Source: Lachnospiraceae bacterium
GTDB lineage: Bacteria > Bacillota > Clostridia > Lachnospirales > Lachnospiraceae
Assembly (NCBI GenBank): GCA_910575255.1
Contig: CAJTEM010000034.1
Location: forward strand, 1 to 56,407
Length of the DNA: 56,407 bases
Direction: 5' to 3'
The notes beneath the pieces are model-generated. The model saw only the letters and a list, made by a program, of their open reading frames with translations, was not told where the DNA came from and ran no database searches. Shown one piece after another: positions 1-56,407 of this stretch. How positions within the stretch are numbered: the first letter of the stretch is position 1; each line of letters starts with the position of its first letter. The translations under genes and the position numbers were made by a program.

Positions 1-25
1 GTTACTAATAGGTCGAGGGCTTAAC
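1..25 (+). rRNA. 23S ribosomal RNA, 3' end only
   Basis: The first 25 bases match the conserved 3' terminus of Firmicutes 23S rRNA (ACTAATAGGTCGAGGGCTTA followed by ACC). The rest of the gene lies before the window. It is transcribed toward the tRNA cluster that follows. The exact 3' end is an estimate. No 5S rRNA is seen in the 97 bases between this end and the first tRNA. Confidence 0.85.
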
Positions 26-122
26 CAGGAAGGTCGGAGGGAGCAGCGAGAGGGCTGCGGAAGGTTCGGATGATTTCAATATGTGGTTTTGAGGGTATAT
101 GTGTTATATATTCTTTGTATTT

Positions 123-195
123 TCCTCGATAGCTCAGTCGGTAGAGCACGCGGCTGTTAACCGCGCTGTCGTAGGTTCAAGTCCTACTCGGGGAG
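123..195 (+). tRNA. tRNA-Asn (anticodon GTT)
   Basis: The acceptor stem TCCTCGA (123-129) pairs with TCGGGGA (188-194), and G195 is the discriminator. The anticodon loop at 154-160 reads CTGTTAA, with GTT at 156-158. The T loop has the usual GGTTCAAGTCC. CCA is not encoded. It is the first of three tRNAs directly downstream of the 23S gene and probably belongs to the rRNA transcript. Confidence 0.97.
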
Positions 196-225
196 TTTTT
201 CGCATATTATATTGTGTGCGACCCC

Positions 226-297
226 GGCCCCATGGTCAAGCGGTTAAGACATCGCCCTTTCACGGCGGTAACACGAGTTCGAATCTCGTTGGGGTCA
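226..297 (+). tRNA. tRNA-Glu (anticodon TTC)
   Basis: The acceptor stem GGCCCCA (226-232) pairs with TGGGGTC (290-296), followed by discriminator A297. The anticodon TTC is at 259-261 in loop CTTTCAC. The T loop is GAGTTCGAATCTC. CCA is not encoded. It is the second gene of the tRNA cluster after the rRNA operon. Confidence 0.97.
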
Positions 298-336
298 CTG
301 ACTGGAAGTAATTCCGGTTTTGTATCATATAGATAA

Positions 337-407
337 GGCGACATAGCCAAGTGGTAAGGCGTGGGTCTGCAACACCCTGATCACCAGTTCAAATCTGGTT
401 GTCGCCT
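337..407 (+). tRNA. tRNA-Cys (anticodon GCA)
   Basis: The acceptor stem GGCGACA (337-343) pairs with TGTCGCC (400-406). The discriminator T407 is the U73 identity base of tRNA-Cys. The anticodon GCA is at 369-371. CCA is not encoded. It is the last tRNA of the cluster and is followed directly by a terminator. Confidence 0.97.
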
Positions 408-420
408 CTTATTTTGAAAG

Positions 421-459
421 ACAGGAGACTTTGATTTTTCAAGGTTTTCTGTTTTTTTT
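421..459 (+). terminator. Terminator of the rRNA/tRNA transcript
   Basis: The arms 421-433 and 440-452 pair over 13 positions including G-T pairs. Eight T residues follow at 452-459. It sits 13 bases after tRNA-Cys and just before the end of the convergent aroK. Confidence 0.8.
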
Positions 460-469
460 GTTGCTATGG

Positions 470-979
470 TTATGTATTCAGAAAGAAAAGGATCTGATCG
501 ACAGCTTTTTCCGGAAGACCGTTGTTATCAACAGTGACAGCAGCATATTTTTGATAGATGACAGAGCGTTTGTCATAAGAGGCTGCCAGTTCGTCCCTGG
601 TATGGGTTTGGAATAAGGGACGTTCCGGATGCTGAGCCAGGTTTTGATAGCAGGCATCAAAAGAGCGGCAGAGGTAGATGATAAGCCCATGGCGGGAGAG
701 TGCAAGGGCATTCTCTTCCAGAGTCAGCATTCCTCCGCCTGTGGAAACAACCGCAGTATGAAAGGTACAGACCTGATTGACTATTTTGCGCTCAAGATTC
801 CGAAACAGATCTTCGCCTCCTTGGGCAAAGATCTCAGGAATGGTCATATGGTTTTGGGCTATAAGCATCTGATCCGTATCATGAAACGGAAGTCCCAGTT
901 TTTGAGCCAGTAATTTTCCAACAGTAGTTTTACCGGAGCTGGTATATCCGCATAGGATGAGTAATTGATTATGATTCAT
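470..979 (-). CDS. aroK: Shikimate kinase
   Basis: A cytoplasmic kinase that phosphorylates shikimate at the 3-hydroxyl with ATP, a step of the shikimate pathway to chorismate. The 169-residue protein has the family's usual length. It shows a P-loop (GYTSSGKTTVGK, near residue 11), the substrate-binding region ending FHDTDQ, the RNLE segment and the STGGGM glycine-rich motif typical of shikimate kinases. An in-frame upstream ATG would add 33 residues, but ATG 979 has AAGGAG just upstream and fits the family N-terminus. It is a single gene convergent with the tRNA cluster; no other aromatic-pathway gene is nearby. Confidence 0.93.
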   Translation of the reverse strand: MNHNQLLILCGYTSSGKTTVGKLLAQKLGLPFHDTDQMLIAQNHMTIPEIFAQGGEDLFRNLERKIVNQVCTFHTAVVSTGGGMLTLEENALALSRHGLIIYLCRSFDACYQNLAQHPERPLFQTHTRDELAASYDKRSVIYQKYAAVTVDNNGLPEKAVDQILFFLNT

Positions 980-1108
980 AGGAACTCCTTTCGAATCTGT
1001 TTTCATGAATTTAAAGATAGCACAGATTTTCTCTGAGGGCAAGAATATAAGGAAAAGAAACTGAAAATAATTTGGCACATAAACACTTTAAAGCGACAAA
1101 GAAAATGA

Positions 1109-1137
1109 TTGAATTATCAAATTTGGTGTGGTATAAT
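1109..1137 (+). promoter_or_regulatory. Sigma-A-type promoter of tctCBA
   Basis: TTGAAT (1109-1114), 17 bases, then TATAAT (1132-1137) preceded by TGG, giving an extended -10. The leader to the tctC start is about 95 bases. I see no recognised riboswitch in it. Confidence 0.75.
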
Positions 1138-1237
1138 GTTCACGCCGGTAGAAGGAAGGCCAAATGAGCGAATTGTTTTGCGAGAACGTATATGCCGTCT
1201 GATTGATCGGTAATAAGAACAGAGGAGACCAAAGATT

Positions 1238-2383
1238 ATGAAAAAGATGATTGCGTTGACTACCGCAGCTGCGATGTGTCTGTCACTGGCAGCTTGCAGT
1301 GTATCTACCTCGTCCAAGGAGACAACGGCGGCAGAGACCACAGTAGCGGACAAGACCGAGACAGCAGAAGAGGATACTACAGCTGCTGCAGAAGCCACAG
1401 AGGCATCGGAAGCGGAAGGGGATCTGGTGGCTACTGCTGATTATCCGACAAAGCCTTTGACCATGATTATTCCTTATGGTGCTGGCGGGACTACAGATAC
1501 TTGGGGCAGAAAGCTGGCGGTATTATTGGAGAAGTATCTGGGACAGTCCATTACTGTGACGAACCAGGGTGGAGCTTCCGGCTCGATCGGAAGTCAGTTT
1601 GTAAAGGATCAGCCTTCTGACGGATATACGCTGCTGGTATGTGCTGAGACAATGGGAACCTATCGTACCATGAATATCTGCGATCTGGGTTATGATGATT
1701 TTACTGTCATTTCTCCATTGGTGGGAGATCCTAAGGTTCTGGTTGTGGGCAAGGATTCCAAGTATAATACTCTGGAGGAGCTTCTGGAGGATATTAAGGC
1801 AAATCCCGGCAAGATTACCATGTCTCATTCAGGCCCTGGTGGAAGCGGACATAATCAGGGACTGGTTTTGAAGGAACTGGGATATGAGGTGGCCATGACC
1901 AGTTTTGACTCTGGCAATGATGCATTGCTAGGTGTGATCGGTGGACAGGTGGATTTTACAAACCCGAATATTTCTACACTTGGCGGTTACATAGAAAGCG
2001 GAGACGTGAAGGCGTTAGCGGTATTCTCCAGTGAGAGGATGGAAGCTTACCCGGATATTCCGGCATTTACGGAGACTGTACCAGAGGCAGAGAGCTATCT
2101 CAATATCCCATATACTTTGCTGAGTTTTGTAGTAAATAAGGATACGCCGCAGGAAGTTGTGGATGTGCTGAAAGCAGCGACGGAAAAGGTTTTTGCAGAT
2201 CCGGAATGGACGGAATTCGTGAAGGCCAATGCCGCGGATCCGGTGTTTGAGAAATATACGGATGATGCATCGATTCAGGAGTTTTATGACAACTGGAAGT
2301 CCATAATCTGTTGGCTGCAGTATGAGAATGGTGTTGCAGAGAAGAGTCCGGAAGAGTTCGGAATCAAGAAAGCTGGAGAATAG
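1238..2383 (+). CDS. tctC: TTT-family (TctC/Bug) solute-binding lipoprotein
   Basis: The extracellular substrate-binding component of a tripartite tricarboxylate transporter (TTT), which captures an organic anion for the TctAB membrane channel. Residues 1-20 form a lipoprotein signal ending LAAC, with Cys20 lipidated. A Thr/Ala/Glu-rich tether covers about 21-65. The Bug-family signature YPTKPLTMIIPYGAGGTTD starts near residue 70. The total of 381 residues is slightly long because of the tether. AGAGGAG lies upstream of ATG 1238. It is first in a tight operon, 3 nt before tctB. The ligand cannot be read from the sequence: citrate and other carboxylates are common in this family, but Bug proteins bind many compounds. 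Confidence 0.92.
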   Translation: MKKMIALTTAAAMCLSLAACSVSTSSKETTAAETTVADKTETAEEDTTAAAEATEASEAEGDLVATADYPTKPLTMIIPYGAGGTTDTWGRKLAVLLEKYLGQSITVTNQGGASGSIGSQFVKDQPSDGYTLLVCAETMGTYRTMNICDLGYDDFTVISPLVGDPKVLVVGKDSKYNTLEELLEDIKANPGKITMSHSGPGGSGHNQGLVLKELGYEVAMTSFDSGNDALLGVIGGQVDFTNPNISTLGGYIESGDVKALAVFSSERMEAYPDIPAFTETVPEAESYLNIPYTLLSFVVNKDTPQEVVDVLKAATEKVFADPEWTEFVKANAADPVFEKYTDDASIQEFYDNWKSIICWLQYENGVAEKSPEEFGIKKAGE

Positions 2384-2386
2384 TCA

Positions 2387-2926
2387 ATGAAAAATAAGAT
2401 TCATTCGCTTATTGTCGAAGGAGTACTGTTTTGCGGGAGCGGCCTCGGGCTGCTCTCCTATTCTCTGATATCCTATGGAAAATCTTTTAATAAGGATTGG
2501 GCACAATCCCCGTATCTGTTTCCGTTACTTGTTGGGCTGGCTATGACCGGACTTTCGATCTGGCTGGCGGGGGAAGGGATCCAGACGATGAAAAAAGAGG
2601 CCGTGGATTTGGACGGTAGGAGAGAGGCAGGAAATACAAAGAAGCCGATCATTTGGGGCCAGATCTCGGAGGTGCTGATAGCATTGGTCCTGTGTGGGAT
2701 TTATTATCTATTGCTGGTCAGCCTAAAAATCCCCTATGTTACGATCGGCATATTTTCTTTTATGTATACCTTTTCAACCTTTGAGGTTGCTACGGTGATA
2801 TTTCTGGCAGCAATGATGGCATTTATGGGAGTAAGAAAGCTTCCGATATTGCTTTTGGTGCCTTTGGGCACTACTTTGTTCCTGAGCATTGCGTTCCGCA
2901 CATTGCTGCATGTGCTGTTGCCATAG
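2387..2926 (+). CDS. tctB: TTT-family small membrane subunit TctB
   Basis: The small integral-membrane subunit of the tripartite tricarboxylate transporter, of which I see no enzymatic motifs. The 179-residue protein has four hydrophobic stretches (about 10-30, 42-62, 90-112, 118-175 in two segments), matching the four-helix TctB pattern. Start ATG 2387 follows the tctC stop after 3 nt, so translation is probably coupled. tctA begins 13 nt downstream. Sequence conservation in this subunit is always low, so identification rests mainly on topology and on its place between TctC and TctA. Confidence 0.88.
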   Translation: MKNKIHSLIVEGVLFCGSGLGLLSYSLISYGKSFNKDWAQSPYLFPLLVGLAMTGLSIWLAGEGIQTMKKEAVDLDGRREAGNTKKPIIWGQISEVLIALVLCGIYYLLLVSLKIPYVTIGIFSFMYTFSTFEVATVIFLAAMMAFMGVRKLPILLLVPLGTTLFLSIAFRTLLHVLLP

Positions 2927-2939
2927 GAGGGAGAGAAAG

Positions 2940-4418
2940 ATGCTGTCTGTTATTGATGCAAGATTTATCCTGATGGTTCTGGTCGGCTCCGTGGCAGGAC
3001 TGTTTGTGGGAGCAATTCCGGGACTTTCGGTATCCATGGCTACGGCGCTTCTGGTTTCGATTACGTATACCTGGGAGCATTCGGATGCATTGGCTATGAT
3101 TATGGGGGTCTATGTTGTAGGAGTCTTTTCCGGGGCGGTTTCAGCGATTTTGATTAATATACCAGGAGCGCCTTCGTCGGTGGTGACTACTTTGGACGGA
3201 TATCCGATGTCAAAGAAGGGGCAGGCCTATAAAGCGCTATATACGGCAACCATTTATTCCTTTACCGGAAGCCTGTTTGGATTGTTGGCATTAGGACTGC
3301 TGGCGACACCGGTATCGAGGATAGCGCTCAAATTCACGAAAATGGACTATTTTCTTCTGGCTTTTTTCGGTTTGACTACGGTAGGCTCTGTCAGCTCGAA
3401 AAATTATGCCAAAGGTCTGATCAGCGTTATGCTGGGTCTCATTATCAGTATGATCGGCCTGGATCCCCTGATGGGAACCCGGAGACTGACATTTGGGGTG
3501 CAGAACCTGACAGGGGGAATCAGTACGGTTCCGGCTCTGGTAGGATTCTTCGGCTTTGCTGAGGTTCTGTCAGTAATCTATAATAGAAAGCAGGAGGAGA
3601 ATGTCCTGACAATGGAGCGGATGAAGGTTAGCCTGCGGGAGGTGTTGAAAGGCTGGAAGCTGTCCCTGTATACCTCTGCAATCGGAATGCTGGTGGGAGC
3701 GCTCCCTGGCGCGGGCGGTCCGGTAGCGTCCTTTATTGCGTATAATGAGGCGAAAAGACTGACAAAGAATCCAGAGATTCCGTTTGGCGAAGGAGCGGTA
3801 GAAGGGATTATGGCCAGCGAGTCATCAAACAATGCCTGTATCGGCGGTGCATTGATTCCCATGCTGACACTTGCGGTTCCGGGCGATGCGGTTACAGCGA
3901 TCATCCTGTCAGTGTTTTATGTTCATGGACTGCAACCGGGTCCGATGTTTATCCGGCAGAACCCGGAGGCATTTTATTCGATTCTGGCAGCGGGGATCAT
4001 TGCCTGCTTTGCCCTGCTGGCACTGGGACTTTTGGTGGCTCCAAGGATTTGTAAGGTAATTACCATTCCCAAGAATATTATGATTCCGGTGGTGGCCAGT
4101 CTGTGTGTGATCGGTTCTTTTGCCTGCAATAACCGTTTATTTGACGTGGCGCTGATGTTCTTATTCGGATTCATCGGTTTTCTGATGCGCCGGTTTGATT
4201 ATCCGGTAGCGCCGCTGATTCTGGCAATGGTATTGGGAAAGATGATGGATTCCAATTTTCGCCAGGCTGTTTCTCTGGCCTCATCTGCAGAGAATCCTCT
4301 TATATCTATGTTTGGACATCCATTTACCATTATTCTGAGCCTTTGTTCCCTGGGAGTGCTTCTGAGCAATATTCCCTGGACAAGAAGATATATCGATCAA
4401 ATGCTTCACAGAAAATAG
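2940..4418 (+). CDS. tctA: TTT-family large membrane subunit TctA
   Basis: The large transport subunit of the tripartite tricarboxylate transporter, carrying solute across the membrane with an ion gradient. The 492-residue protein has 10-12 hydrophobic segments. Two glycine/proline-rich family motifs appear: GAIPGLSVSMATALL near residue 22 and GALPGAGGPVASF near residue 255. I take ATG 2940, preceded by AGGAGG (2925-2930), rather than a start 51 nt upstream that would add cysteine-rich residues overlapping tctB. It is last in the operon and is followed by a terminator. Confidence 0.94.
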   Translation: MLSVIDARFILMVLVGSVAGLFVGAIPGLSVSMATALLVSITYTWEHSDALAMIMGVYVVGVFSGAVSAILINIPGAPSSVVTTLDGYPMSKKGQAYKALYTATIYSFTGSLFGLLALGLLATPVSRIALKFTKMDYFLLAFFGLTTVGSVSSKNYAKGLISVMLGLIISMIGLDPLMGTRRLTFGVQNLTGGISTVPALVGFFGFAEVLSVIYNRKQEENVLTMERMKVSLREVLKGWKLSLYTSAIGMLVGALPGAGGPVASFIAYNEAKRLTKNPEIPFGEGAVEGIMASESSNNACIGGALIPMLTLAVPGDAVTAIILSVFYVHGLQPGPMFIRQNPEAFYSILAAGIIACFALLALGLLVAPRICKVITIPKNIMIPVVASLCVIGSFACNNRLFDVALMFLFGFIGFLMRRFDYPVAPLILAMVLGKMMDSNFRQAVSLASSAENPLISMFGHPFTIILSLCSLGVLLSNIPWTRRYIDQMLHRK

Positions 4419-4428
4419 AGATGTACAG

Positions 4429-4480
4429 AAAAAGGCCATGGAAAGTGGAGGTAGAAAACTCCGTTTCCATGGTCCTTTTT
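4429..4480 (+). terminator. Terminator of tctCBA
   Basis: An A-rich 5' arm with GGCCATGGAAA pairs with TTTCCATGGTCC followed by five T. One G-T pair lies near the base. It sits between tctA and the convergent gdhA and may work in both directions. Confidence 0.8.
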
Positions 4481-4559
4481 GAAAGTGATCATGTCAATTA
4501 TTTGCGTATTCTGCGCGGAATATAGTGGCAAATGGTTCGGGTTATACGGATACCATTGC

Positions 4560-5967
<1,408 letters not shown>

Positions 5968-6150
5968 GAAGTATATGTTTATGCTTTACGATCTTTTGCG
6001 ATATCTTAAGATTCTAAAGTTATGACATTCATTCAGAAAAATAATCGTCAAAAAATAAGCGATACTCCATTTGTTTTTTTATAATATTAAGATTTTTCTG
6101 ATGTATAACATAATTTTGAGCTGTTTTATGTTATTTCACTCAAATAATTA

Positions 6151-6179
6151 TTGTTTTCTTACATTTTTTGTGCTATACT
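6151..6179 (+). promoter_or_regulatory. Probable promoter of the HPr-like gene
   Basis: TTGTTT (6151-6156), 17 bases, TATACT (6174-6179). The untranslated leader to ATG 6278 would be about 90 bases. The whole gap 5968-6250 is AT-rich with no coding potential, and I see no riboswitch fold in it. Confidence 0.6.
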
Positions 6180-6277
6180 TAAGAAACATTGTAATACTAT
6201 TTGATATCTTTTTCTTAACTCGTTGATTTGCTGATGTAGTAAGGGATTATCCCACAATGAAGGAGGGTGAAAGGGGT

Positions 6278-6526
6278 ATGATTAGCAGGCAAATTGACAC
6301 GTGTCGTCGCAGTAGTCCGATGCCGATTTCTTTTCTCATTCATACAGCGAGAAAGTTTGATTGCGATATTTACATTCGATGCCAGGATAAAAAGGTGAAT
6401 GTGAAGAGCTATGACGAGATGATTCGCGGCATGTCACAATGTACAAAATACGTCATGTTTTTCTTTAATGGCGTGGATGAGCAGGCAGCAGAACAAAAGA
6501 TTGAACGGATTTTTTTGAGTCAATGA
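6278..6526 (+). CDS. HPr-family protein lacking the active-site histidine (Crh-like)
   Basis: An 82-residue protein of the size and pattern of HPr, the phosphocarrier of the sugar phosphotransferase system. The segment TARKFDCDIYIRCQDKKVNVKS aligns, in two pieces, with the HPr region TASKYDADV and KTVNLKS, so Ser44 corresponds to regulatory Ser46. The position of catalytic His15 falls on Ser13, and Arg17 becomes Met. It therefore cannot pass phosphate by the normal route. This resembles Crh, which lacks His15 but keeps Ser46. ATG 6278 is chosen because GGAGGGTGAAAGGGG lies just before it; ATG 6257 would sit upstream of that site. No PTS gene is adjacent. A degenerate HPr paralogue of other function is the main alternative. 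Confidence 0.75.
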   Translation: MISRQIDTCRRSSPMPISFLIHTARKFDCDIYIRCQDKKVNVKSYDEMIRGMSQCTKYVMFFFNGVDEQAAEQKIERIFLSQ

Positions 6527-6549
6527 ACAGGAACCAGGGGTTTTAAAAG

Positions 6550-6596
6550 AAAAGACGGTTAGGATTTCGGCTATGAGATCTTAACCGTCTTTTTTC
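6550..6596. terminator. Bidirectional terminator
   Basis: AAAGACGGTTA (6551-6561) pairs with TAACCGTCTTT (6582-6592), with A-rich and T-rich flanks on both sides. It can end both the HPr-like gene (+) and the ABC-F gene (-). Confidence 0.85.
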
Positions 6597-6656
6597 GTTT
6601 CATAGAAGCAGGCAAGGCTGTACTAGCTCATTGCCCGCGGAAATAAAAGCAAAGGC

Positions 6657-8294
6657 TTAGTTGTCTTCTTCCTGCTTTTCGGATACGGAGAAGACAAAAC
6701 GCTTTCTGGCCATCTCATCGTTGGCCAGGTACTCGTCGTAGGAGGTGATCTTGTCAATCAGCTTTCCGCCCACGATCTCCATGATCCGGTTGGCAGTGGT
6801 CTGCACAATCTGGTGGTCACGGGAGGAGAAAATGAGCACACCGGGGAATTTGACCAGTCCGGTATTCAATGCAGTGATCGCTTCCATATCCAGATGGTCT
6901 GTGGGCTCATCCAGCATCAGCACATTGGCGCCGGAGATCATCAGCTTGGACAGCATGCAGCGGACCTTTTCACCACCGGAAAGCACCCGGACCTTTTTGA
7001 CACCGTCCTCACCGGCAAAAAGCATCCGGCCGAGGAAACCGCGCACGTAGGTGGCATCTTTTTCGGGAGAGTACTGAGTCAGCCAGTCAACAATCGTATC
7101 ATCATTGTCGAATTCGGCACTGTTATCTTTGGGAAAATAGGACTGGGTGGTGGTCAGTCCCCATTTGTAGGAGCCTTCATCCGGCTCCATCTCACCGGAA
7201 AGAATTTTAAATAATATGGTCTTGGCCTGCTCGTTGGGTCCAACCAGGGCGACCTTATCCTCGCGCCCTAGAGTAAAGGTCAGACCATCCAGAATTTTTA
7301 CACCGTCAATGGTCTTGGAAAGATTTTCCACGCTCAGGACCTCATTGCCGATCTCGCGGAAGGGACGGAAATCAATATAGGGGTATTTGCGGCTGGAAGG
7401 CTTGATATCGTCCAGTTCGATCTTTTCCAGCGCCCGTTTCCGGGAGGTTGCCTGCTTGGATTTGGAGGCATTGGCAGAGAAACGCTGAATGAACTCCTGC
7501 AGTTCCTTGATCTTCTCTTCCTTTTTCCGGTTGGCTTCCTTCATCTGCTTGACCATGAGCTGGCTGGATTCATACCAGAAATCGTAGTTGCCGGCATAGA
7601 GCTGAATCTTGCCGTAATCAATATCTGCAATATTGGTGCAGACCTTGTTCAGGAAATAGCGGTCATGGGAAACGACAATAACAGTATTCTCAAAGTTGAT
7701 CAAAAACTCTTCCAGCCAGGCAATGGCATCCAGATCAAGATGGTTGGTAGGTTCGTCCAGAAGCAGGATGTCAGGATTGCCGAACAGGGCCTGGGCCAGA
7801 AGCACTTTGACCTTCAGTGCACCATTCAGATCGTGCATGGACTGATAGTGAAATTCGGTGTCCACGCCCAGACCATTGAGAAGGTTCGCGGCGTCGGATT
7901 CTGCTTCCCAGCCATTCATCTCCGCGAATTCGGCCTCGAGGTCAGCAGCCTTGATGCCGTCTTCGTCAGAAAAATCCTCTTTCATATAAATGGCATCTTT
8001 TTCTTTCATCACCTGATACAGCCGGGGATTGCCCATGATTACGGTATCAAGAACCTGAAATTCATCGTATTTGAAATGATCCTGCTGCAGGAAGGACAGG
8101 CGCTGTCCCTGAGAAATTACTACATCTCCGTTCGTGGGCTCCAGCTGCCCGGAGAGAATCTTCAGGAAGGTGGACTTGCCGGCTCCGTTCGCGCCAATCA
8201 GGCCATAGCAGTTGCCCTCCGTGAACTTAATATTTACATCCTCGAATAATGCTTTTTTTCCTACCCGTAGGGTAATGCCGTTTGCACTAATCAT
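6657..8294 (-). CDS. ABC-F family ATPase with one degenerate nucleotide site
   Basis: A soluble twin-ATPase protein of the ABC-F class, whose members act on ribosomes and have no membrane domain. NBD1 (about 1-255) has Walker A GANGAGKST and Walker B LLLDEPTNHLD, but its signature reads LNGALKVK. The linker near 260-300 (FSANASKSKQATSRKR) is the YbiT-like type. NBD2 has a proper LSGGEK signature and DEPTDHLD, but its Walker A is GPNEQAKTI and its H-loop reads SSRDH instead of SHDR. The intact Walker A1 therefore pairs with the intact signature 2, while the other composite site is degenerate. The length of 545 residues is normal. Resistance function is possible but unsupported; a housekeeping translation factor is more likely. 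Confidence 0.9.
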   Translation of the reverse strand: MISANGITLRVGKKALFEDVNIKFTEGNCYGLIGANGAGKSTFLKILSGQLEPTNGDVVISQGQRLSFLQQDHFKYDEFQVLDTVIMGNPRLYQVMKEKDAIYMKEDFSDEDGIKAADLEAEFAEMNGWEAESDAANLLNGLGVDTEFHYQSMHDLNGALKVKVLLAQALFGNPDILLLDEPTNHLDLDAIAWLEEFLINFENTVIVVSHDRYFLNKVCTNIADIDYGKIQLYAGNYDFWYESSQLMVKQMKEANRKKEEKIKELQEFIQRFSANASKSKQATSRKRALEKIELDDIKPSSRKYPYIDFRPFREIGNEVLSVENLSKTIDGVKILDGLTFTLGREDKVALVGPNEQAKTILFKILSGEMEPDEGSYKWGLTTTQSYFPKDNSAEFDNDDTIVDWLTQYSPEKDATYVRGFLGRMLFAGEDGVKKVRVLSGGEKVRCMLSKLMISGANVLMLDEPTDHLDMEAITALNTGLVKFPGVLIFSSRDHQIVQTTANRIMEIVGGKLIDKITSYDEYLANDEMARKRFVFSVSEKQEEDN

Positions 8295-8439
8295 AATCTT
8301 CTAACACCTTTCCCGGCTCATATGTCAAAGGCCGACTAAAAAAAGAGGGCAGCTGCTGTCCCCATTTTTCGTATCATATCCATTTTACAGGAAAATCCTG
8401 ATTTTGCAAGTGGTTTTACGATATTTTCTGAAGAATCAG

Positions 8440-8735
8440 GTTACTTTTCACGGGCAATGTCCGTTAGCTAAGTGTTTCTGAAAGGTACGCCAAGGAAACG
8501 GGGAGAGACGCCATCGGAAATGGTTTGCTGCTTTTTCCGGTTTCGAGATCAAGAATTCCTAAAATTTGCGATTTTCGCTTCAAGGCAAAACTCAGAAATT
8601 TAAGGACTTCTAAATCTCTGCAAAGTCAAAATTCGCAAACCATTTCCGACGGCTTTTCTCCCCGTTTCCTTGGCTGTGCTTCGCGGCTCCTTAACTTACT
8701 AACATTGTTTCACGGGGGGAGGTTCCAAGGCGGAA
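8440..8735. repeat. Long foldback repeat, copy 1
   Basis: Arms 8489-8528 and 8635-8674 are complementary at 37 of 40 positions and enclose a 106-nt core. The core has its own imperfect inverted repeat (near 8549-8565 and 8596-8612). GTTACTTTTCACGGG (8440-8454) marks the left side, and TTCACGGGGGGAGGTTCCA lies on the right from 8709. Most core sequence recurs in copy 2 at 34143-34460. The sequence CTTAACTTACTAACATTG near 8690-8707 nearly matches an arm of the hairpin at 10990-11007. No transposase is encoded. The element fills the whole gap between the ABC-F gene and ddh. Confidence 0.85.
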
Positions 8736-8819
8736 CATCCCATCTCTTGTTCCCAAATTATATGCACGATTTTTGCAAGGTAGTTTCTGTGTTTAAACGT
8801 AGTTAAAATCGGCGTGGGA

Positions 8820-9806
8820 TTACAGGAACCGTCTGCGGAGTTCGGCTGGCTCGATGGCGCTCAGATAAGAGGGAGCGATATCGAAAACTGAACGGCAGCC
8901 GCATTGTCCTTCCTGATTCAGCCGGTAAGCGGCTCTTGCATAAGCGACAAGGACGGAAGCAGTAAATTCAGGATTGGAATCCAGCTTGAGGCTGTATTCG
9001 ATTACATGCTTGTGCTCATCGTTCCAGCCAGTTCTGCCGCTATGGATCACAAAGCCGCCGTGCGGGATTCCGGCATGATCGCGAAGAAGCTCTTCCTCCG
9101 TGATGAAGTGAACCGTAGTGTCATAGTCGGCAAAATAATTAGGCATATTGACAATGGTTTGCTGGATTTTTTGCAGGTCAGCTCCTGGTTCTGCCACTAC
9201 AAAGCATTCGCGGGTGTGTTTCTGGCGGGTGCTAAGATCGGGATTACTGCCGCTGCGCACAGCCTCTAAGGCCTGATCGACCGGGATCGTATACTGGCGG
9301 GCATCCCGCACTCCCTCGATACGGCGGATCGCGTCGGAATGACCCTGGCTGACTCCCTTGCCCCAGAAGGTGTAATCCTTGCCGCCTGGTAAGACCGCGC
9401 TGGCATAGAGGCGATTCAGGGAAAACATGCCGGGATCCCAGCCTGCGGAAATGATCCCGAGATGGTGATTCTTCCGTGCGGCCTGGTCGACAGCATCGAA
9501 ATGCGTGGGAATGTTGGCATGGGTATCAAAGCTGTCGATAACATTGAAATATTGGACCATTTCCGGTGTCTGCTTTGGCAGGTCGGTGGCGCTTCCTCCG
9601 CAGAGAATCATAACATCAATCCGATCTTTCATAGAGGGGGCCTTTTCTGCGGAGTATACCTCTGCTCCTTCCGTTAAAAGAGACAGACTTTTGGGATCTC
9701 GCCTGGTGAATACGGCGGCCAGCTCCAGATCCGGATTATGCTTTATGGCGCATTCTACCCCCTTTCCTAAGTTTCCATATCCGAAAATGCCGATTCTGAT
9801 TGTCAT
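8820..9806 (-). CDS. ddh: meso-diaminopimelate D-dehydrogenase
   Basis: An NADPH enzyme of the single-step dehydrogenase route to meso-diaminopimelate, used for lysine and peptidoglycan. The 328-residue length equals the family norm. The N-terminal Rossmann motif is IGIFGYGNLGKG. The family segments VIDSFDTHANIP, SAGWDPGMFSLNR and FWGKGVSQGHSDAIRRIEGV are present, the last forming the substrate region. GGFVIHSGRTGWNDEHKH and the NPEFTASVLVAYARAA segment complete the C-terminal half. It is transcribed alone, and its 3' end abuts the foldback repeat; no lysine-pathway genes are adjacent. Confidence 0.96.
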   Translation of the reverse strand: MTIRIGIFGYGNLGKGVECAIKHNPDLELAAVFTRRDPKSLSLLTEGAEVYSAEKAPSMKDRIDVMILCGGSATDLPKQTPEMVQYFNVIDSFDTHANIPTHFDAVDQAARKNHHLGIISAGWDPGMFSLNRLYASAVLPGGKDYTFWGKGVSQGHSDAIRRIEGVRDARQYTIPVDQALEAVRSGSNPDLSTRQKHTRECFVVAEPGADLQKIQQTIVNMPNYFADYDTTVHFITEEELLRDHAGIPHGGFVIHSGRTGWNDEHKHVIEYSLKLDSNPEFTASVLVAYARAAYRLNQEGQCGCRSVFDIAPSYLSAIEPAELRRRFL

Positions 9807-10042
9807 GTGTTGATTCCTTTCTGTAATAATTTTGGCTGTTGCCTTTAAAAATGAGAACAGCGGGATTACTCTTGGAATTTAATATACTATAATCTCCTGC
9901 AAACGTCATTAATTTTTGAGAAAAAAGTTGAGAAAAAAGTAAGAAAATATGTAATGCATTTATCCCGGTTTTTCGTTATAATAAAAAGGCAGCAGATTGA
10001 TTGCAAAGACAGAATCACGTATGGTATAAGGAGGCTATGACG

Positions 10043-10888
10043 ATGAAGAGATATCAATCATTTCTGGCAACAGCTGCGGTAGCGGGACTTCTGACAGCAG
10101 GGTTCGCTGCGAATGTCCTGGCAGCTCCCATTACGGAAGAAGAAGCAAAGTCTCTTGCCCTGGAAAATGCAGGAGCAAAGGCAGACCGTGTGGCCTTTAT
10201 CCGGGCAGAGCAGGCTCAGGAGGATGGCAGGAATGTTTTTGAGGTGGAATTTCTGACCAGGGAGAACGATGAGTATGATTATGAGATTCTGGCGGACACC
10301 GGAGAAATTCTTGCGATCAGCTATGAGAAGAAAGCGCCTGTGACGTCGAAAGGAAAAGACGGAAAGGAACTCACTCAAGAGCAAGCCAAGGAGATTGCCC
10401 TGAAGCACGCAGGACTGGCGGCAGATGCCGTGACGGTAATAAAGGAAAAAACGGATATTGATGATGGCCGGCTGATCTATGAGCTGGAATTTTATACCGG
10501 CGATTATAAAAAATATGAGTATGAGATTGATGGCAGGAACGGAGAGATTCTTGCCTGGGACTTTGACTCAGACAGCGCTTATGCCCGCCAGGATGCACAG
10601 GGCAGGCAGACGAAAGCTGCTGCCGGAGATACAGCAGGAGGGAAGCGCCCGGATAGGGCCTCGGATAAGAAAGGGGGCATCAGCCGGGAGGACGCAAAGG
10701 CTGCTGCCTTAACACGAGCCGGTCTGAAAGAGGGGCAGGTGATCTGGGGACAGGTGTACAAGGAGCATGATGATGGACGCCTGATTTATAAAGGGGAGTT
10801 TTTCCACAATCAGATGGAATACGAATTCGAGATGGATGCAGTCTCCGGAGAGATTCTTGACTGGGATGTGGAAAGCATTGATGACTAA
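10043..10888 (+). CDS. Secreted protein with three PepSY domains
   Basis: A 281-residue exported protein. Residues 1-28 form a signal peptide ending VLAAP. Three PepSY repeats follow at about 34-105, 112-185 and 217-280. Each has the pattern EEAKxxALxxAG, then DGRxxYELEF, then YEYEIDxxxGEILAWD. A charged linker (about 186-215) separates the second and third. PepSY domains are known from protease propeptides and cell-envelope proteins and often inhibit peptidases. No peptidase is adjacent. ATG 10043 lies 8 nt after AAGGAGG (10028-10034), so I prefer it to ATG 10037. A TATAAT at 9977-9982 is a plausible -10 box. Confidence 0.85.
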   Translation: MKRYQSFLATAAVAGLLTAGFAANVLAAPITEEEAKSLALENAGAKADRVAFIRAEQAQEDGRNVFEVEFLTRENDEYDYEILADTGEILAISYEKKAPVTSKGKDGKELTQEQAKEIALKHAGLAADAVTVIKEKTDIDDGRLIYELEFYTGDYKKYEYEIDGRNGEILAWDFDSDSAYARQDAQGRQTKAAAGDTAGGKRPDRASDKKGGISREDAKAAALTRAGLKEGQVIWGQVYKEHDDGRLIYKGEFFHNQMEYEFEMDAVSGEILDWDVESIDD

Positions 10889-10895
10889 CCGATGA

Positions 10896-10944
10896 CTGAA
10901 CTGGTACTGACACGTTCTGAAACGGACGTGTCGTAACAGTTCAG
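10896..10944. other. Two-step hairpin after the PepSY gene
   Basis: The inner stem GACACGT (10909-10915) pairs with ACGTGTC (10926-10932). An outer pair CTGAACT (10896-10902) with AGTTCAG (10938-10944) closes it. It starts 7 nt after the PepSY stop. There is no T-run, so if it ends transcription it is not a classic intrinsic terminator. Confidence 0.55.
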
Positions 10945-11017
10945 ATAGCAATGTCAGTAAGTTAAGAAATCGCGTACCTTTTGGAGCAACTTAACTTACT
11001 GACATTGGTTCAGATAG
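10939..11017. repeat. 59-nt hairpin flanked by a 10-bp direct repeat
   Basis: The arms 10949-10966 and 10990-11007 are perfectly complementary over 18 bp, around a 23-nt loop. The pair is flanked on both sides by GTTCAGATAG (10939-10948 and 11008-11017). This is the pattern expected of a miniature inverted-repeat insertion with target duplication. The right arm differs at one of 18 positions from 8690-8707 beside the copy 1 foldback element. The rest of the gap (11018-11156) shows no coding potential. Confidence 0.75.
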
Positions 11018-11156
11018 GTCTGCGCGTTCAGTGCGCTGACCGCAAGACATTGTGCCCTTTGGGTAAAACGTAGCGGCCGCGTGTCGGTATTCTAAGCTGA
11101 CAAAAAAATAAAGCCCCGACCCCGCAGTTCGCAGCCTGCAAAATCAGAACTTTAAG

Positions 11157-11229
11157 TGCGCCCTCAGGGACTCGAACCCTGGACAAATAGATTAAGAGTC
11201 TACTGCTCTACCAACTGAGCTAAGGGCGC
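11157..11229 (-). tRNA. tRNA-Lys (anticodon CTT)
   Basis: On the minus strand the acceptor stem GCGCCCT (11229-11223) pairs with AGGGCGC (11164-11158), followed by discriminator A at 11157. The anticodon loop reads CTCTTAA, giving CTT. The D arm TAGCTCAGTTGGTAGAGC and a standard T loop are present. CCA is not encoded. The gene stands alone. Confidence 0.96.
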
Positions 11230-11391
11230 TTTTCTGTTCGTGACACATGTTGTTCTGTGGCACGAACATAATTGTAGCGCAAGGGACAAAAAATGTCAAC
11301 CCCTTTTTTTACAAAATCAGCATTTTTTTGTTGTCCGCGAAAAGTAACTTACAGATTATCGGGAAGGGCTGTGGCAGTACGGAATGATTCC

Positions 11392-11703
11392 TTATCCCAG
11401 AATCATACGCTCCAGGACATCACGGGATTGAACACCGATCACACGGTTTGCCTCCTGACCATCTTTGAAAAGAATCAGGGTCGGAATATTCATGACACCG
11501 TATTTCATGGCGATCTCCTCGCAATCGTCCACATTCAATTTACCGATGACAGCCTTTCCTTCCATCTCGTTCGCCAGAGCTTCTACCAACGGCGCCATCA
11601 TTTTGCAAGGGCCGCACCAGTCAGCATAGAAATCAACCAGTACCGGTTTGTCGGATTTCAGGACCTCAGCTTCAAAATTGTCGGTTGTAAATTTTTTCTC
11701 CAT
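11392..11703 (-). CDS. trxA: Thioredoxin
   Basis: A small cytoplasmic dithiol-disulfide oxidoreductase that reduces protein disulfides with electrons from thioredoxin reductase. The 103 residues are one thioredoxin fold. The active site WCGPC is near residues 29-33 in the context FYADWCGPCKMM. The cis-proline segment NIPTLILFKDG and the final helix are present. It lies 31 nt downstream of a 47-residue ORF and further downstream of trmB on the same strand, so all three may share a transcript from the trmB promoter. No reductase gene is nearby. Confidence 0.95.
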   Translation of the reverse strand: MEKKFTTDNFEAEVLKSDKPVLVDFYADWCGPCKMMAPLVEALANEMEGKAVIGKLNVDDCEEIAMKYGVMNIPTLILFKDGQEANRVIGVQSRDVLERMILG

Positions 11704-11734
11704 AAATAATCTCTCCTTTAATTGAAATGATTTT

Positions 11735-11878
11735 TCATTTTCCTTTTCCTTGACCGCGATTCAGGACCTTTTCCACTTCTTTGAAACGTTTGTGTAGCTT
11801 TAAGATCTGACGGTTCATACCCTCCTTGTCACTGGTAGCGCTACGCAGGTTATTCACAAGCTTCGTTTTTAAGTCCAT
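11735..11878 (-). CDS. Small basic protein, 47 residues, unknown
   Basis: An ORF of 47 codons starting MDLKTKLVNNL and ending GQGKGK. It is rich in Lys and Arg, probably mostly helical, with no Cys and no membrane segment. A GAGGG site lies just upstream of ATG 11878. It fits exactly between trmB (41 nt upstream) and trxA (31 nt downstream) on the same strand. I do not recognise the family. The in-frame start, ribosome site and operon position support it, but its small size leaves doubt. Confidence 0.5.
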   Translation of the reverse strand: MDLKTKLVNNLRSATSDKEGMNRQILKLHKRFKEVEKVLNRGQGKGK

Positions 11879-11919
11879 ATATCCCTCATATCGGAATCAT
11901 CCTTATCAGTATATGCAGA

Positions 11920-12555
11920 TCAGCGGCTGGCTATCAATTTACAGATCGGATTCCCCAGGGAGGAAAACTTTTCCTCGTATTCGGTCATTACATTGTCTTG
12001 TGCCATATCGGTGTGATGAAGATCACGGGTAGAGTAGCGGATCTGCCACCCTGACTCCGGGATGGATTTCAGAGAATAGGAAAAAAGTCCCTGATTATCG
12101 GTCTTGAATTCAACAGTACCATCCTTTTCTAAAATGCAGTCATAGATCTTCATGAATTCCGGTGAGGTCAAACGACGTTTAGCATGGCGATCCTTGGGCC
12201 AGGGATCGGAAAAGTTGAGGTAGATCCTTGACACCTCGCCGGGAGCGAAGATATCAGACAGTTCCCTGGCATCCAAACACAGAAAGCGCAGATTCGTCAG
12301 CTGAAGTTCTTCCTGCTTTTTGATGGCACGCAATAAGACACTGGGGTAACGTTCAATTCCCAGAAAATTCACCTGCGGCCGGCGCTGTGCCAGTTCCATG
12401 ATAAATCGGCCTTTGCCCATACCGACTTCGATCTCGATCGGGTAAGCGTTGCCAAAATACTCCTGAAAATGTCCGCGGTATTGCACTGGCTGCCCGAGAA
12501 CATAAGGACTGGCGGAAACAGCAGCCTCAGAGCCTGGAATATGGCGCAATCTCAT
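11920..12555 (-). CDS. trmB: tRNA (guanine-N7)-methyltransferase
   Basis: A SAM-dependent enzyme that makes m7G46 in the variable loop of tRNAs. The 211-residue length is typical. The SAM site reads EIEVGMGKGRFI near residues 42-53, followed by the FLGIERYPSVLLRA acidic loop. The hallmark TrmB segment LNFSDPWPKDRHAKRRL is present, then EFKTDNQGLFSYSL and the C-terminal TEYEEKF substrate motif. AGGAGG precedes ATG 12555. It is the first gene of a likely trmB-orf47-trxA unit. Confidence 0.96.
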   Translation of the reverse strand: MRLRHIPGSEAAVSASPYVLGQPVQYRGHFQEYFGNAYPIEIEVGMGKGRFIMELAQRRPQVNFLGIERYPSVLLRAIKKQEELQLTNLRFLCLDARELSDIFAPGEVSRIYLNFSDPWPKDRHAKRRLTSPEFMKIYDCILEKDGTVEFKTDNQGLFSYSLKSIPESGWQIRYSTRDLHHTDMAQDNVMTEYEEKFSSLGNPICKLIASR

Positions 12556-12599
12556 AATGATTATCCTCCTGCCATCTTTTGCATAATGACTGTGCCATT

Positions 12600-12628
12600 A
12601 TTCTATCAGAAGGCGGCATTCTTTGCAA
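12600..12628 (-). promoter_or_regulatory. Promoter of trmB
   Basis: On the minus strand: TTGCAA (12628-12623), 17 bases, TAGAAT (12605-12600). The remaining bases up to 12840 hold a TATAAT at 12734-12739 that may serve the divergent gene at 12841, although its -35 is poor. Nothing else is evident in this gap. Confidence 0.65.
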
Positions 12629-12840
12629 GTGCCGCGTGGGCACTCAGAACCAAACTCGATGAAAACGAGAGAAACTGTTCTGAAAAATGAAATTATTCTT
12701 GATTTTCTTCGTGCATAATTTCAGAATATGTTGTATAATTATCTTACAAATTCTGATTTTTTGCAAATTTCGACGATATCTCTCATCGGGGCAGGGAGAG
12801 AGGCATCCGTATATTCAATGAGACACAGAGGAGGGCTATA

Positions 12841-13752
12841 ATGGCAGGCGGCAGCAGAAACAACAATTGGGAACGAATTGAGATGGGAGTCAGGAATACG
12901 GAACGGCTGATACGGCAGAGAGATTATAATTCAGCAATGATCCGGGCGCGCCAGACTCTGGAATTTATGGTAAGAATGCTTGCTGACCGTACAGGGGGCA
13001 TGAATGATGGCGATTTGAAAGAAATGATTGATATGCTGTATCAGAGCCGTCAGATTACCAAGACCAGCTGTGACCGCTATCATAAGATTCGCATGATGGG
13101 AAATAAGGCTGCTCATGAGGGGGATAATTCGGCAACCAATGCAGATTTGGCGTTTCAGCTGCTTTCTCAGGAGGTTCATGTATTTGCCAATGATTACCAG
13201 AACCGGAGGAGCGCCGGAAGGACGGCATCCCGCTCTGCAACATCCCGTTCCTCTTCGCGTTCTGCAGCATCCCGTCCATCGTCTGCCCGTTCTTCTGCCT
13301 CTCGTCCTGTGAGGAACGGACGCAGGCGCTCCGGGAAGAGAAGGCGAAGCCGTTTTTCGCCGTATGATCTGATGAAGCTTCTGATTCCGCTGGTTTGTAT
13401 TCTGCTTCTGTTTATTGTGGTTCGGCTGATTAAGCCTAAGCAGGAGGAGGCGGAGGTCACAGAACCGAAGATCTCAACAGAAGCGCCTGTGGAAACTACC
13501 AGGCCGGTAGAAACAATGGAGACGATGGAGTCAAGCCAGGCCGAGTCAAGTACAGAGGAGCAGCCAAGGGTTTATCGGACCAATGATGTGCTGAATGTCC
13601 GCTCTGAGCCGAATACACAGAGCAATCGGCTGGGGAAGCTGAATTCTGGCGTTACTGTTGAATATATCCGGGCAGAAAATGAGGAATGGGCAGTTATTTT
13701 GTATGATGGACAGGAGGCTTATGTGGCCAGTCAGTATCTGACTGCTGAGTGA
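12841..13752 (+). CDS. Membrane protein: DUF4145-like head, Ser/Arg linker, SH3 domain
   Basis: A 303-residue protein with four parts. Residues 1-120 form a helical domain (SAMIRARQTLEFMVRMLADR near 31 and HKIRMMGNKAAHEGD near 80) of the DUF4145/HEPN-like kind. Residues 122-170 are almost only Ser, Arg and Ala with small residues, ending in a basic cluster GRRRSGKRRRSR. One transmembrane segment lies at about 181-198 (LLIPLVCILLLFIVV). After an acidic Thr/Glu linker, residues 240-303 form a bacterial SH3 domain (VLNVRSEPNTQSNRLGKL). Positive-inside reasoning puts the head in the cytoplasm and the SH3 domain outside, where it may bind the wall. Function is unknown. Confidence 0.8.
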   Translation: MAGGSRNNNWERIEMGVRNTERLIRQRDYNSAMIRARQTLEFMVRMLADRTGGMNDGDLKEMIDMLYQSRQITKTSCDRYHKIRMMGNKAAHEGDNSATNADLAFQLLSQEVHVFANDYQNRRSAGRTASRSATSRSSSRSAASRPSSARSSASRPVRNGRRRSGKRRRSRFSPYDLMKLLIPLVCILLLFIVVRLIKPKQEEAEVTEPKISTEAPVETTRPVETMETMESSQAESSTEEQPRVYRTNDVLNVRSEPNTQSNRLGKLNSGVTVEYIRAENEEWAVILYDGQEAYVASQYLTAE

Positions 13753-13766
13753 AAATAATCCTGGCA

Positions 13767-13809
13767 GACAGGAGGAGAAGGTGTTTTGAATTCTCCTCCT
13801 GTCCTTTTT
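13767..13809 (+). terminator. Terminator after the SH3-domain gene
   Basis: A perfect 13-bp stem (13767-13779 with 13791-13803) is followed by a TCCTTTTT tract. It separates this gene from the ATPase operon. Bases 13810-13966 probably hold the ATPase promoter, but no clear -35/-10 pair stands out. Confidence 0.85.
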
Positions 13810-13966
13810 CTACACAATGCCTAAAACTTTCTAAATTTTTTTCAATTTTTAACGATTTTCACTATGGAATTTTTGCCAAAAAAGAGTATGATGTTAAAGA
13901 AACAATTGAGCTTATGCAAAACATAGGCTTCTTCTTGTACGCAGAACAGGAATAAGGAGGCTCAGG

Positions 13967-14278
13967 ATGAATACGGTAATCAAGAGGATTTCCGAGATCG
14001 AGGATGCTGCTTCTGCTATCATGGAAAGTGCCAATGCTTCCAAAAAGTCATTTGCACAGGAGATGGAAAAGCGCACCAGGGAATTCGATCAGGATCTGGA
14101 AAAGAGGACAGACCAGGGAATCGAGGAATTCCGCAAACGGATGGAGGCAGAGATGAATCTCAGGCTGGAACAGCAGAATACTACTGCCAGAGAGCGGCTG
14201 CAAAGGCTGGAACAGAATTATGAGGACTGCCACAGCCAATATGTGGACGCCTTGTTCCGTACATTGACAGAGGAGTGA
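13967..14278 (+). CDS. V/A-type ATPase peripheral-stalk coiled-coil subunit (G/H type)
   Basis: A 103-residue, highly charged protein predicted to be one long coiled coil (Glu/Lys/Arg-rich heptads through about residue 85). This is as expected of the stalk subunit that pairs with subunit E, called G in eukaryotes, H in archaea and F in Enterococcus. AAGGAGG precedes ATG 13967. It opens the ATPase operon, and its stop is 4 nt before subunit C. Assignment rests on position, length and coiled-coil character, because these subunits share little sequence. Confidence 0.75.
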   Translation: MNTVIKRISEIEDAASAIMESANASKKSFAQEMEKRTREFDQDLEKRTDQGIEEFRKRMEAEMNLRLEQQNTTARERLQRLEQNYEDCHSQYVDALFRTLTEE

Positions 14279-14282
14279 GACT

Positions 14283-15320
14283 ATGGGATTGTTGACATAC
14301 AGCGGCATTGCCACAAAGATTCGGGCAATGGAGAGCCGCCTGTTCACCCAGCAGCAGTTTCGGGAGATGGCCTCTTTGGAGGATGTGCGGAGTGCGGCGG
14401 ATTATCTGAAGCAGCAGCCTGGATATGAAAAGATTTTTTCAGGGCTGGATGATACCCGGCTGCATCGAGGCTATATCGAACATCTGCTGACACATTCCGA
14501 ATATCAGGATTTTGCCAGGTTATATCGTTTTTCGAATCTTTCTCAGCGTCGGTTTTTAGACCTATACTTTATGCATTATGAAATTACCATCATCAAGCGT
14601 GTTCTGCATAATGTTATGGGTGGTATCCGACAGGAGATGGATCTGTCGGATTTCCGGGAGTTTTTTGACCGGCATTCGAAGATTGACCTGGTGAGGCTGG
14701 CACAGGCTGAGAAAGTAGAGGAGCTGATTGCCGGATTGGAGGGTTCCTGTTATCACAGCCTGTTCACGGACCTGCGAGAGGAGAAGTCCCCGGTTTTGTC
14801 GGATTATGAGATTCGGCTTGATCTGCTCTACTTTAAGACAATGTGGAAGATCAAGGATAAGATTCTGACCGGAAAAGAGAAAAAGATTATTGAGCATTGC
14901 TTTGGCAGCCGTCTGGATCTGCTGAATATCCAGTGGATATATCGTTCGAAGAAATATTACCAGCTTTCGGCGGCAGATATCTATACCCTGTTGATTCCGG
15001 TGAGATATAAGCTGAGAGCAGAGCAGATCCGGCAGATGGCAGAGGCGGATTCTCCGGAGGAATTTTTTGCGGCACTGCGGATGACCGCTTACGGTAAAAT
15101 TCAGGAAACAGAGTGGGGAAGTCAGCCGGATGTGGAACAGCTGTATCATCAGATTCTGAATCGGATATACAGCAATGCCGGGCGGAGGAATCCCTATACC
15201 ATCGCTGTGCTGGATTCTTACCTGTATGCCAAGGAACAGGAGATCCAAAGAATCATTGCCACCATTGAAGGAATCCGCTACCAACTCCCCCCGGAAGAAA
15301 TTATTGGCAGGCAATGTTAA
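14283..15320 (+). CDS. ntpC: V/A-type ATPase subunit C
   Basis: The 345-residue subunit C (d-type) sits on the membrane rotor ring and links it to the central stalk. The protein is alpha-helical with no membrane span. It shows the family pattern of an N-terminal YSGIATKIRAMESRL segment and repeated three-helix bundles (YFKTMWKIKDK and WIYRSKKYY in the middle). ATG 14283 follows the previous stop by 4 nt with GAGG upstream. The next gene, subunit I, begins 31 nt later. Confidence 0.9.
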   Translation: MGLLTYSGIATKIRAMESRLFTQQQFREMASLEDVRSAADYLKQQPGYEKIFSGLDDTRLHRGYIEHLLTHSEYQDFARLYRFSNLSQRRFLDLYFMHYEITIIKRVLHNVMGGIRQEMDLSDFREFFDRHSKIDLVRLAQAEKVEELIAGLEGSCYHSLFTDLREEKSPVLSDYEIRLDLLYFKTMWKIKDKILTGKEKKIIEHCFGSRLDLLNIQWIYRSKKYYQLSAADIYTLLIPVRYKLRAEQIRQMAEADSPEEFFAALRMTAYGKIQETEWGSQPDVEQLYHQILNRIYSNAGRRNPYTIAVLDSYLYAKEQEIQRIIATIEGIRYQLPPEEIIGRQC

Positions 15321-15351
15321 GGTGTATCAAGAGAAACAGGAGGTGTAAGCA

Positions 15352-17307
15352 TTGATAGAGAAAATGAAGTTCTTGAGCATTACGGGGCACAAGGGCGACA
15401 TTGACCGGGTAGTTGACCAGTATCTGTCCAAATATGAGATTCATCTGGAAAATGCCCTGTCAGAGCTGAAAACCGTAACGGACTTAAGACCTTTCAATGA
15501 AAATAATCCTTATAAAGAAGATCTTCAGAAATCCGAAGATCTGATTGCGGATTATCTGGGCGAGGCAGCAGACAAGAGCCTTTTAGCAGCAGATTTCAGG
15601 TCCGGGAAAGATCTTACCGTGGAAAAAGCGGCAGAGTTTGTGAGAACTCTGGATCAGGATCTTCAGGTATTATGTGCAGAGAGAACGAAACTGGAGAAGG
15701 AGCTGGATCAGCTGCAGTTATCCAAAAATCAGATTCAGCCGTTTATTGACCTGAATTACAGTGTCAGCTCGATTATGCAATTCAAATATGTGAGATTCCG
15801 CTTTGGTCGGATACCTCATGACTACTATAAGAAGTTCATGGATTATGTGTATGACACGATTGATGTGGTAATGCACAAATGCCAGGCGGACGATCAGTAT
15901 ACCTGGGTGGTCTATTTTGCCCCGGATGTTCTGGCCAATAAGGTGGATGCGATTTTGGCTTCCCTTCATTTTGAGCGGTTTTTCCTGCCGGATGAATATG
16001 AAGGAACTCCCACGCAGGCAGCACAGGCATTGGATGAGAAGATAGAAGCGCAGCAGCAGGCCATTCAGGAAATCCGCAAAAAGATTGACGAGAAGATTCG
16101 TTCCCGGAGGGAAGAACTTCTGGAGGCGAATCAGCGGCTGTACCGTTTTGCGACTAATTTTGATGTGAGAAAGCTGGCTGCCTGTACGAATCACGAGGCT
16201 CACACATTCTACATTTTGTGCGGATGGATGAGTGAGTCTGATGCTGCTGCGTTTCAGTCAGAGCTGGAAAAGGATCCCGAGACCTTCTGCTTCATGGAGG
16301 ATGACCACAACAATATCATGAGCAAGCCGCCGACCAAGCTGAAGAATCCCGGCATTTTCAGGCCCTTTGAAATGTTTATCAAAATGTATGGACTGCCGGA
16401 ATATGGTGAGATTGATCCGACTATCATTCTGGGTTTAACCTATTCCTTTCTGTTTGGCTTCATGTTTGGTGATGCCGGGCAGGGGCTCTGCCTGCTTCTG
16501 GGGGGCTTTGCTCTTTATCGGGCAAAGAAGATGAGCCTGGCGGCGATTATTTCCTGCTGTGGTTTCTTTTCCACAATATTTGGATTCCTGTTTGGCAGTG
16601 TGTTTGGATTCGAGGATGTACTGGATCCGGTATGGCTGCATCCGAAGGATGCTATGATGAATTTGCCTTTTATCGGGAACCTGAATACGGTTTTTGTGGT
16701 GGCAGTAGCATTGGGGATGGGGATCGTACTGATGACCATGCTTCTTAATGTGATCAACAGCTTGCGTTCTAAGGATCCGGAGAAGGCTTATTTTGATACG
16801 AACGGCGTGGCAGGTATCGTATTTTATGCGGCATTGGTTATCATGGTATTTCTGTACATGTGCGGGCATGCGCTGCCGGCGACCGCTGTTCTGGCAATCA
16901 TGTTTTTGCTGCCTTTGCTTGTGATCTTCTTTAAGGAGCCGCTGACAGCGATGGTGGAAAAGAAGGCAGAGATCATGCCGAAGGAAAAGGGTATGTTCTT
17001 TGTACAGGGATTTTTCGAACTGTTTGAGGTCTTGCTGAGTTATTTTTCCAACACCCTGTCCTTTGTCCGTGTGGGGGCATTCGCAGTCAGCCATGCGGCC
17101 ATGATGGAGGTGGTTCTGATGCTTGGCGGGGTAGAATCGGGCAATCCCAACTGGCTGGTGATTATCTTGGGCAATCTGTTTGTCTGCGGTATGGAGGGAC
17201 TGATCGTTGGCATTCAGGTTCTGCGTCTGGAATATTATGAGTTGTTCAGCCGCTTTTACCGCGGTACCGGGCGTGAATTTAAGCCTTATGGGCGGTCGGA
17301 TTCCTGA
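15352..17307 (+). CDS. ntpI: V/A-type ATPase subunit I
   Basis: The 651-residue a-type stator subunit that carries the ion half-channels. The N-terminal 330 residues are soluble with coiled-coil segments (near 40-130 and 225-265). The C-terminal half has seven or eight membrane helices. The motif FGFMFGDAGQGL near residue 370 and SYFSNTLSFVRVGAFAVSHA near 565 are hallmarks, the latter with the essential arginine. A TTG start at 15352 is preferred because AGGAGGTG (15338-15345) lies 6 nt before it, while ATG 15364 is too far away. Confidence 0.94.
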   Translation: MIEKMKFLSITGHKGDIDRVVDQYLSKYEIHLENALSELKTVTDLRPFNENNPYKEDLQKSEDLIADYLGEAADKSLLAADFRSGKDLTVEKAAEFVRTLDQDLQVLCAERTKLEKELDQLQLSKNQIQPFIDLNYSVSSIMQFKYVRFRFGRIPHDYYKKFMDYVYDTIDVVMHKCQADDQYTWVVYFAPDVLANKVDAILASLHFERFFLPDEYEGTPTQAAQALDEKIEAQQQAIQEIRKKIDEKIRSRREELLEANQRLYRFATNFDVRKLAACTNHEAHTFYILCGWMSESDAAAFQSELEKDPETFCFMEDDHNNIMSKPPTKLKNPGIFRPFEMFIKMYGLPEYGEIDPTIILGLTYSFLFGFMFGDAGQGLCLLLGGFALYRAKKMSLAAIISCCGFFSTIFGFLFGSVFGFEDVLDPVWLHPKDAMMNLPFIGNLNTVFVVAVALGMGIVLMTMLLNVINSLRSKDPEKAYFDTNGVAGIVFYAALVIMVFLYMCGHALPATAVLAIMFLLPLLVIFFKEPLTAMVEKKAEIMPKEKGMFFVQGFFELFEVLLSYFSNTLSFVRVGAFAVSHAAMMEVVLMLGGVESGNPNWLVIILGNLFVCGMEGLIVGIQVLRLEYYELFSRFYRGTGREFKPYGRSDS

Positions 17308-17433
17308 CAAAGGAAGACGGGACGAAGAAATAGAAGATAGATGCGCCTGTTGCTTTTACAAGGCATGGGTGAGAAAAATGAGAAATCGAAGCACTCTCGT
17401 GCACTACATTATTATATTAGGAGGATTTGAATC

Positions 17434-17865
17434 ATGACTTTATTAACAAAAATCACATTAACAGTTGCACTGCTCATCAGTATTGCGGTTCCTTTTGGAG
17501 CCTTTGCCGCCGGAGAGAAGACCCGCGGGCGTTATAAGACAGCTCTGGCAGTCAATACTTTGTTGTTCATGGGGACTTTGGCTGTGGCAGCCGGTTTGAT
17601 GTTTACTGGCAATGCGGTTGCTGCCGAGACTGCGGGGGCGGCAGCAAACAATGCGGCTGGCTGGGGATACCTGGCAGCTGCGCTTTCCACCGGAATGTCC
17701 TGTATCGGCGGCGGAATCGCCGTATCGGCAGCTGCTTCTGCTGCGCTGGGGGCAATCAGCGAGGATGGTTCTATTCTTGGTAAATCCCTCATCTTCGTCG
17801 GTCTTGCCGAAGGTGTATGCCTGTATGGACTGATCATTTCCTTCATGATCCTGGGAAAGTTATAA
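17434..17865 (+). CDS. ntpK: V/A-type ATPase membrane rotor subunit K
   Basis: The 143-residue proteolipid of the membrane ring, with four hydrophobic helices (about 5-26, 38-60, 77-103, 118-141). The ion-binding carboxylate is the Glu in VGLAEGVCLYG on the last helix. The third helix carries the glycine-rich run SCIGGGIAVSAAASAALGA. The first hairpin has no matching acidic residue, so each double hairpin appears to hold one site. Whether Na+ or H+ is carried cannot be settled by eye. GGAGG lies 8 nt before ATG 17434. A 123-nt gap without coding potential separates it from ntpI, and a strong own ribosome site may allow high expression. Confidence 0.92.
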   Translation: MTLLTKITLTVALLISIAVPFGAFAAGEKTRGRYKTALAVNTLLFMGTLAVAAGLMFTGNAVAAETAGAAANNAAGWGYLAAALSTGMSCIGGGIAVSAAASAALGAISEDGSILGKSLIFVGLAEGVCLYGLIISFMILGKL

Positions 17866-17868
17866 TTT

Positions 17869-18177
17869 ATGAAAATGTATCTGATCAGTGACAATATCGA
17901 CACCTGGACCGGCATGCGTCTGGCCGGGATTGAAGGTGCGGTTGTGCACGAAAAGCAGGAGCTTCAGCAGGAGCTTGATAAAGTCCTGGCCGATAAGGAG
18001 ATCGGGATCGTCCTTCTGACAGAGAAATTCGGCAAAGAATTTCCGGATCTGGTCAATGATGTGAAGCTGAATTACAGGCTTCCCTTGTTTGTGGAGATTC
18101 CTGACCGCCATGGAACCGGCCGCAAGCCGGACTTTATCACCTCCTATGTGAATGAAGCCATCGGATTGAAATTATAG
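17869..18177 (+). CDS. V/A-type ATPase subunit F (central rotor)
   Basis: The 102-residue rotor subunit that works with subunit D in the central stalk. The Rossmann-like fold shows MYLISDNIDTWTGMRLAGI at the start and DKEIGIVLLTEKF near residue 45, as in the subunit F family (named NtpG in Enterococcus). It starts 3 nt after the ntpK stop, so the two are probably translationally coupled. No good ribosome site lies outside the ntpK coding region. Confidence 0.88.
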   Translation: MKMYLISDNIDTWTGMRLAGIEGAVVHEKQELQQELDKVLADKEIGIVLLTEKFGKEFPDLVNDVKLNYRLPLFVEIPDRHGTGRKPDFITSYVNEAIGLKL

Positions 18178-18207
18178 GATAAAGTTGAAAGAAAGCAGGT
18201 GACCCCT

Positions 18208-18858
18208 TTGACAACAGAGGAGAAATTAAAGCATTTTCTGGATACCTGTATGGAGGATGCCAGGACAAGAAGCAGCCGTATGCTGGATGAATATACGGAG
18301 GCCCTTGAGAAATCCTTTGAGGAGCATACACACGATGCAAAACGTCGGGCGCAGATGCAGGTTCGCCAGGAGACCGAGAAAATCGAGAGGGATCTCAATA
18401 AGCAGCTGTCTGTTGCACAGCTTGAACAGAAGCGAGTTCTGGGACAGAGGCAGGAGGAGCTGAAGGAAAAGCTTTTTGCAGAGCTTGAGAAGCGTCTGGA
18501 GGATTACCGAAGCACTCCGGATTATCAGAGCCTTCTTGAATGTCAGATTCGCAAAGCAGCGGACTTTGCCAGAGGCCAGGAACTGATAGTCTATCTGGAT
18601 CCTTTGGATCAGGGACTGATGGAGAGGCTGAGTTCCTGCTATCCGCAGGTCAGGATTCAGATGAGCGATTATTCCTTTTTGGGCGGCACACGGGCTGTCA
18701 TACAGGGACGGAATGTTCTGATCGATAATTCCTTTCTTACGCGTCTGGCAGAGGCGAGGGAGAGTTTTCACTTTGATCTGCGAATGACTCCGGCCATGAA
18801 CAAAGCGTCCGGGTCAACGGCTGCTGGCAGCAGCAATTCTTCAGAAGGGAGGGGCTGA
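18208..18858 (+). CDS. ntpE: V/A-type ATPase subunit E (peripheral stalk)
   Basis: A peripheral-stalk subunit that ties the A/B head to subunit I. The protein has an N-terminal coiled coil (about 1-110, rich in Glu, Arg and Gln) and a small alpha/beta C-terminal domain (IVYLDPLDQGLMERL, then SDYSFLGGTRAVI and DNSFLTRLAEARESF). That matches the AtpE family. The start is non-ATG: TTG 18208 lies 5 nt after AGGTGA (18197-18202), and GTG 18199 is an alternative adding three residues. The 3' tail is Ser/Gly-rich. It ends 1 nt before subunit A. Confidence 0.9.
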   Translation: MTTEEKLKHFLDTCMEDARTRSSRMLDEYTEALEKSFEEHTHDAKRRAQMQVRQETEKIERDLNKQLSVAQLEQKRVLGQRQEELKEKLFAELEKRLEDYRSTPDYQSLLECQIRKAADFARGQELIVYLDPLDQGLMERLSSCYPQVRIQMSDYSFLGGTRAVIQGRNVLIDNSFLTRLAEARESFHFDLRMTPAMNKASGSTAAGSSNSSEGRG

Positions 18859-18859
18859 G

Positions 18860-20641
18860 ATGGCAGAGAACAGGACAGAGCATACCGGAGTGATCTATGG
18901 GATCAACGGCCCGATCGTCCATCTGAAGAAGGATGCGGGATTCATGATGAATGAAATGGTTTACGTGGGCAGAGAGCGGCTGGTTGGCGAGGTAATCGGT
19001 TTAAGCACGGAGCGCACTACCATCCAGGTCTATGAGGAAACGACGGGAATCCGGCCGGGCGAGGTGGTCTATGGCACAGGGGCGCCGGTATCAGTCACAT
19101 TGGCGCCGGGAATCCTGACGAATATTTTTGACGGGATTGAACGTCCCTTAAGTGAGATCGCCAAGACCGGGGGCGCTTACATCAACCGTGGCGTCAGTGT
19201 GGAATCTCTGGACACTGGCAGAAAATGGCAGACTCATATGACTGTCAAAAAAGGTGACCGAGTATCCGGAGGCACGATTATCGCAGAGGTGCCGGAGACA
19301 CCGGCGATTGTTCACAAGGTGATGGTTCCGCCGGATAAGGAGGGCTATGTTCTGGATGTGGCTGAGGACGGTGAATATACCATCAGTGAGCCGATTCTGA
19401 CATTGCAGCTGCCGGACGGAAGCGAGGAGAAACTGACGATGACGCAGAAATGGCCGATCCGTCAGGCGCGGCCCACAGCGCGGCGTTTTCCGGCCAGTCA
19501 GCCGTTAATCACGGGCCAGAGAATTCTGGATACCTTGTTTCCTCTGGCCAAGGGAGGGACCGCGGCGATCCCCGGCGGCTTCGGTACCGGCAAGACCATG
19601 ACACAGCATCAGATCGCGAAATGGTCGGATGCCAATATTATCATTTATATCGGCTGCGGTGAGCGGGGCAACGAGATGACGCAGGTGCTGGAGGAATTCA
19701 GCGAACTGGTGGATCCCAAGACGGGAAGACCCCTAATGGACCGCACTACCCTGATTGCCAACACCTCGAACATGCCGGTGGCGGCCCGTGAGGCAAGCCT
19801 GTATTCAGGACTGACACTGGCGGAATATTATCGTGACATGGGATATCATGTGGCGATTATGGCGGATTCCACCTCCCGCTGGGCAGAGGCCCTGCGCGAA
19901 TTGTCCGGGCGTCTGGAGGAGATGCCGGCGGAGGAAGGCTTTCCTGCTTATCTGGCTTCCAAGCTTTCAGCATTTTATGAGCGGGCAGGTATGATGGAGA
20001 ATCTGAACGGAACAGAGGGAAGCGTATCCATCATTGGCGCAGTATCTCCTCAGGGCGGTGATTTTTCGGAGCCGGTTACCCAGAATACCAAGCGTTTTGT
20101 CCGCTGCTTCTGGGGACTGGATAAGGGCCTGGCTTATGCCAGACATTTTCCGGCAATTTCCTGGCTCACCAGCTATTCCGAATATTTAGGTGATCTCGGG
20201 GCCTGGTATTCGGAAAATGTGGACCGGAAATTTGTGGATTACCGCAATCAGATCGTGTCCTTGCTTTCGCAGGAAAGCAGCCTGATGGAGATTGTTAAGC
20301 TGATCGGCGGAGATGTGCTGCCGGATGATCAGAAGCTGATCTTAGAGATTGCCAAGGTGATCCGCGTGGGATTTTTGCAGCAGAATGCGTTCCATAAGGA
20401 TGATACCTGTGTTCCGATGGAAAAGCAGTTTAAGATGATGGAAATCATCCTCTATCTGTATCGGAAGTCCCGTTCCCTGATATCGATGGGAATGCCGATG
20501 TCTGTGCTCAAAGAGGATACGATTTTCGATAAGGTGATTGCAATCAAATATGATGTGCCGAATGACAGGCTGGAATTGCTGGATGATTACAGGAAACAGA
20601 TTGACCGCTTCTATGATGATGTCATAGAGCGCAACGCGTGA
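18860..20641 (+). CDS. ntpA: V/A-type ATPase catalytic subunit A
   Basis: The 593-residue catalytic subunit that hydrolyses or makes ATP at the A/B interfaces. The P-loop is GGFGTGKT at about residues 239-246, followed by MTQHQIAKW. The catalytic glutamate region GCGERGNEM follows about 20 residues later. The [22 protein letters not shown] segment and [13 protein letters not shown] are conserved. The non-homologous region of about 90 residues typical of A (versus F1 beta) is present near 120-200. GGGAGGGG precedes ATG 18860, and the stop overlaps the upstream sequence of ntpB. Confidence 0.97.
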
Positions 20642-20655
20642 GGAGGGGATCGGAA

Positions 20656-22044
20656 ATGGCAATTGAATATCTGGGATTAAGCTCCATCAATGGTCCCATG
20701 GTTGTGCTGGAGGGTGTCCGGGGCGCTGCCTATGACGAGATCGTGGAAATGACAGCCGGCAATAACAAAAAAAAGCTGGGACGCATTATTGAGGTGGATG
20801 AGGACCATGCGGTCATTCAGGTTTTTGAGGGAACCGAAGGGTTGTCTTTAAAGGGAGTCCATACCCGGCTGACAGGGCATCCCATGGAGCTGGGAGTATC
20901 GGAGGAAATGCTGGGACGTACGTTCAACGGCATTGGCGTTCCGATCGACGGACTGGGGGAGATTGTTCCGGATAAACGGCTGGATGTCAACGGACAGCCG
21001 CTGAACCCGGTGACACGGGAATATCCCCGTAATTATATCCGTACCGGCATCTCAGCGATCGATGGTCTGATGACTCTGATCCGCGGTCAGAAGCTGCCGA
21101 TCTTTTCGGGCAATGGGCTGCCTCACGATCAGCTGGCAGCTCAGATCGTGCAGCAGGCGTCCCTGGGAGATGATTCTGACGAGGAGTTTGCAATCGTATT
21201 TGCTGCGATGGGAGTCAAGCATGATGTGGCGGAATTTTTCCGCCGTACTTTTGAGGAGAGCGGAGTATCCTCCCATGTGGCGATGTTTATCAACCTGGCC
21301 AATGACCCGGTGGTAGAGCGTCTGATCACCCCGAAGGTAGCGCTGACTCTGGCGGAATATCTGGCCTTTGAGAAAAACATGCATATTCTGGTGATCCTGA
21401 CTGATATGACCTCTTTTGCCGAGGCCATGCGTGAGGTGTCTTCCTCCAAGGGAGAGATTCCTTCCCGAAAAGGATTTCCGGGATATTTGTACAGTGAGCT
21501 GGCTGCTCTCTATGAGCGTGCCGGGATTGTGCAGGGAATCAGTGGCTCGGTGACGCAGATTCCGATTCTGACCATGCCGAACGATGATATCACCCATCCG
21601 ATTCCGGATCTGACCGGTTATATCACGGAGGGGCAGATTGTATTGGATCGCGGGCTCAACGGACAGTCCGTCTACCCGCCGATCAATGTGCTGCCCAGCC
21701 TTTCGCGGCTGATGAAGGACGGTATCGGGGAAGGCTATACCCGGGCGGATCATCAGTCGGTGGCAAATCAGCTTTTTTCCTGCTATGCCAAGGTGGGAGA
21801 CGCCAGGGCGCTGGCCTCGGTAATCGGTGAGGATGAGCTGTCGCCGTTGGATAAGAAATACCTGGAGTTTGGCCGGGAATTCGAAAAACGTTTTGTAGGA
21901 CAGGATCCGCACGACAACCGGAATATTGTTGAGACACTGAAAATCGGCTGGGAGCTTTTGCGGATGCTCCCGAGAGAGGAGCTGGATCGGATCGACACCA
22001 AGATTCTGGATCAGTATTACAGAATGGAAGAGACCGGCGCGTGA
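20656..22044 (+). CDS. ntpB: V/A-type ATPase regulatory subunit B
   Basis: The 462-residue non-catalytic nucleotide-binding subunit alternating with A in the head. The family segments [25 protein letters not shown] and [15 protein letters not shown] are seen, the last at the place where A has its P-loop; no P-loop lysine is present, as usual for B. The [20 protein letters not shown] and [20 protein letters not shown] segments follow. ATG 20656 is preferred, with GAGGAGGGGAT upstream. The gene follows ntpA by 14 nt. Confidence 0.97.
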
Positions 22045-22081
22045 CGGCACGCGGGATATAAGGAGGAAAGGAGGATCGCTT

Positions 22082-22702
22082 ATGAATCCGAATACATTTC
22101 CTACTAAGGGCAATCTGATTCTGGCAAAGAATTCCCTTGCGCTTGCCAGTCAGGGCTATGAGCTGATGGATAAAAAGCGGAATATTCTGCTGCGGGAGCT
22201 GATGGCGCTGATTGACCAGGCAAGGGAGATTCAGTCAGAGATTGATACGACCTATACAGAGGCTTACAAGGCACTGCAGCTGGCTAATGTACAGCTGGGA
22301 ATTCATTTTGTGGAGGAAATGGCAGCCTCGGTGCCGGTGGAGAATTCGATCCGCATTAAAACCCGCAGTATCATGGGGACGGAGATTCCTCTGGTTCAGC
22401 ATGAACCAGAGCCAATGAAGCTGTCTTATGATTATTACAGCACACGGGAATCTCTGGATGAGGCACGGCTGCACTTTGAGCGTGTGAAGGATCTGACGAT
22501 TAAGCTGTCAATGATAGAAAACTCTGCCTATCGGCTGGCGGCGAGCATCCGCAAGACACAGAAACGGGCGAATGCCCTGAAAAATATCACGATCCCCACC
22601 TATCAGGCATTGGTGGCAGATATCACGAATGCACTGGAGGAAAAGGATCGGGAGGAGTTCACGCGTCTGAAGGTCATCAAGAGCAGCCAGGCGCGTTGCT
22701 GA
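22082..22702 (+). CDS. ntpD: V/A-type ATPase subunit D (central rotor)
   Basis: The 206-residue central rotor shaft made of two long antiparallel helices. The conserved opening PTKGNLILAKNSLALASQGYELMDKKR, here spanning residues 6-32, and the C-terminal SAYRLAASIRKTQKRANALKN are hallmarks (each run shown is at its family position). AGGAGGAAAGGAGG lies upstream of ATG 22082. It closes the operon and ends only 4 nt from the stop of the convergent PAP2 gene; no terminator separates them. Confidence 0.95.
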   Translation: MNPNTFPTKGNLILAKNSLALASQGYELMDKKRNILLRELMALIDQAREIQSEIDTTYTEAYKALQLANVQLGIHFVEEMAASVPVENSIRIKTRSIMGTEIPLVQHEPEPMKLSYDYYSTRESLDEARLHFERVKDLTIKLSMIENSAYRLAASIRKTQKRANALKNITIPTYQALVADITNALEEKDREEFTRLKVIKSSQARC

Positions 22703-22706
22703 CCGG

Positions 22707-23252
22707 TCAGGAAGAGGGGGCGGAAAGGGGCGGGACTATCCGGCCGGCAAGACGGCCCGCAAAGACACCGATCAGAATCCCTCCGAGAACATCGCTGGGA
22801 TAATGGACTCCCACGTAAAGCCGGGAAACCGCAATCAGGGCGGCGAGACTCAGCAGGCAAATAAAGGCACGGCGGGGAAGGTGCCTGGAGAGTGCCATGG
22901 CAGCGGCAAACGAGGCACAGGAGTGCCCGGAAGGAAATGAGAAATCCTTTTGCTTTTCGACCAGAAGAATCAGGCCATCGACAACCTCATAGGGCCGGAT
23001 CCGTGCAAAGGCCGGTTTGATGAGAATATTGGTCATTAAAGCGCCGAGGGCCAAAGCCAGAAGGGCAGAGGCGCCGGCTCTGCGTGTACTGCCAAAGCAT
23101 AAGAGAAAAAGGGCCAGTGCAATCCAGAACCATCCGGCATTTCCCAGAGAGGTGATGAATTTCCAAAAGGGGGTCATCCAGTCCTGGCGGAGGGATTGAA
23201 ACCACAGAAGGATGGAGCTGTCAAGCTGCCAGAGGTAATCGGGGAAATCCAT
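22707..23252 (-). CDS. PAP2-family membrane phosphatase
   Basis: A 181-residue membrane protein of the type 2 phosphatidic acid phosphatase family, with five or six membrane helices. The three catalytic motifs are intact: KPAFARIRP (lipid-phosphate motif 1), FPSGHSCA (motif 2, catalytic His) and SRLYVGVHYPSDVLGG (motif 3, nucleophile His). Substrates in this family include undecaprenyl diphosphate and phosphatidyl phosphates; the neighbourhood does not choose between them. GAAAGGAGCG precedes ATG 23252. It is transcribed against the ATPase operon and ends 4 nt from it. Confidence 0.92.
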   Translation of the reverse strand: MDFPDYLWQLDSSILLWFQSLRQDWMTPFWKFITSLGNAGWFWIALALFLLCFGSTRRAGASALLALALGALMTNILIKPAFARIRPYEVVDGLILLVEKQKDFSFPSGHSCASFAAAMALSRHLPRRAFICLLSLAALIAVSRLYVGVHYPSDVLGGILIGVFAGRLAGRIVPPLSAPSS

Positions 23253-23302
23253 AAAGCGCTCCTTTCGTGATAGAGGTGCAGGCCTTGTGCGGCCGGCACC
23301 TT

Positions 23303-23947
23303 TTACATTGCTGTCGGCAGATTCCAGCGGTATCTGCGTGCCAGAATCCGGATGATGACAACCAGAAGGGCACTGATGATCATGGAAAGATCATTGCCCA
23401 GCAGGTTTATAAGGCTGACGTAGCAGACAGCCCCGGCGATGGAGGCGCAGGCATAGACGTGTTTTTTCAGAACGGCAGGAGTCTGTCCAGCCATAATATC
23501 CCGCAAAATGCCGCCGCCCACTCCGGTAATTGTGCCCAGAAAGATCATCAGGAAGTGATAATCTCTGAAACCGGCCTCGATTGCGGTATCAATGCCGACC
23601 ACCGTGAAGGCTCCCAGTCCGATGGCATCCAGGAGATTCATTACCCGCTCATAGAGATCTGATTCCAGAATCTCTATGGTGATGCGGCAGAACCTTACGA
23701 TAAGAAACAGCATGAGAACAGATAGAAATGCCATCCACACATAGACCGGCCGGACAAACAGGGTTGGCGGATGAATGCCAATGATCAGATCGCGGATCAT
23801 ACCGCCGCCGACAGCAGTGGTTACCCCGAGCACAATGATCCCTAGAAGATCCAGATGCTTTTTGATGGCAACCATTCCGCCGGAACAGGCAAAGGCAGAA
23901 GTGCCGATCATTTCTATGATAAAGAATACGGTAAGCGGTTCGGGCAT
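23303..23947 (-). CDS. TRIC/UPF0126-family membrane protein
   Basis: A 214-residue integral membrane protein with two repeats of about three helices and a seventh helix, as in the bacterial TRIC channel/UPF0126 (YadS) family. The repeated motif is clear: TTAVGGGMIRDLIIG near residue 43 and TITGVGGGILRDIMAGQTP near 128. Family members conduct cations or transport glycine; which applies here is not visible. Only ATG 23947 can start the full frame, and it has no good ribosome site. A better site lies upstream of an in-frame ATG (23968) that meets TAA after three codons. Confidence 0.88.
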   Translation of the reverse strand: MPEPLTVFFIIEMIGTSAFACSGGMVAIKKHLDLLGIIVLGVTTAVGGGMIRDLIIGIHPPTLFVRPVYVWMAFLSVLMLFLIVRFCRITIEILESDLYERVMNLLDAIGLGAFTVVGIDTAIEAGFRDYHFLMIFLGTITGVGGGILRDIMAGQTPAVLKKHVYACASIAGAVCYVSLINLLGNDLSMIISALLVVIIRILARRYRWNLPTAM

Positions 23948-24118
23948 GGGAATTGATTAACTGTGCATTGGGCACAGACTCCTTTCTGAGGGGTATTACA
24001 TGATTATAACATGGCTGGGAATTTCGTCAACTGATATTTTTATGCTTGACCGGGAGCCGGGGCGGGATGGTATACTTATTTTTACAGTATTTCATTATCA
24101 GAAGGAGGAAGGAATGAT

Positions 24119-24829
24119 ATGAGGAAATGGATTCATATCCTGCTTGGCTTTTCTGGCGCGTTTGCCCTGATGATTACTCTGCTGATTACCTCGGTGGAGG
24201 CGGTCACCTACTGGACGCCTGGCTATTATGAGAAGGAGTACCGCAAGTATCATGTGCTGGAGGCGGTTCAGATGGAAATGGAGGATCTTCTGGATGTAAC
24301 GGACGAAATGATGTCCTATCTGAGGGGGGGACGTGAGGATCTGCATGTGTCGACGATTGTGAACGGACAGCCCAGAGAATTCTTCAGTGAGCGGGAGATC
24401 GCCCATATGGAGGATGTGCGGGGACTGTTTTTGGGAGCGATTGCGATTAGGCGCGGATGTGTGTTGGTTATTCTGGCTGTACTGGCTTTGCTTTTTTTGA
24501 CCAGGGCTGATATCAGATACATCCTGCCCCGGACCGTATGCGCAGGAACGATTCTGTTTTTTGCATTGCTGGCAATTCTGGCAGCGATTATCTCCAGTGA
24601 TTTTTCCAGGTACTTTATTGTTTTCCACCATATTTTTTTCAATAATGATCTCTGGATGCTGGATCCGAGTACGGATCTTCTCATCAACATTGTGCCGGAG
24701 CCTTTTTTCATGGATACGGCGGCTCGGATCGGCATTACCTATGGAATCAGTGTTGCAGCAGTGTTTTCACTTTGCCTGGCGGGGATATTTCTTACCAGAA
24801 GAAAAAACAGCTTTTTGCAACATTTGTAA
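24119..24829 (+). CDS. TIGR01906-type integral membrane protein
   Basis: A 236-residue membrane protein with four hydrophobic segments (about 8-30, 117-137, 143-165, 206-229). Between the first and second is an extracytoplasmic loop of about 85 residues with DLLDVTDEMMSYLRGG and FSEREIAHMEDVRGLF. These fit the TIGR01906/DUF1461 family. The function of that family is not known to me. AGAAGGAGGAAGG lies upstream of ATG 24119. An extended -10 (TGGTATACT, 24068-24076) is in place, with a TTGACC 19 bases before TATACT. Confidence 0.8.
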   Translation: MRKWIHILLGFSGAFALMITLLITSVEAVTYWTPGYYEKEYRKYHVLEAVQMEMEDLLDVTDEMMSYLRGGREDLHVSTIVNGQPREFFSEREIAHMEDVRGLFLGAIAIRRGCVLVILAVLALLFLTRADIRYILPRTVCAGTILFFALLAILAAIISSDFSRYFIVFHHIFFNNDLWMLDPSTDLLINIVPEPFFMDTAARIGITYGISVAAVFSLCLAGIFLTRRKNSFLQHL

Positions 24830-24848
24830 AAAAATCGTAACATTTTTC

Positions 24849-24877
24849 TTTACTTGTGCTAAAATATCCATTATACT
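24849..24877 (+). promoter_or_regulatory. Promoter of dacF
   Basis: TTTACT (24849-24854), 17 bases, TATACT (24872-24877). It starts 19 nt after the preceding stop codon, which suggests that dacF is transcribed on its own. Confidence 0.65.
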
Positions 24878-24905
24878 AAAGGGACATATAATCAGGAGAT
24901 TTTGA

Positions 24906-26516
24906 ATGATGAAACGGATCACAAAAAGGAGACTGCTGTCTTTTTTCCTAAGCCTGGCAGTGTTTACCGGTCAGCTCTCAATGCCAGCTTTTGCTGCTCC
25001 TGCCTGGCCAGACGGACCATCGATCTCAGCGGAGGGCGGGATACTGATGGACGGGAATTCCGGGGCTGTTTTGTATGCAAAGAATATCCATGAACAGTAT
25101 TTCCCTGCAAGTATTACCAAGATTCTCACGGCATTGATCATTCTGGAGAATTGTTCGATGGATGAGGTAGTGACTTTTTCTCACAATGCCGTCTATAATG
25201 TGGAGGTTAACAGCAGCAATGCCAATCTGGAAGAGGGAGACCGGCTGACGATTCTCGATTGCCTTTACGCCATGATGCTGAAATCCGCCAATGAAGCGGC
25301 CAATGCACTTGCGGAGCATGTGGCAGGCTCGACTGAGGCTTTTTCTGCCATGATGAATGCCAAGGCGATCTCTTTGGGATGTACGGATTCTCATTTCAAT
25401 AATCCAAGCGGCCTGAATGATCCCGATCATTATACCTCGGCCTACGACATGGCTCTGATTGCCCAGGCAGCCTTTCAGAATGAAACCTTTGCTCAGATTG
25501 CATCTACTCTTTACTATGACCTTCCCCCCACCAAAAGAAATCCGGACGGGCTGCGCATTTACCCTGGCCACCAGATGATAAAGAAGAACAGTCCCAATTA
25601 TTTTGCAGGAGCTGTGGGCGGCAAGACCGGATACACGACGCTTGCCGGCAACACTCTGGTTACGTGTGCAAAACGGGGCAACATGCAGTTGATTACCGTA
25701 GTGCTTAATGGTCATCGTACGCATTATATCGATACCCGGGCAATGCTGAATTTCGGTTTTCGTAATTTCCGTTCTCTGGAGATTGCGGAGCTGGATACGA
25801 CTTACACATCCGTAGATAATGATCTGACGATAGCCGGACTTCCGGTTACGGATCTTTCGGTAATTCGCGTCCAGGAGAACCGGCGGCTTACACTGCCTGT
25901 GAATGCGGAATTTTCCGATACGACCTCTACGATCTCTTATGAGCTGCCGCCAGAGGCACCGGGGCATTCTGCTGCCCGGATTCTTTATGAATATGAGGGG
26001 CATACGGTAGGCTCCGCTTATCTTCTGGTAGGCCGGCAGGAGGCGGAGAGCTTGTCCCCGCTGGCAGAGGTAATGTCCGGGGACGAGGAGACGCTTTCGG
26101 AGACTGCGGAAAGCAGTATAGGAGAGACGGTCTGGCCCGGAGAAAATGAGAGTTCTGGTGAGAGCACAGGGGACAAGGGGATTGCCGTCGGCGGCAGGGA
26201 TGGCGTTCCGGGAGAAGCGGGGGACAGCGAGAGGAAGAGCTTTTGGAGTTCCTTTCACGTTCCGGTCTTTGTATGGATTCTGCTGGCAGGGCTCCTGGCT
26301 GCAGCGGCAGGCTATGGGATTTTGTATGGATTGAGGAGCCGGAGAAAACAGGAGTCTGCGGACCGGATGCTGCGCCATAAGCGGCGTCAGCAGCGGCTCC
26401 AGGATATCGGAGTATCCGCGGATGAATTTATGCTTTTGCTGGAGCAAAGACGGAGGCAGGGGAATTATCCGGGAAAGCCAAAGCGGAGATTGCCGGGAAA
26501 ACGCAGGAAGCATTGA
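24906..26516 (+). CDS. dacF: D-alanyl-D-alanine carboxypeptidase (DacF-like, S11)
   Basis: A secreted penicillin-binding carboxypeptidase that trims the terminal D-Ala of peptidoglycan peptides. Residues 1-30 form a signal peptide ending PAFAAP. The catalytic motifs are complete: Ser69-x-x-Lys72 (ASITK), SAN at 127-129 and KTG near 240 (GGKTGYTTLAGN). A beta-rich C-terminal domain and a low-complexity Glu/Ser/Gly linker follow. A membrane helix at about 455-478 and a basic tail end it. At 536 residues it is longer than DacF of Bacillus (about 390) because of the linker and anchor. AGGAG sits 7 nt before ATG 24906. Confidence 0.92.
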   Translation: MMKRITKRRLLSFFLSLAVFTGQLSMPAFAAPAWPDGPSISAEGGILMDGNSGAVLYAKNIHEQYFPASITKILTALIILENCSMDEVVTFSHNAVYNVEVNSSNANLEEGDRLTILDCLYAMMLKSANEAANALAEHVAGSTEAFSAMMNAKAISLGCTDSHFNNPSGLNDPDHYTSAYDMALIAQAAFQNETFAQIASTLYYDLPPTKRNPDGLRIYPGHQMIKKNSPNYFAGAVGGKTGYTTLAGNTLVTCAKRGNMQLITVVLNGHRTHYIDTRAMLNFGFRNFRSLEIAELDTTYTSVDNDLTIAGLPVTDLSVIRVQENRRLTLPVNAEFSDTTSTISYELPPEAPGHSAARILYEYEGHTVGSAYLLVGRQEAESLSPLAEVMSGDEETLSETAESSIGETVWPGENESSGESTGDKGIAVGGRDGVPGEAGDSERKSFWSSFHVPVFVWILLAGLLAAAAGYGILYGLRSRRKQESADRMLRHKRRQQRLQDIGVSADEFMLLLEQRRRQGNYPGKPKRRLPGKRRKH

Positions 26517-26547
26517 CATCGTCCTTGAGACGGTGTCAATGCTTTTT
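26510..26547 (+). terminator. Terminator overlapping the dacF stop codon
   Basis: The arm 26510-26524 includes the TGA of dacF (26514-26516) and pairs with 26529-26543; six T follow. On the other strand it also abuts the stop of the AraC gene, so it may act in both directions. Confidence 0.85.
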
Positions 26548-27386
26548 TATAGCGTATATCCGCCGATCAGATTCTGATGGGTCTTCCGGTATCCGGATGG
26601 CGTCATCCCGGTTACGGCTTTGAATACGCGGTTAAAATGTGTCAGATTGGAAAAGCCTGTCTCATTACAGATCTCCGTGATGTTTTTATCTGTTTCCATG
26701 AATTTTCTCTGAGCATTCATGATCCGGGTGGTATTCACATATTGGATTACCGTGCTGTTGGTATGACGCTTGAATTCCCGGCACAGATAATAAGGGCTGA
26801 TATAGAATCTGCGAGCCAATTCTTTCAGGCAGATATCCTCCTGATAGTGTCTGTGAATATAGCTGATTATCTGGCTCATCCGGTAGCTGTCTTCCTTTCG
26901 GGCAGGCTCTTGCCGCTGTACCTGAAAAACGATAGAAAACAACAGCATATTTAATATGGTATGTCGGTAAGCCTGAGCCAATTCGGAGGAATCCTCCTGA
27001 TTACAGAGCAGTGCTTCCAGAAACCGGTGAAGATTCTGCCACATCCGCGGATCCGGGTGATACATACCGTTGCCGGAATCCAGGGCCTCCTGCAACTGCC
27101 GGCATTCGATCTCATCTCTGTGAAGGTAAAGGACCAGGCGTCGGAAGGGGATATTTTCATCGCCGTAGGAGCGATGGAGGACGTAAGGAGAGAACAGGAT
27201 CAGCTCCTTCGGATGCATAACATATCGGTCATCCTGCAGCATGTGGTAGCGTTCTCCATCCTCCAGAAAATAAAGCTCATAATAATTGTGATAGTGGGAT
27301 TTTATCATATTGTCGTTGATTCCGCTGACTCGTTCACAGGCAATGGTAGCGCCCTGTGCCATCCGGATTCCTGCCTGGTCAATCAT
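26547..27386 (-). CDS. AraC-family regulator with cupin sensor domain
   Basis: A 279-residue transcription factor. The N-terminal half (about 20-110) is a beta-rich cupin with HYHNYYELYFLEDGERYH, the usual sugar-sensing domain. The C-terminal 100 residues hold two helix-turn-helix motifs: KELARRFYISPYYLCREFKR and ITEICNETGFSNLTHFNRVF, ending with the AraC signature TGMTPSGYRK. It is divergent from the GH31-TRAP operon with a 192-nt gap, so it most likely activates that operon. The start is uncertain: ATG 27386 follows a purine-rich GAGGAAGAGAAG, and ATG 27407 is an alternative. Confidence 0.9.
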   Translation of the reverse strand: MIDQAGIRMAQGATIACERVSGINDNMIKSHYHNYYELYFLEDGERYHMLQDDRYVMHPKELILFSPYVLHRSYGDENIPFRRLVLYLHRDEIECRQLQEALDSGNGMYHPDPRMWQNLHRFLEALLCNQEDSSELAQAYRHTILNMLLFSIVFQVQRQEPARKEDSYRMSQIISYIHRHYQEDICLKELARRFYISPYYLCREFKRHTNSTVIQYVNTTRIMNAQRKFMETDKNITEICNETGFSNLTHFNRVFKAVTGMTPSGYRKTHQNLIGGYTL

Positions 27387-27578
27387 AATATCTTCTCTTC
27401 CTCTCATTTTGTCAGAGTATCCTTTCAATATCATAACATGTGACAATACAAAATGCAAGATATGTTAAGTTTTAAGAAAAATACGTCAATATTTGTCTGG
27501 TTTTGAACCAATTATTTGATTATGATAAGGATACAAAAACCGGTTTGAGTAGATAAAAATGCTAGGAGGTATTAGGAT

Positions 27579-30080
27579 ATGAAAATCTGCACAGCAGCAA
27601 AAACTGTTCGTCGGCAGGATAATTATTTTTCCGTTATGACGAATAGTGTGGAGATTCGGATCTGGTTTCTGACCGATTCCATTTTGCGGATCCGGGCGGG
27701 ATTTGACGGGGATTTTGCAGAAGAATCCTACAGCCTGGTTATGACAGCCTGGGAAGACCGTATGGATGGATTTCTGGAAAAATACCGGAAGCGGATCTCT
27801 GTGGCGGAGGATGTACTGACGGACGGGGACAAGGAAGCAGTGATTCAGGGGCAGGAGCTTAAGGTCGTGGTGGAAAAGGAACCGTTCCGCATCTGTGTCT
27901 ATGACAGGGAGGGGACACAGCTGCATGCGGATATTGTTGACCTTGCGTATCAGGAGGACAGCAACCGCCGCCGTATTCACACCAGCGAGATATCACCGGA
28001 GGATTGCTTTTACGGCTTTGGGGAAAAGAGCGGAGAATTCAACAAGGCCCAGAAATTCATGAATATGAGTCCTAAGGATGCTATGGGCTATAATCCCAGG
28101 GAAACGGATTCCCTTTACAAGCATATTCCCTTTTATATTAAGTTAAACAGGAATACGAAGAAGGCGGTTGGCTACTTCTATCACAGCACCTATGAGTGCG
28201 ATTTTGATATGGGGCGAGAGAAGAGCAATTACTGGAAAATGCACAGCCGGTATCGTGCTGACGGCGGAGATATTGACCTGTTTCTGATTGCGGGTCCCTC
28301 GGTACGTCAGGTGGTGGAGCGTTATACGGATCTGACCGGCAAATCAGCCATGCTTCCGCGTTATGCGTTGGGATATCTGGGATCTTCCATGTATTATCCG
28401 GAGCTGGAGGCGGATTGTGATGACGCTATCGTGGAGTTTATTGATACGACCAGGGAAGAAAACATTCCTGTGGACGGGTTCCAGCTTTCCTCGGGCTACT
28501 GTACGGTAGAGACGGACAAAGGAATCAAACGCTGTGTATTTACCTGGAATAAGAAACGGTTTAAAGATCCACGTGATTTCTTCAGACAAATGAAAGACAG
28601 AGGCATCACGGTAACACCGAATGTGAAGCCGGGTATCCTGCTGATCCATCCGATGCTGGAGGAGATGAAGAAGAAGGGAATGTTTGTCAGGGCAAGCGAC
28701 AGCGAAGAGCCGGGAATCGGCACCTGGTGGGGTGGTAAAGGGATGTTTGTGGATTTTACCAGCGCCGATACCCGTGAAAACTGGAAGACTCTCCTTAAAG
28801 AAAATGTACTGGAATATGGAACCAGTTCGATCTGGAACGATAACTGCGAGTACGACAGTATGGTGGATAAGGACTGCCGCTGTGATTTTGAAGGCAAAGG
28901 AGGAACCATCGGTCAGCTCAAGTCCGTGATGTCGAATATTATGTGCCATATTACGGATGAGGCGATTCATGAAACCTTTGATAACACCAGACCTTATATT
29001 GTATGCCGTTCCGGGCACTGCGGAATTCAGCGTTATGCCCAGACGTGGGCAGGGGACAATCTGACCTGCTGGGAAGCGCTGAAATATAATATTGCCACCA
29101 TACTGGGAATGGGGCTGTCCGGCGTGGCAAATCAAGGCTGCGATATCGGCGGCTTCTACGGGCCGGCGCCAGAGGGAGAGCTGTTCCTGCGCTGGATTCA
29201 GAACGGAATTTTCCAGCCCCGGTTTTCCATTCATTCTACGAATATTGACAATACGGTAACCGAGCCATGGATGTACAGTGATTTGAAAGCGGATATCCGC
29301 AGGGCGGTCGAATTCCGTTATCAGCTGACCCCTTATCTGTATTCACTGACCAGACGTGCCTATGAAAGAGGGCTTCCGATCATGGAGCCGATGTGCAGTG
29401 CATTTCAGAATGATCCGAAATGCTATGAGGAAGGTGTGGACTTTATGTTCGGGGACTCTCTGCTGGTGGCCAATGTGGTGGAGAAGGGAGCAAAGACCCG
29501 GTGCATCTATCTGCCGGAGGGTGCACATTTCTATGATTATTATACCAGAGAGGAGTATGCCGGAGGACAGACGATCGAGGTTCCGGTAACACTTTCCAGC
29601 ATTCCACTGTATGTGAGAAGCGGTGCGATCATTCCTATGGCAGGGAATCCGCTGAAGAATCTGATGACCGAGCAGGCGGATTCCGTTTATCTGCTGTGTG
29701 CTGCCGACGCGGACGGACGATTTGACTTGTATGAGGATGACGGCATCACGATGGATTATGAGAACGGGTGCTATCTCAAAACACAGATTGTTATGAAGGC
29801 GGGGGAACGTACCTGGCTGGAATTTGCGCAGGAGGGAAGCTATGAGACTGCGGTGGAATCCATGTATATTGATATGATTCACCGGGAAAAGGCTCCTTAC
29901 TGGGTGACTGTGGACAACAAACAGCTGCCACATTTCCTGCACCGGAGAAAATTCGAGGAGGCTGAGTGCGGCTGGTATTACAGCCAGAGGCTGAAGTCTG
30001 TACAGATCAAGTATAAGAATCCGAAGAAGGACTATAAGGTACTGGTTTCCTTTGAACAATTTGATTTGATCGGGATGTAA
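27579..30080 (+). CDS. Glycoside hydrolase family 31 (alpha-glucosidase/xylosidase type)
   Basis: An 833-residue retaining alpha-glycosidase without a signal peptide, so probably cytoplasmic. It has an N-terminal beta-sandwich (about 20-230), a TIM barrel (about 255-590) and C-terminal beta domains. The nucleophile is Asp421 in IWNDNCEYD; the common GH31 context is WxDMNE, so this belongs to a variant subgroup. The acid/base is Asp493 in QTWAGDN, 72 residues on. FYGFGEKSGEFNKA and GVANQGCDIGGFYG are typical. It heads an operon with a TRAP transporter and faces an AraC regulator. Substrate is unknown; import by TRAP hints at an acidic or modified sugar conjugate. Confidence 0.92.
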   Translation: MKICTAAKTVRRQDNYFSVMTNSVEIRIWFLTDSILRIRAGFDGDFAEESYSLVMTAWEDRMDGFLEKYRKRISVAEDVLTDGDKEAVIQGQELKVVVEKEPFRICVYDREGTQLHADIVDLAYQEDSNRRRIHTSEISPEDCFYGFGEKSGEFNKAQKFMNMSPKDAMGYNPRETDSLYKHIPFYIKLNRNTKKAVGYFYHSTYECDFDMGREKSNYWKMHSRYRADGGDIDLFLIAGPSVRQVVERYTDLTGKSAMLPRYALGYLGSSMYYPELEADCDDAIVEFIDTTREENIPVDGFQLSSGYCTVETDKGIKRCVFTWNKKRFKDPRDFFRQMKDRGITVTPNVKPGILLIHPMLEEMKKKGMFVRASDSEEPGIGTWWGGKGMFVDFTSADTRENWKTLLKENVLEYGTSSIWNDNCEYDSMVDKDCRCDFEGKGGTIGQLKSVMSNIMCHITDEAIHETFDNTRPYIVCRSGHCGIQRYAQTWAGDNLTCWEALKYNIATILGMGLSGVANQGCDIGGFYGPAPEGELFLRWIQNGIFQPRFSIHSTNIDNTVTEPWMYSDLKADIRRAVEFRYQLTPYLYSLTRRAYERGLPIMEPMCSAFQNDPKCYEEGVDFMFGDSLLVANVVEKGAKTRCIYLPEGAHFYDYYTREEYAGGQTIEVPVTLSSIPLYVRSGAIIPMAGNPLKNLMTEQADSVYLLCAADADGRFDLYEDDGITMDYENGCYLKTQIVMKAGERTWLEFAQEGSYETAVESMYIDMIHREKAPYWVTVDNKQLPHFLHRRKFEEAECGWYYSQRLKSVQIKYKNPKKDYKVLVSFEQFDLIGM

Positions 30081-30087
30081 AACCGTG

Positions 30088-30129
30088 GACAGAGTTCATC
30101 CGTGAGAGGCAGGGCTTATGAACTCTGTC
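30088..30129 (+). other. Intercistronic hairpin between GH31 and dctP
   Basis: A perfect 12-bp stem (30088-30099 with 30118-30129) around an 18-nt loop. No T-run follows. Its place just upstream of the binding-protein gene suggests mRNA stabilisation or partial termination. Confidence 0.6.
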
Positions 30130-30185
30130 TATAGAAAAGAAGCTTTGGAACCATTACAGAATATTAACAGAAAGGGTATGAAAGC

Positions 30186-31208
30186 ATGAAAAAGATTACA
30201 GCGATTATGATTGCATTGGGCATGGCCGCGATGTCTCTGTCTGGCTGTTCGCAGTCCGGAACCGGGTCAAGTGCATCGGCTACGCCGGAGAATCCGATGG
30301 TGCTTACACTGGCCCATGGACTCAGCGAAACGCATACGGTACATATCGCCATGACAGAATTCGCAGAGCAGGTGGAGGAAAAGACCGGCGGACGCATTCA
30401 GGTAAGAATCCTTCCCAACGGCCAGCTAGGTTCTGAGAACGAAAATATGGAGCAGCTGATGGCTGGTGTGATTTCCATGACAAAGGTTTCTGCGCCCGGG
30501 CTTGCCACGTACAATGAGTCTTATCATACATTTGGCCTGCCTTATATATTTGATAATACGGAAAATTTTTATCATGTGATGGACTCCCAACAGATGCAGG
30601 ACTTTTTCCTTTCTTCCGAGGACGACGGCTTTGTGACACTCACCTATTATACCTCAGGCGCCCGCTCCTTCTATACCAAAGACAGGGCAATCCGCAAGCC
30701 AGAGGATTTGAAGGGACTGAAGATCCGCGTGCAGGATATGAAGTCGCAGACAGATATGATGCAGGCTCTGGGGGGAATTCCGGTAGCTATGTCCTACGGA
30801 GATGTCTATACCTCTCTGCAGACAGGCATCATCGATGGGACCGAGAATAATGAGACAGCTCTGACAACCGGAAAGCATGGTGAAATCTGTAAAGTATATT
30901 CCACGGATCAGCATGCCATGATCCCGGATGTCATGGTAATGAGCGCCAAGGTGTGGGCAAATATCAGCCCGGAGGATCAGCAGATTATTCTGGAGGCAGC
31001 ACATGCGTCCACGGAGAGCCATAAGATTGCCTGGGATGCTGCGATTGACGAAGCGATTGCCGAGGCATCCTCCCAGATGAACGTGGAATTTGTCAATGAT
31101 GTGGATAAGGAGGCGTTCCGTGAGGCTACCAGCGGGATGATCGGAGAATACTGCGAACAGTATCCCGGCGTTCAGACACTGCTTGATATTATTGATTCTG
31201 TAGAATGA
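30186..31208 (+). CDS. dctP: TRAP transporter solute-binding lipoprotein DctP
   Basis: The extracellular receptor of a tripartite ATP-independent periplasmic transporter. Residues 1-20 are a signal with lipobox LSGC (Cys21). The fold shows LAHGLSETHTVHIAM at the start of the mature domain, GQLGSENENMEQLMAG, LKGLKIRVQDMK with the conserved arginine that binds a carboxylate, and DVYTSLQTGIIDGTENN. The length of 340 is normal. The arginine points to an acidic ligand. AGAAAGGG lies upstream of ATG 30186. The operon continues with dctQ and dctM. Confidence 0.94.
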   Translation: MKKITAIMIALGMAAMSLSGCSQSGTGSSASATPENPMVLTLAHGLSETHTVHIAMTEFAEQVEEKTGGRIQVRILPNGQLGSENENMEQLMAGVISMTKVSAPGLATYNESYHTFGLPYIFDNTENFYHVMDSQQMQDFFLSSEDDGFVTLTYYTSGARSFYTKDRAIRKPEDLKGLKIRVQDMKSQTDMMQALGGIPVAMSYGDVYTSLQTGIIDGTENNETALTTGKHGEICKVYSTDQHAMIPDVMVMSAKVWANISPEDQQIILEAAHASTESHKIAWDAAIDEAIAEASSQMNVEFVNDVDKEAFREATSGMIGEYCEQYPGVQTLLDIIDSVE

Positions 31209-31222
31209 GGGGGAGGTTTCTA

Positions 31223-31726
31223 ATGAAAGAAGTATTTACCGTAATAAAAAAAGTGATGACGAAGCTTCTCGCTGCCATTGCGACAATCCTGCTTTCTGTA
31301 ATGACACTGCTGGTATTGTATCAGGTGTTTACCAGATATGTCTTAAACAGCCCGGCTGCTTTTACGGAGGAGCTGGTGCGCTACTTCCTGATCTGGACGG
31401 GATTCGTGGGAGCGGCTTATGCCTTTATCACCAGAGAGCATATGTGTCTGGTGCTGGTCCGTGACAGCCTGAAGCCAGAGAGCCGCCGGGTTCTGATGAC
31501 TGTGATCGATGTGCTGATTCTGGTTTTTGCGATTTTTGTGATCACCATCGGGGGATTTAAGCTTGCTATGAGTGCACAGAAGGTATTTTCCGCTTTGCTG
31601 GGAATACCCAGAAGCCTGGTGTATGCGATGGCGCCTGTTTCCGGCCTGTTTATCATCGTGGCACAGATCATCAATATCTATGAAGATGTAACAGGTATTA
31701 CGATAGAAGGAGGGAATGAATCATGA
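31223..31726 (+). CDS. dctQ: TRAP transporter small membrane subunit DctQ
   Basis: The 167-residue small membrane subunit with four helices (about 11-33, 48-65, 88-110, 130-152). It shows the DctQ pattern LVLYQVFTRYVLNSPAAFTEELVRYFLIW. ATG 31223 has GGGGGAGG 7 nt upstream and is preferred to ATG 31205, which would overlap dctP. Its stop overlaps the dctM start by 4 nt (ATGA), so translation is coupled. Confidence 0.92.
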   Translation: MKEVFTVIKKVMTKLLAAIATILLSVMTLLVLYQVFTRYVLNSPAAFTEELVRYFLIWTGFVGAAYAFITREHMCLVLVRDSLKPESRRVLMTVIDVLILVFAIFVITIGGFKLAMSAQKVFSALLGIPRSLVYAMAPVSGLFIIVAQIINIYEDVTGITIEGGNES

Positions 31727-33024
31727 GTATTGGAATGACGACCCTGATCCTGTTTGCAGTGTTTGCGGTTCTGCTTTTTCTGGGCTGTCCGATTTCTGTG
31801 AGCATAGTGATCTCTTCGATTGTGACGGCGATCTCTTCCCTTTCCTGGGATCAGATTACTTTCATTACCATGCAGAAAATGAACAGTGGAGTGGAGAGCT
31901 TTTCTCTGCTGGCAATTCCGCTGTTTATCCTGGCCGGCAATATTATGAACAACGGCGGTATTGCCAGACGTCTGGTGAACTTTGCAAAGCTGTTTGTGGG
32001 ATGGATTCCCGGATCTCTGGCTCAGGCCAATGTGGTAGGCAATATGCTGTTCGGTGCCTTGTCCGGATCCTCGGTGGCAGCGGCATCCGCCATGGGAGGC
32101 TGCATCTACCCGATCCAGAAGGATGAGGGCTATGATCCGGCTTTCGCGACAGCAGTCAATATCGCTTCGGCTCCGACCGGTCTTCTGATTCCGCCGACAA
32201 GTGCATTTATCGTATACTCAACTGTAGCAGGAGGCGTTTCGATCTCAACATTGTTTATGGCGGGGTATGTTCCCGGTATCTTGATGGGCCTGGGTTCCAT
32301 GATTGTAGCGTTCTTTTTTGCAAAAAAGCACCATTACCCTACAACCGGTATACCAGGAGCATCGGAATTCGTCAAGGTTACCCTGGAGGCGCTTCCGAGC
32401 CTGCTGCTGATCGTTATTGTAATCGGCGGCATTGTAGGCGGTATTTTTACTGCGACTGAGGGAGCAGGTATCTGCGTCCTGTACTGCCTGATCCTGTCTC
32501 TTTGCTATAAGAGCCTGACGATGAAATCCTTTATGAAGATTCTGGTGGGCAGCGCCTGTACCAGTGGCATCATCCTGTTCCTGATCTCAGCATCCTCGGC
32601 AATGTCCTTTGTTATGGCCTATTCGGGGATTCCGGCGGCTATCAGTGCAGGGATTATGTCGATCTCTACGAATAAGTATGTGGTGTTCCTGCTGATGAAT
32701 GTGATTCTGATGGTGGTAGGCATGTTCATGGACATCACACCGGCCATCCTGATTTTTACACCGATTTTCCTGCCGATCGCACAGAGCCTTGGCATGTCTG
32801 AAATTCAGTTCGGCGTGATGCTGATCTTCAATATGTGCCTGGGCAATATTACCCCTCCGGTGGGTTCGGTTTTATTCGTGGGCTGCGGCATCAGCAAGCT
32901 TCGGATTGAGGATGTGACCAAAATGCTGCTTCCGTACTTTGCGGTTCTGTTCCTGCTCTTGCTGGCAGTGACATATGTTCCGGCACTTTCCCTGGGGATT
33001 CCGGGATTGATGGGACTCTTATGA
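31723..33024 (+). CDS. dctM: TRAP transporter large membrane subunit DctM
   Basis: The 433-residue transport subunit with about 12 helices. Family motifs include LLAIPLFILAGNIMNNGGIARRLVNFA near residue 60 (two adjoining segments), GALSGSSVAAASAMG near 110 and GMFMDITPAILIFTPIFLPI near 330. GAAGGAGG precedes ATG 31723. Together with the upstream dctP and dctQ it forms a complete Na+- or H+-coupled importer serving the GH31 locus. Confidence 0.95.
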   Translation: MSIGMTTLILFAVFAVLLFLGCPISVSIVISSIVTAISSLSWDQITFITMQKMNSGVESFSLLAIPLFILAGNIMNNGGIARRLVNFAKLFVGWIPGSLAQANVVGNMLFGALSGSSVAAASAMGGCIYPIQKDEGYDPAFATAVNIASAPTGLLIPPTSAFIVYSTVAGGVSISTLFMAGYVPGILMGLGSMIVAFFFAKKHHYPTTGIPGASEFVKVTLEALPSLLLIVIVIGGIVGGIFTATEGAGICVLYCLILSLCYKSLTMKSFMKILVGSACTSGIILFLISASSAMSFVMAYSGIPAAISAGIMSISTNKYVVFLLMNVILMVVGMFMDITPAILIFTPIFLPIAQSLGMSEIQFGVMLIFNMCLGNITPPVGSVLFVGCGISKLRIEDVTKMLLPYFAVLFLLLLAVTYVPALSLGIPGLMGLL

Positions 33025-33058
33025 TGTTCAAATTAGCGTGGAGATAAGATTGACAAGC

Positions 33059-33100
33059 AAAAGGCCGGACGGTGAAGAGAGGATGCCGTCTGGCCTTTTT
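33059..33100. terminator. Bidirectional terminator
   Basis: AAAAGGCCGGACGG (33059-33072) pairs with CCGTCTGGCCTTTT (33086-33099). A and T tracts lie on both sides. It ends the GH31-TRAP operon and probably also the convergent exonuclease gene, which stops 11 nt away. Confidence 0.88.
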
Positions 33101-33110
33101 GCTGTCTTTT

Positions 33111-34097
33111 CTATAAATTTTTCTGGCGCTTTCTTTTCTCCCGATTACGCTGAATCCTCTTTTTACGAACATCTTCTTTACGGCCCATGACCTTTTTAGC
33201 GCCGTCCTCGTCCGTCAGTTTCAGCGTCTTCACAACATAGACCTGAGAGTCGTCGATGCGCTTCATGCGGATCTTCCCTTTCAGATACCCGTGCTCCGGG
33301 CAGATGGCAAGGCCATAGTAGATCTTTTGATTGGGTGTGAACCAGCGAATCTTTTTGCGGAGCATCCGTCCGCATTTGTAGCATTTCATCTCGGCTACGG
33401 AGCGCTCCTTCATGGCATCCTCCTTGGACGGAAATACCCTTGATACGTATTTGGAATAGTTGGGGAAAACCATGCGGATCTCTTCTGTCTTATTGTCCGG
33501 AATCCGGAAATAATCGATGGACCAATAGGGCAGCAGCGGCTGCTCTCCGAGCTCCTCCATCATGCAGATCAGCACCTTGCCGGTATAATAGGCGTCATCC
33601 AGAGCCCGGTGAAAGGGCCGATCCTCCAGCAGGCCAAGTTCATCTACTGCAGTATCCAGGGAAGGTTTGATGCCGTTTTTATAAAAGAGGGCATACAGCT
33701 TCTGGACGTCATAATAGAGCAGTGGCTTGGGAAAAGGATTCTCGATCCGGAAATGTTTCATATTCCGCTGCAGCTCAGTCAGGTCCATGGAACCCCAGGT
33801 ACAGTAAATGCAGTCATGGCCGCACCAGTCCAAAAAGTCTCTGGCTACAATCCGAAAATCCTCTCCATGGTGTCTCAGCTCCTTCATATCCATATGCGTG
33901 ACCTCAGAGATGGCGAAATGCATCTGGGTATAGACCTGGGGTCGGATCAGCCGGTGAAACTCTCCGATCACGGAATAATTCGGATCTAATTTTACGGCTC
34001 CGATCTCAATAATCTCGAAAGGAAAATCTTCTATGGAATCGGCTTTTCCGTGGGCGCTTTGATTCCATTCTAAGTCAAATATAATGTAGTTTTTCAT
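33111..34097 (-). CDS. DEDDh 3'-5' exonuclease with zinc-ribbon-like tail
   Basis: A 328-residue exonuclease of the RNase T/DnaQ superfamily. ExoI is FDLEWN (Asp8, Glu10). ExoII and ExoIII are visible as the TWGSMDLTEL region and FHRALDDAYYTGK (HxAxxD, about 188). The C-terminal part has CYKCGR and ICPEHG, a likely zinc site, and a very basic Lys/Arg tail. Such architecture is common in Clostridia; the substrate, DNA or RNA, is not clear. It is transcribed alone, and its promoter region is followed by the copy 2 foldback repeat. Confidence 0.85.
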   Translation of the reverse strand: MKNYIIFDLEWNQSAHGKADSIEDFPFEIIEIGAVKLDPNYSVIGEFHRLIRPQVYTQMHFAISEVTHMDMKELRHHGEDFRIVARDFLDWCGHDCIYCTWGSMDLTELQRNMKHFRIENPFPKPLLYYDVQKLYALFYKNGIKPSLDTAVDELGLLEDRPFHRALDDAYYTGKVLICMMEELGEQPLLPYWSIDYFRIPDNKTEEIRMVFPNYSKYVSRVFPSKEDAMKERSVAEMKCYKCGRMLRKKIRWFTPNQKIYYGLAICPEHGYLKGKIRMKRIDDSQVYVVKTLKLTDEDGAKKVMGRKEDVRKKRIQRNREKRKRQKNL

Positions 34098-34142
34098 AAT
34101 GTAGCATTATACCATAAAGGCGAAAATTTGCCTAGAGCAGTT

Positions 34143-34460
34143 TCGGTGAAAGGTACGGTGAACACAAGCTTTTTGTTACTTTTCACGGGGGAGGTTCCAG
34201 ACGGTACGCCTTGGAACAAGGGGAGGGCCGCAGCGGGAAACGGTCTGCGGATGTTTCCGGTTTCGAGATCAAGAATTCCTAAAATTTCTGATTTTTGCGA
34301 AAAGCGAAACGAAAATTCACAAACTCGCTCCGCTCAGACAGTGTGAATTTACGTTTCAACGCAAAACTCAGAAATTTAAGGACTTCTAAATCTCTGCAAA
34401 GTCAACATCCGCAGACCGTTTCCCGCTGCGGCCCTCCCCTTGTTCCAAGGCTGAATATTC
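34143..34460. repeat. Long foldback repeat, copy 2
   Basis: Arms 34208-34255 and 34404-34451 are perfectly complementary over 48 bp around a 148-nt core. The core begins TCCGGTTTCGAGATCAAG and ends TCTCTGCAAAGTC, as in copy 1 (8440-8735). Compared with copy 1 it holds an extra hairpin: 34308-34323 pairs with 34341-34356 with one mismatch. GTTACTTTTCACGGG occurs at 34175-34189. The arms differ from those of copy 1 but the changes preserve pairing. It lies between the exonuclease gene and alaX. Confidence 0.9.
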
Positions 34461-34491
34461 CGGTCCCCGTTCTTTCGAGGCTGGTAAATAT

Positions 34492-34658
34492 CTAGTACTG
34501 CATTGCGGAAATTCCGGTGAATTCGGCACTCGCTATTTCCGCCCTCTGCACGCCTGCAAAGCTAGACGAAGGCACCGCTACGCCGTCGCTTTGCAGACGC
34601 ACAGCTAACACGAATATCAAGCACTATTTACTTCAAGATTAATGCAACGGTGTACTAG
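34492..34658. repeat. Second structured intergenic element
   Basis: The ends are inverted: CTAGTAC (34492-34498) and TGCATT (34499-34504) match AATGCA (34641-34646) and GTACTAG (34652-34658). Inside are two more hairpins: GCGGAAAT (34505-34512) with ATTTCCGC (34535-34542), and CTGCAAAGC (34554-34562) with GCTTTGCAG (34587-34595). The set resembles a miniature non-coding element. It sits between the foldback repeat and the 3' end of alaX, with no ORF. Confidence 0.65.
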
Positions 34659-34677
34659 ACATACCAATGGCCGACAT

Positions 34678-35844
34678 TCAAAAGCTTGCGTTTACCGTGC
34701 AGGGAAAGGCAACAAAATATTCCTGTAAATCCTGGCAAAGGGCAGTTACGGTTCCCTGCACCATCTCCGGTTTGCCGCCGCCTTTGCCGGGAAACGTTTC
34801 GTGAAAGCCTTTTAAAAATTCTCTCAGGTTGGTTTGCCGGCTTCCCAGGATATATTGGTAGCCCTGCCGGTCATTTCCTATAAAGATGCCGCAGATCCCG
34901 TCACAGCGATGCATTCCGGTATCGACAAAACGGCGGGCCGCATTCTTGTCGAGATCCTCTTCAAAGAGCAGGAATTCCTGCTTATCAAGCTTTTGTTCCA
35001 GATAGCGGTTCTGGATACGGAACAGCTTGTCCTTCCACTGCGAGAGTTCCTTTTGCAGCCGTTTCACGGCATCGGCCGTCTCACAGGGTCTGGCAGACAG
35101 AAGGCGGGAGATCTCCTGGACATTATCCTCTTTGATTCGGTAGTCAGCCAAAGCCCGGAAGCCACATACCATCGTCAGGCGGGTTCCGCCCTTGTGTCTG
35201 GCGGCGTCGATCAGCCGTATCATACCGATCTCACCGGTGCGATTCACGTGCGGCGCACAACAGGCGCATATATCATATCCCAAAACCGTGACGATCCGGA
35301 CCTGTCCGGTTAACTCCTTTTTACTGCGGTAATCCATCGCAGCCAGCTCCTCCTTTGAGGGAAAGGCAGTCCGGACAGGGATATCTTTGACTACGGCTTC
35401 ATTGGCCTCCTGCTCGATCTGCTGCAATTGTTCTTTCGTAAAGCTGCCGTTAAAGTCCATAGTGACTAATTCTTTTCCCAGATGAAAGCCTACATTGTCA
35501 TAGCCAAAATGCTGATGGATCAGCCCGGATACGATATGCTCTCCCGTATGCTGCTGCATCTTGGAAAATCGCTCCTCAAAGTCAATGCAGCCGTGAACCG
35601 TGGTTCCCTCAGGAAGCGGTTTTCTGCAATAATGGAGGATGCTCTCATCTTTTTCCTGAACATCTTCCACAATAATCCCTTCCAGCGTCCCTGAATCGGC
35701 GTACTGTCCGCCCTCTTCCGGAAAAAAGCAGGTCTGGTCCAGCACGATCCGGTAGCATGCACGCTTCTCGTCCCACTCACAGGCAGTTACCTGTGCGGTA
35801 AATTCCTTCTGATGGCTGTCCTGATAATATAACTTTTCGGTCAT
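34678..35844 (-). CDS. alaX: AlaX-type alanyl-tRNA editing hydrolase
   Basis: A stand-alone editing protein that hydrolyses Ser or Gly mischarged on tRNA-Ala. The 388-residue protein is the long form. Its N-terminal domain resembles the beta-barrel of AlaRS. The zinc ligands are His99 and His103 (HTGEH), a Cys of CACC (193-196) and His199. The C-terminal 150 residues hold a coiled coil (about 255-305) and a glycine-rich segment GKGGGKPEMVQG, as in the DHHA1-like tail of AlaRS. ATG 35844 has AAAGGAG 8 nt upstream. It is transcribed alone toward the structured repeats. Confidence 0.92.
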   Translation of the reverse strand: MTEKLYYQDSHQKEFTAQVTACEWDEKRACYRIVLDQTCFFPEEGGQYADSGTLEGIIVEDVQEKDESILHYCRKPLPEGTTVHGCIDFEERFSKMQQHTGEHIVSGLIHQHFGYDNVGFHLGKELVTMDFNGSFTKEQLQQIEQEANEAVVKDIPVRTAFPSKEELAAMDYRSKKELTGQVRIVTVLGYDICACCAPHVNRTGEIGMIRLIDAARHKGGTRLTMVCGFRALADYRIKEDNVQEISRLLSARPCETADAVKRLQKELSQWKDKLFRIQNRYLEQKLDKQEFLLFEEDLDKNAARRFVDTGMHRCDGICGIFIGNDRQGYQYILGSRQTNLREFLKGFHETFPGKGGGKPEMVQGTVTALCQDLQEYFVAFPCTVNASF

Positions 35845-35998
35845 AATCCGATTCTCCTTTTCTGTGATTCCTCTCAATATCTTATTTCACAACAATGCTG
35901 CTGTCAATAGCATTGTTCGTACAGCATACGGTAAAGGCAAGTTTTTGCAATCCGAAAGGTATGCCTTGGAGGAAGGGATATTGTTGAAAGCAACTCAT

Positions 35999-36044
35999 AA
36001 AAAGCGGATGGCAAAGGAAGCGATCAGAGTTCCTTTGCCATCCG
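35999..36044 (-). terminator. Terminator of the second TRAP operon
   Basis: CGGATGGCAAAGGAA (36005-36019) pairs with TTCCTTTGCCATCCG (36030-36044). On the minus strand the stem is followed by CTTTTTATG. It lies 34 nt after the dctM stop. The rest of 35845-36004 contains only the upstream region of alaX. Confidence 0.87.
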
Positions 36045-36077
36045 TCTGGCTGTTTTCTATTGACTTTTGTGATCTGG

Positions 36078-37367
36078 TTACAGACTATATCCCAATGCCA
36101 GAGGCAGCCAGGTAGTCAGGGGTGCAAACAGGCTGATGGCCATTAGCACGATAATATTGCAGATCAGGTATGGCAGCGCCCCTTTGAATATGGCGATAAT
36201 CGGCATTCGGTTGATCTTGTTGCATGCATTCAGACACATTCCCACCGGTGGGGTAACCAGACCGATAGCCAGGCCGGTAATCATCATGGCTCCGAACTGC
36301 AGTGCCGAAAAGCCGTAGCTCTGCATGACCGGCAGCATGATCGGGGTCAGCAGCAGGATAGCCGGGCTGACGTCAATAAAGGTTCCGATCATCAGGATCA
36401 TTACACAGAACACCAGAGCAATCCCCCAGCTGGGCATATTCAGGGTGATGAAGAAGTTGGCCACGATCTGCGGTACTTTCTGCATGGTCAGCACCCAGGT
36501 GAAGATCGTCGTAAAGCCGATGATCAGCATGATCGAGGAGGAAGAGATCAGTGTCTTTTTCAAGGCCTCGATGACCGCTTTCCAGGTTAGCTCACGATAG
36601 ATGAAGAAGCCGACCAGGATCGAATATAAAACAGCGACACCGGCACTTTCGGATGCGGTGCAGACGCCAAAGGATACACAGACAATGATGAATATCGGCA
36701 TCAGCAGTGCGGGAATGCCCGATAAAATCGCAGAAGCAAATTCTTTAAAGACGAAGGGAGTCTTAGCCGGATGCCAGCCCTTTCTGTGGCTGATAACGAA
36801 TACGACAATCAGCTGGGTAAGGCCGATCAGGATTCCCGGTACGGCGCCGGCCATGAACAGAGCGCCTACCGATGCACCGGATATCATGGAATACACGATC
36901 ATCGGGGTGGATGGAGGAATAATCATACCCATGGTAGAGGAGGCTACCGTGATACCGGCCGAGGCGTCCGGCGGATAGCCAAGGTCTTCCATCGCAGGAA
37001 TCAGGATGCTGCCCAGTGCGGAGGTATCTGCAACCGAGGAGCCGGAAATACCGCCGAAAATCATCGAAGCCACAATATTCACTTCTCCCAGTCCTCCGCG
37101 GAACGGCTTCAGCAGCTGCAGGCAGAAGTTGATGATTCTCTTGGTGATGCCTCCGGTATTCATCAGCTCTCCGGCCAGCATGAACAGAGGCATGGCAATC
37201 ATCAGCTCACTGTAGGCGCCGTTCCATACCCGCTGCGGCACCATGGACAGAAATGTGGGGGCATTCGTAACAATATAGGTAACACAGGAGGCGCCGATCG
37301 CAAAGGCCAGCGGCACACCCAGCACCGCGAAGAAGATCAGCAGCACTAAAAGAATAATCATTGCCAT
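36078..37367 (-). CDS. dctM: TRAP transporter large membrane subunit DctM (second system)
   Basis: The 429-residue transport subunit with about 12 hydrophobic helices. Motifs are MPLFMLAGELMNTGGITKRI near residue 60, GGISGSSVADTSALGSILIP near 108 and GTFIDVSPAILLLTPIMLPV near 330. The sequence is clearly different from the DctM at 31723, so this is a separate system. AGAGAAAGGAGC precedes ATG 37367. It is last of the dctPQM operon, 24 nt after dctQ. Confidence 0.95.
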   Translation of the reverse strand: MAMIILLVLLIFFAVLGVPLAFAIGASCVTYIVTNAPTFLSMVPQRVWNGAYSELMIAMPLFMLAGELMNTGGITKRIINFCLQLLKPFRGGLGEVNIVASMIFGGISGSSVADTSALGSILIPAMEDLGYPPDASAGITVASSTMGMIIPPSTPMIVYSMISGASVGALFMAGAVPGILIGLTQLIVVFVISHRKGWHPAKTPFVFKEFASAILSGIPALLMPIFIIVCVSFGVCTASESAGVAVLYSILVGFFIYRELTWKAVIEALKKTLISSSSIMLIIGFTTIFTWVLTMQKVPQIVANFFITLNMPSWGIALVFCVMILMIGTFIDVSPAILLLTPIMLPVMQSYGFSALQFGAMMITGLAIGLVTPPVGMCLNACNKINRMPIIAIFKGALPYLICNIIVLMAISLFAPLTTWLPLALGYSL

Positions 37368-37391
37368 AAAATACTCAGCTCCTTTCTCTTC

Positions 37392-37934
37392 TTACGGGGT
37401 TTCTTTTGTCAGCACTTTATTCTTCGGTGCGAAATAAGAAATGTCCGCGGTGATAAATTCTACGATTTTGATAACAATACAGATGGCGCAGATCACACCG
37501 GCCATTGGCATGATGCCATACATGTACTTCATGGGAATCTCCATGCCCTGGCTGATCTGCTTTCCGGCCACACCGACATAGGCGATGCCCTGTTTGGTAA
37601 AGACCAGATCAACAGCCAGGACAATCAGGTAATTTACTACACTAAGCCATCGTTTGATTGCGGGCGGCACCCGGTCATAGAGAATGTCAATGATGACATG
37701 TTCATTCTTAAGAACATTGATGCCCATGCCCCAGAAGGTAGTGAAGGCGAACAAAGTCACGTTAAACTCCGAAAGCTCCTTCCAGCTGTGAGAGAAGAAA
37801 TACCGAGCAATTACGGAGAAGATGACCAGCACGGCCAGCAGTCCCATGGCTGCCACGCCGATACCAAAATAAACCTGAAATACTTTATCGCCGATTTTTT
37901 TCAGCTTTTCGATGATAATCAGCTCCTTTCTCAT
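37392..37934 (-). CDS. dctQ: TRAP transporter small membrane subunit DctQ (second system)
   Basis: The 180-residue small subunit with four helices (about 20-42, 55-75, 95-115, 138-160). It shows the DctQ pattern ARYFFSHSWKELSEFNVTLF and GMGINVLKNEHVIIDILYDR. The start is unclear: ATG 37934 has only GGGGTGG upstream, GTG 37943 is an alternative, and a perfect AAAGGAG lies just inside the reading frame with no ATG after it. Real translation might begin there at a rare codon. Confidence 0.88.
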   Translation of the reverse strand: MRKELIIIEKLKKIGDKVFQVYFGIGVAAMGLLAVLVIFSVIARYFFSHSWKELSEFNVTLFAFTTFWGMGINVLKNEHVIIDILYDRVPPAIKRWLSVVNYLIVLAVDLVFTKQGIAYVGVAGKQISQGMEIPMKYMYGIMPMAGVICAICIVIKIVEFITADISYFAPKNKVLTKETP

Positions 37935-37998
37935 ACTCACCACCCCTGCGGGAGGTTCAATGCTTCCCGACCGGGGAAGGCCAGCGCCTTTTTAACCC

Positions 37999-38049
37999 AA
38001 AAGACTCCCGGAACACATCGGTACTTCCGGTACCATGATTCCAGGAGTC
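37999..38049 (-). terminator. Hairpin between dctP and dctQ, possible attenuator
   Basis: GACTCCCGGA (38003-38012) pairs with TCCAGGAGTC (38040-38049) with one mismatch. An inner stem GGTAC (38020-38024) pairs with GTACC near 38030-38034. On the minus strand four T follow. It could stop part of the transcripts after dctP, favouring the binding protein over the membrane subunits. Confidence 0.65.
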
Positions 38050-38074
38050 CCCCGAAATTAAAGAATTCGACCTG

Positions 38075-39199
38075 TTATTTCGTATTTGCCACGATGTCCA
38101 GCATCTCCTGAAGTTCGTCGGCAGTCATAATGCCCTCTTCCACGCACTGGTCATAAACAACCTGTACAGCATCCTGGAAAGCCTTCAGCTCTTCTTCGCT
38201 GGGTTCATAAACCTCACATCCGGCATCGATAACCACCTGCTTGGCAGCTTCCTGATTCTCATCGATCAGCTGATCGTTGTAGGTTCCCATCTCAGTCGCG
38301 CACTCGGAAATAATATCACGATATTCCTGCGGAAGCTCGTTCCACCAGGCAGCGTTCACATAGAAGGGATCCGGATGGAACTGATAATTCACCTCAGTGA
38401 AATACTGCTGGACCTCGTAGAATTTCATGCCTTCTACATTCACCCACGGATTTTCCTGGCCGTCTGCAACGCCGGTTTTTAAGCCCATATACAGATCGGA
38501 GTAAGGAATCGTGGTGGTGGTGGCACCCAGAGCCACGAAGGTCTTATCGATCGTATTCATACCATTGGTACGCATCTTCAGGCCTACCAGATCCTCCGGC
38601 TTGGTGATCGGGTGCTTGCTGTTGGAGAACTGTCTCCAGCCGCCGGCATCACACAGATTGATAATCACGGTTCCGGTCTCGGCCTCCGCTTCAGCACAGA
38701 CCTTCTTGGCCAGATCGCTCTGCAGCAGGGCAGTTACCTGAGCACGGTTCTGAGCCAGGAAAGGCAGGGTAAACATCAGAAGACGCGGGCTGAAATCGAA
38801 CTGGCCGCCTCTCATACCCTGGACAGTGCCTGCAACCACCTGCTCTAACATCTCTTTCTCTGTACCCAGCTGACCATTGCCGAATACCTCAACAGTCACG
38901 TGGCCGTTGGTCTTCTCCGCCACGTCAGCGGCAAACTTTTCCATGGAGACATAGCGGGGATTGCCTTCCGGCTGCGCATGGCCGACCATCATAGTAAAAT
39001 CGCCCAGATCTGCAAAAGCATCTTCACCCTCCGCGGCGGCCTCGGTCTCTCCGCCTTCTGCGGCAGCTGTGGTCTCTGCAGAGGCAGCTGTCGTATCAGC
39101 GGCCGGCGCCTGAGTCGCAGCCGGCTGGCTTTTGCCGCAGGCAGCCAGACTGGAAGCGGCAAGTGCCAATGTCAGTAACATTGCGATACTTTTTTTCAT
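38075..39199 (-). CDS. dctP: TRAP transporter solute-binding lipoprotein DctP (second system)
   Basis: The extracellular receptor of the second TRAP importer, 374 residues. The signal ends LAAC with Cys21. A low-complexity Ala/Thr/Glu tether covers about 24-60. The mature domain shows MVGHAQPEGNPRYVSMEKFA, GQLGTEKEMLEQVVAG, LVGLKMRTNGMNTIDK with the ligand-binding arginine, and SDLYMGLKTGVADGQENP. AAGGAGG lies upstream of ATG 39199. Ligand is unknown, probably an acid. The gene is first in its operon behind a promoter with a TTGTATACAA operator. Confidence 0.94.
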   Translation of the reverse strand: MKKSIAMLLTLALAASSLAACGKSQPAATQAPAADTTAASAETTAAAEGGETEAAAEGEDAFADLGDFTMMVGHAQPEGNPRYVSMEKFAADVAEKTNGHVTVEVFGNGQLGTEKEMLEQVVAGTVQGMRGGQFDFSPRLLMFTLPFLAQNRAQVTALLQSDLAKKVCAEAEAETGTVIINLCDAGGWRQFSNSKHPITKPEDLVGLKMRTNGMNTIDKTFVALGATTTTIPYSDLYMGLKTGVADGQENPWVNVEGMKFYEVQQYFTEVNYQFHPDPFYVNAAWWNELPQEYRDIISECATEMGTYNDQLIDENQEAAKQVVIDAGCEVYEPSEEELKAFQDAVQVVYDQCVEEGIMTADELQEMLDIVANTK

Positions 39200-39269
39200 A
39201 ATTATATTCCTCCTTAATTATAAAATACATGTTCCGGAGCCGGTGATCGGGAAATCAACCGGCGTCAAC

Positions 39270-39279
39270 TTGTATACAA
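39270..39279. promoter_or_regulatory. Operator for the GntR/FCD regulator at dctPQM
   Basis: TTGTATACAA, a perfect 10-bp palindrome, fits the TnGT-n-ACnA class bound by FCD-type GntR regulators. It lies 10 nt downstream of the -10 box of the dctP promoter, a place where binding should repress. A near copy occurs at 39508-39517. Confidence 0.7.
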
Positions 39280-39289
39280 CCATGTAATG

Positions 39290-39318
39290 ATATTATCATA
39301 TTACCCGTATAAAATCAA
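39290..39318 (-). promoter_or_regulatory. Promoter of the second dctPQM operon
   Basis: On the minus strand: TTGATT (39318-39313), 17 bases, TAATAT (39295-39290). The start would fall close to the TTGTATACAA operator. The rest of the divergent gap (39319-39613) is AT-rich and holds two copies of AACCGTTTTTT (from 39317 and 39357), of unknown role. Confidence 0.65.
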
Positions 39319-39506
39319 CCGTTTTTTAATTATAAGTGACAGGATATTTGACGTCGAACCGTTTTTTGATGCGATTATTTGGTTGAAAAGCATAGAATTA
39401 CAAGGGAAAAACAGACAATATTTACGAAAATAATTGAAATCGGATGCTTCTGTTCTGTCTGAATATGGCAATTAATAACAGATAGTATGGGAAGATTTCG
39501 TTATAC

Positions 39507-39517
39507 CTGTATACAAG
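39507..39517. promoter_or_regulatory. Second GntR-type operator, upstream of gntR
   Basis: CTGTATACAAG has the central TGTATACA (39508-39515) of the 39270 site. It lies about 100 nt before the gntR-family gene and suggests autoregulation. Confidence 0.6.
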
Positions 39518-39613
39518 ATGAAGGCCAGTGCCTGGCCGTTTTATTTGACAGTTTGTTTTTTTCCCTCTATAATCAGTTATACTTAGTAAAAATAAGGGAA
39601 ATGGGGTGTGAGC

Positions 39614-40306
39614 ATGGAAAGTAATCTCACCATTGAAGAGATTTATAATATTTTGGAAAATGAAATTGCCCAGCTGGAGGTTCTGCCGGGAGAGATATTA
39701 AGTGAGAACTCCCTGTGCAGGCGTTTTCATATTTCGCGTACCCCGATACGGAGTGTACTGCAGCGTCTGCAGCAAAACGGGTTTGTGCAGATTGTGCCTT
39801 ATAAGGGGACAATTGTCACCCCTATTCATTTTAAGCTTGCCAGTCAGTGGATCTTTCAGCGTTTGGCAGTGGAATGTATGGTTCTTCGGGATTTTATTGC
39901 CATCTGTACGCCGGTGGATATTGCTCAGATGCATCATATTCAGAGGCTGCTGCAGAAAATCGCGGAAAGGCTTTACCGGGAACCCGAGCATTTTGATATG
40001 AATGAATTTCTTTTAATGGATTTGTCTATGCATAAGATCTGGTTTCAGGCCACGGATAAGCTTTATCTGTGGGAGAACCTGACCCGTCCTCAGGCCGATT
40101 ATTCCCGTTTTATCCGCCTGGATATCATAAAGGGCCGCAATGTGCCGGATGTCATGAAGGAGCACCAGGAATTGATTGAGATTATTGAGGCAAAGGATCT
40201 TTCTGCCATTGAACCGCTTCTGAAGCGTCATCTTTACGGCGGCGTGCGACGTATGGGCAGTGAATTGTTTTCCGATGAATATCAACGCTATTTTACGGCA
40301 GACTGA
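39614..40306 (+). CDS. GntR-family regulator, FadR/FCD subgroup
   Basis: A 230-residue transcription factor. The N-terminal winged helix-turn-helix (about 5-70) shows GEILSENSLCRRFHISRTPIRSVLQRL followed by the wing FVQIVPYKGTIV (each in separate parts of the domain). The C-terminal all-helical FCD domain (about 80-215) has DMNEFLLMDLSMHKIWF and KEHQELIEIIEAKD, with the histidines that normally hold a metal. It is divergent from the TRAP operon 36078-39199 and probably controls it and itself through TTGTATACAA sites. ATG 39614 is preferred; GTG 39608 would add two residues. Confidence 0.9.
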   Translation: MESNLTIEEIYNILENEIAQLEVLPGEILSENSLCRRFHISRTPIRSVLQRLQQNGFVQIVPYKGTIVTPIHFKLASQWIFQRLAVECMVLRDFIAICTPVDIAQMHHIQRLLQKIAERLYREPEHFDMNEFLLMDLSMHKIWFQATDKLYLWENLTRPQADYSRFIRLDIIKGRNVPDVMKEHQELIEIIEAKDLSAIEPLLKRHLYGGVRRMGSELFSDEYQRYFTAD

Positions 40307-40336
40307 TGGACCGGCGAGGAGGGAGATGACAGGATT

Positions 40337-40996
40337 ATGCCAGTATTCCGTTTGAAGAAAGGAGAGATCAGCTTTCCGGATCCGCGTCTGGCCAGAGAGG
40401 ACGGGCTTCTTGCCGTCGGAGGGGATCTGAGTGCGGAGCGTCTGCTTCTTGCCTATACGCACGGAATATTTCCCTGGTTTAATCCGGGGGAGGAGATTCT
40501 GTGGTGGTGTCCGCATGAGCGCTATCTGATTTTTCCGGAGAGGATTCATGTATCAAAATCCATGAAGAAATATATGAGAACGCATGAGCTTCGGTTTGTC
40601 ATTAACCGGGATTTTAAGGATACCATGCACCGGTGCCGGCTTAAACGGGAGCAGGAGGGAACCTGGATCGGGGATGAAATGGAAGCGGCATATGATAAGC
40701 TTCATAAAAGAGGATTTGCCGTCAGCGCGGAGGTGTATGAAGGGGAGGAGCTGGCCGGAGGACTGTATGGGGTTTGGATTGGGAGATGCTTTTTTGGAGA
40801 AAGCATGTTCTCCGATAAGGAGAATGGTTCCAAAACGGCATTGATTGCTTTGGCAAGGCTTTTGCAAAGGAGAGGAGCGTTTTTTATTGACTGCCAGTTT
40901 TATACGGAGCATCTGGCGAGTATGGGTGGTGAATATGTGGGCTGGGAGGAATATGAGAAGCTGCTGATCCGGGGAACGAGGCCGGAATGTGTCTGA
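40337..40996 (+). CDS. aat: Leucyl/phenylalanyl-tRNA-protein transferase
   Basis: Transfers Leu or Phe from charged tRNA to N-terminal Lys or Arg of proteins, marking them for ClpS/ClpAP. The 219-residue length is normal. Characteristic segments are SFPDPRLAREDGLLAVGGDL near residue 12, GIFPWFNPGEEILWWCPHER near 43, GTWIGDEMEAAY near 108 and GRCFFGESMFSDKENGSKTALI near 148 (in two parts). It starts 31 nt after the gntR-family gene and may be co-transcribed. No clpS or clpA is visible in the window; clpB nearby is not known to act in this pathway. Confidence 0.95.
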   Translation: MPVFRLKKGEISFPDPRLAREDGLLAVGGDLSAERLLLAYTHGIFPWFNPGEEILWWCPHERYLIFPERIHVSKSMKKYMRTHELRFVINRDFKDTMHRCRLKREQEGTWIGDEMEAAYDKLHKRGFAVSAEVYEGEELAGGLYGVWIGRCFFGESMFSDKENGSKTALIALARLLQRRGAFFIDCQFYTEHLASMGGEYVGWEEYEKLLIRGTRPECV

Positions 40997-41208
40997 AAAA
41001 ATCAGCACTTACAGCTTGATAAGGGAAGTCGGTTTCTGTCCTGTCGGCTATATCCCGGAAGCGGACGAATTCAAAGGGCCAGAAGTGATATCTATTCAAT
41101 GATATGATACCGGGGTCCCAAGTTCAAAAAATATCTTCTTCATTGTTCCGCATCCATTCTGATAAGCCTGCTTTACTGTTTTTACCTTACAATTAGGTGA
41201 ATTTCAGC

Positions 41209-41613
41209 TTACGGTTTCGTAAGGAAGCAAAGCAGGCGGCTCTTTGAGAAGCCGCCTGCTAAAATAACGATTATTGTAATGATATGGTTTGCATTCTTTA
41301 CCAGCAGGCATATTAAACGGTATTCTGCGGCTGTAAGCTCTAATGTCTTTCCCTTTAACAAGACACGGCTGCCTAAAAGGTCTATCTTAATATCGCCACA
41401 TTCCATAACTGTTACTGTACTTTGATTTGACAATCCTGCCCGCCGCAGCAACGCTCGGATGCGTGAACATAACTCGCCTAATTTAAACGGCTTTGTTATG
41501 TAGTCATCACCGCCGCAATCCAGACCACGGATAATGCTGACTTCTTCATCGGAAGCTGTCAGAAAAATAATCGGTATCAGAGGGGTCAAAAGATCTTTTG
41601 ACCCCAACATCAT
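41209..41613 (-). pseudogene. Fragment of an OmpR-type response regulator
   Basis: The readable 134-residue frame begins inside a receiver domain (PIIFLTASDEE, GGDDYITKPFKLGEL with the conserved Lys) and runs into a winged-helix domain (LELTAAEYRLICLLVKNANHI). The phosphoacceptor half of the receiver and the recognition helix are missing, and after NHIIT the sequence no longer matches the family. A 24-bp perfect palindrome (41582-41605) forms the 5' break and a hairpin (41231-41260) lies at the 3' break. No kinase gene remains. Both ends lost suggests a remnant of a deleted or transferred locus. The preceding 40997-41208 has no recognisable gene. Confidence 0.85.
41231..41260. terminator. Hairpin at the 3' break of the regulator fragment
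   Basis: AGCAGGCGGCT (41231-41241) pairs perfectly with AGCCGCCTGCT (41250-41260) around an 8-nt loop. AAAA follows on the plus side and TTTGCTT on the minus side, so it may be a weak bidirectional terminator. Confidence 0.6.
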
Positions 41614-41660
41614 ATCATAATCCTAACCGGAAACATTTAGCTTCACATTTTTTTGCAAAA

Positions 41661-41687
41661 TTAGCACTCACCACTTGACAGTGCTAA
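41661..41687. promoter_or_regulatory. CIRCE operator (HrcA site) of clpB
   Basis: TTAGCACTC (41661-41669), 9 bases, CAGTGCTAA (41679-41687). This is the CIRCE element with one mismatch in the right arm. It overlaps the -35 box of the clpB promoter, so HrcA binding should block RNA polymerase. Confidence 0.92.
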
Positions 41688-41703
41688 CAACATGTGTTAT
41701 ATT
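41675..41703 (+). promoter_or_regulatory. Sigma-A promoter of clpB
   Basis: A consensus TTGACA (41675-41680), 17 bases, TATATT (41698-41703). The -35 box lies within CIRCE. The leader to ATG 41760 is about 50 nt with GGAGGGAGG as ribosome site. Confidence 0.9.
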
Positions 41704-41759
41704 TCGGATAGAACAAATGGGTTGCAGGATTCCGGAGTGTTCCGGAGGGAGGTGCGTTT

Positions 41760-44348
41760 ATGAATATAAATAAGTTTACACAGAAATCCATGGAAGCTGT
41801 TCAGAATTGTGAGAAGCTGGCTTATGAATATGGGAACCAGCAGATTGAGCAGGAGCATCTGTTTTACAGCCTGTTGTCTCTGGATGACAGCCTGATCCTG
41901 AAGCTGCTGACCAAAATGGGAGCTGGCAGAGAGATGATCCTGAATGAGGCGGAGCAGAAGCTGGCGAGTCTGCCGAAGGTAAGCGGCGGCCAGGTGTATA
42001 TCAGCAATGATTTGAATAAGGTGCTGATTCATGCGGAGGATGAATCGCGGGCCATGGGAGATGAGTATGTCTCGGTAGAGCATATCTTTCTTTCCCTGTT
42101 AAAGCACGCGGATCGGACGATGAAGGAGCTGTTCCGGCAGTACGGAATCAGCCGTGATACCTTTTTGCAGGCGCTTTCCACGGTGCGGGGGAACCAGAGG
42201 GTGGTCAGTGACAACCCGGAGGCGACCTATGACACGCTGGAAAAATATGGCTATGACTTAGTGGAGCGGGCCAGGGATCAAAAGCTGGATCCGGTGATCG
42301 GCAGGGACGGAGAGATCCGGAACGTGGTTCAGATTCTGTCGAGGAAGACGAAGAACAATCCTGTGCTGATCGGAGAACCCGGCGTCGGTAAGACGGCAGT
42401 GGTAGAGGGGCTTGCCCAGCGGATTGTCCGGGGAGACGTACCGGAGGGTTTAAAGGATCGTAAGCTGTTTGCACTGGATATGGGTGCGCTGGTGGCAGGC
42501 GCCAAATACCGGGGAGAGTTTGAGGAACGTCTGAAGGCAGTGCTGGAGGAGGTAAAGAAAAGCGAAGGGCAGATTATTCTTTTTATCGATGAACTGCATA
42601 CGATTGTCGGAGCGGGGAAGACGGAAGGTTCCATGGATGCAGGGAATCTGCTGAAGCCGATGCTGGCCAGGGGGGAGCTGCATTGCATCGGAGCAACGAC
42701 GCTGGATGAATACCGCAAATATATCGAGAAGGATGCAGCGCTGGAGAGGCGGTTCCAGCCAGTGCTGGTAGACCAGCCGACCGTGGAGGATACGATATCC
42801 ATTCTGCGGGGAATTAAGGATCGGTATGAGGTGTTTCATGGAGTGAAGATCACGGATTCGGCACTGGTGGCGGCGGCAACCTTGTCTGATCGTTACATTA
42901 CGGATCGTTTTTTGCCGGATAAGGCGATCGATCTGGTAGACGAGGCATGTGCGCTGATCAAGACAGAGCTGGATTCCATGCCGTCAGAGCTGGATGAGCT
43001 GTCGAGGCGGATCATGCAGCTGGAGATTGAAGAGACGGCGCTCAAGAAGGAGACGGATCATCTGAGCAAGGAGCGGCTGGAGGATCTGCAGAGGAATCTG
43101 GCAGAGCTGCATGACGAGTTTGCAAGCCGGAAGGCCCAGTGGGAGAATGAAAAGGCTTCGGTTGATAAGCTGTCCGCCCTGCGGGAGGAGATCGAGCAGG
43201 TGGGGCGGGATATCGCACAGGCACAGCAGCAATATGATCTGAACCGGGCGGCGGAGCTGCAATACGGTAAGCTGCCTCAGCTGCAAAAGGATCTGGCGGC
43301 GGCAGAGGAGCAGGTGAAGCATCAGGATCTCAGTCTGGTAAGAGAGAGCGTCAGCGAGGAGGAGATTGCCCGGATTATTTCCCGCTGGACAGGGATTCCG
43401 GTCAGTAAGCTCAATGAGAGTGAGCGCAGCAAGATCCTTCACCTGGATGGGGTATTGCATCAGCGCGTAGTCGGACAGGATGAAGGTGTGGAGAAGGTGA
43501 CGGAAGCGATTCTCCGGTCCAAGGCCGGGATCAAGGATCCCAGTAAACCGATTGGATCCTTCCTGTTTCTGGGTCCCACGGGTGTGGGGAAGACGGAGCT
43601 GGCAAAGGCTCTGGCAGAAGCATTGTTTGATGATGAGAACAACATGGTCCGAATCGATATGAGTGAATATATGGAGAAGCATTCCGTAGCGAGACTGATC
43701 GGCGCGCCGCCAGGATATGTCGGTTATGATGAAGGCGGCCAGCTCACAGAGGCCGTGCGGAGGAAGCCCTACTCCGTGGTATTGTTCGATGAGGTGGAGA
43801 AAGCACATCCGGATGTGTTTAATGTTCTTTTACAGGTGCTTGACGATGGGCGGATTACGGATTCCGCCGGCAAGACGGTGGATTTCAAGAACACCATTCT
43901 TATCATGACCTCCAATATCGGTTCCCAGTATCTGCTGGATGGAATTGACGGGACAGGTGCCATAAAAGAGGATGCAGAGCAGATGGTTCTGGGGGAGTTA
44001 AGGAACCATTTCCGGCCGGAATTTTTAAACCGGCTGGATGAGACGATTCTCTTTAAGCCCCTGACCAGGGATAATATCAGCCATATTGTGGATCTGATGG
44101 TGGCGGATGTGAATAAGCGGCTGGAAGACAAGGAGCTGAGAATAGAACTGACGGAAGCAGCAAAGGAATATATTACCGAACACGGCTATGACCCGGCCTA
44201 TGGCGCACGGCCGCTGCGGAGATACCTGCAGAAGCATGTGGAGACTTTGGCAGCGCGGATTATTCTGCAGGGGGATATTCACCAGGGACAGTCGATTGTG
44301 GTCGATGTGGCAGAGGATGGAGAGCGTCTGATCGGGTTTGCTGAGTAA
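41760..44348 (+). CDS. clpB: Disaggregase ClpB
   Basis: A hexameric AAA+ chaperone that rescues aggregated proteins with the DnaK system. The 862 residues hold a Clp N-domain (about 1-150), a first AAA domain with Walker A GEPGVGKT (205-212), a coiled-coil middle domain (about 405-525, rich in Glu, Lys and Leu) and a second AAA domain with GPTGVGKT (605-612). The middle domain, typical of ClpB, and absence of a ClpP-binding IGF loop exclude ClpA/C. GGAGGGAGG precedes ATG 41760. It is controlled by CIRCE. Confidence 0.97.
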
Positions 44349-44380
44349 GCTGAGCAGATAGATCCCGCTCCAGAACCTTG

Positions 44381-44409
44381 TTGACGCTGTTGTGAATCTG
44401 TATTAAAAT
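44381..44409 (+). promoter_or_regulatory. Promoter of the malic enzyme gene
   Basis: TTGACG (44381-44386), 17 bases, TAAAAT (44404-44409). It begins 33 nt after the clpB stop, so the next gene is likely transcribed on its own. Confidence 0.75.
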
Positions 44410-44485
44410 AGGAAAAAGAATGGAATAGCCAAAACCCGCTATGAGAACTAAGACAGATGACAAAACAGGTCAGGAGGAATCTATC

Positions 44486-45673
44486 ATGGACAAAAAGCAG
44501 CTTGCGATCGAGAAGCATAAAGAATGGAGGGGCAAAATCGAGATCATTTCCCGGGCGCCGGTAACGAATCGGGAGGAGCTTTCCATCGCCTATACGCCGG
44601 GAGTGGCGGATCCTTGCCTGCTGATTGCGGAGGATGAGGATAAGGCTTATGATTATACCCGCAAGGGGAATCTTGTGGCAGTTATCACAGACGGTACGGC
44701 GGTGCTGGGCCTGGGAGATATCGGGCCTTCCGCCGGGATGCCGGTGATGGAGGGAAAATGTGCATTGTTTAAGGCATTTGCGGATGTGGATGCGTTTCCC
44801 TTGTGTGTGGATACCAAGGACGTGGATACCTTTGTGCAGACAGTGTCTCTGATCTCGAAGAGCTTTGGGGGAATTAATCTGGAGGACATTGCAGCGCCCC
44901 GGTGCTTTGAGATTGAGAAGCGTCTGAAAACGGTGTGCGACATTCCCATTTTCCATGATGACCAGCATGGCACCGCGATTGTAGTAGGGGCGGCTCTCTT
45001 GAATGCAGTTAAGGTGACGGGCAAGGAGATGGGGAAGCTGAAGGTGGTGATCAATGGTGCAGGTGCGGCGGGAATCGCCATCGGAAAGCATCTGATTGCC
45101 ATGGGCTTTGGCAACATTATTATGTGCGATATTCATGGGGTGATCTGTGAAGGAGATGAGGGACTGAACTCCGGGCAGGAGGAGATCTCCCATATCAGCA
45201 ATCGGGAAAAGGAGCATGGGAGCCTGGCAGATGCGCTGAAGGGAGCGGATATCTTTGTCGGGGTATCCAGGCCGAATCTGGTGACAAAGGAGATGGTTGC
45301 CTCCATGGACGGAGGGATTGTATTTGCTATGGCGAATCCGGTACCGGAGATTATGCCGGAGGAGGCAAAGGCCGGAGGGGCCGTGGTGGTAGGAACCGGA
45401 AGATCGGATTATCCGAACCAGATCAATAATGTACTGGTGTTTCCGGGACTGTTCAAGGGTGTGCTGGCGGTTCGTGCCAGAGACATCACGGATTCCATGA
45501 AGGTAGCGGCATCGCATGCGATTGCGGCAGTCATTCCGGAGGAAGAGCTGACCACGGAATATGTGATTCCCTCTTCGTTTGATAAGCGGGTAGCCCTCGC
45601 TGTGGCAAATGCTGTGGCGAAGGAAGCGGTACGTCTGGGAATCAACCGGGCGCCTTATGAGGAGATTCGGTAA
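44486..45673 (+). CDS. Malic enzyme (NAD(P)-dependent, short form)
   Basis: Oxidatively decarboxylates L-malate to pyruvate with CO2 release. The 395 residues are typical of the short bacterial form. The N-terminal domain has ISRAPVTNREELSIAYTPGVA, VITDGTAVLGLGDIGPSAG and MPVMEGKCALFKAFADVDAF with the catalytic lysine. The DDQHGTAIVVGAALLNA and Rossmann GAGAAGIAIGKHL segments follow, then FVGVSRPNLVTKEM and AMANPVPEI. Cofactor preference cannot be read. ATG 44486 has AGGAGG 8 nt upstream; an upstream ATG would add 15 residues. Confidence 0.95.
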   Translation: MDKKQLAIEKHKEWRGKIEIISRAPVTNREELSIAYTPGVADPCLLIAEDEDKAYDYTRKGNLVAVITDGTAVLGLGDIGPSAGMPVMEGKCALFKAFADVDAFPLCVDTKDVDTFVQTVSLISKSFGGINLEDIAAPRCFEIEKRLKTVCDIPIFHDDQHGTAIVVGAALLNAVKVTGKEMGKLKVVINGAGAAGIAIGKHLIAMGFGNIIMCDIHGVICEGDEGLNSGQEEISHISNREKEHGSLADALKGADIFVGVSRPNLVTKEMVASMDGGIVFAMANPVPEIMPEEAKAGGAVVVGTGRSDYPNQINNVLVFPGLFKGVLAVRARDITDSMKVAASHAIAAVIPEEELTTEYVIPSSFDKRVALAVANAVAKEAVRLGINRAPYEEIR

Positions 45674-45694
45674 TCTGCTTTATGGCAGATTTTT
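45672..45694 (+). terminator. Terminator of the malic enzyme gene (first)
   Basis: AATCTGC (45672-45678) pairs with GCAGATT (45685-45691) around a 6-nt loop, followed by TTT. The stem starts within the stop codon. A stronger hairpin follows at 45715. Confidence 0.6.
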
Positions 45695-45714
45695 AGAAAT
45701 GGTTTATCAAAGAG

Positions 45715-45750
45715 AAAGCCCCTGGGGACAATAGCGCCAGGGGCTTTTTT
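45715..45750. terminator. Bidirectional terminator
   Basis: AAGCCCCTGG (45716-45725) pairs with CCAGGGGCTT (45737-45746), with a T tract after and A-rich sequence before. It ends the malic enzyme gene and faces the stop of cotJC. Confidence 0.85.
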
Positions 45751-46362
45751 CTATGCTTTTACAAATTGTTTATCAAATTCCGGATTGAAATAATAAAAGT
45801 TCTTTTCCTCAAGCTTCAGTTTGGTCTTCTCCAGTGCCTCTCCGAATCTCTGGAAATGAACCACCTCCCGTTCCCGCAGAAACTTCAGCGGTGTCAGTAC
45901 ATCCGGATCGTCAATGACCCGAATGAGGTTTTCGTAGGTGGTCCGGGCTTTCTGCTCTGCGGCCAGATCCTCAAAAAGATCGGTGAGGGCATCTCCCTTG
46001 GACTGGAATTCGCAGGCATTGAACGGAACACCGGCTGCAGCCGTTGGCCATACGGCAGAAGTGTGGTCAATATAGTAGGCATCAAAACCAGCTGTTTTGG
46101 CATCCTCTGGTTTCATGTTCTTGGTCAGCTGGAAGATGATGGCACAGATGATTTCCAGATGTCCGAGCTCTTCCGTGCCAATATCCGTAAGAAGTCCGGC
46201 AACTTCCTTGCATGGCATGGTATAGCGCTGGGAAAGATAACGCATGGAAGCAGCCAATTCTCCGTCGGGACCGCCGAACTGGCTGATGATCAGGGAAGCG
46301 GTCTTGGGACAGGTTTTTTTGATATTGATCGGGAATTGCAGCCGTTTCTCGTAGGTCCACAT
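45751..46362 (-). CDS. cotJC: Spore coat protein CotJC (manganese catalase family)
   Basis: A 203-residue di-metal ferritin-like protein of the manganese catalase family, found in the inner spore coat. The metal-binding pattern is visible as Glu in GGPDGELAASMRYL, then GTEELGHLEII, EQKARTTYENLI and REVVHFQRFGEAL. AAGGAGG lies 7 nt before ATG 46362, so the upstream in-frame extension is rejected. It follows cotJB by 1 nt. Presence of this operon marks the host as a likely endospore former. Confidence 0.94.
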   Translation of the reverse strand: MWTYEKRLQFPINIKKTCPKTASLIISQFGGPDGELAASMRYLSQRYTMPCKEVAGLLTDIGTEELGHLEIICAIIFQLTKNMKPEDAKTAGFDAYYIDHTSAVWPTAAAGVPFNACEFQSKGDALTDLFEDLAAEQKARTTYENLIRVIDDPDVLTPLKFLREREVVHFQRFGEALEKTKLKLEEKNFYYFNPEFDKQFVKA

Positions 46363-46363
46363 A

Positions 46364-46663
46364 TTACGCACCTCCTTGATTGTCCCAGGGTAAGGGTCCG
46401 TCAGACCAGGTGAAATGCTTTTGCCCCGGGTATTTGCAGTAGGAACCGGTTTCATTGTTGGTATCCGGGCAGACCAGATACAGATTCAGCGGCTCGAATT
46501 CGCGGGCATAGTCCTGCATCAGCTGATAACGCTGATTTTTGGCCTGGGTAAAGGCGTCCAGGGCTTCCATATCCAGCGGATGGGTATCCAGATACAGTGT
46601 CAGGTCGTCTACCTGGAAGCCCACCTGCTGGATTTTTTCAAGAAGCTGCGTGCGGTCAGACAT
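46364..46663 (-). CDS. cotJB: Spore coat protein CotJB
   Basis: A 99-residue spore-coat component. The CotJB pattern is seen: LLEKIQQVGFQVDDLTLYLDTHP near residue 5 (in two parts), then YGPL-like tail FTWSDGPLPWDNQGGA. CGGAGGTGAT lies 5 nt before ATG 46663. Its start overlaps the cotJA stop by 8 nt. It is probably expressed in the mother cell with its neighbours. Confidence 0.92.
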   Translation of the reverse strand: MSDRTQLLEKIQQVGFQVDDLTLYLDTHPLDMEALDAFTQAKNQRYQLMQDYAREFEPLNLYLVCPDTNNETGSYCKYPGQKHFTWSDGPLPWDNQGGA

Positions 46664-46874
46664 GGTAATCACCTCCGGTTTTAAAAAATGGTTTGTCAAG
46701 GCAAGGGAAGATGGTGCCCTGTCTCAAGGAGACCGAAGGCTGGTAGGGCGTTTCCCACATCTGCATGGGAACCGTGGCCATGGCGATGACAAGGCCGGCT
46801 TCGGGAGAGGGAGCCGGGAACTTTTCCTTGCAGCCACAGGATGTGGGGGCGGATTCATATAAACAGGAACTCAT
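46656..46874 (-). CDS. cotJA: Spore coat protein CotJA
   Basis: A 72-residue spore-coat component, needed in Bacillus for assembly of CotJC. It shows AMATVPMQMWETPYQPSVSL and the ending RQGTIFPCLDKPFF, matching the CotJA core (AxAYVPxQxWxxxYxxxxALxxGTIFPxLxxPF). The N-terminus has four cysteines within 21 residues (SSCLYESAPTSCGC and following). GAAAGGAG lies 9 nt before ATG 46874. A longer frame upstream has no ribosome site. Confidence 0.9.
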   Translation of the reverse strand: MSSCLYESAPTSCGCKEKFPAPSPEAGLVIAMATVPMQMWETPYQPSVSLRQGTIFPCLDKPFFKTGGDYHV

Positions 46875-46981
46875 TATGCAACACTCCTTTCTGTTGTGTC
46901 TGGGTTTTTTACTTAGTGCTGTCCGACAGCACAGGATTATTGTGTACAGGAAAAGAAAAATTACAATGTGAGATTGGTGGT

Positions 46982-47007
46982 AACAGTTCAAGGGTATCTG
47001 AACTGTT
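46982..47007. other. Hairpin between cotJA and the kinase gene
   Basis: AACAGTTCA (46982-46990) pairs with TGAACTGTT (46999-47007) around an 8-nt loop. The 13-mer TATCTGAACTGTT is the exact complement of 10935-10947, and a one-base variant lies at 53367-53379. The role is unclear; it could be an operator or a small repeat. Confidence 0.5.
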
Positions 47008-47110
47008 GCGATTGGTGTTAAAAAAGGGAAAGATGTGTCGGAATCCCAATTGCCCGTCAGCAGCAAATCGTGTATAATATTTTCAAAAAGCTGTCATGCA
47101 GGGAGGGATT

Positions 47111-48517
47111 ATGAGACATTCTCTTTATTATAAATTTTTGCTGGGATATCTGGTATTCGGTCTGCTGGGATTTGTGACCATTGCGACCGGAGCCTCAGAG
47201 ATGATGTATCAGCATTTTCTGACAGAAAAGACAGAGGCGATGTATGATGAGGCGAATCTGATTGCATCGTCCTACAGCAGTGTTTACCAGGGCAAACGGC
47301 AGGAGCTGAATGCGGCCTATCCGCAACTGCAGGCAGTGGCCCTGTTCTTAAATACAGAGATCTGGGTGGTAAACCGGCAGGGAATTATTGTGGTGGACAG
47401 TGACCAGTCCTCGCGGTCCGGCACAGTGATTTCAGACTTTAATCCGACAGCGGCCGGGAACCGGCAGTACAGCATCGGGGACTATTACGGACTGTTCCCT
47501 TATGATGTGGTCAGCGTTTCGGCGCCGATTACCGGCAATTACAATACTTATGGTTATGTACTGGTGCATCTGCCGGTATACCAGATTCAGGATGAGGCGA
47601 ACAGGGCGCTGAATATCGTGTATCTTGCGGCAGCAGGGATATTTTTCCTCTCTCTGATCATTTTGCTGGTCTTTACCAAGACCGTATATTTTCCTTTGAA
47701 GAAGATTACAGCCGGGGCGAATGAATATGCGGCCGGGAATCTGAATTATCAGATTGAGCTGAAGACGCACGACGAGATGGGATATCTGGCAGCCACGCTG
47801 AATTATATGTCCGGGGAGCTGAACAAGATGGAGGAGTATCAGAGGACTTTTATCGCTAATGTTTCTCACGATTTCCGATCACCGCTGACATCCATCAAGG
47901 GATATCTGGAAGCAATCATTGACGGAACCATTCCGCCGGAGATGTATGAGAAATACCTGACTCGTATGATTACAGAGACGGAGCGGCTGAATAAGCTGAC
48001 ACAGGGGATGCTGACTTTGAATTCGCTGGACAGCAAAGGATATCTGTCTCGTACCAGCTTTGACATTAACCGGGTGATTAAAGATACGGCAGCCTCCTTT
48101 GAGGGGACCTGCGATGCCAGGAATATTGATTTTGATCTGACCTTTGCCGATAATATTCAGATGGTTTATGCGGATCTGGGAAAGATCCAGCAGGTGCTTT
48201 ATAACCTGATCGATAATGCAATCAAGTTCAGTCATCCGGATTCGACCATTTATATTCAGGTTTCTGCTCAGTATGAGAAATTATTTGTTTCCATTAAGGA
48301 TACGGGCATCGGGATTCCCCGAGACAGTATTAAGAAGATATGGGAGCGTTTTTATAAAACGGATCTTTCGCGTGGGAAGGACAAAAAGGGAACAGGCCTG
48401 GGGCTGTCCATTGTAAAAGAGATCATTCAGGCGCATGGGGAGAATATAGATGTGGTGAGTACAGAGGGGGTGGGGACGGAATTCATCTTCTCTCTGCCCA
48501 GGACAGTGAGTCAGTAG
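47111..48517 (+). CDS. Sensor histidine kinase
   Basis: A 468-residue membrane kinase. Helices at about 8-30 and 162-184 bound an extracytoplasmic PAS/Cache-like domain (30-160). A HAMP domain follows (about 186-238), then HisKA with the phosphorylated His in FIANVSHDFRSPLTSIKGY. The ATPase domain has an N box (LIDNAIKF), G1 (DTGIGIP), F box (WERFYKTD) and G2 (GTGLGLSI). ATG 47111 follows GGGAGG by 5 nt. Its tail faces the response regulator 21 nt away. The two are the likely partners although transcribed in opposite directions. Confidence 0.93.
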   Translation: MRHSLYYKFLLGYLVFGLLGFVTIATGASEMMYQHFLTEKTEAMYDEANLIASSYSSVYQGKRQELNAAYPQLQAVALFLNTEIWVVNRQGIIVVDSDQSSRSGTVISDFNPTAAGNRQYSIGDYYGLFPYDVVSVSAPITGNYNTYGYVLVHLPVYQIQDEANRALNIVYLAAAGIFFLSLIILLVFTKTVYFPLKKITAGANEYAAGNLNYQIELKTHDEMGYLAATLNYMSGELNKMEEYQRTFIANVSHDFRSPLTSIKGYLEAIIDGTIPPEMYEKYLTRMITETERLNKLTQGMLTLNSLDSKGYLSRTSFDINRVIKDTAASFEGTCDARNIDFDLTFADNIQMVYADLGKIQQVLYNLIDNAIKFSHPDSTIYIQVSAQYEKLFVSIKDTGIGIPRDSIKKIWERFYKTDLSRGKDKKGTGLGLSIVKEIIQAHGENIDVVSTEGVGTEFIFSLPRTVSQ

Positions 48518-48538
48518 GCAGAGAGAAGGAAGCCTTGT

Positions 48539-49249
48539 CTATCTTTTTACTTCGAACTTATAGCCAATGCCCCATACGGTTGTCAGGGCCCAGTTGGCAT
48601 GATCCTTGATTTTGGCACGCAGACGTTTGATATGCACGTCCACGGTCCGCGTGTCGCCAATGTATTCATAGCCCCAGATATGGTCCAAAAGCTGTTCTCG
48701 GGTGAAGACCTGATTGGGGGAGGATGCCAGGAAATATAAAAGCTCCAGCTCTTTGGGCGGCATCTCTACAGAATGGCCGCAGTAGGTTACTGAGTAATTG
48801 GTCAGGTTGACGATCAGATCCGGGTACTCTACATAATCGCCTTGTTGTTCGGAAGAAGAAGCGGCAGGTGCGGGTAAAGCGTGATAACGCCGCAGGACAG
48901 CCTTTACCCGGGCTACCAGTTCCTTGGAGTCAAAGGGTTTAATGATATAATCATCGGCGCCCAGCTCAAGCCCCAGAACCTTGTCGAAGATCTCACCTTT
49001 GGCGCTGAGCATGATGATGGGAACCTGGGAGGCAGCCCGCAGCTCTCGGCAGACCTGATAGCCGTCGATCCCCGGCAGCATCAGATCCAGCAGAACCAGA
49101 TTGGGTTTGAACTCCGGGAATACCCGAAGAGCTGCCTCGCCGTCATGAACCGTAGTAGTTTCAAAACATTCTTTGATGAGATAAAGAGAGATCAGCTCTG
49201 CGATGTTCTCGTCGTCATCTACAATTAAAATCCGCTGCTTTTCAGCCAT
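48539..49249 (-). CDS. OmpR-family response regulator
   Basis: A 236-residue DNA-binding response regulator. The receiver domain (1-118) has the acidic pair VDDDEN, the phosphoacceptor Asp in VLLDLMLPG, and Lys in DDYIIKPFD. The C-terminal winged helix (about 140-236) shows the recognition pattern GDTRTVDVHIKRLRAKI. AAGGAGG precedes ATG 49249; an upstream ATG (49285) overlapping the mutS2 stop is possible but the site favours 49249. It is downstream of mutS2 on the same strand, and its 3' end faces the histidine kinase. Confidence 0.93.
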   Translation of the reverse strand: MAEKQRILIVDDDENIAELISLYLIKECFETTTVHDGEAALRVFPEFKPNLVLLDLMLPGIDGYQVCRELRAASQVPIIMLSAKGEIFDKVLGLELGADDYIIKPFDSKELVARVKAVLRRYHALPAPAASSSEQQGDYVEYPDLIVNLTNYSVTYCGHSVEMPPKELELLYFLASSPNQVFTREQLLDHIWGYEYIGDTRTVDVHIKRLRAKIKDHANWALTTVWGIGYKFEVKR

Positions 49250-49284
49250 TGGGGTCAGTTCCTCCTTATCTGTAATGCCAGACA

Positions 49285-51675
49285 TTATTTAAAAACGACG
49301 ATAGTGACTCCGGCATCGCCCTCTCCGAACTCTGCCAGATGAAACTCCTTTACTACTTTTAATCTTTTTAAGTGCTTATGAATGCCGGCCCGCAGCGCTC
49401 CGGTGCCTTTGCCGTGGACGACCCGTACCTGCTGAAGGTGGGCGATATAGGCATCGTCGAGGTATTTGTCCAGCTGTGGGATAGCCTCGTCTACAGTCAT
49501 GCCCAGCAGGTTGATCTCCGGGGAGACAGAGGCGGATTTGGACATTTTGATATTGCTGCTTCCGGATCCCTTGCGCGGGCCGCTTAAGCCGGGGCCGCTG
49601 ACGGAATTCTCCTGAATCAGTTCCAGATCGGTCAGGTTGACCTGAGAACGGAGAATCCCCATCTGGACAAACAGATTGCCTTTGGCATCCGGCAGGGTAC
49701 TGATGGTGCCTTTCAGATTCATGGAGAGAACCCGGACACTGTCACCCACCCGCAGAGTCTTCGGGTTGATGGCCTTGTGCGGGCGTGCTTCCTGCTTCAG
49801 GGTGAGTCCGCTTTCTACCTTTTTCAGATTCTCGCGCAACCGGGAACGCTCTGTCTCCAATGCTTTGGTATCTACGCCGGACGCGGCAGCCATTTTGTTG
49901 ATATTTTTGATGGTGCGGTCTGCAGTATCCTTAGCTTCGCGCAGGATGCGCTGTGCTTCCTCATTGGCAGAGCGGATCAGCTTATCGCGGTGCTCGTCAA
50001 AGCGCTCTTCCTTTTGCTCCAGCCGTGATTTGAGACGGCTTACCTCCTCCTTATAGGTGCGGATCTCCTCCTGCTCCTTTTCGATGGTGAGGCGGCTTTC
50101 CTCGAGACGGCTGATGACATCTTCGAATGCTTCATCCTCGGATTCGATCCGGCTTTTGGCATCCTCGATGATATATTCCGGAAGTCCCAGCTTCTGAGAG
50201 ATGGCAAAGGCGTTGCTCTTGCCAGGGATTCCGATCAGAAGGCGATAGGTGGGGCGCAGGGTCTGGACATCGAATTCGCAGCAGGCATTCTCCACGCCTG
50301 CAGTGCTCAGGGCGTAGATCTTTAGCTCGCTGTAATGGGTGGTGGCCATGGTCCGGCATTTCATATTATGCAGGAAATTCAGGATTGAAATGGCAAGGGC
50401 AGCGCCCTCGGTGGGATCCGTGCCTGCGCCCAGCTCATCAAACAGGCACAGGGAGCGGCTGTCTGCCTTTCCCAGAATATCCACAATATTGGTCATATGG
50501 GCAGAGAAGGTACTCAGGCTCTGCTCAATGCTCTGTTCGTCTCCGATGTCGGCAAATACTTCATCAAACACAGCCAGCTCCGAGCCTTCAAAGGCCGGAA
50601 TATGGAGGCCCGCCTGTCCCATCAGCGTAAACAGGCCCACTGTCTTTAAGGAAACCGTCTTACCGCCGGTGTTGGGACCAGTGACGATCAGCAGGTCAAA
50701 ATGGTCTCCCAGCCATATCGTGATGGGAACGACCTTCTGGGGATCCAGAAGGGGATGACGCCCGTCTTTGATGTGAATTCGACCGTCCTGATTCAGGCGG
50801 GGCTCACTGCATTTATAATGACGGGACAGGGCAGCTTTGGCAAAGATAAAATCCAGGCGGGCGAGAATCTCCAGATTCAGCGTCAGGCTTTCGGTGTAAG
50901 GGGCAAGCTGATTGCTCAGATCCGCGAGCACAGCTTCGATTTCTTTATGCTCCTGAATCTCCAAGGTACGCAGCTCATTGTTGAGCTGGATAATGGCCAT
51001 GGGTTCGACAAAAAGTGTGGAGCCGGTGGCAGACTGATCGTGCACCATACCAGCCACCTGGTTTTTGTATTCTGCCCGTACCGGCAGGCAGTAACGGCCG
51101 TCACGCATGGTGATAACAGCATCCTGCAGATAGCTGCGGCTGGAATTTAAAATACTGTTTAGCTGATTGTGGATCCGTTCGTTGATTCCTTTGATCGAGC
51201 GGCGTACCCGATGAAGTCCCGGACTGGCATCGTCGCTGATCTCTTCTTCGGACAGGATACAGCGTTTGATCTCATTGTTGACCGGAGTCAGGGGTTCGAG
51301 ACTCCGGAACATCTCGTCTAAAGAGTCATCCTCGTTTTCTTCCGATTCCTCGTGGCGGCCGTAGGTTTTGGCCCGGGCAGCCACGGTTAAAACGGAGCTG
51401 ACGGACAGAAGCTCGGGAATGCTTAAGGAACTGCCGATCTCCAGACGCTTTAAGGAATCCCTGATGTCACGGACGCCGGACAGGGATAAGCTTCCTTTCA
51501 TGCGGATCCGGGAGACGGCATCGCTGGTCTCTGTCTGGGCCTGCAAGATCTCTCCGTAATCGGAGGAAGGCTGCAGATGGCGGCAAAGAAGCTTGCCAGG
51601 GGCAGAGGCGGCGTATTCGGTCAGCTGGGTGATGATTTTATCGTATTCCAGGGTTTTTAGTGATTTTGGGTTCAT
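49285..51675 (-). CDS. mutS2: Endonuclease MutS2
   Basis: A dimeric MutS-family protein that suppresses recombination or resolves collided ribosomes, with no role in normal mismatch repair. At 796 residues the length is normal. The N-terminal half is core and lever helices. The ATPase has Walker A GPNTGGKTVSLK and Walker B LFDELGAGTDPTEG. A long coiled coil (about 525-620, Glu/Arg-rich) and the C-terminal Smr nuclease domain with VHGKGTGALRAGIHKHL follow. ATG 51675 has a GAGGA site and fits the family N-terminus; the 20-residue extension does not. It is first of a unit with the response regulator. Confidence 0.96.
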   Translation of the reverse strand: MNPKSLKTLEYDKIITQLTEYAASAPGKLLCRHLQPSSDYGEILQAQTETSDAVSRIRMKGSLSLSGVRDIRDSLKRLEIGSSLSIPELLSVSSVLTVAARAKTYGRHEESEENEDDSLDEMFRSLEPLTPVNNEIKRCILSEEEISDDASPGLHRVRRSIKGINERIHNQLNSILNSSRSYLQDAVITMRDGRYCLPVRAEYKNQVAGMVHDQSATGSTLFVEPMAIIQLNNELRTLEIQEHKEIEAVLADLSNQLAPYTESLTLNLEILARLDFIFAKAALSRHYKCSEPRLNQDGRIHIKDGRHPLLDPQKVVPITIWLGDHFDLLIVTGPNTGGKTVSLKTVGLFTLMGQAGLHIPAFEGSELAVFDEVFADIGDEQSIEQSLSTFSAHMTNIVDILGKADSRSLCLFDELGAGTDPTEGAALAISILNFLHNMKCRTMATTHYSELKIYALSTAGVENACCEFDVQTLRPTYRLLIGIPGKSNAFAISQKLGLPEYIIEDAKSRIESEDEAFEDVISRLEESRLTIEKEQEEIRTYKEEVSRLKSRLEQKEERFDEHRDKLIRSANEEAQRILREAKDTADRTIKNINKMAAASGVDTKALETERSRLRENLKKVESGLTLKQEARPHKAINPKTLRVGDSVRVLSMNLKGTISTLPDAKGNLFVQMGILRSQVNLTDLELIQENSVSGPGLSGPRKGSGSSNIKMSKSASVSPEINLLGMTVDEAIPQLDKYLDDAYIAHLQQVRVVHGKGTGALRAGIHKHLKRLKVVKEFHLAEFGEGDAGVTIVVFK

Positions 51676-51750
51676 ATAGAGTTCCTCATTGATTGGGGTG
51701 GGGGCGCACTGGAGCGAGCCTGGCGGCTCGCTCACGGGCCTGTGGCCCTA

Positions 51751-51817
51751 TGGAAAAAGTCAGAGGAGAAGCCGCTTTTGTGCGAGCACAACGCGGATTC
51801 TCCTCTGACTTTTTCCG
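51751..51817 (-). other. Long hairpin in the mutS2 leader
   Basis: GGAAAAAGTCAGAGGAGA (51752-51769) pairs perfectly with 51799-51816; four more pairs continue after one mismatch. It is followed on the minus strand by a second hairpin (AGCGAGCC with GGCTCGCT near 51713-51732). Both lie between the mutS2 -10 box and start codon, so they are in the mRNA leader. Attenuation or a bidirectional terminator are both possible. Confidence 0.7.
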
Positions 51818-51840
51818 CAGTGCTTTTCGCTTTCGTGGAC

Positions 51841-51849
51841 ATTATACCA
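51841..51849 (-). promoter_or_regulatory. Extended -10 promoter of mutS2
   Basis: On the minus strand TGGTATAAT gives a consensus -10 with the TG extension. No good -35 is present at the proper spacing. The leader to ATG 51675 is about 160 nt and includes the long hairpin. Confidence 0.6.
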
Positions 51850-51897
51850 CAAATCGGGCGTGGGGGAAAGTACTGGTTTGGGGGAGTGATTTTTTTC

Positions 51898-51926
51898 TTG
51901 CACATTTGACGGAAGAACCTTATAAT
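51898..51926 (+). promoter_or_regulatory. Promoter of the HtrA-like gene
   Basis: TTGCAC (51898-51903), 17 bases, TATAAT (51921-51926). It diverges from the mutS2 promoter. The leader to ATG 52007 is about 75 nt. Confidence 0.75.
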
Positions 51927-52006
51927 AGGGGTAAGTCTTTTCAGGGGGGACGTTTGATCCGGGGAGTGTGATTGGGCAGTTGCGGCATATGAGGAGGAGG
52001 TACGGG

Positions 52007-53350
52007 ATGCCTGAAGTACGTGATCCGAAGAGAGAGCCGGGGAAGAAGCAGTTTATTACGGAGAAGGTTGTAAGACAGCCGCTAACCAGGAAGCAGGTGA
52101 TACGTCGGGGGCTTTTGCTTCTTGTGGCTGCTGTTCTTTTCGGAGGGGCGGCGGGAGCCAGCTTTGCCTTCTCCCAGTCATGGGCAGCCCGGAGATTCAA
52201 GGAGTCTTCCCCGACGGAACCTATGATTTCGATTCCTAAGGATGAGGTGACGGAACCGACGTCAGAAGCGGAGACGGAATCGGAATCAGCCGGGACTCCT
52301 GAAGAAGAACCGACCATGCAGGCCCCCCCAGAGAGCGAGGCTGTGGAAAAGGTGGTCCGGAATGCGATCGATAATTACCGCTATACGATAGAAGACCTGA
52401 ATGAGTTGTTTTTCTGTCTGCGGCAGCAGGTGCAGAATGCGTCCAAGGGAGTTGTGGTGGTGCATTCGGTTCAGCAGGAGGTTGACTGGTTTGATAATCC
52501 GGTGGAGACTACAGGACTGTATGCAGGCGCAATTATCGCAAAGTCTCCGCAGGAGCTGCTGATCCTGACACCAGAAGCGGCAGTCGAGCAGGCGGATTCC
52601 ATCGCGGTTACCTTTGCCGACGGAACTGAAGTTAACGGGCAGATGAAGCAGCAGGATACGTTGTCCGGTATGGCGGTTGTCGGTATCAATGTAAGCGATA
52701 TGGGAGAGAGCACCCTGAAGGAGACAGAGGTGCTGCCTTTAGGGAACTCCTATCTGGTGAGAGAAGGGGACCTGATTGTGGCGCTGGGCAGCCCGGCCGG
52801 TATCGTACGCTCTATCGATTACGGCTTTGTGTCTTATATTATGAAGAATGCGCCGGTGGTGGATCAGGTGACGAGGCTGTTTTATGCCGGGATCAGTGCA
52901 GATGCGGATCAGGGAACCTTTTTTATGAATACCTCAGGAGAATTGATCGGCTGGGCAAAGGGACAGGAGACGGATGCAGAGAATGGCCAGATGACTGTCA
53001 TTACAGGTATTTCCGACTATAAGGGAATCCTTGAGAATCTGACGAATGGCCTGTCAGCGCCATGTTTTGGAATCGAGGGGCAGGAGGTGTCAGATGCGAT
53101 AGCAGTGCAGGGACTTCCCCGCGGAATCTATGTGCTGAATTCCGTAACCGGACGCCCGGCATATGAGGCAGGGATTCAGAATGGAGATATCATAACCAGG
53201 ATTAATGATCATGAGCTTTCAACGATGAAGGATTTCCAGAATACCATCGATAATCTGGAATGCGGACAGTTGATTCATGTGACTGTACAGCGTAACGGGC
53301 GGGAGGAATATACGGAGCTGGAATTTCAGGTGACTGTGGGAGCGAGGTAG
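52007..53350 (+). CDS. HtrA/DegP-like membrane protein lacking catalytic residues, with PDZ domain
   Basis: A 447-residue protein with a cytoplasmic basic N-terminus, one membrane helix (about 34-56), an acidic Glu/Pro/Ser linker (60-115), a trypsin-like double barrel (about 140-340) and a PDZ domain (about 345-440, GRPAYEAGIQNGDIITRIND). The barrel keeps the HtrA framework (LYAGAIIAKSPQELLILTPEA; LIVALGSPAGIVRSIDYGFVS). The expected His after TN is absent, the DLAVL aspartate position reads LSGMAVV, and GNSGGP is replaced by DQGTFFMNTSG. It should therefore be a pseudoprotease. ATG 52007 follows GGAGGAGG by 6 nt. Confidence 0.82.
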   Translation: MPEVRDPKREPGKKQFITEKVVRQPLTRKQVIRRGLLLLVAAVLFGGAAGASFAFSQSWAARRFKESSPTEPMISIPKDEVTEPTSEAETESESAGTPEEEPTMQAPPESEAVEKVVRNAIDNYRYTIEDLNELFFCLRQQVQNASKGVVVVHSVQQEVDWFDNPVETTGLYAGAIIAKSPQELLILTPEAAVEQADSIAVTFADGTEVNGQMKQQDTLSGMAVVGINVSDMGESTLKETEVLPLGNSYLVREGDLIVALGSPAGIVRSIDYGFVSYIMKNAPVVDQVTRLFYAGISADADQGTFFMNTSGELIGWAKGQETDAENGQMTVITGISDYKGILENLTNGLSAPCFGIEGQEVSDAIAVQGLPRGIYVLNSVTGRPAYEAGIQNGDIITRINDHELSTMKDFQNTIDNLECGQLIHVTVQRNGREEYTELEFQVTVGAR

Positions 53351-53411
53351 ATCAGATGTCAGTTGTTATCTGAACAGTTATGGAAAATAAATGAGAGAAA
53401 AGAGAACGAGT

Positions 53412-54359
53412 ATGAAATATATTGACAGCTTACAGGAGGGCATGCGTATCTCAGAGGTCTACCTGTGCAAGAGCAAGCAGATTGCGCTGACAAAGACAGG
53501 AAAGGAATATGGGCGTCTGATGCTGCAGGATAAGACCGGCACTGTGGATGCGAAAATCTGGAATCTCAACTCCCCGGGAGTGGGGACCTTTGAGGCGATG
53601 GATTATGTTCGCATCGATGCGGATGTGAGTGTATTTATGGGGGCAAACCAGCTGAATATTGAGCGGATCCGCAGGGCAGACGAAGGAGAATATGTTCCTG
53701 AGAATTACCTGCCGGTATCCACGAAAAATGTGGATGAGATGTACAAGAGCCTTCTGGGGCTTATTGCCAGTATCCGGAATCCTTATCTCAAAAAGCTGAC
53801 CGAAAGTTACTTTGTAGAGGATCCGGCATTTGTCAAGGCGTTCCGTTTTCACAGTGCGGCAAAGAGTGTTCATCATGGATTTGTGGGAGGTCTGCTGGAG
53901 CATACCTTAAGTGTGGTAAAGATGTGCGACTATTTTGCCGGGGCTTATCCGATGCTGAATCGGGATCTGCTGCTGACTGCAGCGATTTTTCACGATATCG
54001 GAAAGACGCAGGAGCTTTCGGCATTTCCGGAAAATGACTATACGGATGACGGGCAGCTGCTGGGGCATATCATGATCGGGACGGAGATGATCAGCGAGCG
54101 GATGCGCACGATTCCGGGATTTCCGTCACGTCTGGCGGCAGAGCTGAAGCACTGTATTCTGGCTCATCATGGTGAGCTGGAATATGGGTCACCGAAGAAG
54201 CCGGCTATTCTGGAAGCATTGGCCTTGAATTTTGCGGATAATGCGGACGCGAAGCTGGAGACGATGATCGAGGTCCTGCGGGGAGCCGGGAATAATATAG
54301 GTTGGCTGGGCTATAACCGGCTTCTGGAGACGAATATCCGTAAGACTACAGAAGAATAA
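53412..54359 (+). CDS. yhaM: YhaM-type 3'-5' exoribonuclease (OB fold plus HD domain)
   Basis: A 315-residue cytoplasmic nuclease. Residues 10-95 form an OB fold (KTGKEYGRLMLQDKTGTVDA). Residues 155-290 form an HD domain with SVHHGFVGGLLEHTLSV, IFHDIGKTQELS, GHIMIGTEMI and LKHCILAHHGELEYGSPKKP (metal ligands His and His-Asp). This is the architecture of Bacillus YhaM (314 residues), which degrades RNA and ssDNA. The start is uncertain: ATG 53412 fits the family, and ATG 53391 would add seven residues. Neither has a strong ribosome site. Confidence 0.93.
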   Translation: MKYIDSLQEGMRISEVYLCKSKQIALTKTGKEYGRLMLQDKTGTVDAKIWNLNSPGVGTFEAMDYVRIDADVSVFMGANQLNIERIRRADEGEYVPENYLPVSTKNVDEMYKSLLGLIASIRNPYLKKLTESYFVEDPAFVKAFRFHSAAKSVHHGFVGGLLEHTLSVVKMCDYFAGAYPMLNRDLLLTAAIFHDIGKTQELSAFPENDYTDDGQLLGHIMIGTEMISERMRTIPGFPSRLAAELKHCILAHHGELEYGSPKKPAILEALALNFADNADAKLETMIEVLRGAGNNIGWLGYNRLLETNIRKTTEE

Positions 54360-54402
54360 GATCAGGAGCTGCCCGGGAGCAGCAGAAAACCGTGCAGAGC
54401 AG

Positions 54403-54440
54403 AAAATGGCTGCCGCAAGATCTTGCGGCAGCCATTTTTA
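54403..54440. terminator. Palindromic terminator after yhaM
   Basis: A perfect 36-bp palindrome: 54403-54420 is complementary to 54421-54438, centred on GATC, with A-rich and T-rich ends. It can work in both directions. It is 43 nt past the yhaM stop. Confidence 0.85.
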
Positions 54441-54460
54441 GGAGGTAGCCCAATAGGTAC

Positions 54461-54685
54461 ATGGGTATGTCTGTTATCTATGTAAAGCGTTCCGGCCCGG
54501 AAAGAGAGATACGGGCAAAGAACGACTATTTGTTTGGCGAACCCGGCAACGGTTGCGCGCTGTTTGCCGCCGGGTTCTGTATGTACGAATATAATGAAGC
54601 TTATGTTCATTATTATGATGCATGGTGTGAGCTGTTGTATTCCGTCCTGCATCATGGTTATATTTTACAAAAGAAATGTGTCTAA
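54461..54685 (+). CDS. Doubtful small ORF, 74 residues
   Basis: The frame starts MGMSVIYVKRSGPER and contains four cysteines and many Tyr and His residues. AGGAGG at 54440-54445 lies 15 nt upstream, too far for an ideal site. I recognise no family. A 9-bp hairpin (GAACCCGGC with GCCGGGTTC, near 54539-54576) lies inside it. It may be chance. The rest of the gap up to 54784 is AT-rich and holds the ribosome site of the next gene. Confidence 0.22.
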   Translation: MGMSVIYVKRSGPEREIRAKNDYLFGEPGNGCALFAAGFCMYEYNEAYVHYYDAWCELLYSVLHHGYILQKKCV

Positions 54686-54784
54686 ATTTTGTGCTTTTTC
54701 TAAAAGAAATCGAAATTAAAAGAAGAATATCTAACATTTTTTGGAAGAAATTGTAAGAAGAGTAATAAAGAGAGGAATGGAATC

Positions 54785-56290
54785 GTGAGGCGGGAGAAAA
54801 ATGAGATATTTCGGGTGAGAATTGAAGATATGAGTGATACCGGAGAGGGAATAGGCAAGACTGATGGTTTTACGTGGTTTGTCAAGGACGCGGTGATTGG
54901 CGATCTGGTGGAGGCGAAGGTCATGAAGGTGAAGAAATCTTATGGCTTTGCCCGCCTGATGAAGGTGTTAAAACCGTCACCTCACCGGGTAACCCCGCCA
55001 TGTCCGGTAGCCAGCAGCTGCGGAGGCTGTCAGCTGCAGGCCATGAGTTATGAAGAGCAGCTGCGTTTTAAGGAGAGAAAGGTTCTTAACAATCTGAGAC
55101 GGATTGGCGGTCTGGACTGCAGGGAGATATGGGAACCCATCATCGGAATGGAGGATCCCTGGCATTACCGGAACAAGGCATTGTTTCCGATAGGGAGAAA
55201 TAAAGAAGGAAAGATCATCACCGGCTTTTTTGCAGGAAGGACCCATTCGATTATCGAGAACACGGATTGCCTGCTGGGAGCGCCGGAGAATGCGAGGATC
55301 CTGGCCTGTATCCGAAATTATATGGAGGAGTATGGGGTTGCGCCATATGAGGAGAAGACACACACCGGCCTGGTACGGCATGTGCTGATCAGGAAGGGCT
55401 TTAGGACCGGGCAGATTCTGGTGTGCCTGGTGATAAACGGGGCGGTGAAGGAGCTGCGGTCTGCGGAGATACTGGTGGAACGGCTGTTGGGGCTGTTTGA
55501 CGAGGGGAGAGGACTTGGCAAAGGGAGAGGATTTGGCGAGGAGAGAGGATTTGACGAGGGGAGAGGATTTAACGAGGGGAAAGAAGGCGGACACAAAGAG
55601 ACAGTGGAAGATAGGGAAGGCAGACCCAGGATAGTGACAGTTGCATGCAGTATAAACCGGAAGCAGACGAATGTCATCCTGGGAACAGAGATCGTGAATC
55701 TGTATGGAACCGGAAGCATTGTTGATTTCATTGGAAGTATCCAATATCAGATCTCTCCTTTATCGTTTTATCAGGTGAATCCGCGCCAGACAGAGCGTCT
55801 GTATGAGATGGCGCTGGAATATGCCGGACTGACCGGTGAGGAGACCGTATGGGATCTGTATTGTGGGATTGGCACGATTTCCCTGTTTTTGGCACAGCGG
55901 GCGAAAAGGGTCTGCGGTGTGGAGATCATTCCTCAGGCAATTGAGGATGCGCGAAGAAATGCAGAGCAAAACGGAATTAAAAATGTGGGGTTTTTCACCG
56001 GCAAGGCGGAGGAGGTCTTGCCGGAGCAATATGAGAAGAATCACATCCAGGCGGATGTGATCGTGGTGGATCCGCCGCGGAAGGGCTGTGATCCGATGTG
56101 CCTGGAGACAATGATAAAAATGGCGCCGGAAAGGATTGTGTATGTAAGCTGCGATTCGGCTACTTTGGCAAGGGATCTGCGATATTTGACGGAGAATGGG
56201 TATGAGGTGAGGCGGGGGAGATGCTGCGATATGTTTGGGGGGACAGTGCATGTGGAGACTGTGGTGTTGATACAAAGGAAAGATACCTAG
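54785..56290 (+). CDS. rlmD: RlmD/TrmA-type rRNA (uracil-C5)-methyltransferase
   Basis: A SAM-dependent enzyme that methylates C5 of a uridine, most likely in 23S rRNA. Residues 1-65 form a TRAM domain. Iron-sulfur cysteines appear in PPCPVASSCGGCQLQAM and a later TDC. The catalytic domain has YQVNPRQTERLYE, LYCGIGTISLFLA (SAM), DVIVVDPPRKGC and the nucleophile Cys in YVSCDSATLARDL. At 501 residues it is about 45 longer than usual because of an in-frame repeat at about 238-267. GTG 54785 is the start, 9 nt after AGAGG; no ATG is available in frame. Exact target (U1939 or U747) is not certain. Confidence 0.92.
   Translation: MRREKNEIFRVRIEDMSDTGEGIGKTDGFTWFVKDAVIGDLVEAKVMKVKKSYGFARLMKVLKPSPHRVTPPCPVASSCGGCQLQAMSYEEQLRFKERKVLNNLRRIGGLDCREIWEPIIGMEDPWHYRNKALFPIGRNKEGKIITGFFAGRTHSIIENTDCLLGAPENARILACIRNYMEEYGVAPYEEKTHTGLVRHVLIRKGFRTGQILVCLVINGAVKELRSAEILVERLLGLFDEGRGLGKGRGFGEERGFDEGRGFNEGKEGGHKETVEDREGRPRIVTVACSINRKQTNVILGTEIVNLYGTGSIVDFIGSIQYQISPLSFYQVNPRQTERLYEMALEYAGLTGEETVWDLYCGIGTISLFLAQRAKRVCGVEIIPQAIEDARRNAEQNGIKNVGFFTGKAEEVLPEQYEKNHIQADVIVVDPPRKGCDPMCLETMIKMAPERIVYVSCDSATLARDLRYLTENGYEVRRGRCCDMFGGTVHVETVVLIQRKDT
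55499..55583 (+). repeat. 18-bp tandem repeat within rlmD
   Basis: Four 18-bp units (55499-55516, 55517-55534, 55535-55552, 55553-55570) and part of a fifth. The unit is close to GACGAGGGGAGAGGATTT and encodes a six-residue unit such as DEGRGF. Being a multiple of three, changes in number keep the frame. It lies in a linker between the iron-sulfur and catalytic parts of the protein. Confidence 0.93.
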
Positions 56291-56315
56291 AAATCCTTGA
56301 ATTTAGAGGGCACTG

Positions 56316-56353
56316 AAAAAGTCTGATTCTTTGTTAAAAGAATTAGGCTTTTT
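56316..56353 (+). terminator. Terminator of rlmD
   Basis: AAAAAGTCTGATTCTTT (56316-56332) pairs with AAAGAATTAGGCTTTTT (56337-56353), with two non-Watson-Crick positions. A 4-nt loop and a T tract complete it. Confidence 0.75.
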
Positions 56354-56397
56354 CTATGAGAAATGGTACAATGGAAACGAACGGAGGGGGATTGAAC

Positions 56398-56407
56398 ATG
56401 CTGAAAG
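56398..56407 (+). CDS. Start of an unidentified gene (partial)
   Basis: ATG at 56398 is followed by CTGAAAG, reading Met-Leu-Lys. GGAGGGGG lies 8 nt upstream (56382-56389). An extended -10 (TGGTACAAT, near 56363-56371) precedes it. Too little is present to name a product. Confidence 0.45.

Follow-up and report, generated by a model that had tools for sequence, protein, structure and literature searches.

Within the ISBst12 group of insertion sequences, ISDge4 has been described as an element with one ORF that is bounded by the ends GTGACTACTCAGCA and GTAACTGCTCAGCA and flanked by an 8-bp duplication (PMC12898284). High-copy hairpins are also known from the REPINs of the REP-RAYT system, which are mostly intergenic and contain conserved parts, and in which the spacer varies yet keeps its pairing, with compensatory changes reported on both sides of the hairpin (PMC3116915). 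At the level of DNA synthesis, template switching at imperfect palindromes perfects them in E. coli, a process known as quasipalindrome correction (PMC7202029), has been proposed both to make hairpins and to maintain them by paired change (PMC8794818), and homogenizes the arms of repeats in yeast, where it also inverts spacers (PMC8604942).

The two foldback elements analyzed here lie in a window of 56,407 nt, which is contig C34 of the 5.14-Mb, 106-contig genome of a Lachnospiraceae bacterium (the host genome), and they share features with all of these systems. Like insertion-sequence MITEs and members of the ISBst12 group, they belong to a family with terminal inverted repeats of the form GTNACNGTTCA, an 8-bp duplication and many dispersed copies, and, like MITEs, the two window copies are devoid of ORFs. 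It differs from them in that much of the element consists of one long hairpin with a conserved asymmetric core, and its exact mobilizer was not found. REPINs are likewise mostly intergenic high-copy hairpins, from which the present family differs in its 8-bp duplications, its IS66-like ends, the location of the arms outside the conserved core and its greater length (~290-340 bp). The apparent rewriting of one arm from the other through paired changes recalls quasipalindrome template switching and arm homogenization, but here it would have to act across dozens of dispersed copies, in isolated single-pair steps and with the core largely spared. Taking the evidence together, we assign a probability of about 0.6 to the reading that both copies are members of a high-copy, non-autonomous foldback transposon (MITE) family, mobilized by an IS66-type element, the arms of which are re-matched by DNA copying. 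The family is a mobile, high-copy foldback family, and what is unusual about it is the strictness and extent of arm co-change around a constant core.

Two foldback copies in the window

Sequence inspection places copy 1 (region 8440-8735) and copy 2 (arms within 34208-34451) exactly where the initial annotation had located them. Both are composed of the following parts:

8440-8454, + strand: copy 1, left terminal inverted repeat GTTACTTTTCACGGG (genome-wide repeat scan; homology to relatives stops just before it)
8455-8472, + strand: copy 1, left outer module (CAATGTCCGTTAGCTAAG), pairing imperfectly with 8690-8707; the same module lies beside many copies
8489-8529, + strand: copy 1, left variable arm, purine-rich (sequence, repeat search, family parse, arm pairing)
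8541-8630, + strand: copy 1, conserved asymmetric core, 90-nt form (TTTCGAGATCAAGAATTCC...AAGGACTTCTAAATCTCTGCAAAGTCAAA; sequence and family parse)
8631-8674, + strand: copy 1, right variable arm, complement of the left arm (sequence, repeat search, family parse, arm pairing)
8690-8707, + strand: copy 1, right outer module CTTAACTTACTAACATTG (sequence; recurs beside other copies)
8708-8741, + strand: copy 1, remnant of a further module (TTTCACGGGGGGAGGTTCCAAGGCGGAACATCCC), without a clean right terminal repeat (sequence; similar modules at other copies)
34175-34189, + strand: copy 2, left terminal inverted repeat GTTACTTTTCACGGG (genome-wide repeat scan)
34208-34255, + strand: copy 2, left variable arm (sequence, repeat search, family parse)
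34261-34406, + strand: copy 2, conserved asymmetric core with apical hairpin, 146-nt class (sequence, family parse, class alignment)
34407-34451, + strand: copy 2, right variable arm (sequence, repeat search, family parse)

The arms quoted in the initial annotation show pairing at 37/40 (copy 1) and 48/48 (copy 2) positions, and the matched-pair change that it reported between the two copies is exact. Extended inward, the inverted repeats span 8489-8578/8585-8674 (77%) and 34208-34299/34360-34451 (87%), respectively, and the predicted single-strand folds lie 10.9 (copy 1) and 18.7 (copy 2) standard deviations below those of dinucleotide shuffles. Copy 1 sits between ORFs 6657-8294 and 8820-9806, and copy 2 between ORFs 33111-34097 and 34678-35877; no ORF of at least 120 aa overlaps 8440-8741 or 34175-34490, in agreement with the earlier remark that neither copy holds an ORF or transposase. 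The terminal repeat forms the left end of both copies (8440-8454 and 34175-34189), and both right ends are decayed; in copy 2, the usual right-hand module stops, by eye, at about 34490. The window contains another close inverted repeat at 51745-51823 (34 nt, 85% complementary, 11-nt spacer), which begins shortly after ORF 49285-51735 ends and overlaps the listed ORF 51760-52317.

A high-copy family in the host genome

A search of both strands of the host genome with the core word AAGGACTTCTAAATCTC, allowing up to three mismatches, returned 177 matches against 22 for the reversed control, some copies contributing a match on each strand to the 177. Parsing of the sequence around the core-word matches listed, a subset of these 177 places, yielded at least 98 distinct full copies. 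The initial annotation, which was based on two copies and proposed this search, was thus right and understated. The segment between the core motifs measures 146 nt in 72 of the 98 copies, 95-96 nt in 18 and 191 nt in five, with single copies of 90, 115 and 147 nt, the first of which is copy 1; simple complete copies are ~290-340 bp long. A GTACGC-like base motif lies on the same side of the core in 97 of the 98 copies, L048 being the exception. According to a crude ORF test, 79 of 96 testable copies are intergenic, and the genes neighboring 94 copies present no strong pattern of orientation (65 pairs in the same direction, 18 divergent and 11 convergent).

The arm that reads inward 5' to 3' is purine-rich in all copies parsed from the host (98/98) and from two further genomes, G022 (21/21) and G069 (9/9), with mean purine fractions of 0.65-0.67, and this richness persists in the three genomes even where arm sequences are largely unrelated. 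At one copy (L057), a short unit (AGAGGGTACGCCTTGGAAC) is repeated in tandem immediately before the left arm, which gives the impression of an amplified arm base.

Terminal repeats, target-site duplications and empty sites

Outside the arms, many copies carry the module CAATGTCAGTTAGTTAAG/CTTAACTTACTGACATTG, followed by GTTACT(G/T)TTCAC and its complement, and many are nested in larger elements that end in this latter motif. The end motif GTTACTGTTCACNNG yields 112 matches in the host genome against one for the control. A scan for facing repeats up to 1.2 kb apart, with at most two mismatches per end, identified 39 distinct pairs, and 8-bp duplications agreeing at seven or eight positions flank 17 of them; such agreement is expected by chance at 0.0004 per pair, or 0.015 over the 39 pairs. 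The 17 duplication-flanked elements range from 144 to 1,141 bp, and some are composites with a second hairpin family. The other 22 pairs, with nested, decayed or mispaired ends, show no duplication at this level, and many copies have no recognizable terminal repeats, the two window copies having no right end. The terminal repeat itself forms the base of the hairpin in G069, which belongs to another genus and whose genome is a single contig; of nine copies there, four show 8/8 duplications by script, and two more have duplications recognized by eye, at 8/8 and 7/8.

Comparison with relatives is consistent with insertion at the copy 1 locus, where 120-172 bp separate the alignable portions of the two flanking genes in three genomes (G008, G010 and G014), as against 558-609 bp in the host, and where homology to four relatives (L259, L260, L261 and L266) stops at window positions 8425-8429, just before the terminal repeat at 8440. 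Another copy (L151) has an empty site in a relative contig (L178). A copy found in the same intergenic region in G017 lies on the other side of the shared stretch and hence represents a separate insertion, while three candidate same-site pairs in relatives (L005/L185, L140/L238 and L028/L253) could not be demonstrated to be one insertion each.

Terminal inverted repeats, duplications of a fixed length (8 bp), dispersal to at least 98 sites and relatives that lack the insertion are all features of MITEs, as is the lack of an internal transposase gene, which holds for copies 1 and 2. The family is also patchily distributed among related species. Together with an IS66-type element with similar ends (see below), the terminal repeats and duplications place the copies among the MITEs. 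The statement in the initial annotation that no known family name came to mind consequently stands for the copies themselves and needs amending as to their class. Literature searches on MITEs in Lachnospiraceae, Clostridia and IS66, and more widely, in a collection that mostly excludes subscription papers, gave no description of the family among the matches listed, and a search for the letters of the terminal repeat gave nothing relevant; none of the terms IS66, Lachnospir, Clostridi, compensat, covari or template switch turned up when the text of a 2024 review of prokaryotic MITEs (PMC10969869) was searched.

The same ends also enclose other sequences. The second hairpin family (GGTACGCTCTGG...GGGTTTCGGATGCAG...CATCCTGCAAACGC...CCAGAGCTG; L074 1281-1844, L210 151-753 and L053 1699-2303) adjoins the first within the same terminal repeats, and by eye a GTTTCG / CTGCAAA internal-loop motif is common to both. 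A 144-bp element with the same terminal repeat (L168 294-438, L101 1072-1216 and L208 175-319) is flanked by 8-bp repeats matching at 8, 6 and 7 of 8 positions; its interior differs, so that unrelated interiors share one set of ends.

A candidate mobilizing element

A search for IS66 transposases (PF03050) in four genomes pointed to an element in the host genome (L338) of 1,812 bp, with ends GTAACAGTTCAGCC identical at 14 of 14 positions and an 8-bp duplication, AATTTTTT, matching at 8/8. Its single 494-aa ORF contains an IS66 domain (5.8e-18) and scores 136.7 bits with the NCBIfam IS66 model, below the 180-bit cut-off. A relative in G012 encodes 481 aa, scores 271 bits with the same model and has ends GTAACTGTTCAG and GTAACTATTCAG 1,805 bp apart, with no duplication seen. 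Relatives of the L338 protein occur in 12 of 195 genomes searched, host included; among 22 IS66-type loci, several of them short of flank, only that of the host passed a joint test of ends and duplication.

The putative link between this element and the foldback family lies in the ends. Two of the copies in G069 (L277 and L282) have right ends that correspond to GTAACAGTTCAGCC, the L338 ends, over 14 bases, and left ends that differ at one base. The repeat in the window agrees with the L338 end at 9 of 12 positions (by eye) and with the G012 element at 10 of 12, and no transposase with the exact repeat of the window (GTTACTGTTCAC) was found in the searched genomes, so that the IS66 class is a likely assignment. 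On the basis of the ends, the 8-bp duplication and the IS66-domain ORF of L338, the single-ORF, ISBst12-like IS66 family is the likely class of mobilizer and would move the copies in trans. Other candidates were discarded: no facing pair of such repeats lies beside any IS256-type transposase (PF00872) in four genomes, and the 499-aa PF03050 matches in G069 (L340-L342) are part of another element, whose ends are not the same. A scan of G069 for the end motif with at most one mismatch (41 places, control 21) gave short facing pairs only and no full-length partner.

Paired change in the arms

Covariation was assessed in an alignment of 41 hand-chosen copies from the 72 of the 146-nt class. Standard pairs occupy 97.7% of cells, double changes affect 59 of the 93 helix pairs, and the number of doubly changed cells is 450; the corresponding values are 85.2%, 30.9 and 109.2 in shuffles and at most 53.6%, 33 and 78 in slid alignments. 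Arm changes across copies are thus compensated, as the initial annotation had suspected from two copies, and the alignment also presents conserved internal loops and an apical hairpin. Between host copies (90 of 96, gapped rows left out), the mean number of paired differences over 35 arm positions rises from ~1 to ~22, whereas unpaired differences stay at 0.7-1.9.

The pattern extends to other genomes, in which copies were parsed with strict core anchors. In G022 (21 copies from 30 loci fetched, 37 matches), the core is common to all copies, but the arms share a mean of only 37%, and a maximum of 57%, ungapped identity between copies; within each copy, local complementarity spans 24-87 bp (worst case 39/49), and 1,069 of 1,105 aligned arm positions form Watson-Crick pairs. 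These pairing values, like the mismatch counts below and the complementarity in G069, derive from aligning arm to arm, which slightly favors pairing. Several G022 arms share inner stretches when compared by eye, and for this reason gradual divergence of the arm sequences seems more likely than capture of host sequence. In G069 (nine copies from 28 loci, 24 matches), nine of the 36 copy pairs exceed 60% arm identity, and the arms there are hence partly related.

Origin of the paired arms

Paired changes are usually taken as proof of a functional RNA fold, and the initial annotation had put forward selection on a folded RNA or DNA alongside a copying process that restores perfect palindromes. 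If each copy were transcribed and its arms were kept paired by selection on the RNA fold, the strong covariation, the conserved internal loops and apical hairpin and the largely intergenic location (79/96 in the crude ORF test) would all be expected. RNA helices, on the other hand, tolerate G-U pairs far better than A-C mismatches, and a large excess of the former should be seen. With all copies oriented with GTTTCG on the left (the G069 set turned round), there are 27 G-T and 40 A-C type mismatches at arm positions 6-40 of up to 96 of the 98 host copies, and 51 of each over 97 of the 98 (one copy without a right arm dropped); G022 has 14 and 19, respectively, and the nine G069 copies have 1 and 10, which on the opposite strand amounts to G-U over A-C by 10 to 1. 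In total, this orientation has 69 A-C and 42 G-U type mismatches, and the other strand shows a mild G-U excess (69 vs 42) that stems partly from G069, so that there may be a weak bias towards RNA on the opposite strand. At its own thresholds, Rfam identifies no family in the window copies or in three other loci, and its sole matches in the window as a whole are four tRNAs; among subthreshold scores, copy 1 shows a resemblance to microRNA-precursor models (best score 38 bits against a threshold of 100, E 2e-6). Because G-T mismatches are no commoner than A-C mismatches in the host and G022, and no Rfam model matches at threshold, selection on RNA is disfavored. Neighboring genes without a strong orientation pattern (65/94 in the same direction) and the largely unrelated arms of the G022 copies also count against a structured RNA family, which we judge very unlikely, selection on an RNA fold being poorly supported as a cause of arm pairing.

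Minority states were tallied in 65 of the 72 elements with the 146-nt segment. Of 529 such cells in the arms, 491 are paired and 38 mismatched, but the core-mid helix has only 42 paired among 88 (46 mismatched) and the apical hairpin 50 among 82 (32 mismatched). The core-proximal helix is nearly invariant, and its 16 minority cells (13 paired, 3 mismatched) indicate that coupling is not confined to the arms. The share of mismatches common to several copies is 19/38 for the arms, 32/46 for the core-mid helix and 26/32 for the apex, and individual core mismatches persist throughout the class (A/A in 72/72 copies, T/C in 67/72), the T/C mismatch also being present in 18/18 copies of the short class. 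Along the 75 of 89 branches of a minimum spanning tree that carry at most six changes (same 90 copies), paired changes comprise 80 transitions and 70 transversions, while single changes comprise 50 transitions and three transversions, with three more unclassified. A column-wise count is less extreme for single changes (36 transitions and 13 transversions among unpaired singleton states) and assigns one transition and 11 transversions to the 12 paired singleton states. Two independent mutations should produce few transversion pairs, and one mutation copied across should produce them if non-wobble mismatches are resolved faster. Adjacent paired changes number 13 against 12.8 expected, and this lack of clustering means that there is no multi-base template-switch signature, each change apparently copying a single mutation. 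These observations fit better with the copying reading, in which pairing in the arms is re-established singly, base pair by base pair, and to a far lesser extent in the inner core and apex of the same elements.

Selection could also act on the DNA itself, if a single-stranded hairpin served as the mobilization substrate, as proposed for REPINs, and pairing was restored by compensatory mutation. The combination of a conserved, asymmetric, internally looped core and paired arms that vary freely is what an enzyme that reads structure would need, and the compensatory changes reported in REPINs offer a precedent. Nevertheless, the terminal repeats and 8-bp duplications would point to a DDE-type transposase, and two-step compensation should favor transitions, in contrast to the 80:70 ratio of paired changes set against 50:3 for single ones; we regard this alternative as unlikely. 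Correction in situ of every resident copy as a quasipalindrome, unrelated to transposition, has the E. coli and yeast processes and the proposed paired-change maintenance of hairpins (cited above) in its favor, as well as the existence of the 12 private paired states. Core mismatches in the same copies are, however, almost never corrected, paired changes are not clustered, and the orientation of the spacer relative to the left base motif is kept in all copies but L048, even though template switching also inverts spacers; we find this explanation doubtful, if not without merit.

DNA-level copying between arms, sparing the conserved asymmetric core, fits the data best among the possibilities raised in the initial annotation, RNA selection being disfavored and selection on a DNA fold retaining a small share of the probability. 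Under the preferred reading of an IS66-mobilized MITE family, an ISBst12-like single-ORF transposase would move the elements in trans, and the arms between terminal repeat and core would be free in sequence so long as complementarity is kept. In the hairpin, a polymerase would copy one arm from the other, by template switching or during synthesis associated with mobilization, and a point mutation in an arm would be either erased or copied across to its partner. One difficulty is that copying throughout the palindrome should also have removed the conserved core mismatches. The core keeps its own mismatches and internal loops, which suggests a sequence constraint, perhaps as a putative binding site; its sparing may be due to selection for binding, to too little homology for copying or to copying that starts at the core. 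In a more speculative and rather improbable version, the conserved asymmetric core primes arm copying in the hairpin at each mobilization, new copies are born matched, core mismatches are left untouched and the arms drift without limit. If true, the G022 copies would have drifted so far that they share little beyond the core, the base motifs and the purine-rich 5' arm.

With about 100 copies in one genome, the family presents very strong covariation, yet both the types of mismatch observed and the abundance of transversions among paired changes speak for copying at the DNA level. It offers a natural test set in which selection on RNA could be told apart from template switching, serves as a caution for RNA discovery by covariation and may provide a way into the study of how IS66-type transposons move.

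Distribution beyond the host genome

At E values up to 1e-6, the core was detected in 10 of 116 genomes searched, host included; the other carriers comprise seven of the 23 congeneric genomes other than the host, plus a single genome from each of two further genera in the family. At least 50 stretches of named genome contigs match as well, all titled as metagenome-assembled genomes and most of them as Lachnospiraceae. The plasmid collection gave no match to the element, and the phage collection a single partial match (30% of the query at 77%). In MT837089.1, a 12.9-kb record titled 'Bacteriophage sp.' that derives from human faecal samples and carries no annotation, positions 3488-3599 match the core region at 77% over ~111 bases. 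Finally, several copies are located at contig ends (G000 C20:1-17 and C42:2-18, and the ends of C63 and C48), and many of the contig matches lie near ends as well, from which it appears that the family breaks short-read assemblies.
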